This document shows, piece after piece, positions 1 to 64,000 of a stretch of DNA of 64,000 nt. Made by a program: the position numbers and the translations under genes. Where the stretch lies: positions 1 through 64,000 of the IMG/VR virus record IMGVR_UViG_3300027969_000042, one strand, 5' to 3'. This stretch comes from a virus. Within the stretch, counting starts at the first letter, position 1, and each line of letters begins with the position of its first letter. The notes beneath the pieces are model-generated. The model was not told the DNA's origin and did no database searches. It saw nothing but the letters and a program-made list of their open reading frames with translations.

Positions 1-1077
1 TCAGGGTTTTATGTAGTTTATGAAGGTTCAACAAACTTAGAAAAACCAGGATGGTATGGAATATCTCACTTAATGGAACATTTGGTTTGTAAATCATTTG
101 ACCACTTACAAGAAGACTTTGATAGAGACGGTATTGATTGGAATGCTTATACTTCATCAAATGAAATTGTATTCTATTTAACTGGTTTAGATGAAAAAGT
201 AAATAAATATAAAAATCAATTTGTTGATTTACTAACTTCTTTTAAGGTTACTAAAGAGGAATTTGAAAATGAAAGAAAAATCGTTCTTGAAGAGTATATG
301 GATTGTTTCAATGATCAATCACAAACACATATGTTAAATCTTTCTAGAAAGTTATTTAATGATTATGATCCAATTGGATTGAAAAAAGATTTAGAGAATC
401 TAAAATTTATGGATTGTCTTAACTTCTTTGAATTACAGTATGCAAAACCAACTAAAATTATCAATGTATCTAAAAACAAAGATTATAAAAATAAAGCAGT
501 TGAGTTTCAAGAAAGAAAAATCGTAACTAATTTAAGTTTTGGTAATCACGATACAGATTTAGAATTAAACAATGATTTTAAAGACAAAACTTCTGTTGTA
601 ATTCTTTCACCTGTAATTGAAGAAGATTTTGCATATGTTCACTTTATCAATGCTATGTTATCATTAGGATTGAAGTCTCCTTTATATCAAGAAATTAGAG
701 AGAAAAAAGGATTAGTTTATTTTGTTCACTGTTATCAGTCAAGAGTAAATGATAAGGGTTTAAACTCTATATCAACTTTAACTTCAAATAAGAACTTTGA
801 TGAGGTTGTAGAAGCAGTTAAGAAAGTAATTACAAATCCTGATAAATTTTTAACTAAAGAAAGATTTAACCTTGTTAAAGAATACTATGGTGTTAGAAAA
901 CAAAAAGATGAAATCAATAGATATGCTTCCGTAAATCAATGGATAAACCCTCCCAAATGGAGTGTCTATGACATATTAGAAGATGTTACTTTGAAAAAGA
1001 TTAAAGAAGTTTATACTAAGTATTATGACTTTGATAAGTTTTACATTTCCTCTGATAAGAAAGAATTTAAGAAATAA
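1..1077 (+). CDS. M16 (insulinase/pitrilysin-type) zinc metallopeptidase, 5'-truncated by window edge
   Basis: The frame is open from base 1, so the start lies outside the window; about 358 residues are visible. The inverted zinc motif HxxEH is present as HLMEH (bases 70-84), and a Glu-rich helix (ERKIVLEE) about 70-80 residues later supplies the expected third zinc ligand. The later stretch LYQEIREKKGLVYFV matches the conserved C-terminal M16 segment. The family cleaves peptides in a closed chamber; a phage copy could process virion or host proteins, which is inference. It ends at TAA just before a strong hairpin and converges on the gene to its right. Confidence 0.85.
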   Translation, partial: SGFYVVYEGSTNLEKPGWYGISHLMEHLVCKSFDHLQEDFDRDGIDWNAYTSSNEIVFYLTGLDEKVNKYKNQFVDLLTSFKVTKEEFENERKIVLEEYMDCFNDQSQTHMLNLSRKLFNDYDPIGLKKDLENLKFMDCLNFFELQYAKPTKIINVSKNKDYKNKAVEFQERKIVTNLSFGNHDTDLELNNDFKDKTSVVILSPVIEEDFAYVHFINAMLSLGLKSPLYQEIREKKGLVYFVHCYQSRVNDKGLNSISTLTSNKNFDEVVEAVKKVITNPDKFLTKERFNLVKEYYGVRKQKDEINRYASVNQWINPPKWSVYDILEDVTLKKIKEVYTKYYDFDKFYISSDKKEFKK

Positions 1078-1082
1078 TAAAT

Positions 1083-1110
1083 AAAAAACCACTCAAATGA
1101 GTGGTTTTTT
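1083..1110. terminator. Bidirectional rho-independent terminator
   Basis: Stem ACCACTC/GAGTGG(T) with loop AAAT, flanked by A-run and T-run, between two converging genes; it can terminate both strands. Confidence 0.8.
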
Positions 1111-1114
1111 GTTT

Positions 1115-1477
1115 TTAGAATTTATCCCAAGTTTTTATTTTCTTTGTTTCCGATTTTACTTCTTCCATATAATCACACATAGTAAGAGTTTCTGGCCCTA
1201 TAAAACCAGCATCATGCACCCAAACCTTAAAGAATTTACCATCTGATTTTCTTTTGAAAATACCATAAATAGTTTCTTCATCTTTACGGTCACCTTTTTC
1301 TGAATAAGCATCTTCAAACTTAAATTTTTCTCCTTCTGGAAATCCCCAGTTCAAACCAACAGCATCTCTTAAATAGAGTGTTAGCGCATAACTTACACTT
1401 TCATCATCACAAGAATCTTTGAACTCTTCATCTTGCATTAGATCTTCAATCAATTCACTTATATCTAACTTTTCCAT
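1115..1477 (-). CDS. Hypothetical acidic protein (120 aa)
   Basis: No family recognised. The protein is acidic at the N-terminus (EDLMQDEEFKDSCDDES) and more mixed later, with a conserved-looking GIFKRKSDGKFFKVWVHDAG segment, so it is probably a small soluble globular protein. I prefer the ATG at 1477, three bases after the stop of the upstream HD gene; a start at 1501 would overlap that gene by 22 bases. It is the last gene of a minus-strand run and ends at the hairpin at 1083-1110. Confidence 0.6.
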   Translation of the reverse strand: MEKLDISELIEDLMQDEEFKDSCDDESVSYALTLYLRDAVGLNWGFPEGEKFKFEDAYSEKGDRKDEETIYGIFKRKSDGKFFKVWVHDAGFIGPETLTMCDYMEEVKSETKKIKTWDKF

Positions 1478-1479
1478 AT

Positions 1480-2037
1480 TTAATAGTTTTCTTTTACCCA
1501 ATCAACTAATTTTAGTAGATTTTCTGTATTATTTGGATATCTATCTAACATAGATTCTAAAAATTTCAATCTACCATCTTTGTAAGAATCACCGTATGCT
1601 TTATATTCTTCGTGAATACCATTTTCCCACTCTAATAATTGATCGAAATCTCTTTCAACAATATTCATATCATAGTAGTTAAATGATTCAGATAAGTTTG
1701 TTGTAGCTTCGTGAGTTTTAGTATCTAAAATCATTTGTCTAATGTCATTATTATCTTTATTATCTTTATCTTGACAACATTCAGTAAAGAATTCTGCGGA
1801 TTTTTCTTCGTTATCAGTTTTCATTGGATCATAAATACAATCATGAAAAAGTGCAGTGATTAGTAATTTCTCATATTCTTTTTGAGAGTATTTAGATTTT
1901 CCCTCATTGATTTGTTCAATTAAATCGTTTAAGTGATTTAAAGTATGATAAGATCTGTGTGATTCATTCCACATAGCTAGTAATGTAGTAACGTCACATT
2001 TAATATTCCATTCGTTTAATAGTTCTTGTAAATCCAT
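1480..2037 (-). CDS. HD-domain metal-dependent phosphohydrolase (COG4339-like)
   Basis: 185 aa. A YHTLNHL motif (residues 30-36) is followed about 30 residues later by FHDCIYDP (64-71) and by NEEKSAEFF, the pattern of the small predicted HD phosphohydrolase family that I know as COG4339. The two His and the HD pair are the expected divalent-metal ligands. The substrate is unknown; HD enzymes often hydrolyse nucleotides, so a role in nucleotide turnover is plausible. The start ATG follows a 32-codon ORF by only four bases, which suggests one transcript with its neighbours. Confidence 0.75.
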   Translation of the reverse strand: MDLQELLNEWNIKCDVTTLLAMWNESHRSYHTLNHLNDLIEQINEGKSKYSQKEYEKLLITALFHDCIYDPMKTDNEEKSAEFFTECCQDKDNKDNNDIRQMILDTKTHEATTNLSESFNYYDMNIVERDFDQLLEWENGIHEEYKAYGDSYKDGRLKFLESMLDRYPNNTENLLKLVDWVKENY

Positions 2038-2041
2038 TTAT

Positions 2042-2140
2042 TTAATTATTTTTAATAAAGTATATATTAAATATTTTTTTTATACTTTCTTTACGAGAAT
2101 ACCTTCTATATGACTTATGTGAATTCATCATATTCATCAT
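2042..2140 (-). CDS. Possible small basic peptide (32 aa)
   Basis: ATG at 2140 (a second ATG follows immediately), TAA at 2042-2044, four bases before the HD gene. The peptide is basic (HKSYRRYSRKESIKK). No family recognised. Support is only its tight packing in an otherwise gene-dense strand and its basic composition. Confidence 0.3.
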   Translation of the reverse strand: MMNMMNSHKSYRRYSRKESIKKIFNIYFIKNN

Positions 2141-2159
2141 ATGAGTATAAACATTTATA

Positions 2160-2291
2160 CTACCTGTTCTCCTTGGTTTTAATAAGTACATTTTGTATTA
2201 TCTTTTTCCTTTTAATGGGTCTCATTAAAATATTTATTGTTGAATGAAAATTTCTCATAACATCATTATAAGTAGTTGCACCACTATCCAT
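2160..2291 (-). CDS. Possible small basic peptide (43 aa)
   Basis: ATG at 2291 lies one base after the TAG stop of the preceding gene (2293-2295) and the frame runs 43 codons to a TAG. The sequence starts MDSGATTYNDVMRNF and ends in a basic tail (RPIKRKK). Phage operons often use such one-base junctions, which is the main support. Function unknown. Confidence 0.4.
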   Translation of the reverse strand: MDSGATTYNDVMRNFHSTINILMRPIKRKKIIQNVLIKTKENR

Positions 2292-2292
2292 A

Positions 2293-2544
2293 CTATTTTT
2301 TAAGTATTTGATCAATTTTAGCTTCTCTGGCTTCTGCTTTCTCTCTTAATAAACGAGCCTCTCTTTCTTGTGGAGTTTCTTCACGTTTTTCAGACTTATC
2401 TGCTTTATAGTAACCTAAAAAGTCTTCAAGAGCACTGGTATAATTACCATATCGGTCAGATTTCATATAACTACCTAAATCGGAGTATTTATCTTTTATA
2501 CTATATGATTTTCTAAAATCATCAAAATAATTTTTATCGTTCAT
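2293..2544 (-). CDS. Hypothetical charged protein (83 aa)
   Basis: No family recognised. The first half has aromatic and polar residues (YFDDFRKSYSIKDKYSDL); the C-terminal 35 residues (EETPQEREARLLREKAEAREA) are a highly charged predicted helix or coiled coil. It sits five bases downstream of the sirtuin gene on the same strand, so the two are probably co-transcribed. Confidence 0.6.
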   Translation of the reverse strand: MNDKNYFDDFRKSYSIKDKYSDLGSYMKSDRYGNYTSALEDFLGYYKADKSEKREETPQEREARLLREKAEAREAKIDQILKK

Positions 2545-2549
2545 TATAT

Positions 2550-3269
2550 CTATTTGTTTATTTGGTTAAAAATATATTGCATTCCTTTTGTGGCAACCTT
2601 TTTCACATGGTGGAAATAAGGTAATTTATAATCTGGTATATCATACATAACCATATCTATATTAGATGGTTCAATATAATATACGGGTACTTCTACATCT
2701 GTTAAAAATGGAATTTCATTTGCAGGTAAAACTTGTAAAGAAGTTCCGACTATTATACAATAGTCACATTGTTCTGCTGCTTTTACTGCTTTACTCATAT
2801 AATCTGGATTTAATGCCTCACCAAACCAAACGATATGTGGTCTTAGTTGAGATCCCTTATCACATTTGTCTCCTATATTTACGTCTTTTGTCCAATCATA
2901 GATTAGTCTTGGGTCTAATGTTGAACGTACTTTGGTTAGTTCTCCGTGTAAGTGTATTATGTTAGTAGATCCTGCTCTTTCGTGTAAGTTATCTACATTC
3001 TGTGTAACTACAGTTACATCAAATTCATTCTCTAACTCTGCTATAAGTCTATGTGCTAGATTTGGTTGTACAACTTTTAATTGTGCCCTACGTTCATTGT
3101 AGAATTTTAGTACTAATTCTTTATCTTTTCTCCATGCATCGATGGTAGCAACATCTTCAATCTTGAAATTGTTCCATAAGCTTTCCTTAGAGTCTCTAAA
3201 GGTTTCAATCCCGCTTTCTTTCGAGAGTCCTGCTCCAGAGAATACTAATATTTTTTTTCGGTTATTCAT
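2550..3269 (-). CDS. Sir2-family NAD-dependent protein deacylase (CobB/SIRT5-like class III)
   Basis: 239 aa, full length for a bacterial sirtuin. Visible motifs: NAD-binding GAGLSKESGIETFRD (residues 12-26), TQNVDNLHERAG (89-100), catalytic His in HLHGE (His108), FGE and GTSLQVLPA. FYNERR places Tyr57 and Arg60 in the Y-x-x-R position that in SIRT5/CobB binds succinyl or malonyl groups, so desuccinylase-type activity is likely. The usual four zinc Cys are largely missing: only one Cys (GDKCDKG) remains in that region, so the small domain probably folds without zinc. It is divergent from the giant virion gene to its right. Role by inference: altering host protein acylation or NAD metabolism, or countering NAD-based defence. 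Confidence 0.9.
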   Translation of the reverse strand: MNNRKKILVFSGAGLSKESGIETFRDSKESLWNNFKIEDVATIDAWRKDKELVLKFYNERRAQLKVVQPNLAHRLIAELENEFDVTVVTQNVDNLHERAGSTNIIHLHGELTKVRSTLDPRLIYDWTKDVNIGDKCDKGSQLRPHIVWFGEALNPDYMSKAVKAAEQCDYCIIVGTSLQVLPANEIPFLTDVEVPVYYIEPSNIDMVMYDIPDYKLPYFHHVKKVATKGMQYIFNQINK

Positions 3270-3318
3270 ATTTAATTATAGTTAAAAGGGTAAAATTAGT
3301 TTAGATACTATTAATAAA

Positions 3319-3329
3319 TTTATATATAG
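3319..3329 (+). promoter_or_regulatory. AT-rich promoter-like element (TTTATATATAG)
   Basis: Lies about 31 bases before the first giant virion gene, in the divergent gap after the sirtuin gene. It is one of several near-identical AT-rich elements before genes in this window. Confidence 0.35.
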
Positions 3330-3349
3330 ATAAAAACTAAACCGTTTTA

Positions 3350-6300
3350 ATGAGTTCAACAAATTTAGTGAAAAAAAGTTTATTCACCAAACCTTATTTA
3401 ATAACCACAGAGGAATTAAATCAAATTGGTCAGGATATTAATTTAGTAGGATATGACCCACAATTAAATCTAACAAGTGATGATACAAATGTCGTTTTAA
3501 AATATGGTATACCTTGTAGTCCTAAACTTCTAAATTGGGTTGAACCTTATCAGATTGCAGGTATTGATTATACTTTATTTTATACAGAAGTTAACTCTGG
3601 ATTTAGTATAGGAGATAGAGTATTTATAATCAATGGTACTTATGATAGTAATTTACTAATTACCGATGATAAGTATAAAAAAGGTCATGATGGTTATAAA
3701 GTTCTTTTTGTAGATAAATGTCAAGTTGTATTAGATATAGAATTTAATGGTAGTTTACCAAGTAACGAAGCAACAGAACCAAGTGATGACCTGGATAATC
3801 TAATTAAAGTTTATTATATTAAAGATCAGAATGACTTTATTCATGTAAATAGACAGATTACAACTCGTGGTGGTGATTTTGATTATAGATTTAATAGAAA
3901 TCAAAATAATATAATATTTGCACCAACACAAAGTTATAGTGTAATAAGTGGTTGGGGTGAATCATTGTCTTTATCTGATGGACCTGGGTTTTTTATTAAA
4001 GATGGAACTTCAAGTTGGGTTAATATAACTGACGAATTTATGATCGGTTCTTATTCTATTGCAGCTACAGCAAGTGCAAATAAAATACTGATATTAAATA
4101 ATAGTTTTAACTTCGTGGATGTAAGTTTTCAAGAGAATTTAGTTTATAGTTATGAAACAATTGGTACTTTTTCAAGTTGGCAAGTAAATGTAAAACATGA
4201 AAATAAAAATGTTCCTTTAATATCTAAATCTAATTTTAGAAATGGTACTTTTAATGGAAATTGGAATGGTGGTATTTATGGTAGTAATGATAAAAGAATT
4301 ACTTGGGGTTCTACCTCATCTATTTGGAATTCAGGTACTTTATTAAATACTATTTGGGAAAGGGGTATAATGGAATCCAAACAAAGTCAACCTCAAAGTT
4401 ATGTCTCAGAGTTTGATAATATTGTAGGTACTTTTGGTGCACCATACCAAAAATCAACTAATCCAGATAATGATGGATATGGTTATAACTTTGTTATAAA
4501 TTCAGAAATAAGAAATGCAATTATAAATAATGCAAATGTTAGTAATTCAATACTAGGTACATCATCTACACCATATTCAATTGTAGAAGAACATCTAAGA
4601 GGAACACTTACATCACAGTTTATACAGAATAATTTTAGTGACACACTTATAAATAAAGCTTATTTTGAAAGTTGTGGAATTCAAAATGCAAATATACAAA
4701 ACTCTGTTGTAAAAAATTCAAGAGTAGAAAATAGTAGATTTTATAATGTTAAGTCAATAAATACACATTATAAAAAGTCTTTATTTAAAAATTCTAATTA
4801 TATTAGTGATAACTCAATAAGAATATTACATTTTGAGGAGATAGAGTTTAGTCAAAGCGGTACAGCGTCTGCATCACATAAGGTTTATAAATTTTATATA
4901 AACAAAAGAAGTTATGAGAAGTTTAAGTTTAAAGATACCTTTTATATAAAAGGATTGAAAATAAATAGTAATACTACTTCATTACTCAACTTCTTTGATA
5001 AAAAATTTAAAATAGGACCTTATGTTGAATATACCGATGTGTTTAGTTTATCAGGAGGTATTTCTGGTAAACAATGGTATAAAAGGGGATTTGAGTATAA
5101 CTGTATGCTTTCAACTCCTAAAGATAACGATTATCTATCAGATGTTAATAGAGGTGCAAATTCTTTAAATTCAAATATTGCTACTAACAAAGATAACTTT
5201 GGATATTCTATTGATATTTTTGTTACTCTTGCAGATATTCAAACTAGTCCTATTACACTACCTAGTTATACAATACCTAGTGTTATTATTGATTATTCAG
5301 ATGCTTATATTTTAAACTCTGACTTTGAAAGTGGTATTTTTGAAAATTCTAATTGGAATAGTGGAAATCATTTCAATTTTAGTAATGATGTAAATATAAA
5401 ATTTGGGGATGACTATGATGAGCAGATATGGAATTTAGATGGTAAGTTTGGATATCTTTCAAATAGAGGAGAATATTATAATATGTCATTAGTTGGTGGA
5501 ACATCATCTATAAATGTTAAAACTCTTTATTCAGTTAATGATGGTCAAGCCACTGATTTGTATCCAGGTGGTATATATCCGGAAGTAGAAAAGGATTACT
5601 TAGCGGTAGATGAAGTAGTATTCTTAAATGCAGTCGATTATGATACTAGAGGAAAAGTAACTGGTATTTCTTTCTCTGGTACTGGATCAAATTATAGAGA
5701 TGTTGATGACCAGGGGAACCCACTGGGTGTAGGACTAAGAACAGCATATACTGGAGAAGGAACAGGACTAACTGTTGATATTACTACAAGTGTTATTGGT
5801 CAGGTGACTGGTTTCAGTTTAATATCTGAAGGTAGTGGTTACCCAAATTTGGGTTATAATATATATCTTACTGATAGTGGTGTTAACGGTGGAAATGGAC
5901 TACAATTTAGTATGATTGCTGGAAATACAAATTCAATTGCTATTGTACCTGGAACTGGACAATTTGGATATTCAGTAGGATCTACAGTATCTATGCAAAG
6001 AGTTCAACAAGGTGGTAGTAGTGATGATATTATTCTTATTACTTCTGTAAATAATGGTGCCGTTTTATCAGTAAATATTAATTATCCTGGTTTAGGATAT
6101 TCAAATGGTGATATACTAACAATCATTCAACCATCATCAGATAATAATGCAACCTTTTCAGTAACTGGTATAACAGGGTCTTTGACTAGACTACCGGATC
6201 AATATAAAATAGTAGAAAATCAATCAAGAGGTAACTATCAATTGCAAGAAATTATTGCAGCTGGTTCAACTAGTATTTTACCTGGTTTAACGGCAGGTGG

Positions 6301-9094
6301 TAAATTTAGTTCTTATGGTGCAAATAATAGATATGGATACTTACATAAAACTAAATTTTATAGATCAAAAATATTATCTGGTATATTTAAAAAGGCATAT
6401 TTTAACACATCTTTAATAAAAAATGAGTTATATGATGTTAGTGATAGAGAATTTAATAATGTTGAAAAAATAAAAAGTTTACTAATAGTAGATTCGATAT
6501 TTTCTAAAAATTCAAATATTCTATCTAGGGCAACTTATATGAACTCGTTTTTTGTTAAAAATTCTGATATATGGGAAAATGGTATTTTATATGATTCTAT
6601 TTGGAATGGTATGACATTTAATGATGGTTTGGTTAAATCTTCAACTTGGTTAGATGGTATATTTAATAATGGGTTATTCTATAGTTCAAATACTTTTGAT
6701 GGAAATACTACAAACTTCTCATATAATGAAAATAATATAAATTCTTTTTATAAAAGTGGTTTAACAAAAACTATAATTATTCCTCCAGGTGGTGGTCGTC
6801 CACGTAGTAAATTAGTATATAATAATAGGTTATCTTGGCAAAAAGGTACATTTATAAATGGAGAGTTTTATAAAAGTGATTGGGAGGGTGGAAATTTCAA
6901 TGGTGGTAAATTCTACTATTCGAAATTCTATGATGGTACGATAAATGGTGGTATAATAGGAGATGCTTCCATAACAACTGGATACACAAAAGTTTATAAT
7001 GGTATTATAAATTATACAACTGTTGAAAATGCAGAACTTATTGCACAGACAAATCTAAAATTACCATCATCTTCAATAAATAGCAATGGTACTATAAAAT
7101 GGTTAAATGGTATATTTAATGGTGGTGTTTTTAGTACATATAACAATCTTAACTTGGCTACTTGGTCAGGTGGTATATTTAATGGTGGGGAGTTTACTGG
7201 AACTGCAAAATGGTTAAACGGTGTATTTAATGGTGGTAAATTTACATCATATTATAATTCATCACAACTTATATTATATTCTGCATCAGATATTAAAGAT
7301 AATTACTCTTGGGAATATGGTGTATTTAATGGAGGTGAGTTTGGAATTGGAGATTTAAGTATATTAAATAATACGTCTGTTGTAAATAATTCAAGTTGGT
7401 TTGATGGAGAATTTAATGGAGGTTACTTTAAGGGTAAAGTTTGGAATAATGGTGTATTTACAGCTGGAGAGTTTAACGGAGGTGGAAGAACACAATCTGG
7501 TTATTATGCAATTGGTGGTACTCAATCAAATAATGCAAAAAACTTTATATCATCTTTTGGAACTTCAAGTATAAATAGTTATGGTATTTGGAAAAGTGGA
7601 TTTGTAACAGATACTAAGGATAGATACGTTAATAGAAGGATATATAATGATTCAAAAAGAGTAAGTGATACAAATATAAATTTAAAAACTGTTGTGTTAA
7701 GAGATGTGCTTTGGATGGGTGGTACATTTAGTCATCCAAGTGGAACTATACAAAACTCTGTTTGGATAGATGGTACATTTGAAAATGGTACATTTAGATC
7801 AAGTTCATTTAATCCATATGTAAATAGAAATATATTTTTACCAACATCTAGTCCAACCTTTAGTATTAGTGATACTTGTATTTGGAAAAATGGTACACTT
7901 ATAGATAGTGATTTTTATATATCAGAATGGGAAAATGGTAATTTTATATCTGGTAATGGATATGGAATGATTTGGAAAAATGGTATTGTAAGTTATATGA
8001 ATGCTTATAATATTTTTTGGGAAAACGGTCTTTGGAGAAATGGTAACTGGTATGGATCTAACTTTGATCTAAATCCAGATGGTAGTATAACCAGTGATTT
8101 TGAAAAACAGATTCTATTTAGAGGTATGAATTGGCCTTCCAGAGGTATTACTTCATCTTGTCATGTTTGGAATATCTTTTTAAATGAATCTCTTTCAAAT
8201 ATCAATAGTTTTATAGAATCACCTGCTACAGTGATAGATTATAATTCAACTATTATAGTTTCTGAGAGTTCTAATACACCACCAGTTTGGTTACCAAATT
8301 CAACATTTGGTGGTACAGTTAGTATACCACAACCTGTAGTAGACCCTATTACTATAGTATGGCAAGATACTCAAGTTAGTACAGATAGAATAGGAAGTGG
8401 AACACCACCAGTCTCAATTGTGATTGGACAAACAGGTTCGTACCAGACAACTCAAAGTGCGGTATGGGAATATAGTACTGATAATATAAACTGGGATAAT
8501 ACTTCACAAGTAGGTGGTGGTATCAATGATGTAATAAGCATTTCTACTACTTTTTATGTTTTATCAGGAGATACTTTCTTTAGAATTAAAGATGGTTTAC
8601 TAACCTCAAATGTTTTAAAATATACATTGACTTCCCTATATAATATTTCTTTTTTTGGTCCTAATTATTTAGTTCCTTTAGGTAATCCGCCATATGATGG
8701 ATATAATACTTTAAATGGGACTATCACTGTAAATCAAGCACCGGTTACTATCACTCTTAAAGCATTTTCTGGAACTGGTTACCTTTATACAGTACCACCA
8801 CCTGCAGGTAATGCTGGTTTTCAATATTATGTAGGTACGAATACAACTGGTGCAGTAATAATAAATGATCCAAATGGTTCAGCAGTGGTCGATCCATTAA
8901 CTGGAAGTTCATATATTACAAATCTAGTAGAATCTATCGGTCTAAATTATTCAACAGAAACAACAGATGAGTTACAAATAACACTAAATTTGGATGGGGT
9001 ATATGATATATCACTAGAAGGTTGGTTTTTATATAGTAATTCTTCAGAACCACAACCATATAATCCTGGATGTGGTAAAGTTACCCTAACATAA
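3350..9094 (+). CDS. Giant virion protein with W-x-x-G pentapeptide solenoid segments (1914 aa)
   Basis: No single family recognised. Repeated blocks such as IFNGGEF, WLNGVFNGGKF and IWKNG occur around residues 300-340, 1070-1200, 1250-1380 and 1450-1570. They form five-residue units with an aromatic at position 2 and Gly at position 5, suggesting a pentapeptide-like beta-helix. Residues about 770-960 hold several G-x-GY...GD-x-L units seen in phage structural proteins. The C-terminal 350 residues look like Ig-type beta domains. It starts a three-gene plus-strand block of huge structural genes. Surface fibre or whisker is the likely role. The related pentapeptides at 42-48 kb suggest the proteins assemble or act together. 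Confidence 0.75.
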   Translation: MSSTNLVKKSLFTKPYLITTEELNQIGQDINLVGYDPQLNLTSDDTNVVLKYGIPCSPKLLNWVEPYQIAGIDYTLFYTEVNSGFSIGDRVFIINGTYDSNLLITDDKYKKGHDGYKVLFVDKCQVVLDIEFNGSLPSNEATEPSDDLDNLIKVYYIKDQNDFIHVNRQITTRGGDFDYRFNRNQNNIIFAPTQSYSVISGWGESLSLSDGPGFFIKDGTSSWVNITDEFMIGSYSIAATASANKILILNNSFNFVDVSFQENLVYSYETIGTFSSWQVNVKHENKNVPLISKSNFRNGTFNGNWNGGIYGSNDKRITWGSTSSIWNSGTLLNTIWERGIMESKQSQPQSYVSEFDNIVGTFGAPYQKSTNPDNDGYGYNFVINSEIRNAIINNANVSNSILGTSSTPYSIVEEHLRGTLTSQFIQNNFSDTLINKAYFESCGIQNANIQNSVVKNSRVENSRFYNVKSINTHYKKSLFKNSNYISDNSIRILHFEEIEFSQSGTASASHKVYKFYINKRSYEKFKFKDTFYIKGLKINSNTTSLLNFFDKKFKIGPYVEYTDVFSLSGGISGKQWYKRGFEYNCMLSTPKDNDYLSDVNRGANSLNSNIATNKDNFGYSIDIFVTLADIQTSPITLPSYTIPSVIIDYSDAYILNSDFESGIFENSNWNSGNHFNFSNDVNIKFGDDYDEQIWNLDGKFGYLSNRGEYYNMSLVGGTSSINVKTLYSVNDGQATDLYPGGIYPEVEKDYLAVDEVVFLNAVDYDTRGKVTGISFSGTGSNYRDVDDQGNPLGVGLRTAYTGEGTGLTVDITTSVIGQVTGFSLISEGSGYPNLGYNIYLTDSGVNGGNGLQFSMIAGNTNSIAIVPGTGQFGYSVGSTVSMQRVQQGGSSDDIILITSVNNGAVLSVNINYPGLGYSNGDILTIIQPSSDNNATFSVTGITGSLTRLPDQYKIVENQSRGNYQLQEIIAAGSTSILPGLTAGGKFSSYGANNRYGYLHKTKFYRSKILSGIFKKAYFNTSLIKNELYDVSDREFNNVEKIKSLLIVDSIFSKNSNILSRATYMNSFFVKNSDIWENGILYDSIWNGMTFNDGLVKSSTWLDGIFNNGLFYSSNTFDGNTTNFSYNENNINSFYKSGLTKTIIIPPGGGRPRSKLVYNNRLSWQKGTFINGEFYKSDWEGGNFNGGKFYYSKFYDGTINGGIIGDASITTGYTKVYNGIINYTTVENAELIAQTNLKLPSSSINSNGTIKWLNGIFNGGVFSTYNNLNLATWSGGIFNGGEFTGTAKWLNGVFNGGKFTSYYNSSQLILYSASDIKDNYSWEYGVFNGGEFGIGDLSILNNTSVVNNSSWFDGEFNGGYFKGKVWNNGVFTAGEFNGGGRTQSGYYAIGGTQSNNAKNFISSFGTSSINSYGIWKSGFVTDTKDRYVNRRIYNDSKRVSDTNINLKTVVLRDVLWMGGTFSHPSGTIQNSVWIDGTFENGTFRSSSFNPYVNRNIFLPTSSPTFSISDTCIWKNGTLIDSDFYISEWENGNFISGNGYGMIWKNGIVSYMNAYNIFWENGLWRNGNWYGSNFDLNPDGSITSDFEKQILFRGMNWPSRGITSSCHVWNIFLNESLSNINSFIESPATVIDYNSTIIVSESSNTPPVWLPNSTFGGTVSIPQPVVDPITIVWQDTQVSTDRIGSGTPPVSIVIGQTGSYQTTQSAVWEYSTDNINWDNTSQVGGGINDVISISTTFYVLSGDTFFRIKDGLLTSNVLKYTLTSLYNISFFGPNYLVPLGNPPYDGYNTLNGTITVNQAPVTITLKAFSGTGYLYTVPPPAGNAGFQYYVGTNTTGAVIINDPNGSAVVDPLTGSSYITNLVESIGLNYSTETTDELQITLNLDGVYDISLEGWFLYSNSSEPQPYNPGCGKVTLT

Positions 9095-9110
9095 AAAATA
9101 TAAAATAAGT

Positions 9111-10985
9111 ATGGCGGCAATAACAATTTTAAGTAGAGCAGAAAATATTGGTATGTTTGGTGGGCAAAGCTATTGGGTGTTTCAAATATCATCAGTAGAT
9201 GCCGCCAATATACAATCATATCATTATGGTTTATCTATTGATACCTTATCGGGCACAAATAAAAAACCATCGCTTATATCAGATCCTTGGAGTGAAATAT
9301 ATACAGGATTTGGATTTACAAGTGATCCCTACGATAACCCTTTTGGTTGGAGTATAACTAATCCAAGTGTTGGATTATGGTATATATCCTTTGGTTTTTT
9401 TGTTCCAGGAGTAGAATTCACAAATGTAAATGATTGGACTAATTTTAAATGGGCTCCAGAAACGCCAATAACACCAACAACACCAACAGCACCAACAACT
9501 TCATCAAGTCTACCAATATTGTTACAATGGTCTAATGCTTTTGATGTAGATTATAATATAGAAGGATATGAATTGTCATATAAAACAACAGGTTCTTGGC
9601 AAGATATTGCATTTATATCTTCTTCTCAGACAAGCGGAAGTTATAGTTTTACTCCACAACAACTAATTACACACACATTTAGAGTAAGAATTCGTGATAC
9701 CGGTGGTGAGGTTAGTGAATATAAATATTTTAATTATGTAATTACTTCAAATTATCAAATATCAAGTGAATATAGTTTTCAAGGTGGAGAAAATAGTTGT
9801 CCAATTACAGTGTCAAATACAAACACATATTCTCCAATATTTCTTAGTAGTGAACCACCTGCACTTAATGTTGTTGTTTATACAAATAGTATACAAACAA
9901 ATACTTTTAATGGTATGATACTTCTTGCTAATCAGTATTGGATAATTAAAAGTCCTTCAGGTTTATTTTACTCATGTAAAATAAATTCTACTGGTGTTAT
10001 TGTTGAAGCTCCCTATTTATGTGGTGTAGGTAAAACTGCACGTATTTCTGCAGGTCGTGTAGGTAATACAGTAGCGGGTTTCTGTGATCTTCAATTGACT
10101 AATAATGTTTATTGGAATACAACAGATACTTTTGCAATTGGTACTAAGTTATATTCAGATAGTGGTTGTACTACACCATTTATTGGTGCTAAACTCTTTT
10201 ATATTGTAGAATATATAGATGTGTCGACATCAGTAACTTTGACAAAAGTAGTGCAAATTGGTACTAATGCAGATACATCTGTGATAGTCAGTATAGTCAA
10301 TAAAGCTACAGTATGTTCACTTATTAGACCTGGTTTTAGATCAGATCCAAATGCAAATTGTGCTAGTACTAGTACAATATCTTGTCATATAAGATCTGCT
10401 GATCCGGTCGGTGTTGCATCAGGTGATATAGTGTGTATAAATTCTTCAGGTACACCATTTCCCGGTGGAGATTTAACATATAGAGTATATATAACTACTT
10501 TACAAGTAACAAATCAAATTTATGCACTTTGTAAAATTAATAATGATGGACTTATAACAGTAACTCCGACATATTGTTCCAATTTTGGAATTGATTTAGG
10601 TGGTGGTTATTATGGTGGTACTGGTTATACTGGAGGTAGTGGACCAAAAATTATATGTAATCTATTATATAGTCAAGGATTCTTATCTAAAGAAATTTGG
10701 GAAGCAGATGAGAAGTTTGGAAGATTAATGATAAGAAAAAATAAAGAGGTTTTATTTGGATATCTTACTTGGGCAAAACCAGTAGTTAAATTCTTAACTA
10801 AGAATCCACAATATTCAAAGTATTTATATTTAGTATCAAAACCTTGGAACGAACACATGGCTTATACAATGGGAGTATTACCGAAAGATAATAAAATTGG
10901 AAAGATTATACATTATATTGGTAGTAAATTCTCTATTTTGGTCTATAAATTGATAACATCTAAAAGAAGGAAAAGAAGGAAATAA
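9111..10985 (+). CDS. Virion/surface protein with conserved phage C-terminal domain (624 aa)
   Basis: The N-terminal 150 residues are beta-rich and end in a Thr/Pro linker (TPITPTTPTAPTTSS), followed by a fibronectin-III-like segment (about 130-205) and several Cys-containing beta repeats (about 290-480). After a Gly/Tyr-rich hinge, the C-terminal 110 residues contain IICNLLYSQGFLSKEIWEAD and GYLTWAKPVVKFL; I recall this (I/V)C-x-L...QG...AD...GY..WA.P.V pattern at the C-terminus of other phage and bacterial large surface proteins. A basic tail (RRKRRK) ends it. It lies 17 bases after the preceding giant gene and is probably co-transcribed as a fibre component. Confidence 0.65.
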   Translation: MAAITILSRAENIGMFGGQSYWVFQISSVDAANIQSYHYGLSIDTLSGTNKKPSLISDPWSEIYTGFGFTSDPYDNPFGWSITNPSVGLWYISFGFFVPGVEFTNVNDWTNFKWAPETPITPTTPTAPTTSSSLPILLQWSNAFDVDYNIEGYELSYKTTGSWQDIAFISSSQTSGSYSFTPQQLITHTFRVRIRDTGGEVSEYKYFNYVITSNYQISSEYSFQGGENSCPITVSNTNTYSPIFLSSEPPALNVVVYTNSIQTNTFNGMILLANQYWIIKSPSGLFYSCKINSTGVIVEAPYLCGVGKTARISAGRVGNTVAGFCDLQLTNNVYWNTTDTFAIGTKLYSDSGCTTPFIGAKLFYIVEYIDVSTSVTLTKVVQIGTNADTSVIVSIVNKATVCSLIRPGFRSDPNANCASTSTISCHIRSADPVGVASGDIVCINSSGTPFPGGDLTYRVYITTLQVTNQIYALCKINNDGLITVTPTYCSNFGIDLGGGYYGGTGYTGGSGPKIICNLLYSQGFLSKEIWEADEKFGRLMIRKNKEVLFGYLTWAKPVVKFLTKNPQYSKYLYLVSKPWNEHMAYTMGVLPKDNKIGKIIHYIGSKFSILVYKLITSKRRKRRK

Positions 10986-11006
10986 TTCTCATAAGTAGTA
11001 TAGAAA

Positions 11007-11018
11007 TTTAATATATAG
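11007..11018 (+). promoter_or_regulatory. Candidate phage promoter 12-mer 15 nt before start
   Basis: TTTAATATATAG begins exactly 15 bases before the ATG at 11022. The same spacing occurs before several other genes in this window. Confidence 0.4.
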
Positions 11019-11021
11019 TTT

Positions 11022-14000
11022 ATGCCATTTATAGATACAAATTTAATTCAGTCCTGGACCACATCGACCATATCATCACAAATTGGTATTAATAGAAATT
11101 CCAATAATGTTGGTAATATAGTTTATATTGATAGTAGAGTTATAGATTCTGATTATCCAAATGGAGGATATACTTATACTCAGGGTAAAAACTACCAAAT
11201 AGTTACTGGTGTATCAAGTTCAAGTTCAACAATTGGTGCACAATTATCTATTAGATTTAATGCACCCTTTAAAGACTCTATTGCATCAGTTACAACAGAC
11301 GTGTCTAGTATTACACAACCAGGTGTTGATTTTTATATTTATGCTACTCCTTTATCTACATTGAAATCAAAATCAATAGTTAGATATGGTGCGAATGATT
11401 CTTTTACACAATCAATAATTACAAAATCTACATTAAATGAAATTGACTTTTTAATAAATGGTTATAGAGAGTTTAGTTACTTAGATAGATCAATTGATGA
11501 TAGTACTCAACCAAGTGGATGGTATTTTGGCAATAGCTTAAATCCGTTTTCATATAATTGGATTTATAATTCTACTAGTATAGCACCAACATACTCTATA
11601 TTTGGTTCTGGTTTAGATATAATAGTTACTAAAAATTTTATTGCAAAACCGATAGAGTATGATACTTTTAGTTTAGAAATGAAATATACATCTGTTACAT
11701 TTAGTAACACAACTGACGGAATGAGTGTTTATATAGTTAGAAATGATTTACTAAAAACACCAATTTCTTGGGGTCCATCTATTGTAGATTTTACATCTTC
11801 AACAATATTTGCAACTACTAGTTTAATAGGTACAAATGCAAATGGCTCTAAAAACTATTTAGTTATCTCGGCATCACAAAGTGGTAATTATGCAGCAAGT
11901 TTGGATAATATTAATATCGTTGGAGCTTATCATCCTAAAAATAACTTATTACAACTAACTAGTGATGGTAGTGGAAGTTATTCTGGTACTACACCAATAA
12001 TAGTTGATATTCTTGAAGCAACTTATTCACATATACTACTTCAAAACGGAACTCCTTATACACTAACATCTAGAATTGGTAATGGTTTATTTAGATCCGG
12101 TATTTGGGAGAATGGTGTTTGGAATAGTGGTTGGAGAGATGATGAAGAGGCAAGAGACTTTGATGATGTTGCATTTTCAGTTTTAACGGAATCTGATATT
12201 TCATGGAAAATTGAAATTAGAGGTTCTACATACTCAATTGCAAACTTTGCAACTGGGTCTGCAGTATCAATCGGTAATATTATTGCAATAGATATAAACG
12301 ATAATAGAAAACTTTTAAAAGATTATTATAAGATAGAAAACTTAGGTATCGCATATAATTATTCTGTAACTGGGGAAACACAATCTGCTTATGGATGGAT
12401 GAGAGTAAATCTAGATACAACTTTTCCTTATAGAAGGATTGAGAAGGATTCTCAAAATCATAAGATAAAGGTAACTAAAAATATTTGGCTATCTGGTGGT
12501 TTCTTTAATGGTTATTTCTCTGGTGTTTGGAATAATGGATTATTCAAAGGATTCCCTCGTATCACAGAGATGTTTAATACACACTGGATTGACGGATTCT
12601 TTAATGGTGGTCATTTCAATTCTAATTATTCAGATACATATGATTTTACTGGATTTGATGCACGTCAAGCTTGTACTAATGGTTATATAAATTTAACATT
12701 TGGTGCTGTGCCAGGACATCCTGATGGACAATATACATCACTTTTACCAGGTGATTATATTTTAATTACTTTTGGAAGTAATATAGTTGATAGTGGTGGT
12801 TATGCCGGTGTTGCATTAGTTATTGCAGTAGATCATCAAATAAGTCCAACAACCGGTGCAATGATTGATGTTGTTACAATTGATAAAGTATTTAATGGAA
12901 GACCAATTACTGTTCCTCCAAATACTACAACACTGGGTTCTGTAATAAGATATACTGCAACTGGTTTAATACAAAATTTTAAATTCTATGATAATAATAG
13001 ATCTAAGATAAAGTCTATTGATAATCCATTATCTACTGCAGTATTTAGCTTTAATTCTTGGATTGATGTAAACTATGATTCTACTAGATCAGTTACTTTA
13101 GGTAGAGAATTTAGAATGTATGAACCACTTACTAAAAAATCTATAAATAGAAATAACCTATATGGATATCCAACCTATGATGTTTTGGCATCTTTATCAC
13201 GTTTTAGAGATAGTAATACTTTAGATTATAAACTATATAAATTAGGTACTAAATATAAGGTATTTACTGATTTTATTGGATCGGGTTCCGAATTTAATGA
13301 ACCATTTAATGAGCTAGATTTTAGTAACTTTATAAATGTGGGTTGGACTTCATCATATAATAATATAAATAACTTTTCTTTAAAAAGAACCGAAAATATA
13401 ATATCATTAAACAATCAATTATCTACCGACTTTTTAAACTCCGGGGTAACTGGTGATGAGTTATATGTAAATGCAAGTAATACAGGATTGATATTAAATA
13501 ATAATAATATAAATATTTCAAAATCTAGATATTCTATTGTAGAATTTGATGTTATAACCTATAGTGTTGCAAGTACAAACTTTACTTATAAAAACCCTAA
13601 TATTTATTTAGTAAAGAGTATTGATAGTACTGGACCATTTATAGAGACAATTTCTGTTGGACCTTCGGCATCATTAAATAATACTATACTAAGTAGTTAT
13701 TCACTTGGTATGAGTCCACCAGGTCCTCCAGGTATACAAGTAGATGATATTTTAGTTACGATTAATTTATATGGTGATGTTACTAGTACAATTATTAATT
13801 TACAAGCACCTAATGGTTCAATTATAAATGTTAAAAGAAATGGAAGTGGATTAGGTACAGAATTATCAAATACTAAGTTTAGTTTAAGAGATATATATAC
13901 TAAAATTTCATTAGGTACAACACCTTATATTGATACATATTTGATGGATAAGCAATTGAATCAAGGTGATGAATCATTTCAGCCACCGGTTGGACCAGTG

Positions 14001-15665
14001 GTTCCTTCTTATGTATCAGATGTTACTACATTATCACAACTAACAAGTGCAATCTATGGTGTTTGGAGATTATACATTAAATATAATCCACTTGGAGTTG
14101 TTCCTTGTGATTTAATAAATTGGTCAATAAGTATTCAGTATAAAGATTTGGTTAGTATAGATACAGAACCAATTTCAACATTACCAATATTAAATCTTTC
14201 TAATCTTAATTATGATATTACTACACAATTATCTGGTTATGATAATGTACAGATTTATAAAAAGATGAATTATCTTCCTATAAGAGAAAATGTTAATCAT
14301 TTAAAAGTAAAAAATACATTTAGATTAGATTCTATTGAAGAAGCTACACCTGCTAAGTGGGGTGGTTATGGAAAAAATCAAACAACAAAAAAGTATGAAT
14401 ATTTCTATAATAAAACTGATATGATGTTAAGTATCAATGGTAATGGTGCAACTGGTGCTAGTACGTCAATGTTAGTATTAGATAATCTTAATATGTATGA
14501 AGTAGATATGATTCCATTTTTTAAATATTTTGATGAAGATAATATCTACAAAGGAATACAAATTCCATATATTGGAGAAGCTCCAGATATTGATTACTTA
14601 AACTCTGACTTTGTATTTGTTGATAATATTACAGTTGGTGTTGATGCAATTGATGCAAACGGAAATAACTCTCTTGCAACAGATTGTCAAACAGCCGTAG
14701 TAATTAGTAATATACCAACAACAATACCTTCATTTGCAGTAGTTACAAATACAAGTCCAACTGCAACAGATTCACGATTATTTACGATTACTAAGAATGA
14801 CAATGATACTACTCCTTTACAATTAAATGCTTATATTGTGGCATCTAATATTAGTAATATACCAGCATCAGTTAGTTGGACAACAGTAACATCAACTGGT
14901 CCTACAATAACTATTATTTCAGGTAATACTTTAACTCCTACTGTTCAGGGATTTGGATCAGGTAACTATCGTTTAAGAGTTACTGCAGTATCTGCTACTT
15001 CAAGTAATTTATTATCACCAATAACAGATTATGCGTACATTAATATCAATGTTACTATACCAGTTGCAACGGTTCCTACTATACTAGTTGGTAATCCATC
15101 TAAGCTTAAAGGTGTTACTTATAGTGTAAATGATATTATTCCACAATTAGGTAAAAATATTTTATCTGGTGACTTACTAACTGGATATAGTAGCACTGCT
15201 GGTTCTGCAAATACTATAAAGATTCTATCAGTACCAACAGTTGGTAAACTAATTTATAACAATGTTACTGACTTAGTAGTAAATAGTGTGGTTACTGTCT
15301 CTGATATAACTAATTATAAAATGTATTACTTCCCTTGGGGTAATCCACAAGACAATGACTATGGAGAAGGTTCTGGATCATTGGCAGATATTACTACAGA
15401 GGGTTCTTCTTATACCACAACATTTACGTATGTAATTATTGATAATGTGGGTAATCAATCTCAAGTTATTACTATGTCACTAGTATGTACTAAAGGTGCC
15501 GTTTCTGTAACAACAATTGGAAATACTACTGGACCTTCACCTACACCTGGAAATGGATCTACTGGACCTACACCTGGTCAAGATTTTGAACAAGAGGACC
15601 CACAATATGAACCAGGTGAAGAACAAGGATCACAAGAAGGACAGGAACAAGATGGTTGGTGTTAA
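11022..15665 (+). CDS. Giant virion protein with P-domain-like module and acidic tail (1547 aa)
   Basis: Short W-x-x-G blocks (IWENGVWNSGW; FFNGYFSGVWNNG) lie near residues 355-370 and 490-535, linking it to the first giant protein. Residues about 890-1045 resemble a proprotein-convertase P-domain: paired strands with LQAPNGSIINVKRNGSG, a loop, then a Trp-containing GVWRLYIKYNPLG strand and a WSISIQYKD end. A closely similar module occurs in the 1947-aa protein at 42-48 kb. The last 400 residues are cadherin/Ig-like, and the C-terminus is a Pro/Gly/Glu tail (EQEDPQYEPGEEQGSQEGQ). Probable tail or baseplate fibre; no enzymatic motif seen. Confidence 0.7.
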   Translation: MPFIDTNLIQSWTTSTISSQIGINRNSNNVGNIVYIDSRVIDSDYPNGGYTYTQGKNYQIVTGVSSSSSTIGAQLSIRFNAPFKDSIASVTTDVSSITQPGVDFYIYATPLSTLKSKSIVRYGANDSFTQSIITKSTLNEIDFLINGYREFSYLDRSIDDSTQPSGWYFGNSLNPFSYNWIYNSTSIAPTYSIFGSGLDIIVTKNFIAKPIEYDTFSLEMKYTSVTFSNTTDGMSVYIVRNDLLKTPISWGPSIVDFTSSTIFATTSLIGTNANGSKNYLVISASQSGNYAASLDNINIVGAYHPKNNLLQLTSDGSGSYSGTTPIIVDILEATYSHILLQNGTPYTLTSRIGNGLFRSGIWENGVWNSGWRDDEEARDFDDVAFSVLTESDISWKIEIRGSTYSIANFATGSAVSIGNIIAIDINDNRKLLKDYYKIENLGIAYNYSVTGETQSAYGWMRVNLDTTFPYRRIEKDSQNHKIKVTKNIWLSGGFFNGYFSGVWNNGLFKGFPRITEMFNTHWIDGFFNGGHFNSNYSDTYDFTGFDARQACTNGYINLTFGAVPGHPDGQYTSLLPGDYILITFGSNIVDSGGYAGVALVIAVDHQISPTTGAMIDVVTIDKVFNGRPITVPPNTTTLGSVIRYTATGLIQNFKFYDNNRSKIKSIDNPLSTAVFSFNSWIDVNYDSTRSVTLGREFRMYEPLTKKSINRNNLYGYPTYDVLASLSRFRDSNTLDYKLYKLGTKYKVFTDFIGSGSEFNEPFNELDFSNFINVGWTSSYNNINNFSLKRTENIISLNNQLSTDFLNSGVTGDELYVNASNTGLILNNNNINISKSRYSIVEFDVITYSVASTNFTYKNPNIYLVKSIDSTGPFIETISVGPSASLNNTILSSYSLGMSPPGPPGIQVDDILVTINLYGDVTSTIINLQAPNGSIINVKRNGSGLGTELSNTKFSLRDIYTKISLGTTPYIDTYLMDKQLNQGDESFQPPVGPVVPSYVSDVTTLSQLTSAIYGVWRLYIKYNPLGVVPCDLINWSISIQYKDLVSIDTEPISTLPILNLSNLNYDITTQLSGYDNVQIYKKMNYLPIRENVNHLKVKNTFRLDSIEEATPAKWGGYGKNQTTKKYEYFYNKTDMMLSINGNGATGASTSMLVLDNLNMYEVDMIPFFKYFDEDNIYKGIQIPYIGEAPDIDYLNSDFVFVDNITVGVDAIDANGNNSLATDCQTAVVISNIPTTIPSFAVVTNTSPTATDSRLFTITKNDNDTTPLQLNAYIVASNISNIPASVSWTTVTSTGPTITIISGNTLTPTVQGFGSGNYRLRVTAVSATSSNLLSPITDYAYININVTIPVATVPTILVGNPSKLKGVTYSVNDIIPQLGKNILSGDLLTGYSSTAGSANTIKILSVPTVGKLIYNNVTDLVVNSVVTVSDITNYKMYYFPWGNPQDNDYGEGSGSLADITTEGSSYTTTFTYVIIDNVGNQSQVITMSLVCTKGAVSVTTIGNTTGPSPTPGNGSTGPTPGQDFEQEDPQYEPGEEQGSQEGQEQDGWC

Positions 15666-15695
15666 AAAATCTAGGTAATCACAAATTACAATAAT

Positions 15696-16217
15696 ATGAA
15701 TTTAAAATATGGTAAAATAGAAATAAATAATGTGGTTTGGTCTTCACCAAATATAGTATCATTTTTTAGTTGGAGAGATGACTTCTTTAAAATACCTAAT
15801 TCCGAAAAGTTTGATGTTTATTTAACAGGAAGTTTTTTGGATAAACTACTTGATAATGTTGGTAATCCTAATGATATTGATATTATTTTAGCGGGAAATC
15901 ATAATATACAGGATATTGAAAATGTGATTTATCAAGGTACAAAAATAGGTATAGAAAAGTATGGTATATTCTTTGATATTCATTGGGATAATAAAGTAAT
16001 TTATAACCCATATACTGATGAAGAAACTAAAAATGATAATATATATATGCTCGGAGATAAATGGATAGTCGATGGTGAAATTAAGAAGCAGTATAAACCG
16101 GCAGTAAAGATAGCAGATAGTTTATATAAAATTACATGGGGTCTCTCTAATAAAAAACATATAGATAAAATGAAAAGTGGTTATATTTATAAAGCACCAC
16201 TTTTAATTAACTACTAA
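15696..16217 (+). CDS. Predicted nucleotidyltransferase (copy 1 of a tandem pair)
   Basis: 173 aa. The pol-beta-type signature is visible: GSFLDKLL (Gly-Ser) followed by DIDIILAG, giving the Asp-x-Asp metal ligands, and a later FFDIHWDN that could supply the third carboxylate. The substrate is unknown; such minimal nucleotidyltransferases modify RNA, proteins or antibiotics and also occur in toxin-antitoxin pairs. It is a close duplicate of the next gene, with two stretches of about 70 identical bases at an exact 540-base offset. Confidence 0.65.
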   Translation: MNLKYGKIEINNVVWSSPNIVSFFSWRDDFFKIPNSEKFDVYLTGSFLDKLLDNVGNPNDIDIILAGNHNIQDIENVIYQGTKIGIEKYGIFFDIHWDNKVIYNPYTDEETKNDNIYMLGDKWIVDGEIKKQYKPAVKIADSLYKITWGLSNKKHIDKMKSGYIYKAPLLINY

Positions 16218-16235
16218 AAATATATACAGTGTAAC

Positions 16236-16808
16236 TTGAATATAAAATATGGTAAAATAGATATAGATCTAGATAATTTGTTTATTCCGGATGTAGTATC
16301 ATTTTTTAGTTGGAGAGATGACTTCTTTAAAATACCTAATTCCGAAAAGTTTGATGTTTATTTACATGGTAGTTTTTTACATAAACTACTTGATAATGTT
16401 GGTAATCCTAATGATATTGATATTATTTTAGCGGGAAATCATAATATAGAGGACATTGAAAATGTAATTTACCAAGGTATAAAAATAGGTATAGAAAAGT
16501 ATGGTATATTCATTGATATTCGTTGGGATGATAATATAAACTATCTTTCTCCCGAATTAGCAAGTATTTGTGGATTTGATACATCTAAATCACTTGAAAA
16601 TTCTTCAAATTCTGTAAACGATTATGAATTCTATGTACATGGTGATAAGTTGATAATTGATGGTAAGACTAGAACAAGCTATAAATCTTCAATAAAGTTA
16701 GCAGATAGTTTATACAAAGTTACCTATACTGGAAAAGTAAGTAAAAAACACACATCTAAAGCGAAAAGTGGTTATACTTATAAAGAACCACTTTTAATTA
16801 ACTACTAA
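16236..16808 (+). CDS. Predicted nucleotidyltransferase (copy 2 of a tandem pair, TTG start)
   Basis: 190 aa, paralogue of the preceding gene. The core GSFLHKLLDNVGNPNDIDII keeps the Gly-Ser and Asp-x-Asp motifs, and FIDIRWDDN supplies a third acidic site. The TTG start at 16236 aligns exactly with the ATG of copy 1 (both continue N-x-K-Y-G-K-I), so I keep it despite the rare codon. A 17-residue insertion near residue 115 (ELASICGFDTSKSLENS) distinguishes it. Its 3' end overlaps the converging DnaJ-like gene by 11 bases. Confidence 0.65.
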   Translation: MNIKYGKIDIDLDNLFIPDVVSFFSWRDDFFKIPNSEKFDVYLHGSFLHKLLDNVGNPNDIDIILAGNHNIEDIENVIYQGIKIGIEKYGIFIDIRWDDNINYLSPELASICGFDTSKSLENSSNSVNDYEFYVHGDKLIIDGKTRTSYKSSIKLADSLYKVTYTGKVSKKHTSKAKSGYTYKEPLLINY

Positions 16809-17505
16809 TAATTAGTAAATATCCTACTTTACCAGGTTCAGTTTTAGAACAATGTCCCATTGCATCAATCTTTGTTTCTTCACCAGTTAGTTTTATCTTA
16901 GTAAGTTTTTGTTTTCCTAAAATACGTCTTTCACCTTTACAAGTATTACAAGGGTTTAGACCTACTTTACCTTTACCAAAACAAAATGGACAATCTAGAT
17001 CTCTATATTTTCCTGTTCCTTCACACAAATCACAACCATCTTCTGAGTCAAATATTTTCATAATATTACCATCATTATCTTTGATAACAATTTTAGAAGA
17101 AAGATCTTTTCCAGTACCATCACAAGGTTTACAACGAACCCATCTTTCGTATTCTAGTGTACCATCAAAGGTGTCATCAACTTTAATATGAATATTATAA
17201 ACTTCATTCTTTTTAAACTTTTCATATTTATCCTTAGTATCATCATATGAGTAGTCAAAGTTTGTTTCAAAAAGTTCAAAGTATTCGTTATAACAATTTC
17301 CAAATTTACTTTTCTTATCATAGTCTTCTCTTTCATCACCACATAAAATATCATAGGCTTCGGTCATCTCACCAAAGATAATTGGATCTCCGCCTTTGTC
17401 TGGGTGGTTAGTAAAAGAAAGTTTATAGTAAGCTTTCTTAATTTCTTTTTCGGTTGATGTATTTGCCACACCAAGTAAGGAATAATAATTTTTATTTAAG
17501 TTCAT
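16798..17505 (-). CDS. DnaJ-like co-chaperone with J-domain and zinc-finger, lacking the C-terminal domains
   Basis: 235 aa. J-domain at residues 6-65 with the essential HPD (34-36) in NHPDKGG. The central region has four Cys pairs (CKPCDGTG, CDLCEGTG, CPFCFGKG, CNTCKG; about residues 125-200), the type I DnaJ zinc-binding domain. Bacterial DnaJ is about 375 aa; here most of the substrate-binding and dimerisation part is missing. Predicted to stimulate host DnaK ATPase and perhaps recruit it to phage proteins. It shares 14 bases with the small gene upstream. Confidence 0.85.
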   Translation of the reverse strand: MNLNKNYYSLLGVANTSTEKEIKKAYYKLSFTNHPDKGGDPIIFGEMTEAYDILCGDEREDYDKKSKFGNCYNEYFELFETNFDYSYDDTKDKYEKFKKNEVYNIHIKVDDTFDGTLEYERWVRCKPCDGTGKDLSSKIVIKDNDGNIMKIFDSEDGCDLCEGTGKYRDLDCPFCFGKGKVGLNPCNTCKGERRILGKQKLTKIKLTGEETKIDAMGHCSKTEPGKVGYLLIISS

Positions 17506-17707
17506 GTGCTATTATTAGTTCTGATATTTTTTCTTCTATAACCAAATATTCATAGTTTAAGACAATATCAGAAACATCTTCTGAAAATTCATCTTCAATT
17601 ATTAAACAATCTGTGTTCTCGATAAAAGAAATCAATTTCTTTAATCCTTGGCTCTGATAAACCGTTAAAATCTTTTCCTTACTTAAATAGCGCTTGTTAA
17701 ATCCCAT
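17492..17707 (-). CDS. Hypothetical protein (71 aa)
   Basis: No family recognised. Acidic C-terminal half with alternating hydrophobics (VSDIVLNYEYLVIEEKISELIIAHEL). The start overlaps the end of the collagen-like mini-gene and the end overlaps the DnaJ-like gene, so translational coupling in one operon is likely. Confidence 0.55.
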   Translation of the reverse strand: MGFNKRYLSKEKILTVYQSQGLKKLISFIENTDCLIIEDEFSEDVSDIVLNYEYLVIEEKISELIIAHELK

Positions 17708-17847
17708 ATTTTTATTAATTTATTTATTTTTCTTACTCTTAAAAACTTTCTATATTCTACCCAATTCATTCCTGTAGGAACAGGTTGTCCTTGTACACCT
17801 GTTACTCCAATTGGTCCTTGCACACCAAATGTTATATTATTATTCAT
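17683..17847 (-). CDS. Collagen-like mini-protein (54 aa)
   Basis: ATG at 17847, TAA at 17683-17685. Residues 8-26 read as Gly-x-x triplets (GVQGPIGVTGVQGQPVPTG), the same style as the collagen-like parts of the fibres at 28 and 37 kb; the remainder is basic (YRKFLRVRKINKLIK). It fills the gap between the gp46-like gene and the 71-aa gene and overlaps the latter by 25 bases. Possibly a minor virion peptide or a remnant of a fibre gene. Confidence 0.5.
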   Translation of the reverse strand: MNNNITFGVQGPIGVTGVQGQPVPTGMNWVEYRKFLRVRKINKLIKIWDLTSAI

Positions 17848-17855
17848 ACATTTGT

Positions 17856-19553
17856 TTAGTTATCATATTCTACCTCTTCAATAGAAGAAAATACTTCTTT
17901 ATTTATCTTAATAATTCTATCAAACATTTCTTGATTCAAAATTGCGTGATGAACAACAAATATATTGATGTTATAATCATTTGCAAACGATTTAAGAAGC
18001 AATAATATAGAATCTATACCTTCGATGTCAATTGATGAAAAAACCTCGTCCAAGAACAATATATTGATATGTTTCTTAGTTCTAATTAGTTTTAAATAAG
18101 CAATTAAGATGGCTATATTTACCTTTTTAGATTCTCCGGTACTTAATGAATCATGTTCAACAACAGAACCTAACGTTTTAATTTCTGAACTAAATGTCTC
18201 ATCTAATTTTACATCAAATGGTAATCCCATTTTCTTAATGTTTTCTGCAATAAAATGATTTATTGGTTTAATAATACCTGCTATAATTGATTTCTTAGCA
18301 CCATCTTCACTAAATACTCTTGTAAGTTCTTTATAGAATAATTCTTTCTCTTTGCAGATAGTTATATGATCTTGACTAACAGTTTTTTTAGAATCTAATT
18401 CACCAATAGTATTTTGGAATTCTTGTACATTTACTGATTCACCAGTTTCTTTTGATTTCTTTGTATTAAGAGCATCAATTTGAGACTTATAATTTCTAAG
18501 AAGATAGTTTAAATCATTAAATGAAGTTGTTGTACTATCTGCAATAGTTTTTAACTTTGTTTGTTTTGATTTAATTGAAGTGATATTATCATTTATTTCT
18601 GATAATACTGATTCAAAACTTTCTTTCTTTTCAACTAAAGTGGTTCTAAGACTAATAAAGTGATCTGAATTGAAATCTGTACTACAAGTAGGACATTTAC
18701 CAGAATCATAAAGACTTATTTCTCTTTGAACATTTCTAACTTCATTTTGAGTATTACTTAATTGTCTTTTTTCAATATCTAATTCGTCAGTAAGTATCTT
18801 TTCTTTTTCTTTAATCTTATCTACTTTTTCTTTAAGAAGTTTATAGTCTTCTTTTTTAGAATTCATTTCCTCAGTAAGAGTTTCAATTTCTTGTTGTATA
18901 TTCTCTTTTGCCTTCTCAATTGCTTTCTCAATAGATTTCTGTATTGAACCAATAGAATCTTCTAATGTTCTAATTTCAGAATCCAATGATGTCATTCTAA
19001 GTTTGTTATTCTTATTTATATCTTTAAGAATACCATTTAAGATATTGATCACTTCTAGATTAAATAATTTATCTAATAGTAATTGTTTCTCTTCATTTGT
19101 TAAAGAAATAAAGTTTTTAAAGTCATTGATAGACATTGAGATAAATGATTTGAATGTTTCTATATCTAAACCGATATACTTTTCAATTTTATCATCTATG
19201 TTTGCTTTACCTGCTCTTTCATTGGGAATACCGTTTTCAATCAATTCTAATACACCAGGAGAAATACCTCTTTTAATTTCTACATCTGTTCCGTTTGAAA
19301 TAAATTTTATACGATTTAATAGTTCACCGTTTATACGGTTTGGCAACGAAGAAAGTTTGTGCCATTTTTTTGCTTTACCAGATTTTACTTTTCCGTAAAT
19401 AGCATATTCAAAAGATTCAAGTAATGAAGATTTACCATTACCATTATTTCCTACAAGAAGAACCAATTCTCCTTTTTCTGTGTTTAATTTTAATACTTGT
19501 TCATTATTTCCAAAGGATTTATACCCTCTTATTCCTATTTCACTAATTAGCAT
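17856..19553 (-). CDS. Rad50/SbcC-family recombination ATPase, T4 gp46-like
   Basis: 565 aa, close to T4 gp46 (about 560 aa). Walker A GNNGNGKS at residues 35-42; long coiled-coil arms (about 175-275 and 300-400) around a zinc-hook CPTC near residue 285; ABC signature LSTGESKK near 470; Walker B ILFLDEVFSS near 500, with the D-loop after it and a final switch His in VVHHAI. With a gp47/Mre11-like nuclease it would resect DNA ends for recombination-dependent replication. No such partner lies next to it in this window. Confidence 0.9.
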   Translation of the reverse strand: MLISEIGIRGYKSFGNNEQVLKLNTEKGELVLLVGNNGNGKSSLLESFEYAIYGKVKSGKAKKWHKLSSLPNRINGELLNRIKFISNGTDVEIKRGISPGVLELIENGIPNERAGKANIDDKIEKYIGLDIETFKSFISMSINDFKNFISLTNEEKQLLLDKLFNLEVINILNGILKDINKNNKLRMTSLDSEIRTLEDSIGSIQKSIEKAIEKAKENIQQEIETLTEEMNSKKEDYKLLKEKVDKIKEKEKILTDELDIEKRQLSNTQNEVRNVQREISLYDSGKCPTCSTDFNSDHFISLRTTLVEKKESFESVLSEINDNITSIKSKQTKLKTIADSTTTSFNDLNYLLRNYKSQIDALNTKKSKETGESVNVQEFQNTIGELDSKKTVSQDHITICKEKELFYKELTRVFSEDGAKKSIIAGIIKPINHFIAENIKKMGLPFDVKLDETFSSEIKTLGSVVEHDSLSTGESKKVNIAILIAYLKLIRTKKHINILFLDEVFSSIDIEGIDSILLLLKSFANDYNINIFVVHHAILNQEMFDRIIKINKEVFSSIEEVEYDN

Positions 19554-19601
19554 TTAATATAATAATTTCTTATTTATATAGTAAATGCTTATATAAGTTG
19601 A

Positions 19602-19886
19602 TTATTCTTCATCAAAGAAGCCAGAAAAATCTATTTCATCCAGTCTTCCTAAAATTTCATCATAAGGAATAACTTTTTTCATTATATCTAGTACTAAGTT
19701 ATTATAACCAGACCATAACTCTACCTGACCTATAATTTGTTCTAAATCATCATCTATTGTTAGTGTTACAAAATTATCTTTATAATAAAAAGTGGTGTCA
19801 TAGTAGTTATCTTCATAATTTAATGAAATAAGTACTAAAACACCATCTTCAAATTTTCCTAAATATTCAATTATATCAAAGGTCAT
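19602..19886 (-). CDS. Hypothetical acidic protein (94 aa)
   Basis: No family recognised. Strongly acidic with many Tyr and Asp residues (NYEDNYYDTTFYYKDN) and an acidic end (FSGFFDEE). Its ATG overlaps the stop of the next upstream gene by one base, so it belongs to a run of four small minus-strand genes. Confidence 0.55.
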   Translation of the reverse strand: MTFDIIEYLGKFEDGVLVLISLNYEDNYYDTTFYYKDNFVTLTIDDDLEQIIGQVELWSGYNNLVLDIMKKVIPYDEILGRLDEIDFSGFFDEE

Positions 19887-20110
19887 TATCCTAATATAGT
19901 TTCAATTTTTTCTTCTCTTTCTTCTTGAGTTATATTTTTCAAGTAACCACCTCTAACTAAGGTATTCATAATACATTGTGCTTGTTTTGTTCTACCATCA
20001 ACATATAAATTCATCATATCTCTGTAATAGTCATGTATATTTTTTCTCTCGTCTTCTGTGTTTAGATTTGATACTTTATCAAGGTCTAAATAGTAGTCTT
20101 CTAATTTCAT
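19886..20110 (-). CDS. Hypothetical protein (74 aa)
   Basis: No family recognised. Predicted all-helical: acidic N-terminus (LEDYYLDLDKVSNLNTEDERK) and a middle with MMNLYVDGRTKQAQCIMNTLV. One-base overlap with the following gene and a six-base gap to the preceding one. Confidence 0.55.
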   Translation of the reverse strand: MKLEDYYLDLDKVSNLNTEDERKNIHDYYRDMMNLYVDGRTKQAQCIMNTLVRGGYLKNITQEEREEKIETILG

Positions 20111-20116
20111 ATTTAA

Positions 20117-20389
20117 TTATAATTTTTGTCCAACAACAAATTCAATTTTTTTGAATTTATCATCAGTATCGGTAAAAACGATTTGTATCTTATCCACATC
20201 AACAAATTCTTTTGCTTCTCCAGAAAATTCGTTTACCATTACGTCTTTTTTATAGATTACATCAATTCCAGGTTCTTCTCCTAAAAATCTACGCATATCT
20301 TCTTTAATTTGTGAGATTTTCCAATCATCATTTACAAAGTCAATTTTTGAAATATATTCTCTAATTGAAAATTCTTTAAGTGAACTCAT
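20117..20389 (-). CDS. Hypothetical protein (90 aa)
   Basis: No family recognised. The N-terminal half looks helical (IREYISKIDFVNDDWKISQI) and the C-terminal half beta-rich with alternating charged and hydrophobic residues (VDKIQIVFTDTDDKFKKIEF). Part of the small-gene run 19.6-20.8 kb. Confidence 0.55.
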   Translation of the reverse strand: MSSLKEFSIREYISKIDFVNDDWKISQIKEDMRRFLGEEPGIDVIYKKDVMVNEFSGEAKEFVDVDKIQIVFTDTDDKFKKIEFVVGQKL

Positions 20390-20422
20390 ACTTATATTTT
20401 ATTTTTTATATTTTATTTATTA

Positions 20423-20755
20423 CTAAAAGTTGGGTTTATCTAAGTAGTATGTATTGTGTTCAGTAATAAACTCAAAGTTATCGTGTAATGTCTGACAATA
20501 TCCATTAAATGAGTGAACATCTTCTTGTGTTAGTTTAAACCATTCACCTCTAACTCTTTTACTTCTAAAAATTCTATGAAGACTTGATTCTATTTTAGTT
20601 CCCCATTTTGATGTAAATGAGTCAACTAAATAAAGATCTGCTGCATTACCAGTCTTAAACTCTTTCAGACGTTTTTCAATCTTTCTTTTAGTAAAACCTA
20701 TTTTATGTAGTTTTTCACCTTCTATATCCGCACAAATTAAATAAATGTTTGTCAT
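20423..20755 (-). CDS. GIY-YIG-like nuclease-fold protein (T5orf172/MUG113 type)
   Basis: 110 aa. The pattern IYLICADIEGEKLHKIGFTK, then RLKEFKTGNAADL and ESSLHRIFRSKRVRGEWFKL, matches the T5orf172/MUG113 branch of GIY-YIG proteins, where Y-x-I...K-I-G, a downstream Arg, and E..LH...GEWF are the conserved points. DNA cleavage is possible but this branch is poorly characterised. An AT-rich element (AGTAATATATAC) begins 16 bases before the ATG. Confidence 0.65.
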   Translation of the reverse strand: MTNIYLICADIEGEKLHKIGFTKRKIEKRLKEFKTGNAADLYLVDSFTSKWGTKIESSLHRIFRSKRVRGEWFKLTQEDVHSFNGYCQTLHDNFEFITEHNTYYLDKPNF

Positions 20756-20766
20756 AGAAGTATATA

Positions 20767-20985
20767 TTACTTCTTCTTGACTCTCTTTTTTTCTTTTTTT
20801 ATGGATTTAACAACTGGTTTTTTATAGACTTCAACTAAAGTATCACCATAGTTGACTTTTTCATAGTAATATCTAATAGATACCAAATTATGTCTTCTAT
20901 CTATTTCTAATCTACCAAAAACTTTAGCACCTTTGATGTTTACGATATAAGGACCATTTTTTAATAACCTACCTTTTTAATATAC
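20767..20985 (-). pseudogene. C-terminal part of a secreted protein, separated by a 1-nt frameshift
   Basis: From about 20985 the +1 frame reads without stops to TAA at 20767-20769, giving GRLLKNGPYIVNIKGAKVF and then a Lys-rich tail. There is no ATG, GTG or TTG at its head. It joins the preceding gene if one A is removed from the A5 run (bases 20974-20978 on the plus strand). The joined product would be about 130 aa with a signal peptide. Either an indel in the sequence, a true mutation or a slippage site. Confidence 0.5.
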
Positions 20986-21169
20986 TATCACAAACCTCTC
21001 TTCTTATAAGAGGTCTGGATTTATAATTAGAATAAACAACCATTGTATCTGAACTTCTAACACTACTTATTGATTCCATTCCATCATATCCATAGGTATA
21101 GTATTGTACCTTTTGTTGTGAATAAACAAAAGTGGTTAGAAATAGAAATATGATTTTTATTATTTTCAT
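20969..21169 (-). CDS. Small secreted protein with signal peptide (66 aa as read; likely longer)
   Basis: The N-terminus KIIKIIFLFLTTFVYSQQ is a signal peptide of the kind seen in Flavobacteriia, with cleavage expected after YSQ or nearby. The mature part has YYTYGYDGMESISSVR and ends soon after at a TAG in a region whose +1 frame continues for about 70 codons. It starts with an ATGA overlap with the upstream sheath-like mini-gene. Function unknown; periplasmic or outer-membrane location is inferred from the signal. Confidence 0.6.
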   Translation of the reverse strand: MKIIKIIFLFLTTFVYSQQKVQYYTYGYDGMESISSVRSSDTMVVYSNYKSRPLIRREVCDSILKR

Positions 21170-21348
21170 TTAGAAGATTTCAATAGTGTAAAGTCATGTT
21201 CTCGAACATAAACTCCAGGACTAATATACATATTCTTTTCTGGTAGACCTAATATTCTTCTTAATTTTTTTAAACGATTATGCCTTCTAATTCTTCTTAC
21301 TAACCTATGATCAATTTCATTGGATATAAATCCTGGACTTCTACTCAT
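21166..21348 (-). CDS. Mini-protein with tail-sheath-like SPGVYVRE motif (60 aa)
   Basis: I place the start at the ATG at 21348, which overlaps the stop of the capsid-like gene by eight bases; a longer frame from 21435 would overlap it much more. The N-terminal half is very basic (HRLVRRIRRHNRLKKLRR). The C-terminal half, YISPGVYVREHDFTLLKS, matches the N-terminal arm motif of contractile tail sheath proteins (SPGVYVxExDxS). The rest of a sheath is absent. It may bind the sheath/tube by mimicking that strand, or be a remnant. Confidence 0.6.
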   Translation of the reverse strand: MSRSPGFISNEIDHRLVRRIRRHNRLKKLRRILGLPEKNMYISPGVYVREHDFTLLKSSK

Positions 21349-21667
21349 TGACTTTAAATATATTATTGATTTTTCTTTTTCTTGTTGTGTGTTTTGTATC
21401 ACCATATTGATAATCAGCATAAAATAATTGACCACTAGGGGCGGGTAATGGTTTAACGGATACTAAATCAAGGCCGATAGTTTGTGCAGCAACTTTCATT
21501 GCGATTGGAAACATACTTGGAAAACTTGAAGTACTTGTTGTAGTTTGTGATTGGAATCCAGCATATTGAGACATCCAGGTGGATTTAGATCCAGTTAGAC
21601 CCATATTACCAATAAGATTATCCCATTTATATTGGGTATCTTTTCTGGTATTTTTTAAATTTTTCAT
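21341..21667 (-). CDS. Mini-protein with gp23 major-capsid N-terminal signature (108 aa)
   Basis: Residues about 50-90 (PIAMKVAAQTIGLDLVSVKP followed by PAPSGQLFYADYQYG) follow the gp23-type capsid pattern I-x-x-D-x-x-x-V-x-P-x-x-x-P-x-G-Q-x-F...YG found near the start of the mature T4 capsid fold. Full-length capsid proteins are 400-520 aa; only this segment is present and it ends in a basic tail (TRKRKINNIFK). Could be a decoy, a scaffold or vertex accessory, or a split capsid fragment. A complete capsid gene is not in this window. Confidence 0.6.
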   Translation of the reverse strand: MKNLKNTRKDTQYKWDNLIGNMGLTGSKSTWMSQYAGFQSQTTTSTSSFPSMFPIAMKVAAQTIGLDLVSVKPLPAPSGQLFYADYQYGDTKHTTRKRKINNIFKVNE

Positions 21668-21703
21668 AATAAAAATTTGTTTATTATAGAAAAATTTATC
21701 ATG

Positions 21704-21991
21704 TTAGTTTAGAGTTTTATACTCTTGTTTAATTTCAGTTTCTAGTTCAGACTCTTGTTGTTCGTCTAATTGTTTATTAAACTCTTTTTTATACCAAGAA
21801 ATTAGTTGATGAATGATAATATCTTCTGCTTCACCATTACTGACTGCATTATAATCACCTTCTTCAACCCATTCTTTTACTTCATCAGCAAGCATTTCAG
21901 AAACGGTTTCTTCTGTGAATTGTTCTTTAATCTTTACAACTGCATGATGTTTATCAAAAGTGTTCTCATTATATTTTCTTAAATATCTCAT
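21704..21991 (-). CDS. CTS-like N-terminus, putative internal head protein (95 aa)
   Basis: Starts MRYLRKYNEN, similar to the capsid-targeting peptide of T4 internal proteins. The rest is acidic and helical (VKEWVEEGDYNAVSNGEAED; EQQESELETEIKQEY). Four-base overlap with the upstream gene. No enzymatic motif seen. Packaged head protein is inference from the N-terminus. Confidence 0.55.
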   Translation of the reverse strand: MRYLRKYNENTFDKHHAVVKIKEQFTEETVSEMLADEVKEWVEEGDYNAVSNGEAEDIIIHQLISWYKKEFNKQLDEQQESELETEIKQEYKTLN

Positions 21992-22404
21992 ATCTCATTA
22001 TTATATTTTACATAAATACTCATTCCTGAAGCTTCTTTTATAGGATGTGATTTTAATTCCTCTATTGTAAATGGAGTAGTTTCACTATTATTGTCCCATA
22101 GTAATACAACTTGCTCATCATCTAAATCCGTATTCTCTGGAACTAACTTATATTTCTTATTTATAATTTCTACAAATGGAATTAAATGATCTTTAAGTTT
22201 ATCCCATTTTATATTTTTATCATCTACTGAGTAAATCTCTATTACTATACATTCATCTATGAATTGATATTCATACACGCCAACTTCAATATTATTATCA
22301 TCTAGTAAGTAAGCCAGATACATCTCACTAACTTCCTTTAGTTCATTTATAAAGTCTTCAATATGAAAATTTTCAAATAATTTATAAAACTTTAAATATT
22401 TCAC
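21988..22404 (-). CDS. CTS-like N-terminus, paralogue of the 52-kb protein (138 aa)
   Basis: Starts MKYLKFYKLFENF. The body shares a pattern with the 154-aa protein at 51971-52435: LAYL-x-D, then a beta stretch, then W..(I/L)KDH(L/F)IPF and KY. Both are therefore one protein family, present twice in this window. Function unknown. It overlaps its neighbours by one and four bases, in an operon of three CTS-like genes. Confidence 0.55.
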   Translation of the reverse strand: MKYLKFYKLFENFHIEDFINELKEVSEMYLAYLLDDNNIEVGVYEYQFIDECIVIEIYSVDDKNIKWDKLKDHLIPFVEIINKKYKLVPENTDLDDEQVVLLWDNNSETTPFTIEELKSHPIKEASGMSIYVKYNNEI

Positions 22405-23357
22405 TACTTCAATTTAATATGTACATATAACCAGAATGAGTGTGGTTTAACACTAATCAGAACTTTTTGACCCCATTTTTTAGTCATAACCCAAGTAGTG
22501 AAATTGTTTTTAATATTCAATAATTCACCTTCATCTAATTTACCATTATCCCACTTACCAATACCATAGTATCCAAATGAAATTACTTTATCAGAAATTG
22601 TTGGCTTTGATTCTTTTTCAAAATATCCAGGTTTAAAATCTTTCATATCAGTTTTAATCTTACCAAGAAGTAACATATCGGTATGTGATATATTTACAAT
22701 TTCTTTTTTCAAAGAAGCTGCTGATTTAGATTCAATAGTTACTAACCATCTTAAAACTGAAGGAGTTAGTTTGAATTGTCCAATTGGATTTAATTTATCA
22801 TAAGTAACACCATATTCAAATGTTCCATCACATTTAATACCAAAGTAAAGACCACATTCATTTTTACCATAATCAATCATATCTAAATATCTTGTCAATG
22901 ATTTGAATCTACTAAATACAGATTTAACATCTTCTGATGATAGGTCTGGATAATAATAAAATAATAAGAAATGAGAAGGACATTTTTCAACATTTGAGCC
23001 TTTCTCTTTTTGACCTAGTGCGGTCAATGATTTTAAAAATGAATTAAAGATTGATTTACCAGCAATTGTAATTTCAGCAGACTCATTGATTTCGGTTGAA
23101 ACCAAAATCTCAGGTTCTTTTTCTTCGATACCATTTTGAAGATAAGTATCAATTTGTGATTTAATATCATCTTGTTCAGATTGTTCTAATGTATTTATAG
23201 CATTAGACAGTCTTATATTAGAAGGTATATCTCCTAAAAATCGATTTACTATGTTTTTAACATATTCATCATCATACAAAGACTCAACCCACTCTCCAAG
23301 TGAATTGAAGTCTTGTAATTCAGATTCTTTAATAAACTCTAAATACTTCTTTATCAT
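22404..23357 (-). CDS. CTS-like N-terminus, putative internal head protein (317 aa)
   Basis: Starts MIKKYLEFIKES, the best match in this window to the T4 IPIII leader MKTYQEFIAEA, including the F-I-x-E cleavage-like site. The body has no recognised family. It contains CPSHFLLFYYYPDLSSEDV and, later, a beta-rich GYYGIGKWDNGKLDEGEL. First gene of the 21.7-23.4 kb run, preceded by TTTAATATATAC at the fixed 15-base distance. A packaged or injected effector is inferred only from the leader. Confidence 0.55.
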   Translation of the reverse strand: MIKKYLEFIKESELQDFNSLGEWVESLYDDEYVKNIVNRFLGDIPSNIRLSNAINTLEQSEQDDIKSQIDTYLQNGIEEKEPEILVSTEINESAEITIAGKSIFNSFLKSLTALGQKEKGSNVEKCPSHFLLFYYYPDLSSEDVKSVFSRFKSLTRYLDMIDYGKNECGLYFGIKCDGTFEYGVTYDKLNPIGQFKLTPSVLRWLVTIESKSAASLKKEIVNISHTDMLLLGKIKTDMKDFKPGYFEKESKPTISDKVISFGYYGIGKWDNGKLDEGELLNIKNNFTTWVMTKKWGQKVLISVKPHSFWLYVHIKLK

Positions 23358-23360
23358 AGA

Positions 23361-23372
23361 GTATATATTAAA
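23361..23372 (-). promoter_or_regulatory. Candidate phage promoter 12-mer 15 nt before start
   Basis: TTTAATATATAC on the minus strand begins 15 bases before the ATG at 23357. Confidence 0.4.
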
Positions 23373-23389
23373 AATATATTTTACTTTAT

Positions 23390-26300
23390 TTAATTTTTAC
23401 TAGACTCTATTGTAGAGATTACTTGTTTAGATGTAATTGATTTACTACATTCAAATTGTTTATCAGTTCCTTTATTTATAGGACACCAATTCCAATCACC
23501 TGCATCTAATCTATGTGAATTAAAACATCCATTACAAACAGATTCATTAAATATTCTAATAATATTTTCATCTAATGGTTCAGTAATAGGTTTACTAAAT
23601 CCTGATATAATCACAGTCTTTTTATTTAAAGCCCAAGATAACCAACTGATACCTGAACTTATACCAATAAACATCTCACAATTGTATAAATATGTTATTA
23701 AGGTATCCATTGAAGTATCTTTCATATGAATAACACCTTCTGGATTTTTATTACCCATATATCCATCTTCTTCTGAACTTACAATAACTACTTCATAACC
23801 ATTTAATTTATAATGGTCTACAATATCCTGCCACCCAGTTGGATTATTCCAATACTTTGCTTGTGCAGTTGAGTGTACTGCAATACAGATATATTTATTA
23901 TCTAATGGAGAATTTTTATCATTTACTTTAATAAATGGTTTTATTGAACTTTCTTCTAATCCTAAAATATCGGATGTTGTTGCTTGTAAAGGAATATTTT
24001 TAAATTCTCTTGGATTTTTATAAACATTCATTTTATTATTATCATAAAACCATCCTATCGTATAACTACAATAAGTATTCTCATAAGTTGCTCCAGGATT
24101 TACAAAATTTAATCTAGGATATTTCTCAGTATCAAATAAAAAGTTTTTGAATGTACTAACAATCACAATACAGTTATTTTTTTGTGCAAATTCATTTATA
24201 TGTGGTGTCCAAGCTAAGGTATCTCCTAAAGATGATGATTCTAAGCTAACTCTAACGATTTTATTATTTAAGTTAAATTCATCTATAGTTATCTCTTTAG
24301 TTGTTAGATTTTCAACTTGAATTCTCCAATTCACAAAATATCTAATAGAGCATCTAGTCCATTGATTTGATGATATTATACATTCGTATAATACTTTATT
24401 TTTATCAGAATCAATAAACTTAACAAGATATTTATAACCAGAATCACCAAGTATCTCAACAAATGGTCCATCTAAATACTTTATATCAATTCTATTTTTG
24501 ATTTCAAATTTATTATCATTAATATCTCTCTTTATTAAATGATTTTTAATGATAATATTTGCATTTGAGTTATCACTATTAAATAAATCGATAAATGTTT
24601 CTTGTTCATCTGATATGGTGATTCCTTTTAATATATCACTTTTATCAATTTTAACTAATTTTCGGGGTATATCCGCAATAATTTCATACTTATTGTTTAT
24701 TATATACTTTTGATTATTATTTTGCATAAATATAATATAATAGTCTTCTTCTGAATTCCCTACTATACAACCAGACTTACTCAACCATCTATTATTTATC
24801 TCGACTGCATTTATAATATTGTTTGGTTTTAAGAGTTCTATATCACTAATATTTGTTTTTATATTAAATTCCTCTAAAGCAGAACCAATAGCATCTTCTA
24901 AAAATCCCTTATTTTTATATTTAAAATAATTTTTCTTTGAATTTAATGGTTCTATGATTTTATAAAAAGAATTACTCTCTACTGAAAATAACCCACTATT
25001 GACTGATATAGATTCTCCTATATTAAATCCATATCCAACAAATTCATATTTATTTAATAAATGTGAATTTTCTTCTAGTAAATTGGTATTTATTATATAA
25101 TCATAATTTACAAAATGAACCTTTTTAAAACTATTAACAATTGCAAGCGATAACCCATTTTTTATTAGTTTAAGTGCAGCATAACTATGATTATATTGAA
25201 ATGGTAATGTAATATCACAGTCAGTGTGATTCCAATATGTATATGGTAGATAACCATATAAATTTGCTTCCTTTGAATTAATAGTTGGATTATCTTTATC
25301 AATAATTACATAATCTACCAAGTCTGATATATAATCAGGTACTTTTATATGAGATGATAAAATAACAGTATAACCCTTATTCTTATTTACATTTATACAT
25401 TGTTCTAATAAGTTTAGTTTCTCTTGGTCATCTGCATGTGACATTATTACAACTGCATCTAATTTAGTAATCAAGTTTAAACTTTTTAATATGTTGAATG
25501 AATCTTGACCTATCCTTGTCCAATTAAATTTATTTTTAATTATTTCGGCATCTTTTAAGGCAGTTTCTTTTTTATTAGTATAGTTTTCATAACAATCAAC
25601 TAAAACTCTCTGTAAGTCATTGTAATCAGGTTCTGCATATAGTCCAGGTGTATCACCAGCAAATCCTAAGTCTCTACCAATGTTTGCAGGTAATTCTGTT
25701 CTTATAGAAACTGGATTTCCTAATCCTTGTGCAAATTCTAATTGAGCACCCCAATTTGAGTATATTACTGGAGTTCCTGCTGCCATAGCTTCTATCAAAG
25801 GGATATTCCAACCTTCACTACGAGCACACGTAATTAAGACATTACCGGTTTTAATATAGTTTACATACTCCTCATATTTTGGAAAATGAAGAACTTTTAT
25901 TCTATCATCATTAAAGTTATAATGTTTTAATCTTTCCTCAGTTGAATTAAATCCATCTACTGAATAGAGATTATCTGTACTTAGTATAAGTTCTACATTA
26001 TCATTATTCGGGAATGATTTTAAAAAGGTATCAATTATCTCTGGTACTGCTTTTCTATAATCCCATCTACCAAAAAACATAAATTTGAATTTATCATTAT
26101 TACTCTCAATATGATCAAAAAATATAGAGTTTACTCCTTCATTTACAACAAAAACTTTATCAGCAGGATAACCTTGTTTAATAATCATATCTTTGTGCCA
26201 TTGTGTAACAACCCAAATGTAGTCAAACTTTAGAAGTTGATTGAAAAATACTTGCTCTAGCTCAGTACTTTCCCAAACAGTGTAAGCTATTTTAATTTTA

Positions 26301-26620
26301 GCTTTATAATCTTGGTAGAAATAGTTATGGTGCATATCCATAAGTACAATATCAACATCTTGTTCAAAATCTTGTTTATGTGTCCAAGGTAAATTTGGAA
26401 ATGAGTGTGATATAGGGTAATCAGAATATGTATTATCTGAATTACTTAATGTAATTTTATCTAAAATTGAATAGTCAATTTCATCCAACTGGGGATTAGA
26501 ATCCCAGGTATAATTTCTAACTCTTAAATCAACATGTTTTGATAATTCTCTAAAAAAATTTCTTGCGTGTGCTGCAAAACCAGTATGACCTAAATAGCAG
26601 GTATGTGCTCTAACTTTCAT
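23390..26620 (-). CDS. Multi-domain glycosyltransferase: GT4 + GT-A-like middle + TibC-like heptosyltransferase
   Basis: 1076 aa. Residues 1-380 are a GT4-type GT-B enzyme, with GHTGFAAHARNFFREL at the N-terminus and the donor-site EGWNIPLIEAMAAGTPVIYS near 268-287. Residues about 385-640 begin VVIMSHADD and may be a second, GT-A-like or degenerate transferase. Residues about 690-1076 match the BAHT/TibC family: FVEILGDSGYKYLVKFIDSD, SSSLGDTLAW, AVHSTAQAKYWNNP, GISSGISWLSWALNK, and the CNGC...C...C set (near 1028-1060) that in TibC binds iron. TibC adds heptose to Ser in beta-helical autotransporters. It lies immediately upstream of the fibre block on the same strand; fibre or host-surface glycosylation is the inferred role. 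Confidence 0.85.
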   Translation of the reverse strand: MKVRAHTCYLGHTGFAAHARNFFRELSKHVDLRVRNYTWDSNPQLDEIDYSILDKITLSNSDNTYSDYPISHSFPNLPWTHKQDFEQDVDIVLMDMHHNYFYQDYKAKIKIAYTVWESTELEQVFFNQLLKFDYIWVVTQWHKDMIIKQGYPADKVFVVNEGVNSIFFDHIESNNDKFKFMFFGRWDYRKAVPEIIDTFLKSFPNNDNVELILSTDNLYSVDGFNSTEERLKHYNFNDDRIKVLHFPKYEEYVNYIKTGNVLITCARSEGWNIPLIEAMAAGTPVIYSNWGAQLEFAQGLGNPVSIRTELPANIGRDLGFAGDTPGLYAEPDYNDLQRVLVDCYENYTNKKETALKDAEIIKNKFNWTRIGQDSFNILKSLNLITKLDAVVIMSHADDQEKLNLLEQCINVNKNKGYTVILSSHIKVPDYISDLVDYVIIDKDNPTINSKEANLYGYLPYTYWNHTDCDITLPFQYNHSYAALKLIKNGLSLAIVNSFKKVHFVNYDYIINTNLLEENSHLLNKYEFVGYGFNIGESISVNSGLFSVESNSFYKIIEPLNSKKNYFKYKNKGFLEDAIGSALEEFNIKTNISDIELLKPNNIINAVEINNRWLSKSGCIVGNSEEDYYIIFMQNNNQKYIINNKYEIIADIPRKLVKIDKSDILKGITISDEQETFIDLFNSDNSNANIIIKNHLIKRDINDNKFEIKNRIDIKYLDGPFVEILGDSGYKYLVKFIDSDKNKVLYECIISSNQWTRCSIRYFVNWRIQVENLTTKEITIDEFNLNNKIVRVSLESSSLGDTLAWTPHINEFAQKNNCIVIVSTFKNFLFDTEKYPRLNFVNPGATYENTYCSYTIGWFYDNNKMNVYKNPREFKNIPLQATTSDILGLEESSIKPFIKVNDKNSPLDNKYICIAVHSTAQAKYWNNPTGWQDIVDHYKLNGYEVVIVSSEEDGYMGNKNPEGVIHMKDTSMDTLITYLYNCEMFIGISSGISWLSWALNKKTVIISGFSKPITEPLDENIIRIFNESVCNGCFNSHRLDAGDWNWCPINKGTDKQFECSKSITSKQVISTIESSKN

Positions 26621-26639
26621 CTAACTTATATAGAAATCT

Positions 26640-26778
26640 TTATAAAGAGTTTATTGTATTATGATATTGTGTTTTTAATTCTTCTCTTTCATCAATTATC
26701 GATTGAGTGATCGGAGTTCCGTCCATAACAAATCTTTCTATAGCTTCTCGGTATATTATTCATCTCATAATTATTCAT
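26640..26778 (-). pseudogene. Possible small ORF broken by a 1-nt frameshift
   Basis: From ATG at 26778 one frame gives MNNYEMNN, then the adjacent frame reads YREAIERFVMDGTPITQSII and on to TAA at 26640-26642 with protein-like composition. A single-base change in the ATAATATA stretch would join them to about 46 aa. An uninterrupted 28-aa alternative starts at 26726. Weak evidence. Confidence 0.3.
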
Positions 26779-26810
26779 ATTACTATATATAAAATAAGAA
26801 CTATTGAAAT

Positions 26811-26842
26811 AAAAAAAAGTCTCAAAATAGAGACTTTTTTTT
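26811..26842. terminator. Rho-independent terminator after the fibre block
   Basis: Stem AAGTCTC/GAGACTT with loop AAAATA, embedded in A-run and T-run. It lies just past the end of the last minus-strand fibre gene and ends that transcript. Confidence 0.8.
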
Positions 26843-26850
26843 ATTACCTT

Positions 26851-27342
26851 TTACACCAAAGTAAAACATGCACCAGAAGTAGGTCTACTTATTCCAATAT
26901 AATCTACAGAGGTAGGATTTAAAGAAGTAGTAGGAGAACTTTTAAATGTTATTTCCTCACTTGGTTGTCCTATTGCTACTGGTTCAGTAGAGATAAGTCT
27001 AATTCTCCATATAGGGCTGGTCCTATCTATAATGTGTGATAATAGTGTAGAATAAGTAATAGGTTCCATATCTATTACTTGACTTGATTTAACAACATTT
27101 CCAGTGTATGTTGGATAACCATCTCGATCTAATTCTTGAAAATTTAGTGTACCTAAAAATATATAATCTAAATAAGGAGAAGATATACAAATTGCAGATG
27201 GATATTGAATTGTATAAGAAGATAGTTTATCATTTAGTGAATTGTAAAAGTCTTCAAGATCTTTCCCACTATATATTTGTGAAAAATAATTATCTATTGT
27301 AGTTATTTCTAGTGGATTTGTTTCTGCAGCTCTTATTGGCAT
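26851..27342 (-). CDS. Fibre-associated protein, tandem paralogue A (163 aa)
   Basis: Family not recognised. It shares with the next gene the start AAETNPLEITTI, a shared middle (YSGKDLEDFYNSLNDKL against YEGKQLQEFYAALNDKL, LGTLNF) and the end GISRPTSGACxxx. Beta-rich, no signal peptide. Last gene of the fibre operon, followed by a strong terminator. Possible chaperone, tip or adaptor of the fibres, by position only. Confidence 0.6.
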   Translation of the reverse strand: MPIRAAETNPLEITTIDNYFSQIYSGKDLEDFYNSLNDKLSSYTIQYPSAICISSPYLDYIFLGTLNFQELDRDGYPTYTGNVVKSSQVIDMEPITYSTLLSHIIDRTSPIWRIRLISTEPVAIGQPSEEITFKSSPTTSLNPTSVDYIGISRPTSGACFTLV

Positions 27343-27361
27343 TATTTATTTATTTATTTTT

Positions 27362-27790
27362 TTATAATTGACACGCACCAGAAGTAGGTCTACTTATTCC
27401 TTCATAATTTACTTTAGTAGGGTCTAAAGAAGTTGTAATTGAACTAGGTATTTCAATTATAGAGAAGCCTGAAGACAGTGTAATCTTCCACAAACCTTGG
27501 TCATAGTATAGTGAACCATCATAGATTAGTTTGGCTTGACCTGGAGCTGATCTTTCAATATCTCCAAAGTACATTGGGTAATGGTTCACGTCAAGATAGG
27601 TAAAATTTAATGTGCCTAATAATGTAGCATCTTCAAAATTAGAAGATAAGCAAATTTCTGATGGATATTTATAAGAAAATAATTTATCATTTAGTGCAGC
27701 ATAAAATTCTTGAAGTTGCTTTCCTTCATATATTTTTGAAAAATAACCATTTATTGTAGTTATTTCTAGTGGATTTGTTTCTGCAGCCAT
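27362..27790 (-). CDS. Fibre-associated protein, tandem paralogue B (142 aa)
   Basis: Paralogue of the previous entry, about 20 residues shorter. It starts MAAETNPLEITTINGYFSKI and ends GISRPTSGACQL. The shared C-terminal SRPTSGAC block, including the Cys, is the best-conserved part and may be the functional contact. It lies 16 bases after the 1316-aa fibre gene. Confidence 0.6.
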   Translation of the reverse strand: MAAETNPLEITTINGYFSKIYEGKQLQEFYAALNDKLFSYKYPSEICLSSNFEDATLLGTLNFTYLDVNHYPMYFGDIERSAPGQAKLIYDGSLYYDQGLWKITLSSGFSIIEIPSSITTSLDPTKVNYEGISRPTSGACQL

Positions 27791-27806
27791 TATTTTTATA
27801 TATTTT

Positions 27807-30800
27807 TTAGTTTGAATATGTCACACTTAGTCTTTCACTAATTAGTATTTCTAAATCAATTTCTACATAGCCAGAAAAAATCTCAGTAGATTGTGCAAAT
27901 AATGTTATAAAAAAATCACTTGAGCTTGCAATACTATTATCTAATATAAAGAAAGCTTTTGTTAGTGGTATTATATCACCAGTAGTAAAATCTTTAACCA
28001 ATCCATTTACTGTAAATGGAGTTGTTGTATTCACAAACGTATTCACACTGGATGCAACTACTGTTGATGAATTAGAACTATTTATTATTTCTCTTGGTGC
28101 GTCACCAGAAATTGAGATAACTCCAACTAATAATGCATAGATTGGTTCCGAGTTATTAAATGTTGCCCTACCCTTTAATTTATATTTTTTATAAATATCT
28201 CCACTATCATAAGTTACTAAACCAGATAGCTCGGCAATTGTACTTTCTACCAAAGTTTCTAAACTACCTTGTATATATTGATATGAAATACTTTCTCCTG
28301 TACCTCCTGTACCTGCTGGTCCTTGTGGTCCTTGTGGACCGGCTGGACCTGCTGGTCCTTGAGCACCTGTATTTCCTTGAAGTCCTTGAGCACCTGCTGG
28401 TCCTTGAGCACCTGCTGGTCCTTGAGCACCTGCTGGTCCTTGAGCACCTGTATTTCCTGTATTTCCTAGGCTACCTTGAGCACCTGTTCTGACAAAAGAG
28501 AATATAATTGAATCTCCTTGATTAAATGTTCCATTTCCAGATTGGTAAGTTGCGGTAAAATTCCTATGTGTTGTTAGACTTGTTATTGTAGATATGTTAT
28601 ATACCACAAATGTATTACTATCACCTTTCTTACTTAACATTAAAGTACCTCTATTTGGAAAAGTTCCAGCAGAAGCTATACTATTAAAGTATGTTGACAA
28701 TGAAGTACCATTTATATCATTTGTATTTACATATAAAGTACCTGTAGAAAGTGATGAGGTTGCTGAAAAGTTTATAGTTCCATTTACAAGTGAATTAGTT
28801 GCAGAAAAAACACCAATTACATATTCAAATCCAACTGAAAAATTACCAGTAGCACCTGTGGCACCAGTTGCACCAACACCTGCAATAACTGATAATGTTC
28901 CATCAATTGACATAGTAAGTCCTGTACCTATATTAAGTGAATGTGTGTGATCTTGTCTTGCAAAAGCATTTTTAATACCTTCTGTATTAGTTTTCCCTAT
29001 TGGTTCTGGAACTCCAGTTGCTAAAGCATCTAAACCATTTGGTAAATGTCTTGATGCATGTGATTCAATAGTTACTCCATTTATTTGTCCTACTCCTACA
29101 ATTGAGTTACTTGCCATTACTAAATCATTAGCCATTGGTCTATTACCATTAACTAATAAGTATTGTGGATGGTCATCTGCTGATAATCCTTGTAGATTAC
29201 CATGTGTTGAAGAAGCATTTACTCCACTTGATTTAAAGCCAATAACTGGTCTAATATCCAATATATTATAAATTGTACTTAATCCTTCTTGTATTATAAT
29301 ACTTGCAATAGGTACAATTGCATCTTCAAAATAATTTGGTGGAATTGGAAGTGGAGCTCCTTCTACATCAATAGCTCCTTCGTATTGTTGTTGTCCTACA
29401 ACTAATAAATACTTTTCAGTATCACCTTCACCATTTACATATAAAGTGTGTTTTGTATAATAAGATGCAGACATACCAACTAAACTTCCATTTATATCAT
29501 ATAAATTAGTAACAATATTTGTATCTGTTATTATACAGTCTGTTCCATTTAAAACAAACTGACTAAATGTAATTCCTAAACCGCCATATGGCATATAATT
29601 TTTACTACCAAAATAATAAGAACCTCTTGATACATTTAAACTAAAAGTTGCACCCTCTGTTACTAAAGAACCTCTTTCATAAATTGAACCTAATGCTTTC
29701 CTATTAAAAGTAATTAATTTATTAGTAGTATGTTCAGCATCTATAAAACTTCTATCAATTAAAATAACTTCACCATTGTGTGTTATAACTCTTCCTAAGA
29801 CAATAGTATTTGTAGTATTTGGCATTGATGCGGCTTCTGAAAATAAACCGGTATTAGGAAAATTTTCATTTACATAAATATACACTGCAGAATTAGTTGC
29901 ACTAACTTCAAATGAAGTCTCAGGCCAGTCTATTCTTAAAATATTATGATTATTAGACTCTAAATATCCATATCCACTTGATATACTTACTGTCTGACCT
30001 GAATACATTGATATTTCGCCTCCTGTCAAAACACCCATTCCAGAACCTTCAAAAATAAGTGTTGATAAATCAGTGTGAGTTCCATCAGCATATGTTATTG
30101 ATATTTTTCTTGTAATATCAAACTCACCATCATCTCTATCTAAGAATCCCCAATAAATATTTGAACTTTCATTAAATATTTTTTCATGTGAACTACTTCC
30201 TTGAAATGTTCCAAAAGTATTAGGATGTGCAATATAAAAATCACAATCACAATCTTTTATAGAAACTGAGTTTAATGTAAATTTTGATGCAGTACCAACA
30301 TTTCCGATTTCAAATCCTTTAGTATAGTTACTAATTTCAAAAGAAGATATATTTATATTGGCTCCATTTTGTCCATAAAATCCAGAGTCTGAGTCATAAA
30401 CTCCAGTAATAGATCCACCAAAAACACTAATAGATGAATTTTCACCACTTATCCAATTTGATATAGAACCTGTTACACCTACCTCAGTATAATAATTTTC
30501 ACAATTTGCAAATGCTAATATTCCATTTTCGGATTCGACTTTCATACCATATGAATATTCACCATTAAAATCAATATACTCCCCAAAAAAAGATGTATCT
30601 TTAGTAATACCTCTTACTAAAATCATTGTATCACAATCATACATAGATAACTTATGTACTAATGAAAATCCATCTAAATCTTGACATACAATTGCTGCAT
30701 AGCCTGGACCTACACCTACTATAGTTAGATATGATAAGTATATACTATCATTACATATAAATAAATGTTGATTTAAACTATTAGGAATAACCTGTGTTGT

Positions 30801-31757
30801 TTGAATATCACTACCTTCAATACTTATATAAGATTTTCCAGTAAAATCTATTGTATCTTCTTCAAAAATACCTGGTCCAATCGAAATATAATATCTATTC
30901 TCAGATGATGAATCAGTGATTGAGTCAACGGCTGCTTTAATAGATGTAAAGTCACCACCTATTTTACTAACATGTATAACATTAGGATCTTTAGGTGTGT
31001 TATCTAATTGTGCCCAATCATTATTTGTGTAAATATATGAGTGTGTACCATCATAATACATAGAACCACCAGTAGGATTTAAAGGAGTTATAATTGGTAT
31101 TAAGTTAAAATTATTTGTTGCTAATGAACTAAATGTTGCAGATGTAGTAAGTGTATCAATTACATTAGTTACATAGTTTTGAACATCTTTATCAATTAGA
31201 AAAGGTGTTTTTGTAGTTAATATATCTATTTGTTCTTTTAATCTAATAAGAGCTAATTTTGATTCATTAGAAGTTGAGAATTCTAACGTAATACCCTTAT
31301 TACTTTTTAAACTTATTTTTAAAAGATTATTAGATACATTTGTGTTTATAATATAAAATGGATCAATAGTATATTTTACTATTAAATCAACATCCATGAT
31401 CTTAATATTTCTATCAGATTCGGTTATGGGTCTTAAAAATGTAGTATAACTAAATGGTGCAGTAAAATAACCAACAACTCCTTGAGTCGAATTATCAACA
31501 TAATCATTTGTTTGTAATAATGTTGAAATTTGTTGTTGTAGTTTAGATTGTGCTAATATAGTATCATCAAAGTTTATGAAATCTAATGTAATTAGCTTAC
31601 CACTTTTTAGTGTAACTTTTAAAAGATTTGCTTCTGAAGTAACATCTGTAATGAATGTTGGTTTTAAAGTAAATGTTAAATTTCCACCATTATCAAAAAG
31701 TCTTATACTTTTATCAGAGCCTATTGGCTTTAAAAAACTATCACTACTATAACTCAT
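27807..31757 (-). CDS. Tail fibre with pectin-lyase-like and collagen-like segments (1316 aa)
   Basis: Two copies of a ~90-residue N-terminal domain (about 1-90 and 105-205) shared with the 1874-aa fibre. A pectin-lyase-like right-handed beta-helix starts near 259 ([18 protein letters not shown], then ISIGPGIFEEDTIDF). A tail-fibre knot [14 protein letters not shown]...[10 protein letters not shown]...FARQDHTH follows around 860-960. Short Gly-x-x collagen segments lie near 980 and about 1090-1150 (GAQGPAGAQGP units), and a C-terminal globular domain of about 150 residues probably serves as the tip. Trimeric receptor-binding fibre is the expected role. Confidence 0.85.
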   Translation of the reverse strand: MSYSSDSFLKPIGSDKSIRLFDNGGNLTFTLKPTFITDVTSEANLLKVTLKSGKLITLDFINFDDTILAQSKLQQQISTLLQTNDYVDNSTQGVVGYFTAPFSYTTFLRPITESDRNIKIMDVDLIVKYTIDPFYIINTNVSNNLLKISLKSNKGITLEFSTSNESKLALIRLKEQIDILTTKTPFLIDKDVQNYVTNVIDTLTTSATFSSLATNNFNLIPIITPLNPTGGSMYYDGTHSYIYTNNDWAQLDNTPKDPNVIHVSKIGGDFTSIKAAVDSITDSSSENRYYISIGPGIFEEDTIDFTGKSYISIEGSDIQTTQVIPNSLNQHLFICNDSIYLSYLTIVGVGPGYAAIVCQDLDGFSLVHKLSMYDCDTMILVRGITKDTSFFGEYIDFNGEYSYGMKVESENGILAFANCENYYTEVGVTGSISNWISGENSSISVFGGSITGVYDSDSGFYGQNGANINISSFEISNYTKGFEIGNVGTASKFTLNSVSIKDCDCDFYIAHPNTFGTFQGSSSHEKIFNESSNIYWGFLDRDDGEFDITRKISITYADGTHTDLSTLIFEGSGMGVLTGGEISMYSGQTVSISSGYGYLESNNHNILRIDWPETSFEVSATNSAVYIYVNENFPNTGLFSEAASMPNTTNTIVLGRVITHNGEVILIDRSFIDAEHTTNKLITFNRKALGSIYERGSLVTEGATFSLNVSRGSYYFGSKNYMPYGGLGITFSQFVLNGTDCIITDTNIVTNLYDINGSLVGMSASYYTKHTLYVNGEGDTEKYLLVVGQQQYEGAIDVEGAPLPIPPNYFEDAIVPIASIIIQEGLSTIYNILDIRPVIGFKSSGVNASSTHGNLQGLSADDHPQYLLVNGNRPMANDLVMASNSIVGVGQINGVTIESHASRHLPNGLDALATGVPEPIGKTNTEGIKNAFARQDHTHSLNIGTGLTMSIDGTLSVIAGVGATGATGATGNFSVGFEYVIGVFSATNSLVNGTINFSATSSLSTGTLYVNTNDINGTSLSTYFNSIASAGTFPNRGTLMLSKKGDSNTFVVYNISTITSLTTHRNFTATYQSGNGTFNQGDSIIFSFVRTGAQGSLGNTGNTGAQGPAGAQGPAGAQGPAGAQGLQGNTGAQGPAGPAGPQGPQGPAGTGGTGESISYQYIQGSLETLVESTIAELSGLVTYDSGDIYKKYKLKGRATFNNSEPIYALLVGVISISGDAPREIINSSNSSTVVASSVNTFVNTTTPFTVNGLVKDFTTGDIIPLTKAFFILDNSIASSSDFFITLFAQSTEIFSGYVEIDLEILISERLSVTYSN
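28316..28490 (-). repeat. In-frame 18-bp tandem repeats coding GAQGPA collagen units
   Basis: Near-perfect 18-base units (plus strand CTTGAGCACCTGCTGGTC) recur three or more times around 28386-28450 with diverged neighbours on both sides. Each codes six residues of a Gly-x-x helix. Such repeats can gain or lose units by slippage and change fibre length. Confidence 0.8.
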
Positions 31758-31780
31758 TTTATTAAAATATTTTTATATAA

Positions 31781-31791
31781 CTATATATAAA
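31781..31791 (-). promoter_or_regulatory. AT-rich promoter-like element before the 1316-aa fibre
   Basis: TTTATATATAG on the minus strand about 34 bases before the ATG at 31757; same core as the other AT-rich elements. Confidence 0.3.
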
Positions 31792-31795
31792 AAAA

Positions 31796-34700
31796 TTATA
31801 ATTCTATTATTGACATACTAATATCCCTTACTCTTGAAGTCCCACCTACAATTGACGATAAACTTATATCTACCCAAAGTGCCGTATTTAGCGATAGACC
31901 ACTTACAATTGCATTTAGTGAGAATGGCACTCTAGGTACTGATGTACCACCACCGGATGTATTTATATACATTTTAACTAGTCCACCTTGTGCACTACCA
32001 GTTAGTATGGCACCATTTATTGGTGGTGTTCCTGTTCCTGTTCTTATTTGTACTTCGGAACCGTTAGTATCACCAACACTATTATCTATATCACCTGATA
32101 TAATTATCAGTATTTTTCCAGAAAAAGTTGGTGTTATCGATGCAGATAATCCCATCATTACACCAGTTATCGAAGTAGTAGTATTTGGATCACTAGGTGT
32201 TTTCTGAGTAGTTGTATTCACAACAGAACCAGTTGCTCCAGTTGCTCCGGATGTTCCTGATGAACCACTTGTACCTGATGAACCAGATGAACCACTTGTT
32301 CCTGAAGAACCACTTGGACCTGTAGCACCAATTATACCACTTGTACCTGATGAACCGGATGTTCCAGAAGAACCACTTGGACCTGTAGCACCAATTATAC
32401 CACTTGTACCTGATGAACCACTTGTACCTGATGAACCGGATGTTCCAGAAGAACCACTTGGACCTGTAGCACCAATTATACCACTTGTACCTGATGAACC
32501 ACTTGTACCGGATGTACCTCTTGTACCCGAAGAACCAGATGAACCACTTGTTCCAGATGAACCAGAACTACCGGATGAACCACTTGTTCCAGATGAACCA
32601 CTTGTACCTGATGAACCACTTGTACCGGATGAACCACTTGTGCCGGATGAACCATTACTACCAGTCGGACCAGTATTTATAGGTGCAGTTTGCCAAGTTG
32701 CGGCAGTTGCAGAAACGGCCATTAAAACCTGTCCTATACTAGGTGCAGTTGCACCTGCTATATAAACTGGAGTTGTATTTGTTTTTAAACTATCAGATTC
32801 AACATAATTTGTCAAACCGGTTATTGTCTTATTTGTTAAAGATTGTGTCAAACTTGTTATATTATCTAATATAACTTTATCAGTGCTTAACATAAATCCA
32901 TTATCAATACTTGTTACAACAGAGTGTAAAGTACCACCTGGTTGATTACCGTGTGCGTGAATATGATCTTGTCTTGCAAAAGCATTTACTCCACCAATTT
33001 GACTAAAAGTTCCAATTGTAGAAGGTGTTCCCGTTGGTAAAGGATCTACTCCACCAGGAAGATGTCTTGAAGCATGAGATGTAATACTAACATTGTTTAT
33101 TAAGTTTACACCAGTAATAGAGTTGCTACCCATTTGTAAATTACTAGTTAGTGCTCTTGTACCATTTGATAATAAGTATTGTGGATGGTCATCATTAGAT
33201 AATCCTATTAAAGAAGAGTGTTCTGAGGATGCATTAATACCAGCTGCTCTAAAACCAACTAATGGTCTTTGATCTCTAATCTCTGCTATACTTGCAGTTC
33301 CTTGTTGAACTATAATACCAGCAATTAAAGCGACTGCATCGGTAAAATAATCTGGAGGTGTTGCCAAATTAGCAACTTGTGCTGCTAATATATCAGTATG
33401 TTGAGTATTATCATAAACCATAAAATATTTCTCTTCTATACCATCTCCAATTACATATAATGAGTGTTTTGCATAGTATGATGCACTTAATGAAATTAAA
33501 GAGTTAGTACCAGCATAATAGTTATTATCAACTGAATTAGTTGATGAGATTATCCAATCACCTAAACCATCAGGATAATAACTACTAAATGTAATTCCTA
33601 TTCCACCAGACGGATTAAATTCATTGGCACCAAAGTAGTATGTTCCTTGTGAAACATTTAATTGTAATGATTGTGATGCATTTTGCGTTACAATAGACCC
33701 AGAAGAATAAATCGGACCCAATCCTTTTCTCAATAATTTAACTGCTCTATTTGACCAGTGTTCCGCAGGAAGTGGTGTTTTTTCAATAAACTCAAATCCC
33801 ACCGAATTTGTTCTTACTCTACCTAATAATATATTTGCAGAAGTATCTGGAATAGTAGTATCAGAGGTTAAAACCTTTGATTCATTAAAATAAATATATC
33901 TAGTTGAATGTGGTGTAATACCTATTGATGAATTATCCCAATCATGTCTGTTTAAAATACCGACCGTACCAATAAATCCAGAGTTTATATGAAAATATCC
34001 AAATCCAGCAGCAACACTAAGTGTTAAACCACTTCCATTAGATAATTCACCGCCTTCAATAACACCCATTGTAGATGCTCTTGATATAAGTGTAGATACA
34101 TCAGTTGTTACTGTTGGTGTATATGTAATATTTAATCCACCAGAAATTGTAAAATCTCCAATTACTGAATCAGAATATGCTATACTTACACCATCTGCCA
34201 AAGTAACTACTTTTGATTTTTCAAATGAACCATTTAAGTTTCCTATTGTATCAGGATGATTTATTTGTATATGATGATTTGTAGTTTGACAAGATATACC
34301 AACACCAATTATATTAGAAGCAGTATCTAAACCAGTTGTTGGATTAGTAATACCATAGTCCCATGATGTATAATTTACTGCATTTAATCTAGATTTTGCA
34401 CCATTTTCAATTATTAAAAATGTTGATCCTAATTGAATAGTCCCTGCATTTGCTTGCACCGAGTTCATTACAATCTCACAATTTATACCAGATGCTTTTG
34501 CAAACCAAGTTGGTTTAACAGTTGCCATACCTTGTGAATAACAATGTAAAAGTAAGATTCTTGAAGGTACTGAGTTATTATTGTTATAAGCAGTAAATCC
34601 TTTATCAAATTCAAATGAATCTCCGTATCTTGAATCTACTACTTGTACAGTTGTTCTACTAGTGTCTGCATAACAAATAACATGTGAATCATTAGTACCA

Positions 34701-37420
34701 AATATAACATCTTTTATAATAAATGCACTTTGATCTGTACCAGTAGGTGATGTATGATAAAATGCAGCATAACCTAAACCGGCACCAGTTACTGTAATAC
34801 CGGATACTGCACAATCATCTTTTCCTAAGAATATATGTTGTGTATTTGTTTTAGGTAAAACTCTTGTGGTTCTACTTCCTTTTATATCAACATAAGATCT
34901 CATTTGAATAGTATCTTCATAATAATCACCAGGACCAACATTTATTGTATATCCATTTGTTATTGTAGCATCATTTACAGATTCAACTGCTGCTTTAATA
35001 GAAGTAAAATCTCCACCTTTTTTAGATACTGTTATTAAGTTTATATCTCTATTTACAACATAAAATGGTGCCAATTTAGGGATATTTATTTTTTCATATT
35101 TAATTGCACCAAAAATTTCTCCTTGCGTATCAGGATGTTCAATAAGTAAGTCATATGAAACACTTTCTAATAATTTAATACCATTTGATTTGAATGTTGA
35201 GAATGTACCAACATTACCAACTTTTACTGCATTATACCAATTGGTAAAATATGAACCAACTACATCTAGTGATGCACCATCTTCTAAATAAGCACCAATA
35301 CCATATCCTTCACCTTTATTACCAGATGTCAGTATATCAACTGATGCACCAACTCCTGATATAAAAGTACCAATTGAGTTTGTACCACCTATTGGTAAAT
35401 TATAATAATTTTCTAAATTCACATAAGAGATAAATTCATTTTCTGAAATAACTTTAACACCATAAGAATACACTCCATTAAAATCGATATATTCTCCATA
35501 AAATTCACTATCAACAGAGTTTGCAGTTACTTCAATACCTATATCACAACTTTCAAATGAAATTTTATGAACTTGTGAGTAGTTACCATTATTATAGACT
35601 CTAATGGCAGGAACTCCAATTGAACTATTTTGTATTGTTAAAAATGAAATTTCATTATTTGTACCTAAATCAAAAACTACATTATCTGCAATTGGTTCTA
35701 TAACTACTGAATCAATAGATGAACCAACAATAGATACATATGGACTATTAGTTAAATCTATAGTAGGTTCTAAATAAATACCTGGATTTACTTTAATAAT
35801 ATATCTGTTATTCTCATCCATATCATTAATAGATGCAACTGCAGCTGCTAATGATTGATGATCTCCATCTCTTTTTGCAACAGTTATAATTTTTAAGTCA
35901 TAGTTATAAATATAAAATGGTGCACCGTCTAAATAAAATTTAGTATGGTCAACAACTCCAAAACAAAATCCTGTTGTTAAAGGATGCTCAATATAAAAAT
36001 CATATATACCAGATTCTGATATAGATAAGCTATTTAATCTTAAATCTGGTGCATTTAAACCTTCATTTTTTGAATATATTGTTTTTTCAAATCCTCTTAA
36101 TGTTGATGCTAGTGCAATTACTTGAGCACCATCATAAACAATTATACCAGTTGTACCAGTTGCTGGTTTTACTCGTATTGTTGAGTTTGTCAATGTAAAT
36201 AATGTATTTACACCATATACTGTAATAAATGTTACAAGTGGTGATACTAAGTCATAGTAATTACAATCTACTAATAAAATTTGTGTAATAACCTCATTAG
36301 TATTATTTACTAAAAATCCATATTTATTTGTACCTGTAATTGTACATCTATTTACATGAACCAATGACTTTTCTACTGCACCATAACAATGTACCTGTGT
36401 TTCATTATTTTTAAAATTACAATCTCTAATAACAAATTCAACTCCACCAGTACCTTCATGATAAACTGCTAATCCACCAATCCCATTGGCACCACTTAAA
36501 GTTACTTTATTGATTGATGACTCATCACAACCTATAAAAATAGTACTTGTGCTATCAATTGGTTTAACAATTACTCCACCGGTAGTATCACCGATAACAG
36601 AAATATGTGATTTCATTGTTATTGTGTCTTCTTCATATACACCAGGTCCAACTTTAATAATAAATGGATTAGATGCAGATGCGGTTGTAATTGAATCAAC
36701 TGCTTCTTTAATACTTGAAAATTGATTAGATCCAGTTGTTCCTTTTTTAACAGTAATTATATTGGTATCATAGATTTGTAAATCTAATTGATCGATTGCT
36801 AATTGCACATTAGTTTGTGTTAGACTACCAATTGGTTCATAAGTTACTAATGATGCAGTAAATGATGTTGGTGTTAGTCCGATCTCTCCTTGTGGTCCTG
36901 TCACTCCTTGAGGTCCAGGTATAGTTGAATCCGCTCCTGTTGCACCGATTGGTCCTATTTCTCCTTGAGGTCCTGTTGCACCGATTGGTCCTTGAGGTCC
37001 AGGTATATTTGAATCCGCTCCTGTTGCACCGATTGGTCCGATCTCTCCTTGTGGTCCAGTTGCACCGATTGACCCTACTTCTCCTTGAGGTCCAGTTGCA
37101 CCAGTCGTTGCTTGTTCAAATACATGTGTTACGTAGTTTTGAATATCTTTATCTATTAGAATAGGTACGTTACTAGTTAGTGTATCTATCTGTTGTTGTA
37201 ATCTTATTAAAGCAAGTTTTGCCTCATTTTGTGTTGAGAAATCTATTATTACAACTTTTAATGACTTTAAACTTATTCTTAATAGATTATTATCAACAGA
37301 TACATTTATTATAACAAATGGATTTATTGTATATTTAATATCATTAGTATCATCTAAAACTTTAATACTTCTGTCAGATGTAGTAATTGGTCTCAAAAAT
37401 TTATAGTAACTATAACTCAT
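31796..37420 (-). CDS. Tail fibre with three beta-helix segments, collagen-like and GSSGTSG repeats (1874 aa)
   Basis: The N-terminal ~90 residues ([17 protein letters not shown]) are the same attachment domain that is duplicated in the next fibre. Residues 107-180 are collagen-like ([16 protein letters not shown]). Three pectin-lyase-like beta-helices begin near 217, 510 and 793, each opening with a [V/A]-x-K-x-G-x-x...S[I/L]xxAV motif and an xxxGPGxYxEDT-like strand. [12 protein letters not shown]...[10 protein letters not shown]...FARQDHIH knot lies near 1410-1500. Residues about 1580-1733 are Gly-Ser-Ser/Gly-Thr-Ser repeats interrupted by GIIGATGP. The C-terminal ~130 residues form a small beta domain (tip). 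Likely a long receptor-binding fibre. Confidence 0.85.
32226..32680 (-). repeat. Coding minisatellite (GSSGTSG units)
   Basis: Nine-base units coding GSS/GTS alternate over about 450 bases. A longer ~60-90-base unit containing a GIIGATGP codon block occurs three times (near 32319, 32379 and 32459). It is in frame throughout, so length changes keep the fibre open. Confidence 0.8.
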
Positions 37421-37435
37421 TATTTTAATTTATTT

Positions 37436-38572
37436 TTATACTGTTATTGTAAGGTCCATATGAACACCTTCTAATGTATTGTGTGCTATATCAGAAAAAT
37501 TGAATGTTAGTGAATATGTACCTGGTACTAATATTGTTGAAATACTTGCGGTTGAACTACTTAAAATTATATTAGAAGGTTGCATAGACATAGTTCCATC
37601 TCTATTATCATGTATTGTATCAACTAATAAATCAATCAATAGTGATGAATCTATATAAGATCCACTTACACCATAAGTTGATAAAGAGAACTCTGTAGAG
37701 AAAGTTAAACCCATTGATGTATTATAAGGACCATTGATTAAATCACCGTTAAATGCAATAAAATCATTATCTAAATCACCAACTGAATTATTAAAGTAAA
37801 CAGTAGGATCTTCATTATCACCAGTAGGTATTGCATCAATGTTAATATCTGGATTTTCAATTATATAATTTAATATTGAGTGAGCTTGATAAGCATCATA
37901 TTCTGTTAAAAATTGTAGGAAAATAGTTCCATAACTAGCATCATCTATAATTAAAATTGTGCCAGTTTTTTCAATTGTTTCGATATTCACAATTTCGATA
38001 TAAATCAAAGGTCTAATAGTAGTTCCTTTATCATTTATCTTAATAGATTCTCCTATAATATGTGTTTTAATATCTGTATAATTTAAACCAACAAATGAAG
38101 TACTTGATTTATTTACAGAGTCATTAAAGAATGTATATGTGTCATCAATAACACCAACCATAACATCTAATGATACTGGATATTTTTCACTTGGATTTGA
38201 TAGATAAAGTTGTTTGATTCTGTTAGTTGAGTTACCAGTTAAAACCATCATTTGTGCCATTGTATGAACTTTGGCCATATCATCATAAAAGCACCAATTT
38301 ATATAGTTGTCTTCTTCAACTGATTTTTGATTATAAACAGCTTTTATACAAAGAAAAGTTGCATTATCACCTAGTCCTAAATGATTTAATAAGTAATTGG
38401 TTTGTCCAGATTTAAGTATAACTCTACTTCTAAGTAATTGTTTATATGGCATTCTTAAATCAGAAACAGTAAGTCTATCTACTGTATTGGCACCTTCGAT
38501 TGCAATAAAATCTCCTCCACTTACTTTGATATATTGAGCACTAGCTCCAAATAATGATGATTGACATCCCAT
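37436..38572 (-). CDS. Virion-associated protein of the fibre block (378 aa)
   Basis: No family recognised. It starts MGCQSSLFGAS, continues IKVSGGDFIAIEG, and is beta-rich. The last ~100 residues (STILVPGTYSLTFNFSDIAH) look like an Ig-type domain. It lies between the 1874-aa fibre and the 903-aa protein in one same-strand series, so baseplate or fibre adaptor is likely by position. An AT-rich element (38593-38604) precedes it. Confidence 0.55.
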   Translation of the reverse strand: MGCQSSLFGASAQYIKVSGGDFIAIEGANTVDRLTVSDLRMPYKQLLRSRVILKSGQTNYLLNHLGLGDNATFLCIKAVYNQKSVEEDNYINWCFYDDMAKVHTMAQMMVLTGNSTNRIKQLYLSNPSEKYPVSLDVMVGVIDDTYTFFNDSVNKSSTSFVGLNYTDIKTHIIGESIKINDKGTTIRPLIYIEIVNIETIEKTGTILIIDDASYGTIFLQFLTEYDAYQAHSILNYIIENPDINIDAIPTGDNEDPTVYFNNSVGDLDNDFIAFNGDLINGPYNTSMGLTFSTEFSLSTYGVSGSYIDSSLLIDLLVDTIHDNRDGTMSMQPSNIILSSSTASISTILVPGTYSLTFNFSDIAHNTLEGVHMDLTITV

Positions 38573-38592
38573 AATAAATTATTAATTTTAAT

Positions 38593-38604
38593 GTATATAT
38601 TAAA
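38593..38604 (-). promoter_or_regulatory. Candidate phage promoter 12-mer (TTTAATATATAC)
   Basis: Same 12-mer as elsewhere, here about 32 bases before the ATG at 38572 instead of 15. Confidence 0.35.
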
Positions 38605-38618
38605 AATTAAAAATCTAT

Positions 38619-41330
38619 TTACTTAATATCTTCAATATTTATTGCATACCTCTCTTTTAATACATCAGAATTTGATATTCTAGTTATTCTAATTTTTTTA
38701 CCTTTATTAAAACTAAAATAAGGCATATTAGAAAGTAAATAACCATTATTTACATTATTTATATTATTTGTAGCAGTTGAGTTAAAAGATAGTGGTAATG
38801 ATGCTGTTGAACCATAGTTAACTAAACTTGCATTTGAACTAATATCTAGTATTATATAAGAATCTACTGAATCTACTGACTGAACTGTATATTGACCAGA
38901 AAAATCATAAATAGAAGAAGTTCCAACAAATAAGTTATTTAAGTGAAGAACATCACCAGTTTTAATTGAATTTGTTACTAACTCTTGAGGTGCTTTTAAA
39001 GGTACCCTCAATACAGAACCAACATCCAAAAGTATTAACTTATCTAAGTTTATTTCAAACTTAAACTCATTCCATAAGTAAGATGAATTAGGTTGTTGTG
39101 TGAATGTGTTATAGTAAACTGGTAAGTTTATACCACCTGCTAGTAAAACTTGTGTTGTTGCCTGAGTAGTTGTGTTTATAATATCAGTATTCATATAAAT
39201 ATCTAACATCTTATTCTGAGTAGAGAAGTTACCAGCAACAATATTAATATCAACTGATTGTTTATAATATAAATCCTTATCAAAAATAAAAGTTAGTTTA
39301 TCATTATTAGTTAAGTCCAACTCAACTTCATCATTATTAGTGAAATTTACTAAAAAGTCTCTATTTTTAGGAACTGTTAAAGTCGCGGGTATAATACCTT
39401 GTGAACTATACATATCAGTTGCATTATAAACATAAACTCTTTCATAAGAAGTATTTACTGTGTCTAATTGTATATACGGTGGTGTTCCGGGAACTGTAGT
39501 AACATCTATAGTTTCTGATGATAAAATTTGATTAGTTGAATATAATCTTAATAAACTTTCAAGATTTTGAATTTTTGTATTTAGTGTTGCTAAATCTGTT
39601 TGTGTGTAAATTAAACTTTTTAAGAAGGTTACTTCATCTCTAACATTACCTTGTTCTGCAAGTAGATTTATAAAACTGTCATTTGTTGCAGCAAGTTTAG
39701 ACATTGACTTATTAAACAAGTTCATACTAAACATGGAATTTATAGCATCAGGATTATATGAATCTTGTGGATTTTCATTTATTATATTAAAGTTAAGATT
39801 TAAACTAAATGCAAATGAAGTACCATCTTGTATTCCATTAGTTACAAACTTTTTATAAGTTGGAAATCTTAAACTTGTTTCTTCAGGAATTACATTATTA
39901 TCCGGGTGATCTAAAAATGAAACACCATATAAATTAGTTGTTGATTTACCACTATTATCCTCAACAGTATAATACCATAAAATAGCATTAAATTCAAATG
40001 CAACTGGTGGTAAATTATTTATCTCTAAAGCATTAAATTGATCAAAGTTAGTTAAGTTTCTACCTAAGATATTCATTTTAACATAGTGATTAGTATTAAA
40101 GTTCATTGTAATACCATCAATGTTTTTACCATTGACAATAGGTGAATTTATATTACCATCTATACCATAATATTTACCACTTCTTCTGAATGAGTCACCA
40201 GGTGCTGTTTCATATGTAAAATCGGTAGTATCATATTGTCCAAAGTAAGAACCTGGATAATTTTGTGGTGTATTTACAATTGGTGAATTAAATGATTCTG
40301 CTCCAATTATTTCTGGTTGATATTGACTAGGAATAATAGGAAAAGTTTTATTAGGTTTGTAATTCACATCCGTCATCGTTCTAAAAAGAATGTCTGGTGT
40401 TTGACCAGTATGATCTGGAATATGTGCATGAACCTCTGTATAAGAACGATTAGCTTGTTGAACATTACTAACACCTTGTACTTCACCAATATATCTAACT
40501 AATCTATTATAAACTAATTTTGCCTTACCAGTTACAGGTGAAGTATTTAAACTAAAGACATTATTAGTAGCTAATTCAAATGTTACTATATTTCCACTAA
40601 CTGATCTTACTCTTACATTTATACCACTATCGGTTTCTATACCTTGTAAATCTGATATAGCCTGTGTAGACAATCCTATTACATTATAAATATTTACAAC
40701 ATCACCAATTACAAAGTTAGTAGTACCATTGAAGGTAATTACTAAATACCCAGTTGATCCATCAAAATATGGTGTGTCCCACTCAACAACTTCTCTTTCC
40801 TTCCATAAATATTCTGGAAAGTATTGATCATCATTTACATTACCTGATTGAAACTCTGCCAAATTACTAAAGTATTCGTCATCTGGAATAGCAGGTTCAA
40901 AATCAATTATATTTAATTTCTTTGCCCATTTAAAGAAAATCTTTTCTGTTGTAGTTTCAAGTGCATTGTTATCATAATAATACTCAGTATTATTTAGTTT
41001 TGATTCTTTTATAGTAACTTCTTGATTTGCGACATAGTTTCTTAATGATTCGATTATTTCTTCACTAAAATTTGCAGCAGGTGTTGCAGCAAATGATTTT
41101 TTAAATTTAGTTTCAAAGTCAAAGTAAATTGGTTTTGATGCAGTTGGTGAACCAGTAGCCTCTGTATATTGTTCAGTTACTTGCTTTGGTAGATTTAATA
41201 AAGCGTATTTAGAAAAATACATTTTATAATTTGAGTTCTGATATGCTGCTGAAATATCTTCTGCTGCACTAGGGAACGCATAAAACGTAGTACCGTTAGT
41301 CTTTAGTGATTTATATAAAGGACAAGACAT
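38619..41330 (-). CDS. Large structural protein, probably baseplate or tail (903 aa)
   Basis: No family recognised with confidence. The N-terminal ~170 residues (AFPSAAEDISAAYQNSNYKM) are mixed; the middle is beta-rich with turns typical of phage baseplate proteins, and residues about 560-590 form a short coiled coil (LATLNTKIQNLESLLRLY). No signal peptide, membrane segment or catalytic motif seen. Position between the fibre genes and the 1947-aa protein supports a structural role. Confidence 0.6.
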   Translation of the reverse strand: MSCPLYKSLKTNGTTFYAFPSAAEDISAAYQNSNYKMYFSKYALLNLPKQVTEQYTEATGSPTASKPIYFDFETKFKKSFAATPAANFSEEIIESLRNYVANQEVTIKESKLNNTEYYYDNNALETTTEKIFFKWAKKLNIIDFEPAIPDDEYFSNLAEFQSGNVNDDQYFPEYLWKEREVVEWDTPYFDGSTGYLVITFNGTTNFVIGDVVNIYNVIGLSTQAISDLQGIETDSGINVRVRSVSGNIVTFELATNNVFSLNTSPVTGKAKLVYNRLVRYIGEVQGVSNVQQANRSYTEVHAHIPDHTGQTPDILFRTMTDVNYKPNKTFPIIPSQYQPEIIGAESFNSPIVNTPQNYPGSYFGQYDTTDFTYETAPGDSFRRSGKYYGIDGNINSPIVNGKNIDGITMNFNTNHYVKMNILGRNLTNFDQFNALEINNLPPVAFEFNAILWYYTVEDNSGKSTTNLYGVSFLDHPDNNVIPEETSLRFPTYKKFVTNGIQDGTSFAFSLNLNFNIINENPQDSYNPDAINSMFSMNLFNKSMSKLAATNDSFINLLAEQGNVRDEVTFLKSLIYTQTDLATLNTKIQNLESLLRLYSTNQILSSETIDVTTVPGTPPYIQLDTVNTSYERVYVYNATDMYSSQGIIPATLTVPKNRDFLVNFTNNDEVELDLTNNDKLTFIFDKDLYYKQSVDINIVAGNFSTQNKMLDIYMNTDIINTTTQATTQVLLAGGINLPVYYNTFTQQPNSSYLWNEFKFEINLDKLILLDVGSVLRVPLKAPQELVTNSIKTGDVLHLNNLFVGTSSIYDFSGQYTVQSVDSVDSYIILDISSNASLVNYGSTASLPLSFNSTATNNINNVNNGYLLSNMPYFSFNKGKKIRITRISNSDVLKERYAINIEDIK

Positions 41331-41385
41331 AAATTTATAGTGTATATTTTATTTATATATAAAAAAATGAAACCTCTATTAAATG

Positions 41386-41412
41386 AAAAATCCTCACTTA
41401 CTGAGGATTTTA
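41386..41412 (-). terminator. Rho-independent terminator
   Basis: Stem ATCCTCA/TGAGGAT with loop CTTAC-like and a T-run on the minus strand; it follows the 41.4-41.8 kb gene. Confidence 0.75.
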
Positions 41413-41435
41413 TTTTATAACAAAATTTAGAATTA

Positions 41436-41645
41436 TTATTTAAAATTTTTAATTTTTTGTAATCTAGATTTAAAACTAACTGCGGTTTTATAGTCTCTTT
41501 CCATTAAGGATGGATTATTCCTACTTATTGACTTTACTACACTATCAGATAAACTTAATAGAGTATCACAGTAATCAGTTATAACATTACGTTCAATCTG
41601 TAAATCTAAATATACTTTTTCTAAACTATCAATTGCAGATTTCAT
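41436..41645 (-). CDS. Hypothetical helical protein (69 aa as read; probably the C-terminal part of ~123 aa)
   Basis: Starts MKSAIDSLEKVYLDL; almost entirely helical, with a basic end (FKSRLQKIKNFK). The reading frame is open another 33 codons upstream of this ATG, to an A6 run where it meets a second ORF that begins with an ATG. I therefore think the true gene starts at 41806 and this is its C-terminal part. Confidence 0.5.
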   Translation of the reverse strand: MKSAIDSLEKVYLDLQIERNVITDYCDTLLSLSDSVVKSISRNNPSLMERDYKTAVSFKSRLQKIKNFK

Positions 41646-41728
41646 AGTCCATATATAATCACTTAATTCATTATATGATCTAAAATAAGTATTAGATTTA
41701 AGATAATCTATAGAATCTTTAATTATTT

Positions 41729-41806
41729 TTAATTCTTTAATTCTTTTTTCTCAAGTTTTGCAATTGGATCTGATTTGAACCAATTAAATTTTTCTAAGTG
41801 TTTCAT
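41729..41806 (-). pseudogene. N-terminal fragment split from the 69-aa gene by a 1-nt frameshift
   Basis: ATG at 41806 overlaps the stop of the upstream gene (TAATG). It reads MKHLEKFNWFKSDPIAKLEK and then, after a run of six A (plus-strand T run 41744-41749), stops. One extra A, or a -1 slip, continues RIKELKIIKDSIDYLKSN and joins the frame of the 69-aa gene. The joined protein would be about 123 aa with a CTS-like start. Confidence 0.55.
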
Positions 41807-42225
41807 TATTTATTTATCATTTTAACGACTTCCATAAAAGCACGTTCTGTTCCTTTAATTACATATTCGTATAAACCAAACGCATTTACTTCTGTAGGTG
41901 ATTCATCATAGAACTTTATATTGTTTAAGATCTCATCTATATCATTTCTAAACTTTAAATAAAAGTCATATATATCAGAATCATTTATAAATCCTTCAAC
42001 TTTAACATCTTCTGGATTCTTTTCAAATGATTCAATAAATGATTTTAGTTCACCACCACTTTTTTGTATAGTATTTTCAATCATTTTATTTATTTCTTCT
42101 TTAACTTCAGTATATTTAGAACCATCTAAAGATTTAATACCTTCTGATTCTACTGGTGTTTCGGTTTGAACCTGAGTTGTTGACTCATCTGCTTCGTTTA
42201 TAAACTGTGAATATTTCTTTATCAT
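41806..42225 (-). CDS. CTS-like N-terminus, putative internal head protein (139 aa)
   Basis: Starts MIKKYSQFINEADEST, very close to the T4 IPIII leader pattern M-K-x-Y-x-x-F-I-x-E-A. The rest is acidic and helical (EVKEEINKMIENTIQKSGGE; FIESFEKNPEDV). Preceded by TTTAATATATAG at 15 bases. Stop overlaps the next ATG as TAATG. No enzymatic motif seen. Confidence 0.55.
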   Translation of the reverse strand: MIKKYSQFINEADESTTQVQTETPVESEGIKSLDGSKYTEVKEEINKMIENTIQKSGGELKSFIESFEKNPEDVKVEGFINDSDIYDFYLKFRNDIDEILNNIKFYDESPTEVNAFGLYEYVIKGTERAFMEVVKMINK

Positions 42226-42228
42226 ATA

Positions 42229-42240
42229 CTATATATTAAA
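42229..42240 (-). promoter_or_regulatory. Candidate phage promoter 12-mer 15 nt before start
   Basis: TTTAATATATAG on the minus strand begins 15 bases before the ATG at 42225. Confidence 0.4.
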
Positions 42241-42254
42241 TTTAAAATATAATT

Positions 42255-45200
42255 TTAACTCCATTTTGCTTTTTCTCCAAAAGTACCATCATACCAAATA
42301 CCTCCTTGCCAGTATCCAGTTTCAAAAATACCATTTGTCCAAATACCTGATCTCCAATCAGTATTTCTAAATCTACTTATAACTCTCATCTTTGTTTCAA
42401 CACCATTTCTATTTTCAAAATAAAAGTCATCATCGTAATAAGTACTACTATTATTAATATTAATATCAGAATCTATATAGATTCTAGTTGTTTTATTATC
42501 TAAATCTGGATTTTCTGCATAAAGTATTTTATATCTTTCTCTTCTAAAATAAGAACTGTAGTATGAACCACCAGATGATAACTGTTCTCCTTTAGGAACA
42601 ATAGTAATCTCATCTCCTATATTAAATCTAAATACTCCATTTAATGTTAAATAAGAATTATCTTGACTAATTTTAACTTTTATTATTTGTATCTCTTCTG
42701 ATATACCACCATACCAAACCCCTGATTTAAAATCAATATTATAGAAAATACCACCATATACATCACCAGAATACCAAGAACCAGTATACCATATTGAATA
42801 TTTATGTGATAAGGAAACTTGAGGTTCATCATTATTATCTAGTATCATTCTTGAATAAAAGCTACCGCTTAACCATTGACCACCATGCCAAGTTGCGGTT
42901 CTACTATTAAATGCTTTTGTTCCAAATCTGGATAAGCCATTTTTTTCCTCAAAAATACCATCATACCACATACCATTCTCAAAGTCTCCACCATTCCATT
43001 TACCATCAATCCAAAATGTTGGATCGTTGTTACAGTTCAGTATACCATCATTCCAAGTACCTGCTATCCAAATTCCACCAGAGAATTCACCATCATTCCA
43101 AGTACCATCATTCCAAGTACCTTTATACCAGTCTCCTGTATTCCAAGTACCACCATACCATCTACCATCAACCCAAACTCCATCGTTCCAAGTACCATCA
43201 TACCATCTTCCAGAAAACCAAGTTGATAAAGATTTATCTGAAGTGTTGTTGGCAACTTCAACAGATATTAAATTATCTTTAATTTTTTTAGCATTCCAAG
43301 TACCACCATACCAATCTCCCGATTTCCAAATACCTGACATCCAAGTACCACCAAACCATCTACCACATTCCCAATTACCTTTATACCAAATAATATTATT
43401 GGCATCAGTTCCAATTATAGCATCAGTAATTTCTGCTTCTAATATCCAAGGATAATTTAACGATAGTGTCTCAACTGTTAAACCATCAACTAGTCTAAAT
43501 CTAAACTTATTAAAATCAACATTTACTAAACTATAAACATCACCTGATAGGTTCAAATTATCAATACTTAATTCTATTGCATTCTTACCTCTTTTATCAA
43601 CACCAATATCAATAATATCAATTGGTTGATAATTTAAAAATGGATCTCTTTTAACATATTTAACAAATCCAGTATCACCAACAGTATTGGCACTAAAAGG
43701 TAAGTCAATATAGAAATTTAATGAATTTACTACAGTTACATTTTGATATCCAAAGTATTGTTGATTTAAAAACTGTGATGAGAAAGTACCTCCATTAAAC
43801 TCTAATGTAACACTATCACCAGTTTTTAAATCATGATTATCTTTACATATTATTAAAACCTTTCCATTATAATTAGTAGTACCAATGATAGGAATAGTAT
43901 ATTCCTTGGCAAGTCTTGTAATATTCATTGCCATCTCATTTTTATAATCAATATAAATTAAAGCAGATAATTCTCTGATAGTATCTACATCAGATAATAA
44001 TACTTTTGCATATGAATCAGTTGGTATTTTAAAGTTTAAATCTCTTTCATAGTTATAAAATTCTGATCCAAGTAACAAGTCTTTTTTCTTTAATAAACCT
44101 CTTTGTATATTATTTAATTCTTGTAAGTCATGACTAATTTGTAATAATGTACGTCTTGATTTAATATCCATTAAAGTAGGATAGTCTGATGTAGAATTTA
44201 TACTTGTTGCAAAGTTTATTTTTTTGTGAAATTCTATAACAAAAGGAGTATTACTAAAATTGGTGTCAGTTGTTATTTCTTTTTTCATAACTAACAATCT
44301 CTCGGTAGTATATGTATCATTTGATGTATAAATAGTAAGATCAATAAAAGTATTGATAAATATACTCTCCCACTCTAATCTCAAATCAGAACCAAAATAT
44401 ATCTTGTTTGATACATAATTATAATCAAAGTAAACCTCTGTTGTTGTTGTACTAGATGCAATTGATGCTGGTACAGATCTATAATCAGGCATTGCTAAGT
44501 ATTCTTTATTTGCATAAAATTTAGGAGTTGGACTCGTATTGTCATTTAATTGCTCTAAATAATCTAAAAGATTATATGTAGGAGTATATCCAAACTTTAG
44601 AAATCCACCAGTATATGACATCGTTGCAATAACAGAGTTAGTTCCTAATCGTATATCATCATTTACAAATACATTAGTTGCTAAGTTATAATATGATGTT
44701 AAGTTGTTAAATTTAGCATTTATAGTTATATTTGATGGAGTGTCTGAACTAGGTGGTGTATAGTTTAAATTATAACCATTAGAAATTGGATGTGAATTAA
44801 AATTATTTTCTAATTCACCAACTGTTTTATATTTATTTAGATTTATTATATTTATAGGACTACTTGTTTTAGTTAAATTTGTAATAATATTCTCATTAAA
44901 ATTAGTAAACATATAAAGATAGTTAAATGATCGATTTGAGGGTGCCATTTGACGTTCAAATTCACTTTGTGGTAAATTCTGAGGTATTGTTAATTCTGAA
45001 ATTCTATTAACAACAAAATTACCATCAACTACATCACTTTCCAATCTGATAACATCACCAACTCTAACAAGATATGTCATAGGTACTCTAATAATCATTA
45101 TTGAATCCTTCAAATAAATTGTAGATAATGCGGTAGGATATGTAATAGTAGGTGGATTCAATCCATTAAACCTACTTTGTTCAAAGTCAATTGATGGAGG

Positions 45201-48098
45201 TGCTAATCTTTCTAATTGAGTAAGTGAATTTGTTACATCATCAGAAATAACTGAGAATGAACCACTGACTGTAGAGTATGAGAAAGTTGTTGATATTAAA
45301 ACTTTTGTTGACTCATCAAGTGGTGAATACGTACCACCTGCATAGTATCTAAATGTCTTTTCAGTATCCTTCCAATATGTTAACCAATTTGTTTCTGATT
45401 GAGTCATAAAACTTGGAGCCGTTGCACCATGTATAAGAGGATCAAACCATAAATTAGATACGCTAGAAGTTAGTGAAACTATATTTGGATCTTGATAAAT
45501 AAAGTTTATACTCCAGTTACTAAATGTTCCTACAGGTGTACTTACTATTGGTTCAATCGGTCCGCCTAGTACAGGTGATGCAAATCTACCAAAAGGATCA
45601 ATAGATCTTACACGTGGTTCTACTACATCAATATATAATGTCCAGTTTCCATTTATAGAAGAATTTGAAAATAACTCACTAAATATGTTAGTATTTGATA
45701 TCCAACCAGTTCCTCCAATTCCTAATATTTTATCCATTTGATATTTCTTATTATTATAAGAAATATCTGGAGTGCTACTAAAATTAGTATAAACAGTGCT
45801 AGTACAGAACTTAGTATTTGAAAAGGTTAGACCAGTACCACTATTATTTCTTTTAAGATTTATTACTTTACCACTAGGTGATTTTAAGTTCACTCTTAAT
45901 TTATTTATTGATGTTGTATTTAAGTTTAAATTTACTTCAATATTAAGTGGAATCGGATTATTATTACCAACTGTTATAGTATCTGTAGTAACGGAATTAG
46001 TCATAATTGACATGGCCGAAGTTGTTGATGTAATTAGAAAGTTACTAAAAGTACTTGATAGATAAAAGACTGCCTCATTTGGTAATCTATAATCACCAAG
46101 ATCTGTAAAAAAGTTTAATTTACCTGCAATATCATAATCTAAAAATAACATTTTTGATTTTAATCTTGAGTCCAAAGTTGGATCTGGTGTGTTAAATACA
46201 AGTGTATTATAGTCTGCTTTCAATAATAAAGAACTATTACCACAAACTACTAATTCATTTGCATTATAATTAAATATCTTATTTACATATAGATTACTCT
46301 CTGGTTGAGCATTTTGTGAATTTCTGATAGTATTAGAGTAGATATTATCAACTCCAACATATTGAAATGAGTCTAAGTTAAATGATGATATACCATATGC
46401 AGGCCCACCTGTGTTGTTGGCTCTTAACCAACTAAAGTAAAATATATTTGATGATGTACCAGTACCTTCAAATCTTGTAATTGACTTAATATCACCATAA
46501 TCTTCTTTAAAAGACAAATAAATAAAATCAAAATTAGGTATTGAACTGTTTATGTCATAAACAATTATTTTATTCTCTGCAGTTGTTAGTAATAATATCT
46601 CTTTATCTGGTAAACTGCTTTGTGTGGAGTATGAGAAACTTAAACCCCAAGAACTTTTTGTTATATACATATCATTGATGTTATCAACAAGTAAATATTC
46701 CTCAAAATCATCTATAAATCTAGAAACTCTTCTTTTATAGACATCCCATCCTTGAATATCTTCTTTTAATTCAAGAAATACTCCTGAATTACCTACAATA
46801 TAAATACTACTAGATGTATAAAATATTGCTTTGTTGTAATAGTATGAATCAAAGTCATCAACTATTATTTTTTGACAAGTTAAACCATCATCTATTATCA
46901 ATATTGTGTTTAGATCACCAACAATTACACCTTTAATATCATTATAAAATGAAACAGACTTTAAATTAGTTGTAACACCAGTATCAATTTTCTCAATAGT
47001 GAAGTCATGTTTTCTTACTTTTAAAAGTATTCCATTATCACCACATATCCAATAGTACTTTTCTGTTTGTGAAATACTTCTAAGATTTACTTTATATTTA
47101 TTTGGGATGATATTAGATAATCCTCCTTGAGTATTTAAAATAACACCAAATTCTCCTACTGCAATAGTTCTTTCCGGAATACTATAAGTAATTCCTTTCA
47201 AATAGTAAGATTGTGTTGTATATTTAACTACATCATAATAGTTTATTTCAAATAGATTATTATAATCAACTCTATTTCTAAGTAACCAATTATGTTTTTC
47301 TTTAAACTCAATGGGTTCATTTAAAGATGTTGTTGGATAATAACCATTTAATAGTCTACTTAAATGAAATTGCTTTTCTGCATTGATATTTCCAAGTTTA
47401 ACAGAAACACTGTATCTAATACAGTCCGCATAATCACTTAATTCCGTAGTTTTATATAACTTACCCTTATTAAATGTATAAATACCATTATCAGAGTTAT
47501 AGAAGTTATATTCTATAGTTGCACCATAGTCTTGAATAACTGTATAGTGACCCTTAAAATATGTATTGGGATCTCTATCAAATGGTAGGGTAGTAGTTGA
47601 TATTTGATCTTTTACCAATATTCTATGACCATTTAATACTTTAACATCATCAATATATAACTCATTAAAAGTTGCACCTAAATCTAAAAATCTAGTAGTA
47701 GTTGCTATATCAACATATATGAAGTTTTTTACTGAATCCTTTATAAGTCTATCTGGGGTAAATAAGTTTTTTAAAGTTAAACCATACTCAGATACATACT
47801 TTTCATAAAAATCATATGATGTAAGGTTAGTTATTGGAGATTTAAAATTAGATGGAAGACCAGTTAAATAACTATAAGGTGAACCAACCACATCTACATA
47901 CCAATTTCTTGGTTCATATTCACCTAAAATATCATAAATATTCTCTAAATTATTTATAGGTAAGTAAGTTGCACCACTAAGACACTTAGAGTAGAATCTT
48001 GTAGAAGCGAGCTCTTGCTTTAAATAGTCAAAATTATTTTTTGATATTTTATCTTCAACGGTTACCCATTTGTTATAATCAGTATTAAATGTCCACAT
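42255..48098 (-). CDS. Giant virion protein: propeller-like N-part, P-domain-like module, W-x-x-G solenoid (1947 aa)
   Basis: Residues about 300-560 have repeats such as WICGDNGILLK, GVIVGDLNTILIIDDG and YIVGNSGVFLEL, the Ycf48/BNR-type propeller pattern. Residues about 700-870 form a P-domain-like beta module (LKSPSGKVINLKRNNSG ... GNWTLYIDVVEP ... WSINFIYQD) closely matching one in the 1547-aa protein. Residues about 1560-1740 are nearly continuous five-residue units (TWNDG, VWVDG, RWYGG, DWYKG), with more at 1770-1800 and at the C-terminus (IWTNG, YWQGG, IWYDG). No signal peptide. A peripheral tail, baseplate or adhesin role is inferred. Confidence 0.75.
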   Translation of the reverse strand: MWTFNTDYNKWVTVEDKISKNNFDYLKQELASTRFYSKCLSGATYLPINNLENIYDILGEYEPRNWYVDVVGSPYSYLTGLPSNFKSPITNLTSYDFYEKYVSEYGLTLKNLFTPDRLIKDSVKNFIYVDIATTTRFLDLGATFNELYIDDVKVLNGHRILVKDQISTTTLPFDRDPNTYFKGHYTVIQDYGATIEYNFYNSDNGIYTFNKGKLYKTTELSDYADCIRYSVSVKLGNINAEKQFHLSRLLNGYYPTTSLNEPIEFKEKHNWLLRNRVDYNNLFEINYYDVVKYTTQSYYLKGITYSIPERTIAVGEFGVILNTQGGLSNIIPNKYKVNLRSISQTEKYYWICGDNGILLKVRKHDFTIEKIDTGVTTNLKSVSFYNDIKGVIVGDLNTILIIDDGLTCQKIIVDDFDSYYYNKAIFYTSSSIYIVGNSGVFLELKEDIQGWDVYKRRVSRFIDDFEEYLLVDNINDMYITKSSWGLSFSYSTQSSLPDKEILLLTTAENKIIVYDINSSIPNFDFIYLSFKEDYGDIKSITRFEGTGTSSNIFYFSWLRANNTGGPAYGISSFNLDSFQYVGVDNIYSNTIRNSQNAQPESNLYVNKIFNYNANELVVCGNSSLLLKADYNTLVFNTPDPTLDSRLKSKMLFLDYDIAGKLNFFTDLGDYRLPNEAVFYLSSTFSNFLITSTTSAMSIMTNSVTTDTITVGNNNPIPLNIEVNLNLNTTSINKLRVNLKSPSGKVINLKRNNSGTGLTFSNTKFCTSTVYTNFSSTPDISYNNKKYQMDKILGIGGTGWISNTNIFSELFSNSSINGNWTLYIDVVEPRVRSIDPFGRFASPVLGGPIEPIVSTPVGTFSNWSINFIYQDPNIVSLTSSVSNLWFDPLIHGATAPSFMTQSETNWLTYWKDTEKTFRYYAGGTYSPLDESTKVLISTTFSYSTVSGSFSVISDDVTNSLTQLERLAPPSIDFEQSRFNGLNPPTITYPTALSTIYLKDSIMIIRVPMTYLVRVGDVIRLESDVVDGNFVVNRISELTIPQNLPQSEFERQMAPSNRSFNYLYMFTNFNENIITNLTKTSSPINIINLNKYKTVGELENNFNSHPISNGYNLNYTPPSSDTPSNITINAKFNNLTSYYNLATNVFVNDDIRLGTNSVIATMSYTGGFLKFGYTPTYNLLDYLEQLNDNTSPTPKFYANKEYLAMPDYRSVPASIASSTTTTEVYFDYNYVSNKIYFGSDLRLEWESIFINTFIDLTIYTSNDTYTTERLLVMKKEITTDTNFSNTPFVIEFHKKINFATSINSTSDYPTLMDIKSRRTLLQISHDLQELNNIQRGLLKKKDLLLGSEFYNYERDLNFKIPTDSYAKVLLSDVDTIRELSALIYIDYKNEMAMNITRLAKEYTIPIIGTTNYNGKVLIICKDNHDLKTGDSVTLEFNGGTFSSQFLNQQYFGYQNVTVVNSLNFYIDLPFSANTVGDTGFVKYVKRDPFLNYQPIDIIDIGVDKRGKNAIELSIDNLNLSGDVYSLVNVDFNKFRFRLVDGLTVETLSLNYPWILEAEITDAIIGTDANNIIWYKGNWECGRWFGGTWMSGIWKSGDWYGGTWNAKKIKDNLISVEVANNTSDKSLSTWFSGRWYDGTWNDGVWVDGRWYGGTWNTGDWYKGTWNDGTWNDGEFSGGIWIAGTWNDGILNCNNDPTFWIDGKWNGGDFENGMWYDGIFEEKNGLSRFGTKAFNSRTATWHGGQWLSGSFYSRMILDNNDEPQVSLSHKYSIWYTGSWYSGDVYGGIFYNIDFKSGVWYGGISEEIQIIKVKISQDNSYLTLNGVFRFNIGDEITIVPKGEQLSSGGSYYSSYFRRERYKILYAENPDLDNKTTRIYIDSDININNSSTYYDDDFYFENRNGVETKMRVISRFRNTDWRSGIWTNGIFETGYWQGGIWYDGTFGEKAKWS

Positions 48099-48101
48099 AA
48101 A

Positions 48102-48317
48102 TTATTTCTTTACTTTTAATTTCCAAATAACTGTCTTGCTGTCCAATTTAACATCACTTTTGATAATTCTAACTTTTGACTTTTTTAACACTTCTCTTAT
48201 ATTAGATATAAATGTATCATATTGATAAATATCTTTTATGTAGTTTGAAATGTCGATTAAGTAGTAAGTTTCATCTGAGAATATTAAATCATAAATTAAA
48301 TCATCAGTTTTCTTCAC
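48102..48317 (-). CDS. Hypothetical protein (71 aa as read; probable start at 48337)
   Basis: As read it starts at a GTG, KKTDDLIYDLIFSDETYYLI, with a basic C-terminus. Twenty bases upstream an ATG is followed by A7 and T7 runs; one additional base in those runs would give MKKNFFVV or MKKIFFVV directly fused to KKTDD. That ATG has TTTAATATATAC 13 bases before it, so I think the annotated GTG is an artefact of a homopolymer indel. No family recognised. Confidence 0.5.
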   Translation of the reverse strand: MKKTDDLIYDLIFSDETYYLIDISNYIKDIYQYDTFISNIREVLKKSKVRIIKSDVKLDSKTVIWKLKVKK

Positions 48318-48383
48318 AACAAAAAAATTTTTTTCATTGTATATATTAAAATTTGAGTACCTATAAAGAAAATAATTGTTATA

Positions 48384-49169
48384 TTATTGTTGTTTATAAC
48401 GTTTCATGATTTCTATTAAGAATGGATCTCTAACAATATCATCCTCTGTAAATTCAATAAATCCAATACCTGGAACTCCTTGAAGTCTATCCCAAGCATC
48501 ATCTAAACCACATTTCTCACCTTTATTCAATTTTAAGTCAATTTGGTCTGAATCTCCCATTATTACTAACTTAGATTCTTCTCCCATTCTAGAAATAAAA
48601 GTTTTCATTTCTACCGGAGAACAGTTTTGTGATTCATCAAAAATACAAAAAGAACCAACTGGATTACCTTGAGCATCCCATTTTCCAAATGTAGATCCTC
48701 TTAAAAAGTTTAATACAGTGTCTTTTATAACACCTCTTTCTTTTAGTAATTTTGTTGGTTCTGTTCCTATTAGTTTTGTTAAGCTATCATAAAAATGTGT
48801 GTAATAACTTAAAGTTTTTTCATTTATATCTCCAGGTAAGGCACCTAAACCTCTACTGGATGTTATTTCAACAATTGGTTTTGTTAAAACGATTTGATCT
48901 ATATTTACAGTTGGATCTTTAATACATTCTAATGCAGTTAGTAAAGATATTAAAGTTTTTCCTGTTCCTGCAGCACCTCTTACAAATGTTATTCTATTTT
49001 CTAGAATAGTATCGTGCATTTCTTTTTGTTTTTTGTTTTTGAATTTACAATTTACTCTAAATTGTGGAGTGCCCTGTGGTATTACTTTTTCTTTTGGTGT
49101 TCTTTTTACCGGTTCTACTTTTGTTTCGTCTGCAATTGGTTTCTTTGTGGTTCTTCTGCGTACACTCAT
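48384..49169 (-). CDS. phoH: PhoH-family P-loop ATPase
   Basis: 261 aa. After a basic, low-complexity N-terminus of about 45 residues comes QKEMHDTILENRITFVRGAA with Walker A GAAGTGKT (residues 65-72), then IVLTKPIV, LGALPGDINEKT (PhoH-typical), Walker B FCIFDESQN (about 173-181) and the sensor MGDSDQID. The family is very common in phages and is thought to act on nucleic acids as an ATPase or helicase-like enzyme. Complete by length. Confidence 0.9.
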   Translation of the reverse strand: MSVRRRTTKKPIADETKVEPVKRTPKEKVIPQGTPQFRVNCKFKNKKQKEMHDTILENRITFVRGAAGTGKTLISLLTALECIKDPTVNIDQIVLTKPIVEITSSRGLGALPGDINEKTLSYYTHFYDSLTKLIGTEPTKLLKERGVIKDTVLNFLRGSTFGKWDAQGNPVGSFCIFDESQNCSPVEMKTFISRMGEESKLVIMGDSDQIDLKLNKGEKCGLDDAWDRLQGVPGIGFIEFTEDDIVRDPFLIEIMKRYKQQ

Positions 49170-49242
49170 AAATTTAAAGTCTTATTTTTTAATATATATT
49201 ATATTACTTCTTCTCTATAAAGATTAGAAAAGGATTATACAA

Positions 49243-49254
49243 TTTAATATATAC
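49243..49254 (+). promoter_or_regulatory. Candidate phage promoter 12-mer 15 nt before start
   Basis: TTTAATATATAC begins 15 bases before the ATG at 49258. Confidence 0.4.
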
Positions 49255-49257
49255 AGT

Positions 49258-49485
49258 ATGAAATTTATACTTGAATACAAAGCATTTTATAAAGAAGGTG
49301 ATATTGTTCTTACTGAATACTGGTATAATGATATGATAACACCAGTAAGAATAATTGAAAAGGTCTCAAAATCCAGATTTAAAGTAAGTCATGATGTAGA
49401 AGGTTCTTCTATCAGAAATGCACCTGATGAAGTAATAAAGACATCTGAAATATTAGATAAACATAAAACAAAAAACCCATCATAA
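49258..49485 (+). CDS. Hypothetical small protein, CTS-like start (75 aa)
   Basis: Starts MKFILEYKAFYKEG. The body has EYWYNDMITPVRIIEKVSKS and VSHDVEGSSIRNAPDEVI, resembling a small SH3/KOW-like barrel. A single-gene plus-strand unit between divergent phoH and a convergent peptidase. It has the 12-mer at 15 bases and its own terminator. Confidence 0.6.
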   Translation: MKFILEYKAFYKEGDIVLTEYWYNDMITPVRIIEKVSKSRFKVSHDVEGSSIRNAPDEVIKTSEILDKHKTKNPS

Positions 49486-49498
49486 GATGGGTTTTTTT
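49470..49498. terminator. Bidirectional rho-independent terminator
   Basis: Stem AACCCATC/GATGGGTT with loop ATAA and flanking A/T runs, between two convergent genes. Confidence 0.85.
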
Positions 49499-49499
49499 A

Positions 49500-50693
49500 T
49501 TAGTCTAACATTTCTTCTACTAAACACTCGTAGAAAAATTTATCATAATCATTGTTCTCAATATCTAAATATTGTTCTCTAATTACTTCTAATTCTCTTT
49601 CTTTCAACTTAGTACCATTGTACTTTGATAAAAGCCAATCGTATTGTTTATCATTTGGAGTAGAAATTTCTACTAAGTTTCCACCATTATCGAAGTAAGT
49701 TTTACCTTTTTTCTTTTGATTTCCTCTTCTTGTTGATTTTTTACCACCATTTCGCATCATTATATCATCTGCACCAGTGTTATCATACCAATCTTCATAG
49801 TAAGTAACGTCTCTGCTCTTAGTACCACTTCTACTCCAAGAACTTCCACTATCAGCTCTTTTAGTTCTAGTAGCATAGTTATCCCAGTCTGCAGGATAAG
49901 AAGCTGTAGTATAAGTTTTGAAAGATTTACCTTCATAAACTGATGTATCTCTTTTTGTTGGTAAGTTTTCCCAATCAACTAATAAACAAGCACTCGCTAA
50001 ATTTACTAAGTGTCTTATATCTTGATTTTCACTTTTAGTGTGTTCTGAATAATAACCTACTGAAACATTTGTACATTCTGGAATAAGGTCAACAAACTCA
50101 GCAGAGTCAGTGTAAACACCACCATCATCTTTAATATATTTTAATTTGTAATCTGATTTGTTTAATTCAGCACAAAAAGCATCTGCAAATTCATCTGAAC
50201 AACATCTTGCCCAAGATTGGTGTGTAATAATTGAGGTAGTACCTCTTCTATCAAAAGAAATAATTCTATCATATATACCTTTAAATTCACCATATTTTGC
50301 TGCTAAACCAGAACCAATACAACCAACTTCTTCACCAATGAAAAAGTAGTATGTTCCTGGAATGTTATGTTTCATCATCCAAATCATAACTGATACGCCT
50401 GCTTTATCATCAGCACCAAGTGTAGTTGTGCCATCAGTTCTAATAGTCTCACCATCAAGTACATGTTTTACTGGTTCGTGTTTACTAGAAACTGTATCTA
50501 AGTGAGAAGCAAAAATTGTTCTTGATTCTCCGATCTTGTAGAAGTAATTTCCGTGAGTGTCTTTACTGATGTCTTTTGGTAAATAACCAAGACTTACCAT
50601 TTCTTCTAAACAAATATCCTCATATCCGTGAGGGTAAGTCTTTGAAGTCAGTTTAAGAAACAACTCAGGAATAAATTTGTTTACGTTTATCAT
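49500..50693 (-). CDS. M20-type zinc aminopeptidase/dipeptidase (PepT-like) with low-complexity tail
   Basis: 397 aa. Metal and catalytic residues are visible in order: His64 and Asp66 in ASHLDTV, Asp95 in GADDKAG, catalytic Glu121 and metal Glu122 in GEEVG, Asp148 in SFDRRG, and His218 in YSEHTKSE. This is the di-zinc M20 arrangement. Residues about 235-345 are a Tyr/Ser/Arg-rich, probably disordered linker, followed by a charged helical C-terminus (DYDKFFYECLVEEMLD). A host-like TATCTTTG box lies about 20 bases upstream of the start. Why a phage carries it is unknown; peptide recycling or cleavage of a specific peptide are options. Confidence 0.8.
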   Translation of the reverse strand: MINVNKFIPELFLKLTSKTYPHGYEDICLEEMVSLGYLPKDISKDTHGNYFYKIGESRTIFASHLDTVSSKHEPVKHVLDGETIRTDGTTTLGADDKAGVSVMIWMMKHNIPGTYYFFIGEEVGCIGSGLAAKYGEFKGIYDRIISFDRRGTTSIITHQSWARCCSDEFADAFCAELNKSDYKLKYIKDDGGVYTDSAEFVDLIPECTNVSVGYYSEHTKSENQDIRHLVNLASACLLVDWENLPTKRDTSVYEGKSFKTYTTASYPADWDNYATRTKRADSGSSWSRSGTKSRDVTYYEDWYDNTGADDIMMRNGGKKSTRRGNQKKKGKTYFDNGGNLVEISTPNDKQYDWLLSKYNGTKLKERELEVIREQYLDIENNDYDKFFYECLVEEMLD

Positions 50694-50711
50694 CTATTTT
50701 ATTTATTTATT

Positions 50712-50719
50712 CAAAGATA
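50712..50719 (-). promoter_or_regulatory. Bacteroidetes-type promoter box (TATCTTTG)
   Basis: Matches the TAnnTTTG -7 element known in Bacteroidetes, 18 bases before the peptidase ATG at 50693. Confidence 0.5.
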
Positions 50720-50763
50720 CAAAAAAAATTATAAACAAACAAGAAAAATATAATATATATCGT

Positions 50764-50775
50764 TATAGCTGTTAT
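50764..50775. repeat. Left arm of a 12-bp inverted repeat flanking the 50.9-51.9 kb gene
   Basis: TATAGCTGTTAT here, and its exact reverse complement ATAACAGCTATA at 51913-51924, just after the same gene. May be chance, operators or mobile-gene ends. Confidence 0.4.
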
Positions 50776-50860
50776 ATAATTCATGTCGGGTATCAATAGG
50801 GTGCCTTTGAGATTTAATTGAGAATCAAAGATATGGATAAAAAAATTAAAAAACAAAAAA

Positions 50861-51904
50861 ATGGCAAAACAAGTCAAAACTACTGTCCCAAGTGCGTGGA
50901 TAGTAAATTCCAATGATAGAGGAAGAAAATCTATCAAAAAAGGTAAAGTTTATCTATCAGATAAAGAAGAATTTCAGATAGAATTATTTAACCCACTTCA
51001 AGACTGCGTTCTAGCAGACATTAAATTAAACGGTAACTCAATTTCAAAATCAGGATTAGTTTTAAATCCAGGACAAAGATTTTATTTAGATTGTTTTATT
51101 GACGATAAGAAAAAATTTATTTTTGATACTTATGAAGTTGATGATACCGATGAAACTACACAAGCAATTGCTAAAAATGGATTATTAGAAGTTTTCTTCT
51201 ATAAAGAATCTGTTGTTACTTTACAAAATTGGAGTGATAGATTTAATAGAATTTTAACTACTCGAACTTATCCCTACTGGGTTTATCCAACTTATCCTTA
51301 CTGGGGTAATACTGTTACAATCGGTGCTCCTTATTGTGGTACAGGAACAACAAATACGTTTACTACTACTAATCTTACAAGTGGTAGTATTGATTTAAGT
51401 AATCTTAATATATCAACCGGTAATGCTTATTATTCTTCAAATACAATGGCAATAAATTCTTCTTATACTAACAATGTTTCTCTTACGAGTGCAATTGGTG
51501 GTAGTGCTAAAAGTATTGAAACTGGTAGAATTGGTAAAGGAGATAATTCTAAACAAAAGTTTGAATCAGTTGATATGGATTTTGATAAATACTATATCGC
51601 ATCAACAATTCTACAAATCTTACCAGAAAGTAGAAGACCGATTGAAACTAAAGAAATTAAAGTTCATAAAAATCTAATTGAGGTAAAAGTACCTAAAGGA
51701 CTTAGTAAGGATTCAATTTCTAAAATCGAAGAATTAGTATCTGATTTTGTATGGGAGAAAGATACAAATGAAAATAGAGATAAGATTGATGATAAAATAA
51801 AATCAGTTGAACTATTACAAAAACTTGGTGAATTACATAAAGCAGGAATTTTAACTGATGAAGAATTCACAACAAAGAAAGTAGAATTACTTTCTAAAAT
51901 ATAA
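50861..51904 (+). CDS. Virion-like N-domain protein with C-terminal SHOCT domain (347 aa)
   Basis: Residues 1-130 read as a beta domain with WIVNSNDRGRKSIKKGKVYL, VLADIKLNGNSISKSGLVLN and PGQRFYLDCFIDDKKKF, a pattern I associate with phage structural or capsid-decorating proteins. The middle (150-245) is Gly/Ser/Thr/Asn-rich and likely flexible. The last 30 residues (LLQKLGELHKAGILTDEEFT) are a SHOCT oligomerisation/tether motif. It stands alone on the plus strand with its own terminator and a divergent upstream gap. Exact role unknown. Confidence 0.65.
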   Translation: MAKQVKTTVPSAWIVNSNDRGRKSIKKGKVYLSDKEEFQIELFNPLQDCVLADIKLNGNSISKSGLVLNPGQRFYLDCFIDDKKKFIFDTYEVDDTDETTQAIAKNGLLEVFFYKESVVTLQNWSDRFNRILTTRTYPYWVYPTYPYWGNTVTIGAPYCGTGTTNTFTTTNLTSGSIDLSNLNISTGNAYYSSNTMAINSSYTNNVSLTSAIGGSAKSIETGRIGKGDNSKQKFESVDMDFDKYYIASTILQILPESRRPIETKEIKVHKNLIEVKVPKGLSKDSISKIEELVSDFVWEKDTNENRDKIDDKIKSVELLQKLGELHKAGILTDEEFTTKKVELLSKI

Positions 51905-51912
51905 TTAAACTA

Positions 51913-51924
51913 ATAACAGCTATA
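51913..51924. repeat. Right arm of the 12-bp inverted repeat
   Basis: Exact reverse complement of 50764-50775. Confidence 0.4.
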
Positions 51925-51928
51925 GAAG

Positions 51929-51957
51929 AAAAGAGGGTTTTTAACTCTCTTTTTTTT
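51929..51957 (+). terminator. Rho-independent terminator
   Basis: AAAAGAG ... CTCTTTT stem ending in a T8 run, directly after the SHOCT gene. Confidence 0.7.
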
Positions 51958-51970
51958 ATATATATGTGAT

Positions 51971-52435
51971 ATGAGATACCTAAAGAGATATAACGAAGCA
52001 AAAGATACTAGAAGTTTCTATTTTAGTGCCAAACCCGAAGAAGGTGAATTAGATGAACTTAGAGATTTCTGTGAAACACATTTAGCTTATCTTGTAGATA
52101 AAGACTTTGTAGTTGATGTCTCAAATGATTTTACTCATAAAAACTTTCATATTTCTATTCTTAAAGAAGGAAGTAAATATAAAGGATTTACTTGGGAAGA
52201 AATTAAAGATCATTTTATTCCTTTTTTAACACACTTATCAAGAAAATATGATATATGTTATGAAAGTGTAAAATTTAACCCGTTAGTGGGTGGACTTCCT
52301 AAAACATATACATCATATGATGTTGATAGAATTATATCAGAAGATGATCTTAAATTGTTTATTTACTTTCGTGAATTAGAAACTATTTCAGAAGTTTCAA
52401 TTGATATTGAATATAAAATGAATTTACAAGACTAA
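51971..52435 (+). CDS. CTS-like N-terminus, paralogue of the 22-kb protein (154 aa)
   Basis: Starts MRYLKRYNEAKDT. The body shares LAYL-x-D, KGFTWEEIKDHFIPFLTHLS and KYD with the 138-aa protein at 21988-22404. Its preceding AT-rich element (TTTATATATATG) starts 16 bases before the ATG. No known domain; packaged head protein is inference. Confidence 0.55.
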   Translation: MRYLKRYNEAKDTRSFYFSAKPEEGELDELRDFCETHLAYLVDKDFVVDVSNDFTHKNFHISILKEGSKYKGFTWEEIKDHFIPFLTHLSRKYDICYESVKFNPLVGGLPKTYTSYDVDRIISEDDLKLFIYFRELETISEVSIDIEYKMNLQD

Positions 52436-52436
52436 A

Positions 52437-52465
52437 AATAAAACCATCAATTAAGATGGTTTTAC
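52437..52465. terminator. Rho-independent terminator
   Basis: AAAACCATC/GATGGTTTT stem with loop AATTAA between the CTS-like gene and the converging small gene; it overlaps the 3' end of the latter. Confidence 0.75.
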
Positions 52466-52606
52466 TAATTCTCTTAACTTAACTATAACAAATCTTTTTC
52501 TAAAATCTATTACATATTGTGCTAGATTAAACCATCGTAATTCAATTAGTTTATTTAGTATATTTGATGTTATAGAAAGTAATATAAAGTATATTTCTTT
52601 TCTCAT
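52451..52606 (-). CDS. Small basic protein (51 aa)
   Basis: ATG at 52606, one base after the stop of the upstream gene (52608-52610), TAA at 52451-52453. Starts MRKEIYFILLSITSNILNKL, amphipathic or weakly membrane-like, and becomes basic (FRKRFVIVKLREL). Too short for a family call, but the junction supports it as a real gene. Confidence 0.5.
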   Translation of the reverse strand: MRKEIYFILLSITSNILNKLIELRWFNLAQYVIDFRKRFVIVKLRELVKPS

Positions 52607-52607
52607 T

Positions 52608-52853
52608 TTAAATCTCTGTTTCTTTTATTAAATCAATTATTCTTTGTCTACTATCTTTACATTGTTCTAAACAACTTTGTAACATTTCTAATCCGGCAGG
52701 ATGGTTTAAAATTTTATCTAATCTTTCCTCTGATAATAAATCCACTAAAGTCCAAAACGGACCTAATTGATTTCTCAATTTTGCTTGTGGTGTTTCATTT
52801 ATCCAATTTCCTTCTTGGTCTTTATGACCTGTACTTTCACTAAACTTTTTCAT
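52608..52853 (-). CDS. Hypothetical protein (81 aa)
   Basis: No family recognised. Polar N-terminus (STGHKDQEGNWINETPQAKL) followed by helices (FWTLVDLLSEERLDKIL; LEQCKDSRQRIIDLIKE). One-base overlap with the Nudix gene upstream, so co-translated. Confidence 0.55.
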   Translation of the reverse strand: MKKFSESTGHKDQEGNWINETPQAKLRNQLGPFWTLVDLLSEERLDKILNHPAGLEMLQSCLEQCKDSRQRIIDLIKETEI

Positions 52854-53425
52854 TACTTTTGTAAGTTCATATATTCTTTTAGTTTCAATAAAATATAATC
52901 AGTTATTAAATCTGATGCTTGGATATTTTTCAATTGTTTAATATCTAATTTTACTGACTTAGACATTCCTTCGTGTTTTGTTCCATCACCTTTTGGTACA
53001 ATTTCCTCAAAATCTTTATTGTGAAGTGGAATAATATAAGGATAAACTTTATTAGCATTCATCTTAGTTAAAAACAAAGGTCTCAACGCTTCTAGTTCAA
53101 AGTCTTCTCTCAAAACAATACCTGCTTCTTCTTCAAGTTCTCTTGTAATTGCTAAATCATGTGATTCACCTTCTTCTGTGCCACCACCGACTAATGTAAG
53201 ATGATATTCTTGTCCGTCTGTATATTTGAATGTTGGAATATATTCGTATCTTAAAATGACTTGATTTGATTCAATCAAGTAAGGTATACAAACAACATAA
53301 TCTTTATGTCTTACAATCGACCAGTCTTCGAATTTAATGACTGACATATGTTTATCTTGATAAAGTGGTTCTTCTTTATCTTTTTTAAATTCTTCTTTTG
53401 GTTTAAGGCTACTAAATTTATCCAC
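52853..53425 (-). CDS. Nudix hydrolase (ADP-ribose pyrophosphatase-like)
   Basis: 190 aa. The Nudix box fits GX5EX7REUXEEXGU exactly at residues 81-103 (Gly81, Glu87, Arg95-Glu96-Leu97, Glu99-Glu100, Gly102, Ile103). The surrounding fold (YIPTFKYTDGQEYHLTLVGG, YIIPLHNKDFEEI) is closest to ADPR pyrophosphatases, but the substrate cannot be fixed from sequence. Complete in length. Confidence 0.85.
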   Translation of the reverse strand: MDKFSSLKPKEEFKKDKEEPLYQDKHMSVIKFEDWSIVRHKDYVVCIPYLIESNQVILRYEYIPTFKYTDGQEYHLTLVGGGTEEGESHDLAITRELEEEAGIVLREDFELEALRPLFLTKMNANKVYPYIIPLHNKDFEEIVPKGDGTKHEGMSKSVKLDIKQLKNIQASDLITDYILLKLKEYMNLQK

Positions 53426-53458
53426 TTTACTATATTAGTTTTTCTTATATATTAAATT

Positions 53459-54097
53459 TTAATATCTATAATTGCGGGTCGGCTTGCGGCATTTTAATTG
53501 ACTTTTGCAATTGTTTAACTCAGAATTCCCTGCTTCTAAACGAGCAGACTTTCTCTTTAGAACCAAGCCTTCGATCATATCAATTTCTACTAAATCATTA
53601 TACAAATCTAAAAAGTTTGATGTATAAGACTTCACTCTATAAATGTTCTCTGATATACCGTATAAGTAAGGTTTCTCACAAGCTTTTGTACCATACAATT
53701 TGTCAAGTAAGACAACTCTTTCTTCAAAAGTTTTACCAACTAAAGAATCTCCATCTAAAACAAGAATGTCAAAGATAACAAACTTATGATTGAAAACTTT
53801 ACGATTTTCATCACTCTTACTTTTATTCATATACTCACCATTGATTACCATCCATTCACCATTTCCACGGTACATAGATTTTAATTCTTCATCGGTAATT
53901 TGAAAGTTAGTAAGTCTGCCATTGTGTCTATTCATTACAATGTGTTTTTCACCATTAGTGTAAATGGTACAGTTTGAACCATTAAGTTTTGGTTGTCCTA
54001 AAAGTGTGTTATTATCCCAGAAGTCTAAATCACTAGACATTATCGCGTTTTTTGGACGTGGTGGGTAGATGTATCTATAGTTTGAGTATTTTGCCAT
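53459..54097 (-). CDS. Polynucleotide ligase-family nucleotidyltransferase (RNA/DNA ligase core)
   Basis: 212 aa. Motif I K-x-N-G at residues 37-40 (QPKLNGSN; Lys37 would carry AMP), motif III INGEYMN, motif IIIa FVIFDILVLDG, motif IV IEGLVLKRK, motif V QLKCRKP near the C-terminus. There is no OB-fold or C-terminal domain, so it is a minimal adenylyltransferase core, like small phage RNA ligases. Nick or RNA repair is probable, for instance against host anticodon nucleases. Confidence 0.8.
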   Translation of the reverse strand: MAKYSNYRYIYPPRPKNAIMSSDLDFWDNNTLLGQPKLNGSNCTIYTNGEKHIVMNRHNGRLTNFQITDEELKSMYRGNGEWMVINGEYMNKSKSDENRKVFNHKFVIFDILVLDGDSLVGKTFEERVVLLDKLYGTKACEKPYLYGISENIYRVKSYTSNFLDLYNDLVEIDMIEGLVLKRKSARLEAGNSELNNCKSQLKCRKPTRNYRY

Positions 54098-54101
54098 AGC
54101 T

Positions 54102-54109
54102 CAAAGATA
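54102..54109 (-). promoter_or_regulatory. Bacteroidetes-type promoter box (TATCTTTG)
   Basis: Four bases before the ligase ATG at 54097, between a terminator and the gene. The spacing would place the transcript start at or near the ATG. Confidence 0.5.
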
Positions 54110-54123
54110 CAATAAAAAAATAA

Positions 54124-54144
54124 ATCCACCAAAGATTGGTGGAT
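54124..54144 (-). terminator. Rho-independent terminator
   Basis: ATCCACCA/TGGTGGAT stem with loop AAGAT and a T-rich tail on the minus strand; ends the nucleotidyltransferase transcript. Confidence 0.75.
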
Positions 54145-54184
54145 ATTTATGCAACATCATGATAAACTATATAATATAATCGCC

Positions 54185-54793
54185 TTAATTTTTCCAGTTG
54201 AAATTCTTAAAGAACACAAATAAGTCTTTATTGTGTTTTCTTTTACTTTCAAACATATGGTTCTCGGCATTATTTACCATTTCTAGTTTTTGCTCAATAA
54301 TTTGAACTGGGTCTTGTATCTTGTAAGTTTTCTTATTAAAAGTAAATGTATTATATTTTACTTTATCATTATTATCTAAAAAGAAATCTACATTAAAAGT
54401 TTGTCTTTTATTGAAAATACGTTTCCAACTGAAATCTTCTGTGATATATTGATAACCAAGCCTTTCAGAATTTACAGGAATGTTTTCATCACCATATCTA
54501 TTTTTATTAAATCCTCCAGTAGGTCTTTTATCGACAATTAAATCAATGTCTTTAATTTCTCTATTTATTAGAGAATATAAATTTAGAGCTAGTGAACCAG
54601 TAATGATAGAATCAGGATATTGATTACCTATAAATCTTAGATAACTTTCATATCTATCAAAGGTATTTTCAAAAACTTTAAACTTTACGTCTTCGGTAAT
54701 CAATCTAATTTTTAAGTTTCTAATTTCACTCAAAGGTGAAAAATCTGAGGGTATCTCAGTGTAAGTATATCCAACCATATCTCCGTCTTCCAT
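54185..54793 (-). CDS. Predicted nucleotidyltransferase (third copy type)
   Basis: I prefer the ATG at 54793, one base after a 34-aa ORF; the longer start at 54838 overlaps that ORF. About 202 aa. GSLALNLY and then DIDLIVDKRP give the Gly-Ser and Asp-x-Asp signature; the following residues (FNVDFFLDN) may give the third acidic residue. It resembles minimal antitoxin/AbiE-type nucleotidyltransferases in general shape only. Substrate unknown; unrelated in detail to the tandem pair at 15.7-16.8 kb. Confidence 0.6.
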   Translation of the reverse strand: MEDGDMVGYTYTEIPSDFSPLSEIRNLKIRLITEDVKFKVFENTFDRYESYLRFIGNQYPDSIITGSLALNLYSLINREIKDIDLIVDKRPTGGFNKNRYGDENIPVNSERLGYQYITEDFSWKRIFNKRQTFNVDFFLDNNDKVKYNTFTFNKKTYKIQDPVQIIEQKLEMVNNAENHMFESKRKHNKDLFVFFKNFNWKN

Positions 54794-54794
54794 T

Positions 54795-54899
54795 TTAATT
54801 GTTAAGTTCTTGTAGTAATTCTGACTCAATAAAGTCATTATACATTTGTGATAAATAGTATGCTTGTTCAGCAGAATAATTTTCTAAATCGTAGTCCAT
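54795..54899 (-). CDS. Small acidic protein (34 aa)
   Basis: ATG at 54899, TAA at 54795-54797. MDYDLENYSAEQAYYLSQMY, then an acidic end (FIESELLQELNN). Close packing with the next gene and a TATATTTG box about 16 bases upstream support it. A similar [10 protein letters not shown] stretch can be read in another frame near 54965-55000 after the truncated SHMT. Confidence 0.45.
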   Translation of the reverse strand: MDYDLENYSAEQAYYLSQMYNDFIESELLQELNN

Positions 54900-54915
54900 A
54901 GTGTTTATATTTCTA

Positions 54916-54923
54916 CAAATATA
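54916..54923 (-). promoter_or_regulatory. Bacteroidetes-type promoter box (TATATTTG)
   Basis: Matches TAnnTTTG, about 16 bases before the 34-aa ORF. Confidence 0.4.
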
Positions 54924-54966
54924 CAAAAATTATTTTAAATAATTTGACTAATTTTATTATATCTTA

Positions 54967-55407
54967 CTATTGATTTACTAAATTTTGAAGCTTGTTCTGC
55001 TGTGTATATAAACGTCCTGAGAAATTGACTGGAGATCCGTGTGTTAAATGTCCACCGTGAGATAAATCAAATCCTAAAATTTTATCACCAGGTTTTAAAC
55101 AAGCGTGAAAAACCGCAGTATTTGCTTGAGAACCAGAGTGTGGTTGTACATTGACATATTCTACACCAAATAATTCCTTGGCTCTTTCAATGGCGATTTT
55201 TTCTACAACATCGACAACTTCACAACCACCATAGTATCTTTTATCTGGATAGCCTTCTGCGTATTTATTTGTTAAACAAGATCCGGCAGCTTTCATTACT
55301 TGATCACTTACAAAGTTTTCTGATGCAATAAGTTCTATTCCGTGAATTTGTCTACTCTCTTCTTCTAATATAAGATCAAAGATTTTACTATCATTTTGTA
55401 CTTTCAT
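54967..55407 (-). CDS. glyA: Truncated serine hydroxymethyltransferase, N-terminal third only (146 aa)
   Basis: Unmistakable SHMT start: IASENF (residues 27-32), [14 protein letters not shown] (48-61), QPHSGSQAN (88-96), [12 protein letters not shown] (120-131). The match stops after RLY (134); the remaining residues [12 protein letters not shown] are unrelated. Full SHMT has about 420 residues and the PLP Lys near 230, absent here, so no normal catalysis is possible. The missing part is not found downstream in any frame. Either a decayed metabolic gene or a short protein that binds host SHMT subunits. Start chosen at the family-consistent ATG. Confidence 0.8.
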
Positions 55408-55422
55408 TTTTTTAATTTTTTT

Positions 55423-55839
55423 TTATATTATAAAACCTGTCTGTAGATTATCTAAAAATCTTTGAGGTAAATAAATGTTTCTTAATTTCATTGCAGATTT
55501 AAAAAGAGGTGCAATTTCTTCCACGGTAAAATAAGCTAAGTTACAACCTAATTCAACTACATAAAAAGTTAGATGTTTATTATCTTTAGCAAACTGAAGA
55601 AAAGTATCAACACCCAGTTTAATCTCACCTAAACTTACTGGTTGATACTCTTTTCGTAGTTCTTTTGTTATTATAGCATATGATTGACCTTGAAGTCCTT
55701 CAGATTGTCCATATATAGCACCAAACTTATTTCTTGCGGTTAAGGCAGCACCTTTTCCGTGTCTTCCTTGACGGTTACTACCGAAAACGAAGATCTCATT
55801 TTCTTTTAATTCTTTTATGTAATTAGGTGTTACGTACAT
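55423..55839 (-). CDS. Macro-domain-like protein (predicted ADP-ribose/nucleotide binding)
   Basis: 138 aa. IFVFGSNRQGRHGKGAALTA (residues 16-35) with GS/GKGAA, then QSYAIITK, a P-V-S-L pause, and YVVELGCNLAYFTVEEIAPL resemble a compact macro-like fold (A1pp-related) known from phage and bacterial genomes. The Asn/Gly ligands expected around ADP-ribose are partly visible. Enzymatic de-ADP-ribosylation is possible but unproven. Overlaps the upstream gene by 17 bases. Confidence 0.65.
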   Translation of the reverse strand: MYVTPNYIKELKENEIFVFGSNRQGRHGKGAALTARNKFGAIYGQSEGLQGQSYAIITKELRKEYQPVSLGEIKLGVDTFLQFAKDNKHLTFYVVELGCNLAYFTVEEIAPLFKSAMKLRNIYLPQRFLDNLQTGFII

Positions 55840-56176
55840 CTTTTCTAATTAAATCTCCAAGTGTTGGTCTTTCAGTTCTTACTGTTCCACCAGGTAGTCC
55901 TAGTAAATCATTTATTCGTTTTTCTCTCAAAACTTCTTTTGAGTAGAAAGATTCCATATCAACTGCATGATACATTTTTCTTCCTTTACTATGAATATAA
56001 TCTAAGTTAGGTAAAAGGTGTAAATTTCCATCGGCAGATTTATTATAACCATAGTCATAATAATTATCATATTCTTCCCATCCAGAATAGTAATAGTAGT
56101 CCCACCACATGGTAGTTTCCATTTTTACTTCTGATCTAAAAAGTTTATCCTCGTATGTTTTATTTATTGCTCTCAT
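55823..56176 (-). CDS. Tyr-rich hypothetical protein (117 aa)
   Basis: No family recognised. Contains the unusual aromatic patch MWWDYYYYSGWEEYDNYYDY. The C-terminal half is more regular (ESFYSKEVLREKRINDLLGL). Overlaps both neighbours by about 17 bases, so it is tightly coupled in the minus-strand cluster. Confidence 0.5.
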   Translation of the reverse strand: MRAINKTYEDKLFRSEVKMETTMWWDYYYYSGWEEYDNYYDYGYNKSADGNLHLLPNLDYIHSKGRKMYHAVDMESFYSKEVLREKRINDLLGLPGGTVRTERPTLGDLIRKDVRNT

Positions 56177-56492
56177 TGAAAATTTTTCCTATTCTCCAAT
56201 CTCTTATATTTATCTTAAAATCTTCAAATGAATCTGAATCTGCGAACAATTCAATTCTTTCATTTATTTCTTTTATCAAATTTTCTAACTCAGGTGTATT
56301 ATACATACTTTTACCTGGATAAACACATTCTACTTTACTTTCTCCTTGAACTGGTAATACCCACGTAGTTATATTATCATAACTAAGTTGATTTTTAAAT
56401 TCTGCTAGATGTTGGGCAGCAGTTTGACGTGACATCCCAGCAATACTTACATAAAAAGCAAAAATTGGATTATCTAAATTTAATTCTCCCAT
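56160..56492 (-). CDS. Phage-conserved hypothetical protein (110 aa)
   Basis: Pattern AGMSRQTAAQHLAEFKNQ, TTWVLPVQGESKVECVYPG and then an acidic helix. I recall a similar small protein from other T4-like phages, but no function is known to me. Overlaps the next gene by 17 bases. Confidence 0.5.
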   Translation of the reverse strand: MGELNLDNPIFAFYVSIAGMSRQTAAQHLAEFKNQLSYDNITTWVLPVQGESKVECVYPGKSMYNTPELENLIKEINERIELFADSDSFEDFKINIRDWRIGKIFNESNK

Positions 56493-56506
56493 AACAATTT
56501 TATTTG

Positions 56507-56938
56507 TTATATGATTAAATCTAATAGATGTTCTACTCTATTAAAGATTTTATCTTTAGCTTCTTCTTTTGTTAGAAACCCACACCAATCTAATTCATCT
56601 GCTTGAAGATTTTCAATAGGCACAATTTCACTTTCTAAACCAATTTCAGAAATATCTTCTATATAAACGGTGTATAAGTATAATCTCTTATAGTTCTCAC
56701 CATATTTATCTACATAATTTACTACAATAGGTTCTTCTTTATTACTAATTTGTTCTCTAGTGATTATAATAGAAGTTTCTTCTGCTAATTCTCTAATTGC
56801 AGCGACTATTCGTTTTTCATCTTTTTCAATTCCTCCTTTGGGAAATGAGAAAGTTTTCTCCCATCTTGCATTAGTGGCATGAGAAAGAAGAATTTTAGTG
56901 TTATTTAAAATTATTATTATACCTGCAGACTTTTTCAT
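56507..56938 (-). CDS. Nudix hydrolase (143 aa)
   Basis: Nudix box at residues 35-57: Gly35, Glu41, Arg49-Glu50-Leu51, Glu53-Glu54, with Ser56 where Gly is usual. Compact housecleaning type (IIIILNNTKILLSHATN before it, SFPKGG leading in). Likely hydrolyses a nucleoside diphosphate derivative or diadenosine polyphosphate; substrate not predictable. Two bases after the SLOG gene. Confidence 0.75.
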   Translation of the reverse strand: MKKSAGIIIILNNTKILLSHATNARWEKTFSFPKGGIEKDEKRIVAAIRELAEETSIIITREQISNKEEPIVVNYVDKYGENYKRLYLYTVYIEDISEIGLESEIVPIENLQADELDWCGFLTKEEAKDKIFNRVEHLLDLII

Positions 56939-56940
56939 CT

Positions 56941-57558
56941 TTAATTAAATGTTAAATTATAGACCTCTTGTATTGCCAAAATACCATTTGGTTTAATTTC
57001 TCTTGTTCCAATTCCAGCAAAATTTTCACTTGTAATAACCGGTGTACCTTTTAACTCTCTAAACGATAATGACGTATATGACCATCTAAACCATTTATCT
57101 TTGTCTTGATCAAAAACATAAACTGTTTTTTGATTATCAACTGCCATTTGAACCGCATAACCTGTACCACCATCAACTACTTCAAATTGTGACTTATTAT
57201 AAAATCCTTTTGAACCCTTTTTACCTGCTGCTACAATAGTTCCTATAGCAAATACTTCATCAGAATACTTTACTTGTGCCCAATTTCTTGCTAACAAGTT
57301 CATAAATCTGTGAATACCAAATCTACCTAAAGTTTTATTAGCAATCTGAATTGCTTTTACTCCTTCTTCATAGTCAGTATCACTAATCTCTACTTTATTA
57401 TCAGTAGTATGATACTTTGTCTTATAAGAATAAGCTTTAGTTTTCACACCATAGATAGTACCTTTATTTTCCCAAACAGTGTCCGCACCCTCAGCACCGC
57501 CAGAGTGACAAACAATTTTCGTTAAGTCAATTGGTACATTACCAAATATATCTATCAT
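56941..57558 (-). CDS. SLOG-family predicted nucleotide-binding protein (YpsA-related)
   Basis: 205 aa. CHSGGAEGADTVWENKG (residues 17-33) is the glycine-rich nucleotide-binding loop of the SLOG/YpsA-type fold; a later VVDGGTGYAVQMAV and VYVFDQD fit the second half of the Rossmann-like domain. The family binds nucleotide-like ligands; some SLOG domains sense signals in anti-phage systems (for example in Thoeris). Whether this one blocks or uses such a signal is inference. Confidence 0.65.
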   Translation of the reverse strand: MIDIFGNVPIDLTKIVCHSGGAEGADTVWENKGTIYGVKTKAYSYKTKYHTTDNKVEISDTDYEEGVKAIQIANKTLGRFGIHRFMNLLARNWAQVKYSDEVFAIGTIVAAGKKGSKGFYNKSQFEVVDGGTGYAVQMAVDNQKTVYVFDQDKDKWFRWSYTSLSFRELKGTPVITSENFAGIGTREIKPNGILAIQEVYNLTFN

Positions 57559-57872
57559 ATTCCTAATTCTTTTAATTTATTATCTCTTAAAGAAGATTTA
57601 TAATCTTCTGTCTGTGTTATAAAGTACTCGTCCATTTCTTCTAAAGTAAAATAATAATTTTTTACTTTTTCCTCATAAGGTAAGTTCCACCAATTTGGTT
57701 TATCATAAACAAAACTATCATCTTCGATACAGAAACCATAACCTTCTTTTTCAGTTGCTCCATTCCACATTAAGTCACCACAACCTTTTATTTTGTAGTG
57801 ACCTTTTAGTTTTAATGTTTCATATTGTTTTATACAAACAACTTGATCTCCCATTTCAAATCTATCGTCCAT
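57555..57872 (-). CDS. Hypothetical protein (105 aa)
   Basis: FEMGDQVVCIKQYETLKLKG at the N-terminus resembles a small SH3/KOW barrel; the rest is acidic and aromatic (NWWNLPYEEKVKNYYF). Four-base overlap with the SLOG gene. No family recognised. Confidence 0.5.
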   Translation of the reverse strand: MDDRFEMGDQVVCIKQYETLKLKGHYKIKGCGDLMWNGATEKEGYGFCIEDDSFVYDKPNWWNLPYEEKVKNYYFTLEEMDEYFITQTEDYKSSLRDNKLKELGI

Positions 57873-58035
57873 TTGTTAAAGATAATATTTTATTTTTTCT
57901 TTGTTCTATTTTTTTAAGTTTTTTCTTAATCACTGAAACTCTTTTCATTGTCGCAGATGTAGAAATCTCTTTTGTTCCATAATATGAGTTTATCTGTATT
58001 TTTAACCAAGCTAATTCTGCTTTAAGATTTCCCAT
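57862..58035 (-). CDS. Hypothetical basic helical protein (57 aa)
   Basis: ATG at 58035 chosen; the frame can be extended to a TTG at 58044 but that is a weaker codon. MGNLKAELAWLKIQI then a Lys-rich coiled-coil-like stretch (KRVSVIKKKLKKIEQRK). Overlaps its neighbours by 11-14 bases. Function unknown. Confidence 0.45.
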   Translation of the reverse strand: MGNLKAELAWLKIQINSYYGTKEISTSATMKRVSVIKKKLKKIEQRKNKILSLTNGR

Positions 58036-58603
58036 GATGATCAACTTTATGAACTTCTCTTTTACTCATTATTGAGTAAATTTCGTTTATGTGATATGGT
58101 CTAAAATCTTTATGAGTATCTACACCAACATCCATAGATCTTCCGTAATCAGGAATACTTCCGTGTGAATGTCCGTAAAGGTGTATTGTACCTCTATGAG
58201 ATTTTGGCCATATTCTGTGAGAGTAATGTGATAAATGGAATTGTTGTTTTCCAACATATCCAGTATAAACATACCCTACACTTGTAAAAAGTTCCTGTAA
58301 TTCTAAAGAATCCTCAATTTCTTGATCGTGGTTTCCTAAAATTAAGTGAATGTTTTTACAAATTAAAGAGTTTCTAAACTCTCTAATTGTTCTAGCATCA
58401 CCAAACGCAAAGTCTCCAAGGTGATACAAAGTATCGTCCTCTTTAACATATTTGTTGATGTTAGCAATTAAAGCTTCGTTCATTTGTTGAACGCTTGTAA
58501 ACTTTCTGAACCCGTCCGTCCAACGAGAAACTTCTTTTCCCGCGATGTTCTTGTGACCATAATGTGTATCACTGGTGAACCATATATTCATTTCTTTTTT
58601 CAT
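58022..58603 (-). CDS. Calcineurin-like metallophosphoesterase
   Basis: 193 aa. Five motifs in order: SDTHYGH (Asp12, His14), GDFAFG (Asp64), GNHD (91-93), SHYSH (His126), GHSHG (His145, His147), the di-metal MPE arrangement. Small cytosolic phosphodiesterase type; could be a nucleotide or RNA 2',3'-processing enzyme, which would fit with the ligase nearby. A TATATTTG box lies six bases upstream of the ATG. Confidence 0.85.
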   Translation of the reverse strand: MKKEMNIWFTSDTHYGHKNIAGKEVSRWTDGFRKFTSVQQMNEALIANINKYVKEDDTLYHLGDFAFGDARTIREFRNSLICKNIHLILGNHDQEIEDSLELQELFTSVGYVYTGYVGKQQFHLSHYSHRIWPKSHRGTIHLYGHSHGSIPDYGRSMDVGVDTHKDFRPYHINEIYSIMSKREVHKVDHHGKS

Positions 58604-58609
58604 TTAACA

Positions 58610-58617
58610 CAAATATA
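58610..58617 (-). promoter_or_regulatory. Bacteroidetes-type promoter box (TATATTTG)
   Basis: TAnnTTTG six bases before the metallophosphoesterase ATG at 58603, again implying a very short or absent leader. Confidence 0.4.
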
Positions 58618-58628
58618 CGAAAAAAAAG

Positions 58629-58640
58629 TTTTATATATAC
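58629..58640 (+). promoter_or_regulatory. Candidate phage promoter 12-mer 15 nt before start
   Basis: TTTTATATATAC begins 15 bases before the ATG at 58644. Confidence 0.4.
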
Positions 58641-58643
58641 ATT

Positions 58644-58889
58644 ATGATTATAAAAAGTTTTAATAAGTTCAACGAAAGTCTTAGTGATCCAATTTTTACA
58701 GATGAGATTCCTCATTATGGTGAATACTATACTATTCCTGAATTTAAAGAAGCTATAGAAGATGGTGACATTACAAAAGATGATGGAACTGGTTATTATT
58801 CAAATGGAGAACATATGAGTAGAAAGAATCCTGTTTTTGATTCAGAAGAACCAGATGGTTCAAGATATGTAATTTGGTTTAATAAATAA
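58644..58889 (+). CDS. CTS-like N-terminus, putative internal head protein (81 aa)
   Basis: Starts MIIKSFNKFNESLSDP. The rest contains EIPHYGEYYTIPEFKEAIED and GTGYYSNGEHMSRKNPVF, a small acidic domain. The segment around GTGYYSNGEH suggests a compact beta fold. No family recognised. Confidence 0.55.
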   Translation: MIIKSFNKFNESLSDPIFTDEIPHYGEYYTIPEFKEAIEDGDITKDDGTGYYSNGEHMSRKNPVFDSEEPDGSRYVIWFNK

Positions 58890-58904
58890 AAAATATAAAA
58901 TATT

Positions 58905-59135
58905 ATGATAAAAAAATTCAACGAATTTCTAAAAGAGTCTTACAGACCTAATGAAGGACAAGATGGTTCAACTAGTGTTCATTTAAAAGATGAAGAATTG
59001 GACTTATTCCAAACAGAAGGTTCTTTAAGAACTTTAATTACTGATGAGAAAATCTCTTTGGTTGGAAACGATTTATGGTATCACGAAGATGATAAACAAA
59101 CTATTGATACATTAAGTAACTACTTTAGTATATAA
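58905..59135 (+). CDS. CTS-like N-terminus, putative internal head protein (76 aa)
   Basis: Starts MIKKFNEFLKESYRPN, matching the T4 IPIII leader pattern well (aromatic, F, L-x-E). The rest is acidic (KDEELDLFQTEGSLRTLITD). Fifteen bases after the previous CTS-like gene, so a pair. Confidence 0.55.
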   Translation: MIKKFNEFLKESYRPNEGQDGSTSVHLKDEELDLFQTEGSLRTLITDEKISLVGNDLWYHEDDKQTIDTLSNYFSI

Positions 59136-59149
59136 AAAAATAAACAAAT

Positions 59150-60871
59150 ATGAAAATTAAAAAAACAAATTTTCTATTATTAAGATCAGCATCAATTTTA
59201 TTGATGCTGTTCGTGTATAATGGATATTCGCAATGTACGAATACTACTACATGGGATGGAACTGGTTGGTCTAATGGATTTCCAGATTCCGTAACAACTG
59301 CTGTTATAGATGGAGCTTATGATACAATCAACGATGGTTCCATAGATTGTTGTTCTCTTTCTGTTACTAACCAGGGAAATTTAACTATAAGCTCCGGTGA
59401 CTACTGTAATATCTATTCAAATATTACTGTTGATCCAGCTGGTATATTATTAGTAAAGTCAGGTGGTTCTCTTATTCCTAATAATAATAGTGCGGTCTCT
59501 ACTGGGATTGTTAAGGTTGAGAGAAAAACACCGCTCACTAAGAGATACGATTATACATATTGGAGTAGTCCAGTTTCTACAACAATAGGAACTGCTTTGT
59601 TACCCGCTAAATGGGAACCTAATTATACATTTACATTCTATACGCCTAATTTCTATGATGTCGAAACACGTTACCAAACCACATTTATTTCAAATTTCCC
59701 GGATGGTCAAGATGACAATGGTGATACTTGGACAAGAACTAATATAGCAAATAGCATGATTCCGGGTAAAGGATATGCTTCAATGATTAAATCAATAACT
59801 GCAACCGGAGTATATCCTAGAATAGAAACCGTTACTTTTATAGGTTCTCTAAATACTGGTGTAATTACTATACCTTTGGATTTAAGTCAAAATACTGCAA
59901 GCGATGTTGATGATTTTAATTTAGTAGGAAATCCATATTCCGCAAGTATAAACTCAAACGACTTTATCGATGAAAATATCTTAAATATCTCAGGAACTTT
60001 ATATTTTTGGACACATGCAAATACATTGACTACATCATATTCAGGTTTAGAACAATTCAACTTCTCCGCAAATGATTATGCTAAGTACACTAAATTAGGC
60101 GGGATAAATGCAGTCTTCGGCGGTAAAAAACCTTCCAATGTTATAGGAAGCGGTCAAGGGTTTTTAGTAGAAGCAGAAAGTGCAAATAACTTAGTTTTTA
60201 CACCTAATTTAATGTCAAAGGCTTATGTTAATACAACAGCAGTTTCTTTTTTTAGAGGTAGTAATAATAACAAAAGAAAACTTTGGTTAAATATGACAGA
60301 TGGTGAATTGTTTTCTCAACAACTAATTGGTTATAACTCAAGTTCTGACTTAGAATATAATAAAGGTTGGGATAGTGGATGGGAAAGTAGTATCGCAGTT
60401 GCTAGATTACCTCTTAAATTTTATTCAATAGAAGAAAATTATCACTATGATATCCAAGCAAGAGGTAGATTCGACGAAGATGACGAAGTTAGATTAGGTT
60501 ATTTTAGTGCAGCAAACGCTCAATTTACTATTAGTATTGATCAGAAAGAAGGAAAAATTAAAGATGTTTATCTATATGATGAAGTTTTTGATATATGGCA
60601 CGATCTTTCAGTACCATATACTTTTGATACTACTACTGGAGAATTTAATACACGATTCCGTATAAGATATAAACTACCAGAAGATGAAGACGATCATGAT
60701 GATAAAATTAAGAGTAATCTAGTTAAGAAGATAGATGTTTACGATTTATTTAATAGAAGGATTGATTCAATTGAAGGTGATAATTTAGATAATCTACCAT
60801 CTGGTCAAATCTTAATACTTAAAATATATCAAGGTGATGAAGTAATAACTAAAAAATACTTTAAAAAATAA
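59150..60871 (+). CDS. Secreted T9SS-type host-like protein (573 aa)
   Basis: Signal peptide 1-27 (hydrophobic core ASILLMLFVYNG, cleavage near YSQ). The middle carries motifs of Bacteroidetes secreted proteins: YTYWSSPVS, NLVGNPYSASINSNDFI, SGQGFLVEAES, FFRGSNNNKRKLWLNMTDGE, YDIQARGRFDEDDEVRLGYF. The last ~50 residues (KKIDVYDLFNRRIDSIE ... SGQILILKIYQGDE, KKYFKK) match the C-terminal sorting domain of type IX secretion cargo. Such proteins are normally bacterial surface proteins. In a phage this is a probable recent host acquisition (moron) that alters the infected cell surface. The preceding gene is 14 bases away. Confidence 0.8.
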   Translation: MKIKKTNFLLLRSASILLMLFVYNGYSQCTNTTTWDGTGWSNGFPDSVTTAVIDGAYDTINDGSIDCCSLSVTNQGNLTISSGDYCNIYSNITVDPAGILLVKSGGSLIPNNNSAVSTGIVKVERKTPLTKRYDYTYWSSPVSTTIGTALLPAKWEPNYTFTFYTPNFYDVETRYQTTFISNFPDGQDDNGDTWTRTNIANSMIPGKGYASMIKSITATGVYPRIETVTFIGSLNTGVITIPLDLSQNTASDVDDFNLVGNPYSASINSNDFIDENILNISGTLYFWTHANTLTTSYSGLEQFNFSANDYAKYTKLGGINAVFGGKKPSNVIGSGQGFLVEAESANNLVFTPNLMSKAYVNTTAVSFFRGSNNNKRKLWLNMTDGELFSQQLIGYNSSSDLEYNKGWDSGWESSIAVARLPLKFYSIEENYHYDIQARGRFDEDDEVRLGYFSAANAQFTISIDQKEGKIKDVYLYDEVFDIWHDLSVPYTFDTTTGEFNTRFRIRYKLPEDEDDHDDKIKSNLVKKIDVYDLFNRRIDSIEGDNLDNLPSGQILILKIYQGDEVITKKYFKK

Positions 60872-60874
60872 AAT

Positions 60875-60903
60875 AAAAACCCAACAATTAGTTGGGTTTT
60901 TTT
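60875..60903. terminator. Bidirectional rho-independent terminator
   Basis: AACCCAAC/GTTGGGTT stem with loop AATTA and T-runs on both sides, separating the T9SS-type gene from a converging gene. Confidence 0.85.
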
Positions 60904-61613
60904 ATATACATTCTTAAATTCTCCCATAAAAACTGAAAGATATTATCAATTTGGTCATATTTAATTCTAATCAAATTTATATAATTCTCTTCACAATAAT
61001 CATTCTTAATTTTGTCATTTAACTTCATTCTTTGATAAGTTTTAGAGCCACCTAACGTATCAACAGGCTCAAAGTGATATAATCCATCAAACTCAATACA
61101 TGTTCTAATAGACTCAATATAAAAGTCAAATGATATATTATTAATAAATAGTTTATGTTTATAATCTATATTAAATTTTTTAAGAAAATCCATAATTTCT
61201 TTTTCTCCTTCTAAATCATATTTATTTAAAGTATCATTTAAAATAGATTCTTCGTTCTTTCTAAACTCTGGTGCCAATCCTTCTAAATGAGATTTAGCTC
61301 TTTGTTCATAAACAATACCATTATAAATAACTTTAATATTATTTAGTGCTCCTTCATACTTAGTTAAAGAATAATCATATTTATCTTTCCATACTTCCTT
61401 GGCCTCTAATATAAATTGTTCGGTAGTTTTTTTATAAAGTACTTTCTCTGGACATCTACCAGATAAATGCTTTATTACTTTTTGATAATAAACATTATCA
61501 TCAAATTTAACTTTTATAGTATCTGATACCTTTACTTTATCAGATAAATCTATGTATTCATACTTATATCCGTGTATATTATGTGCCTTTTCTAAAAATT
61601 TTAATCTTGTCAT
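60888..61613 (-). CDS. Homing-endonuclease-like protein with Vsr/EDxHD-type nuclease domain (241 aa)
   Basis: The N-terminal half has repeats of the DNA-binding type FLEKAHNIHGYKYEYIDL ... HLSGRCPE and FILEAKEVW...YDYSLTKYEG...HLEGLAPE. The C-terminal ~90 residues (LFINNISFDFYIESIRTCIE, then FDGLYHFEP ... KLNDKIKNDYCEENYINLIR) form a Vsr-like nuclease core with catalytic acidic residues in DFYIES and FDG. This arrangement is common in free-standing phage homing endonucleases that sit beside recombination or replication genes, here next to UvsX. Preceded by TTTGATATATAG at 15 bases. Confidence 0.7.
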   Translation of the reverse strand: MTRLKFLEKAHNIHGYKYEYIDLSDKVKVSDTIKVKFDDNVYYQKVIKHLSGRCPEKVLYKKTTEQFILEAKEVWKDKYDYSLTKYEGALNNIKVIYNGIVYEQRAKSHLEGLAPEFRKNEESILNDTLNKYDLEGEKEIMDFLKKFNIDYKHKLFINNISFDFYIESIRTCIEFDGLYHFEPVDTLGGSKTYQRMKLNDKIKNDYCEENYINLIRIKYDQIDNIFQFLWENLRMYIKKPN

Positions 61614-61616
61614 ATA

Positions 61617-61628
61617 CTATATATCAAA
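61617..61628 (-). promoter_or_regulatory. Candidate phage promoter 12-mer 15 nt before start
   Basis: TTTGATATATAG on the minus strand begins 15 bases before the ATG at 61613. Confidence 0.35.
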
Positions 61629-61637
61629 AAGTTATAC

Positions 61638-61674
61638 CCCCTTTCAAAACTTTTTTAAAAAATGTTGAAAGGGG
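61638..61674 (+). promoter_or_regulatory. Long hairpin upstream of the UvsX gene
   Basis: Arms CCCCTTTCAA (61638-61647) and TTGAAAGGGG (61665-61674) pair perfectly around a T6A6 core. It lies between the divergent homing-endonuclease-like gene and UvsX; could be a terminator for an upstream transcript, an operator or a replication structure. Confidence 0.5.
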
Positions 61675-61685
61675 AGAGTAATAAG

Positions 61686-61696
61686 TTTATATATAC
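61686..61696 (+). promoter_or_regulatory. AT-rich promoter-like element before UvsX
   Basis: TTTATATATAC, about 40 bases before the ATG at 61726, directly after the long hairpin. Confidence 0.35.
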
Positions 61697-61725
61697 ATTA
61701 TAGAAAAAATTAATAATTAAAGATT

Positions 61726-62958
61726 ATGGCAAAAGTTGCAAAAGAAGTTAAAAAATTTGAATTTAGTAAAGTAGGAACAATTCTAGATAATATTGGAAAA
61801 AGTATTCCAATTGTTATTGAAAAAGAAATAAAAGAAAAAGTATTCATTTCAACGGGTGTATATTTAGTAGATGCTGCAATGTCAGGTAGATTACTTAATG
61901 GTGGTATAGCGACTAATAGAATTAGTGTTTTTGCTGGTGAATCAGGTGCAGGAAAGTCGTTTATGTGTTTCTCGTGTGCAAAACACGCACAAAAAGCAGG
62001 ATATAGTGTTATTTATATTGATACTGAAAATGCTATTGATTTGGAAGATTTACCAAAATATGGTGTAGATAATTCAATAGATAAATTTAGATTAGTTCGT
62101 TCGAATAAAGTTGAAGATGTGAATATGTTATTAACACAATTGATTGATGATTTAAAAGAACAAAAAATGGCTGGTTATGAATTACCTAAATTACTAATAG
62201 TTATTGATTCATTGGGTCAAATGGCTTCAAATAAAGAAAAAAATGACTTATTAAAAGGAGATATTAAACAAGATATGACTAAAGCTAAAGCATTAGGATC
62301 TTTATTTAGAAGTATCAATACAGATCTTGGATATTTAGATATTCCACTTTTAGTTGCAAATCACACATATTTAACTATGGATCTTTTTCCTAAATCTGTA
62401 ATGAAAGGTGGTAATGGTCTATTATATTCTGCGTCAGTTATCGGTATGATGTCAAAATCACAACTTAAAACTGGTGAAGAAGATGATATGGATTTAGGTT
62501 CAAGTGGTATTTCAGTTTTATTTAAAACACAGAAGTCTAGATTGGCAAAACCTAAGAAAATCAGATTTGATATTTCATTTGCACATGGTATGAATCCTTT
62601 CACTGGATTAGATGCTTTCTGTAGACCAGAGTACTTTGATAAAATTGGTATTGCGAAAGGTAAAATGGAAGTTGATAAATCAACTGGTGAAATGAAGTTT
62701 ATTCCGGGTGGAATTAGATGGTATATTGATCACTTAAATAAATCAGTACATACTAAACAATTATTCACTCAAGAGGTATTCACTCAAGAGGTATTAGAAA
62801 AAATGGAACCAATTGTAAATGATTACTTTAGATTTAAGTCTTTAGATGAAATAGAAGACGTTGAGAAAGAATTCAATAGTATCATCGGTGATGAAGATGA
62901 TACAACAGATGATAACGGATTTACAGACTCAGCAGATGCTGATGATATTTTCGGATAA
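61726..62958 (+). CDS. uvsX: UvsX/RecA-family strand-exchange recombinase
   Basis: 410 aa, similar to T4 UvsX (about 390). Walker A GESGAGKS at residues 71-78, followed by CAKHAQKAGYSVIYIDTENA, the RecA-core with the Asp/Glu at the end of the next strand, and LLIVIDSLGQM as Walker B (about 160-170). The C-terminus is acidic (GDEDDTTDDNGFTDSADADD), as often in these proteins. Acts with the gp46 homologue in recombination-dependent replication and repair. Start ATG follows a clear AT-rich promoter-like region. Confidence 0.9.
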   Translation: MAKVAKEVKKFEFSKVGTILDNIGKSIPIVIEKEIKEKVFISTGVYLVDAAMSGRLLNGGIATNRISVFAGESGAGKSFMCFSCAKHAQKAGYSVIYIDTENAIDLEDLPKYGVDNSIDKFRLVRSNKVEDVNMLLTQLIDDLKEQKMAGYELPKLLIVIDSLGQMASNKEKNDLLKGDIKQDMTKAKALGSLFRSINTDLGYLDIPLLVANHTYLTMDLFPKSVMKGGNGLLYSASVIGMMSKSQLKTGEEDDMDLGSSGISVLFKTQKSRLAKPKKIRFDISFAHGMNPFTGLDAFCRPEYFDKIGIAKGKMEVDKSTGEMKFIPGGIRWYIDHLNKSVHTKQLFTQEVFTQEVLEKMEPIVNDYFRFKSLDEIEDVEKEFNSIIGDEDDTTDDNGFTDSADADDIFG

Positions 62959-62977
62959 AAATAAAAAAATATTGCTT

Positions 62978-63118
62978 ATGAAAATTTTAGACAGAATGTT
63001 ATTATTTTGTATGTGGTTATCATTAAGGTTTGATAAATTAGATACAACAGATAGAAAGATATTTGACTGTATACCAGAACAAAAGAACAAAAAGAGAAGA
63101 GAAATGCAACTTATATAA
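62978..63118 (+). CDS. Small basic protein (46 aa)
   Basis: ATG at 62978 preferred; the same frame is open further upstream inside uvsX but that part is an out-of-frame reading. MKILDRMLLFCMWLSLRFDK and a basic end (QKNKKRREMQLI). Function unknown. Twenty bases after uvsX. Confidence 0.45.
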   Translation: MKILDRMLLFCMWLSLRFDKLDTTDRKIFDCIPEQKNKKRREMQLI

Positions 63119-63124
63119 AAATTA

Positions 63125-63148
63125 AAACCCCTTTATTAAAGTGGGTTT
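63125..63148 (+). terminator. Rho-independent terminator
   Basis: AAACCC...GGGTTT stem with inner paired bases, followed by an A-rich stretch; ends the uvsX transcript. Confidence 0.6.
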
Positions 63149-63174
63149 AAAAACAAAAAAAAATAAAAATTATT

Positions 63175-63348
63175 ATGACAAAACAAGAAATTTACGAACA
63201 GTTGAAAACTTTGTGGGAAGACTTTGATACAAATCACAACAAAACAACTAAGAAATCTGATGCAGATGCTCGTAAAGCATTAGGAGAAATTAAAAAATTA
63301 GTAACTCCTTATAGAACGGAATCGGTTAATGAAGCTAAAGCACAATAA
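63175..63348 (+). CDS. Hc1/histone-H1-like mini-protein (57 aa)
   Basis: ATG at 63175, TAA at 63346-63348. MTKQEIYEQLKTLWEDFDTN ... TTKKSDADARKALGEIKKLV resembles the small Bacteroidetes histone-H1-like (Hc1) proteins, which have a helical LxxLxxxx(E/D)...K-A-x-R-x-R-K-A-L-x-E-I-K-K core. Probable DNA-binding or packaging role. The similarity is recalled, not computed. Confidence 0.5.
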   Translation: MTKQEIYEQLKTLWEDFDTNHNKTTKKSDADARKALGEIKKLVTPYRTESVNEAKAQ

Positions 63349-63425
63349 GTAGTAGTAGTTTATAGTTTATTTTTCCTTATTTCTTAAAATAAGGTGGTGG
63401 AAGTTCAACTAACCGGTTGACCCTG

Positions 63426-63456
63426 AAAAACCCTCAAATCTAATTTGAGGGTTTTT
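63426..63456. terminator. Bidirectional rho-independent terminator
   Basis: Long stem AAAAACCCTCAAAT/ATTTGAGGGTTTTT with a 3-base loop, between two converging genes. Confidence 0.85.
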
Positions 63457-63973
63457 TGTTTTCTCCATAACTTAAAGTACTTTTCTTATACCAAAGTATC
63501 CAATAAAGTACTGTAAATAAAGATCCAAATGGTGTTTTTAAATCAGAGTAGTATCTAATAATAAAATCAATAACATGTCCAAAAATCATTATAAAAAGAA
63601 ATAAGATAAACATCTTATCAAGTTTTTTAGAGTAAAGTGATCTTTTAATATTGTTGATATGTTGTTTTTTTATAAAAAATCTACTAGTCAGATCTTGTAA
63701 CTTTTCGTCTCTACTACAAGACGTACACATTTTAAAATCTTCTGATCTTTCATTCTGTGAAACCCTTGTAAATATACCACTAAGTTGATTAAATTTATTT
63801 ACTTGATTTTGTTCTATATCTGGTATAATATCTTGTTTACAAGAATAACATTTGATACCTTGTTGTACATCAAATGTTATTAGTGTTTTTTTCTTACGTA
63901 ATCGAAATAATAAAACTGATACAATAATCATTACTAATAATGACATTAAAGTAAAAAAGAAAGATACTGTCAT
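63440..63973 (-). CDS. Membrane protein with zinc-ribbon-like Cys pairs (177 aa)
   Basis: Two predicted membrane parts: N-terminal FFFTLMSLLVMIIVSVLLF, and C-terminal ILFLFIMIFGHVIDFII with a hydrophobic SLFTVLYWILWY after it. Between them lie CYSCKQD and CTSCSRDE, a likely zinc ribbon exposed to the cytosol. The 3' end overlaps the terminator. Function unknown; no phage lysis family recognised. Confidence 0.6.
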   Translation of the reverse strand: MTVSFFFTLMSLLVMIIVSVLLFRLRKKKTLITFDVQQGIKCYSCKQDIIPDIEQNQVNKFNQLSGIFTRVSQNERSEDFKMCTSCSRDEKLQDLTSRFFIKKQHINNIKRSLYSKKLDKMFILFLFIMIFGHVIDFIIRYYSDLKTPFGSLFTVLYWILWYKKSTLSYGENKKPSN

Positions 63974-64000
63974 TATGCTAAAATTAGTTCTAAAAACTTA

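Follow-up and report, generated by a model that had tools for sequence, protein, structure and literature searches.

P0001, the 573-aa product of the gene at 59150-60871 (+), is by its sequence a homologue of the C-terminal half of RemZ and RemA, gliding adhesins of F. johnsoniae. Its tail is, according to alignment and structural model, a shortened and diverged type A-like sorting domain (CTD) in which the equivalent of a PorV-contacting lysine is kept. The window analysed here is the first 64 kb (64,000 nucleotides) of a 177.5-kb virus record. Remodelling of the infected cell surface or superinfection exclusion is the role that we favor by analogy.

Homology of P0001 to the RemZ/RemA C-Terminal Region

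The gene is an intact frame of 573 codons, and the ORF check returned exactly the coordinates of the first-pass annotation, which had read it as a phage-encoded cargo protein of the type IX secretion system (T9SS) with a signal peptide. The N-terminus, MKIKKTNFLLLRSASILLMLFVYNGYSQ (residues 1-28, ending in NGYSQ; 59150..59233, +), is on inspection arranged like a signal peptidase I signal, as had been claimed; its AlphaFold2 model confidence was low. A phmmer search of P0001 against the PDB sequences gave exactly two matches, RemZ (Fjoh_0803; E 1.9e-50) and RemA (E 1.1e-41), both T9SS substrates (PDB 8gl8 / 8gl6). Residues 33-525 of P0001 aligned with residues 574-1043 of RemZ, about 490 homologous residues, at identities of 36% to RemZ and 33% to RemA, and the family profile carried the match on to the last residues of both. 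With the family alignment, the homology to the RemZ/RemA C-terminal region was placed at residues 33-508 (59246..60673, +). P0001 thus shows significant full-length homology to this C-terminal region family. It is not a full RemA gliding adhesin, since the long N-terminal extension is absent and the C-terminal region follows directly after the putative signal peptide; at 573 aa, compared with 1114 in RemZ and 1436 in RemA, it is phage-encoded, lacks their N-terminal parts and has a shortened CTD.

The motifs YWSSPV, NLVGNPY and RKLWLNM, which the first-pass annotation had taken as typical of Bacteroidetes surface proteins, proved to be columns of this family, in which W138, P141, G260, N261 and W379 were invariant among 55 aligned relatives. 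The Pfam search of P0001 returned just DUF6461 (E 0.034), and NCBIfam and PHROGs returned nothing. The AlphaFold2 model of P0001 had a mean pLDDT of 84.7. The structure search found a solved relative for the CTD and none for the body, and no binding domain was recognised in P0001 by the curated family and structure searches. Against the viral structure library, the model matched best a 'putative hemin binding protein' of a phage (E 1.4e-27). The GC content of the gene (0.318) and its GC3 (0.185) were inside the range of the window's genes, and by this comparison composition gave no clear mark of recent arrival.

A Shortened Type A-like Sorting Domain

The putative CTD comprises residues 525-573 (60722..60868, +). 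The tail LVKKIDVYDLFNRRIDSIEGDNLDNLPSGQILILKIYQGDEVITKKYFKK aligned with the family CTD, and an acidic linker, EDEDDHDDKIKSN, stands in place of the first CTD strands. A CTD profile derived from 73 bacterial relatives matched the tail with an E value of 0.0012; among 1000 shuffles, the best value was 0.13. The curated type A models TIGR04183 and PF18962 matched neither the whole of P0001 nor the isolated tail, and no CTD match on P0001 came from Pfam, NCBIfam or PHROGs. Four confident strands were predicted by AlphaFold2, compared with seven in type A CTDs. In Foldseek, the C-terminus of the model superposed on the RemZ CTD (prob 1.00, 2.6 Å over 55 columns) and on the RemA CTD (prob 0.99), which is supportive and not independent, because bacterial CTDs were in the alignment behind the model. 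The sorting-domain-like end of the first-pass annotation therefore stands on the family profile and the superposition, as a degenerate domain that the curated CTD models miss.

Lys569 (codon 60854..60856, +) was invariant in the 55-sequence alignment and aligned with Lys1110 in the tail of RemZ. In RemZ, K1110 is almost invariant, functionally important and in contact with PorV (PMC10994853). The lysine near the C-terminus that contacts PorV in type A substrates is thus kept in P0001, and the predicted fold of its tail resembles that of the RemZ and RemA CTDs. Since the CTD is shortened and falls under the curated cut-offs, export of P0001 by the T9SS could fail.

Genomic Locus and Synteny With Mahaphages

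Upstream of the P0001 gene and in the same direction lies a small ORF with a capsid-targeting-like N-terminus, MIIKSFNKFNES (58644..58889, +). It is followed by a 76-aa ORF (58905..59135, +), 14 bp ahead of the P0001 gene, with orthologues of 145-149 aa in LR756502 and LR745206. Downstream, a pattern scan gave a candidate terminator-like hairpin (60875..60901, -) between the P0001 gene and an HNH/homing-endonuclease-like gene (60888..61613, -; PHROG 559, E 4e-32), whose place is conserved in Mahaphage relatives. Then comes a UvsX/RecA-like recombinase gene (61726..62958, +), recognised by family searches and 79% identical to that of LR756502, which served as the synteny anchor. The endonuclease and UvsX genes had syntenic counterparts in both LR756502 (642 kb) and LR745206 (634 kb), and in LR756502 more orthologues extended upstream. 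Genomes of at least 634 kb are placed in the Mahaphage clade, with Bacteroidetes hosts predicted, in the huge-phage paper (PMC7162821).

The cargo gene was missing at the equivalent locus of both genomes. In LR745206 the endonuclease gene follows the upstream small ORF after 22 bp with no cargo gene between them, and in LR756502 a different ORF of 89 aa takes this place. The simplest reading is that the P0001 gene is an insertion or replacement at an accessory site. This absence from the syntenic locus of the nearest huge phages, together with a Bacteroidota (Flavobacteriaceae-like) origin, agrees with the earlier claim of acquired DNA, and the synteny of the record, with the RemZ/RemA homology, agrees with that of a phage-encoded protein of T9SS cargo type. 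In the window the P0001 gene adjoins the uvsX region and lies outside the tail cluster, and no homologue of the fibre proteins described below was found in the 177.5-kb record.

Two further features of the region were recorded. An N-terminal fragment of serine hydroxymethyltransferase (54967-55407, -; 146 aa, matching 3-132 of 399 profile positions) lies in an otherwise unrelated neighbourhood. An MKHLKKYNES-like N-terminal motif is common to many small phage proteins; it occurred in the window at 21704-21991, 51971-52435, 58644-58889 and 58905-59135, and a rough pattern count there gave 6, compared with 2.7 expected. Seven ORFs in a row start in this way in L124:6541-9861. The motif resembles T4 capsid-targeting sequences, and by analogy the small proteins that carry it may be packaged and injected.

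Related Cargo Genes in Other Phages and in Bacteria

Alignment scans of IMG/VR showed that eight other viral contigs (L085, L086, L087 and L100-L104) encode RemZ-like T9SS proteins; a scan with the single P0001 sequence gave no match, and the relatives surfaced with alignments as the query. At the tblastn level, there was no relative in 50,697 GenBank phage records. Identity was 61% for L085, 46% for L100, 35-36% for L101-L104 and 30-31% for L086 and L087. The L085 protein (L085:8594-11653) was 58% identical to P0001 overall and reached its 61% over residues 33-507. The first-pass annotation had recognised the T9SS cargo type; the RemA/RemZ-family body, the shortening of the CTD and this recurrence in other phages had been overlooked.

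The L085 contig (3300046000_009647) carries a myophage structural cluster with PhoH, sheath, tube and fibres. Judged by sequence appearance rather than by a marker test, it would be a T4-like myophage, and L101 and L103 have crAss-like gene content. Unlike P0001, the L085 protein has an added DUF4874/DUF4832 N-terminus, a canonical type A CTD and a position in a tail gene cluster. With L100:8621-11641, where the DUF4874/DUF4832-type part is assigned by likeness, it represents phage cargo proteins of about 1000 aa, and L101-L104 encode short forms of 555-561 aa with the architecture of P0001. The CTDs of the phage copies other than P0001 are longer and ordinary. Directly ahead of the cargo gene in L085, L101 and L103 stands a fibre-like gene. 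The encoded fibre-like proteins (L085:5762-7984, L101:7260-9806 and L103:7390-9063) share a related C-terminal region across very different phages (BLASTP 2e-30 for L085 and L101). In two contigs, the cargo gene has a conserved lipoprotein-like ORF (…LVSCS…) downstream of it (L103:11845-12696 and L104:5043-5909).

In a quick tree, P0001, L085, L100, L101, L103 and L104 formed one clade (SH-aLRT 98) with L085 as the sister of P0001. Quick trees also hinted at two separate phage acquisitions, which we do not claim, because the AU test left a single clade of all phage copies unrejected (p 0.57); one or two acquisitions are both compatible with the data. The dN/dS ratio was 0.09-0.27 for close phage pairs and 0.15-0.28 for pairs with P0001 or L100, where dS is near saturation (0.15 for P0001 and L085). 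The phage copies are under purifying selection.

The scan of bacterial genomes yielded 463 relatives. The 77 loci that were kept came nearly all from Flavobacteriaceae, at identities of 29-42%. Most of them encode larger proteins, of about 700 to more than 1500 aa, in which the region forms the C-terminal portion and which terminate in a T9SS-type CTD. The short architecture was seen in two chromosomal copies, L059 and L061; we rejected the idea that they are hidden prophage genes, given their chromosomal-looking neighbours (superoxide-dismutase-like and Mfd-like by sequence appearance). The contigs of L015 and L059 (JASGCW010000086 and JASGCW010000002) are labelled Limnohabitans MAG20, yet carry Flavobacterium-type T9SS genes, which are probably contamination of that bin.

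T9SS Cargo in Huge Phages

In each of the four huge phages examined (634, 636, 642 and 735 kb), the largest complete phage genomes of the 2020 survey, one or more type A CTDs scored above the curated cut-off, which was passed by one of the 14 genomes in the control set. Type B CTDs (TIGR04131) over the cut-off numbered three each in the 642 and 634 kb phages, with none in the controls, and five of them were on proteins of 732-1670 aa with signal-peptide-like starts. The 642-kb phage LR756502 encodes one such protein of 1670 aa (L123:3379-8391), with a signal-peptide-like start, 13 SprB repeats (PF13573, 6e-95), a PKD domain and a CHU_C type B sorting domain. As SprB repeats also occur outside SprB, we call it SprB-like and not SprB. 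Like P0001, it is T9SS cargo of the gliding-adhesin type in a closely related phage; it differs in its SprB repeats and type B CTD, and its sequence is unrelated. Further T9SS cargo-like proteins of type A or type B were seen in the four huge phages at L088, L089, L090, L091, L092, L124:3689-6385, L125:3812-7429 and L126:3116-5614 and 13769-15967; several of them contain PKD or Ig-like domains. The 177.5-kb record, which is a fragment, gave no further match to the type A or type B CTD models.

Phage-encoded T9SS cargo as such is already known. The cryophage cargo (PMC7468147, 2020) likewise comprises phage-encoded proteins with type A sorting domains; it consists of an endoglucanase, a GH39 and a PA14 protein from another phage, which are not gliding-adhesin homologues, and superinfection exclusion was already proposed for it. 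T9SS sorting domains have also been described on Bacteroidetes-phage proteins linked to BACON domains (PMC6949934, 2019), and the accessible part of that paper does not report the RemA/RemZ region. Predicted surface proteins of huge phages may affect susceptibility to other phages, according to PMC7162821, whose main text does not use the word "secretion". The literature searched, mostly outside subscription journals, did not report cargo of the RemA/RemZ type, the distribution of such cargo over myophage- and crAss-like phages, or the combination of type A and type B cargo in Mahaphages. The gliding-adhesin kind of phage cargo and its presence in Mahaphages look unreported.

Discussion

The explanation that we rank highest overall, by analogy and at about even chances, is that P0001 is a captured adhesin half that is exported by the T9SS and competes with host adhesins, leading to superinfection exclusion. 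The phage would have acquired the gene, as an accessory one, from a Flavobacteriaceae-like host, with the conserved C-terminal half of a RemA/RemZ-type adhesin fused straight to a putative signal peptide. During infection, P0001 would cross the inner membrane by Sec, and the SprA/PorV translocon of the host, whose T9SS we infer from its phylum, would carry it out to be released or displayed on the infected cell. As a stripped-down gliding adhesin, it may occupy the secretion path of the host adhesins and their places on the surface, and may change the adhesion, gliding or phage adsorption of the cell. Export via Sec and then the T9SS is the best-supported step; we regard it as very likely for the phage family and, because of the shortened CTD, as likely for the P0001 copy. 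From such export, surface remodelling would follow. Gliding machinery and adhesins of Flavobacterium have been proposed as phage receptors (PMC7345892), so masking or competition by P0001 would give superinfection exclusion, in our view the single most likely pay-off by analogy.

The secreted protein might instead serve adhesion or dispersal, with infected cells, or virions released next to them, adhering to gliding cells or polysaccharide. A title cited in PMC10994853 reports RemA to be a surface lectin, phages can be carried as cargo by gliding bacteria (PMC9127263), and the extra N-terminal module of L085 and L100, of the DUF4874/DUF4832 type, would add a further surface function in the fused relatives. 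P0001, however, lacks the lectin-like N-terminal region of RemA, as well as any recognised binding domain, and we consider this reading possible if rather doubtful. That P0001 is a tail protein of the virion which reuses an adhesin domain, and is not secreted by the cell, is suggested by the cargo genes within tail or fibre clusters in L085, L101 and L103; it is improbable in view of the signal-peptide-like N-terminus, the CTD kept in nearly all phage copies and the window gene's own place beside uvsX, away from the tail cluster.

A CTD cut down to roughly four strands that retains the lysine for PorV contact would also suit a protein that enters the SprA/PorV pore, leaves it poorly and blocks T9SS export of the host during infection, and removal of the motor can indeed leave RemZ trapped in the translocon (PMC10994853). 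Given the longer, ordinary CTDs of the other phage copies, such jamming would be special to P0001, and we hold it to be quite improbable. The same degenerate CTD, and accessory presence beside a homing-endonuclease gene, could mark a recent host capture without function in the phage whose tail is decaying. Against decay speak the intact frame, the overall identity to L085, the low dN/dS (even with dS near saturation in the L085 pair) and the recurrence of the gene in several phage types, which make it very unlikely.

We return to the competing, T9SS-exported adhesin half as the preferred reading, with phages probably using the host export machine to alter the surface of infected cells. A broader and tentative extension is that Bacteroidota phages, above all Mahaphages, might possess a dedicated set of T9SS-secreted proteins that mimic gliding adhesins (RemA/RemZ-like and SprB-repeat proteins), replace or mask the moving surface adhesins of the host, and control gliding and re-infection of the infected cell. 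The CTDs of RemZ and RemA have already been solved within the translocon, which makes export testable by point mutants. A few phage T9SS cargo proteins were known before, and the cargo described here is homologous to gliding adhesins that are themselves suspected phage receptors. This leads to an idea, open to direct test, about the use of some of the additional genes in huge phages and about the way in which superinfection may be handled by phages of gliding bacteria.
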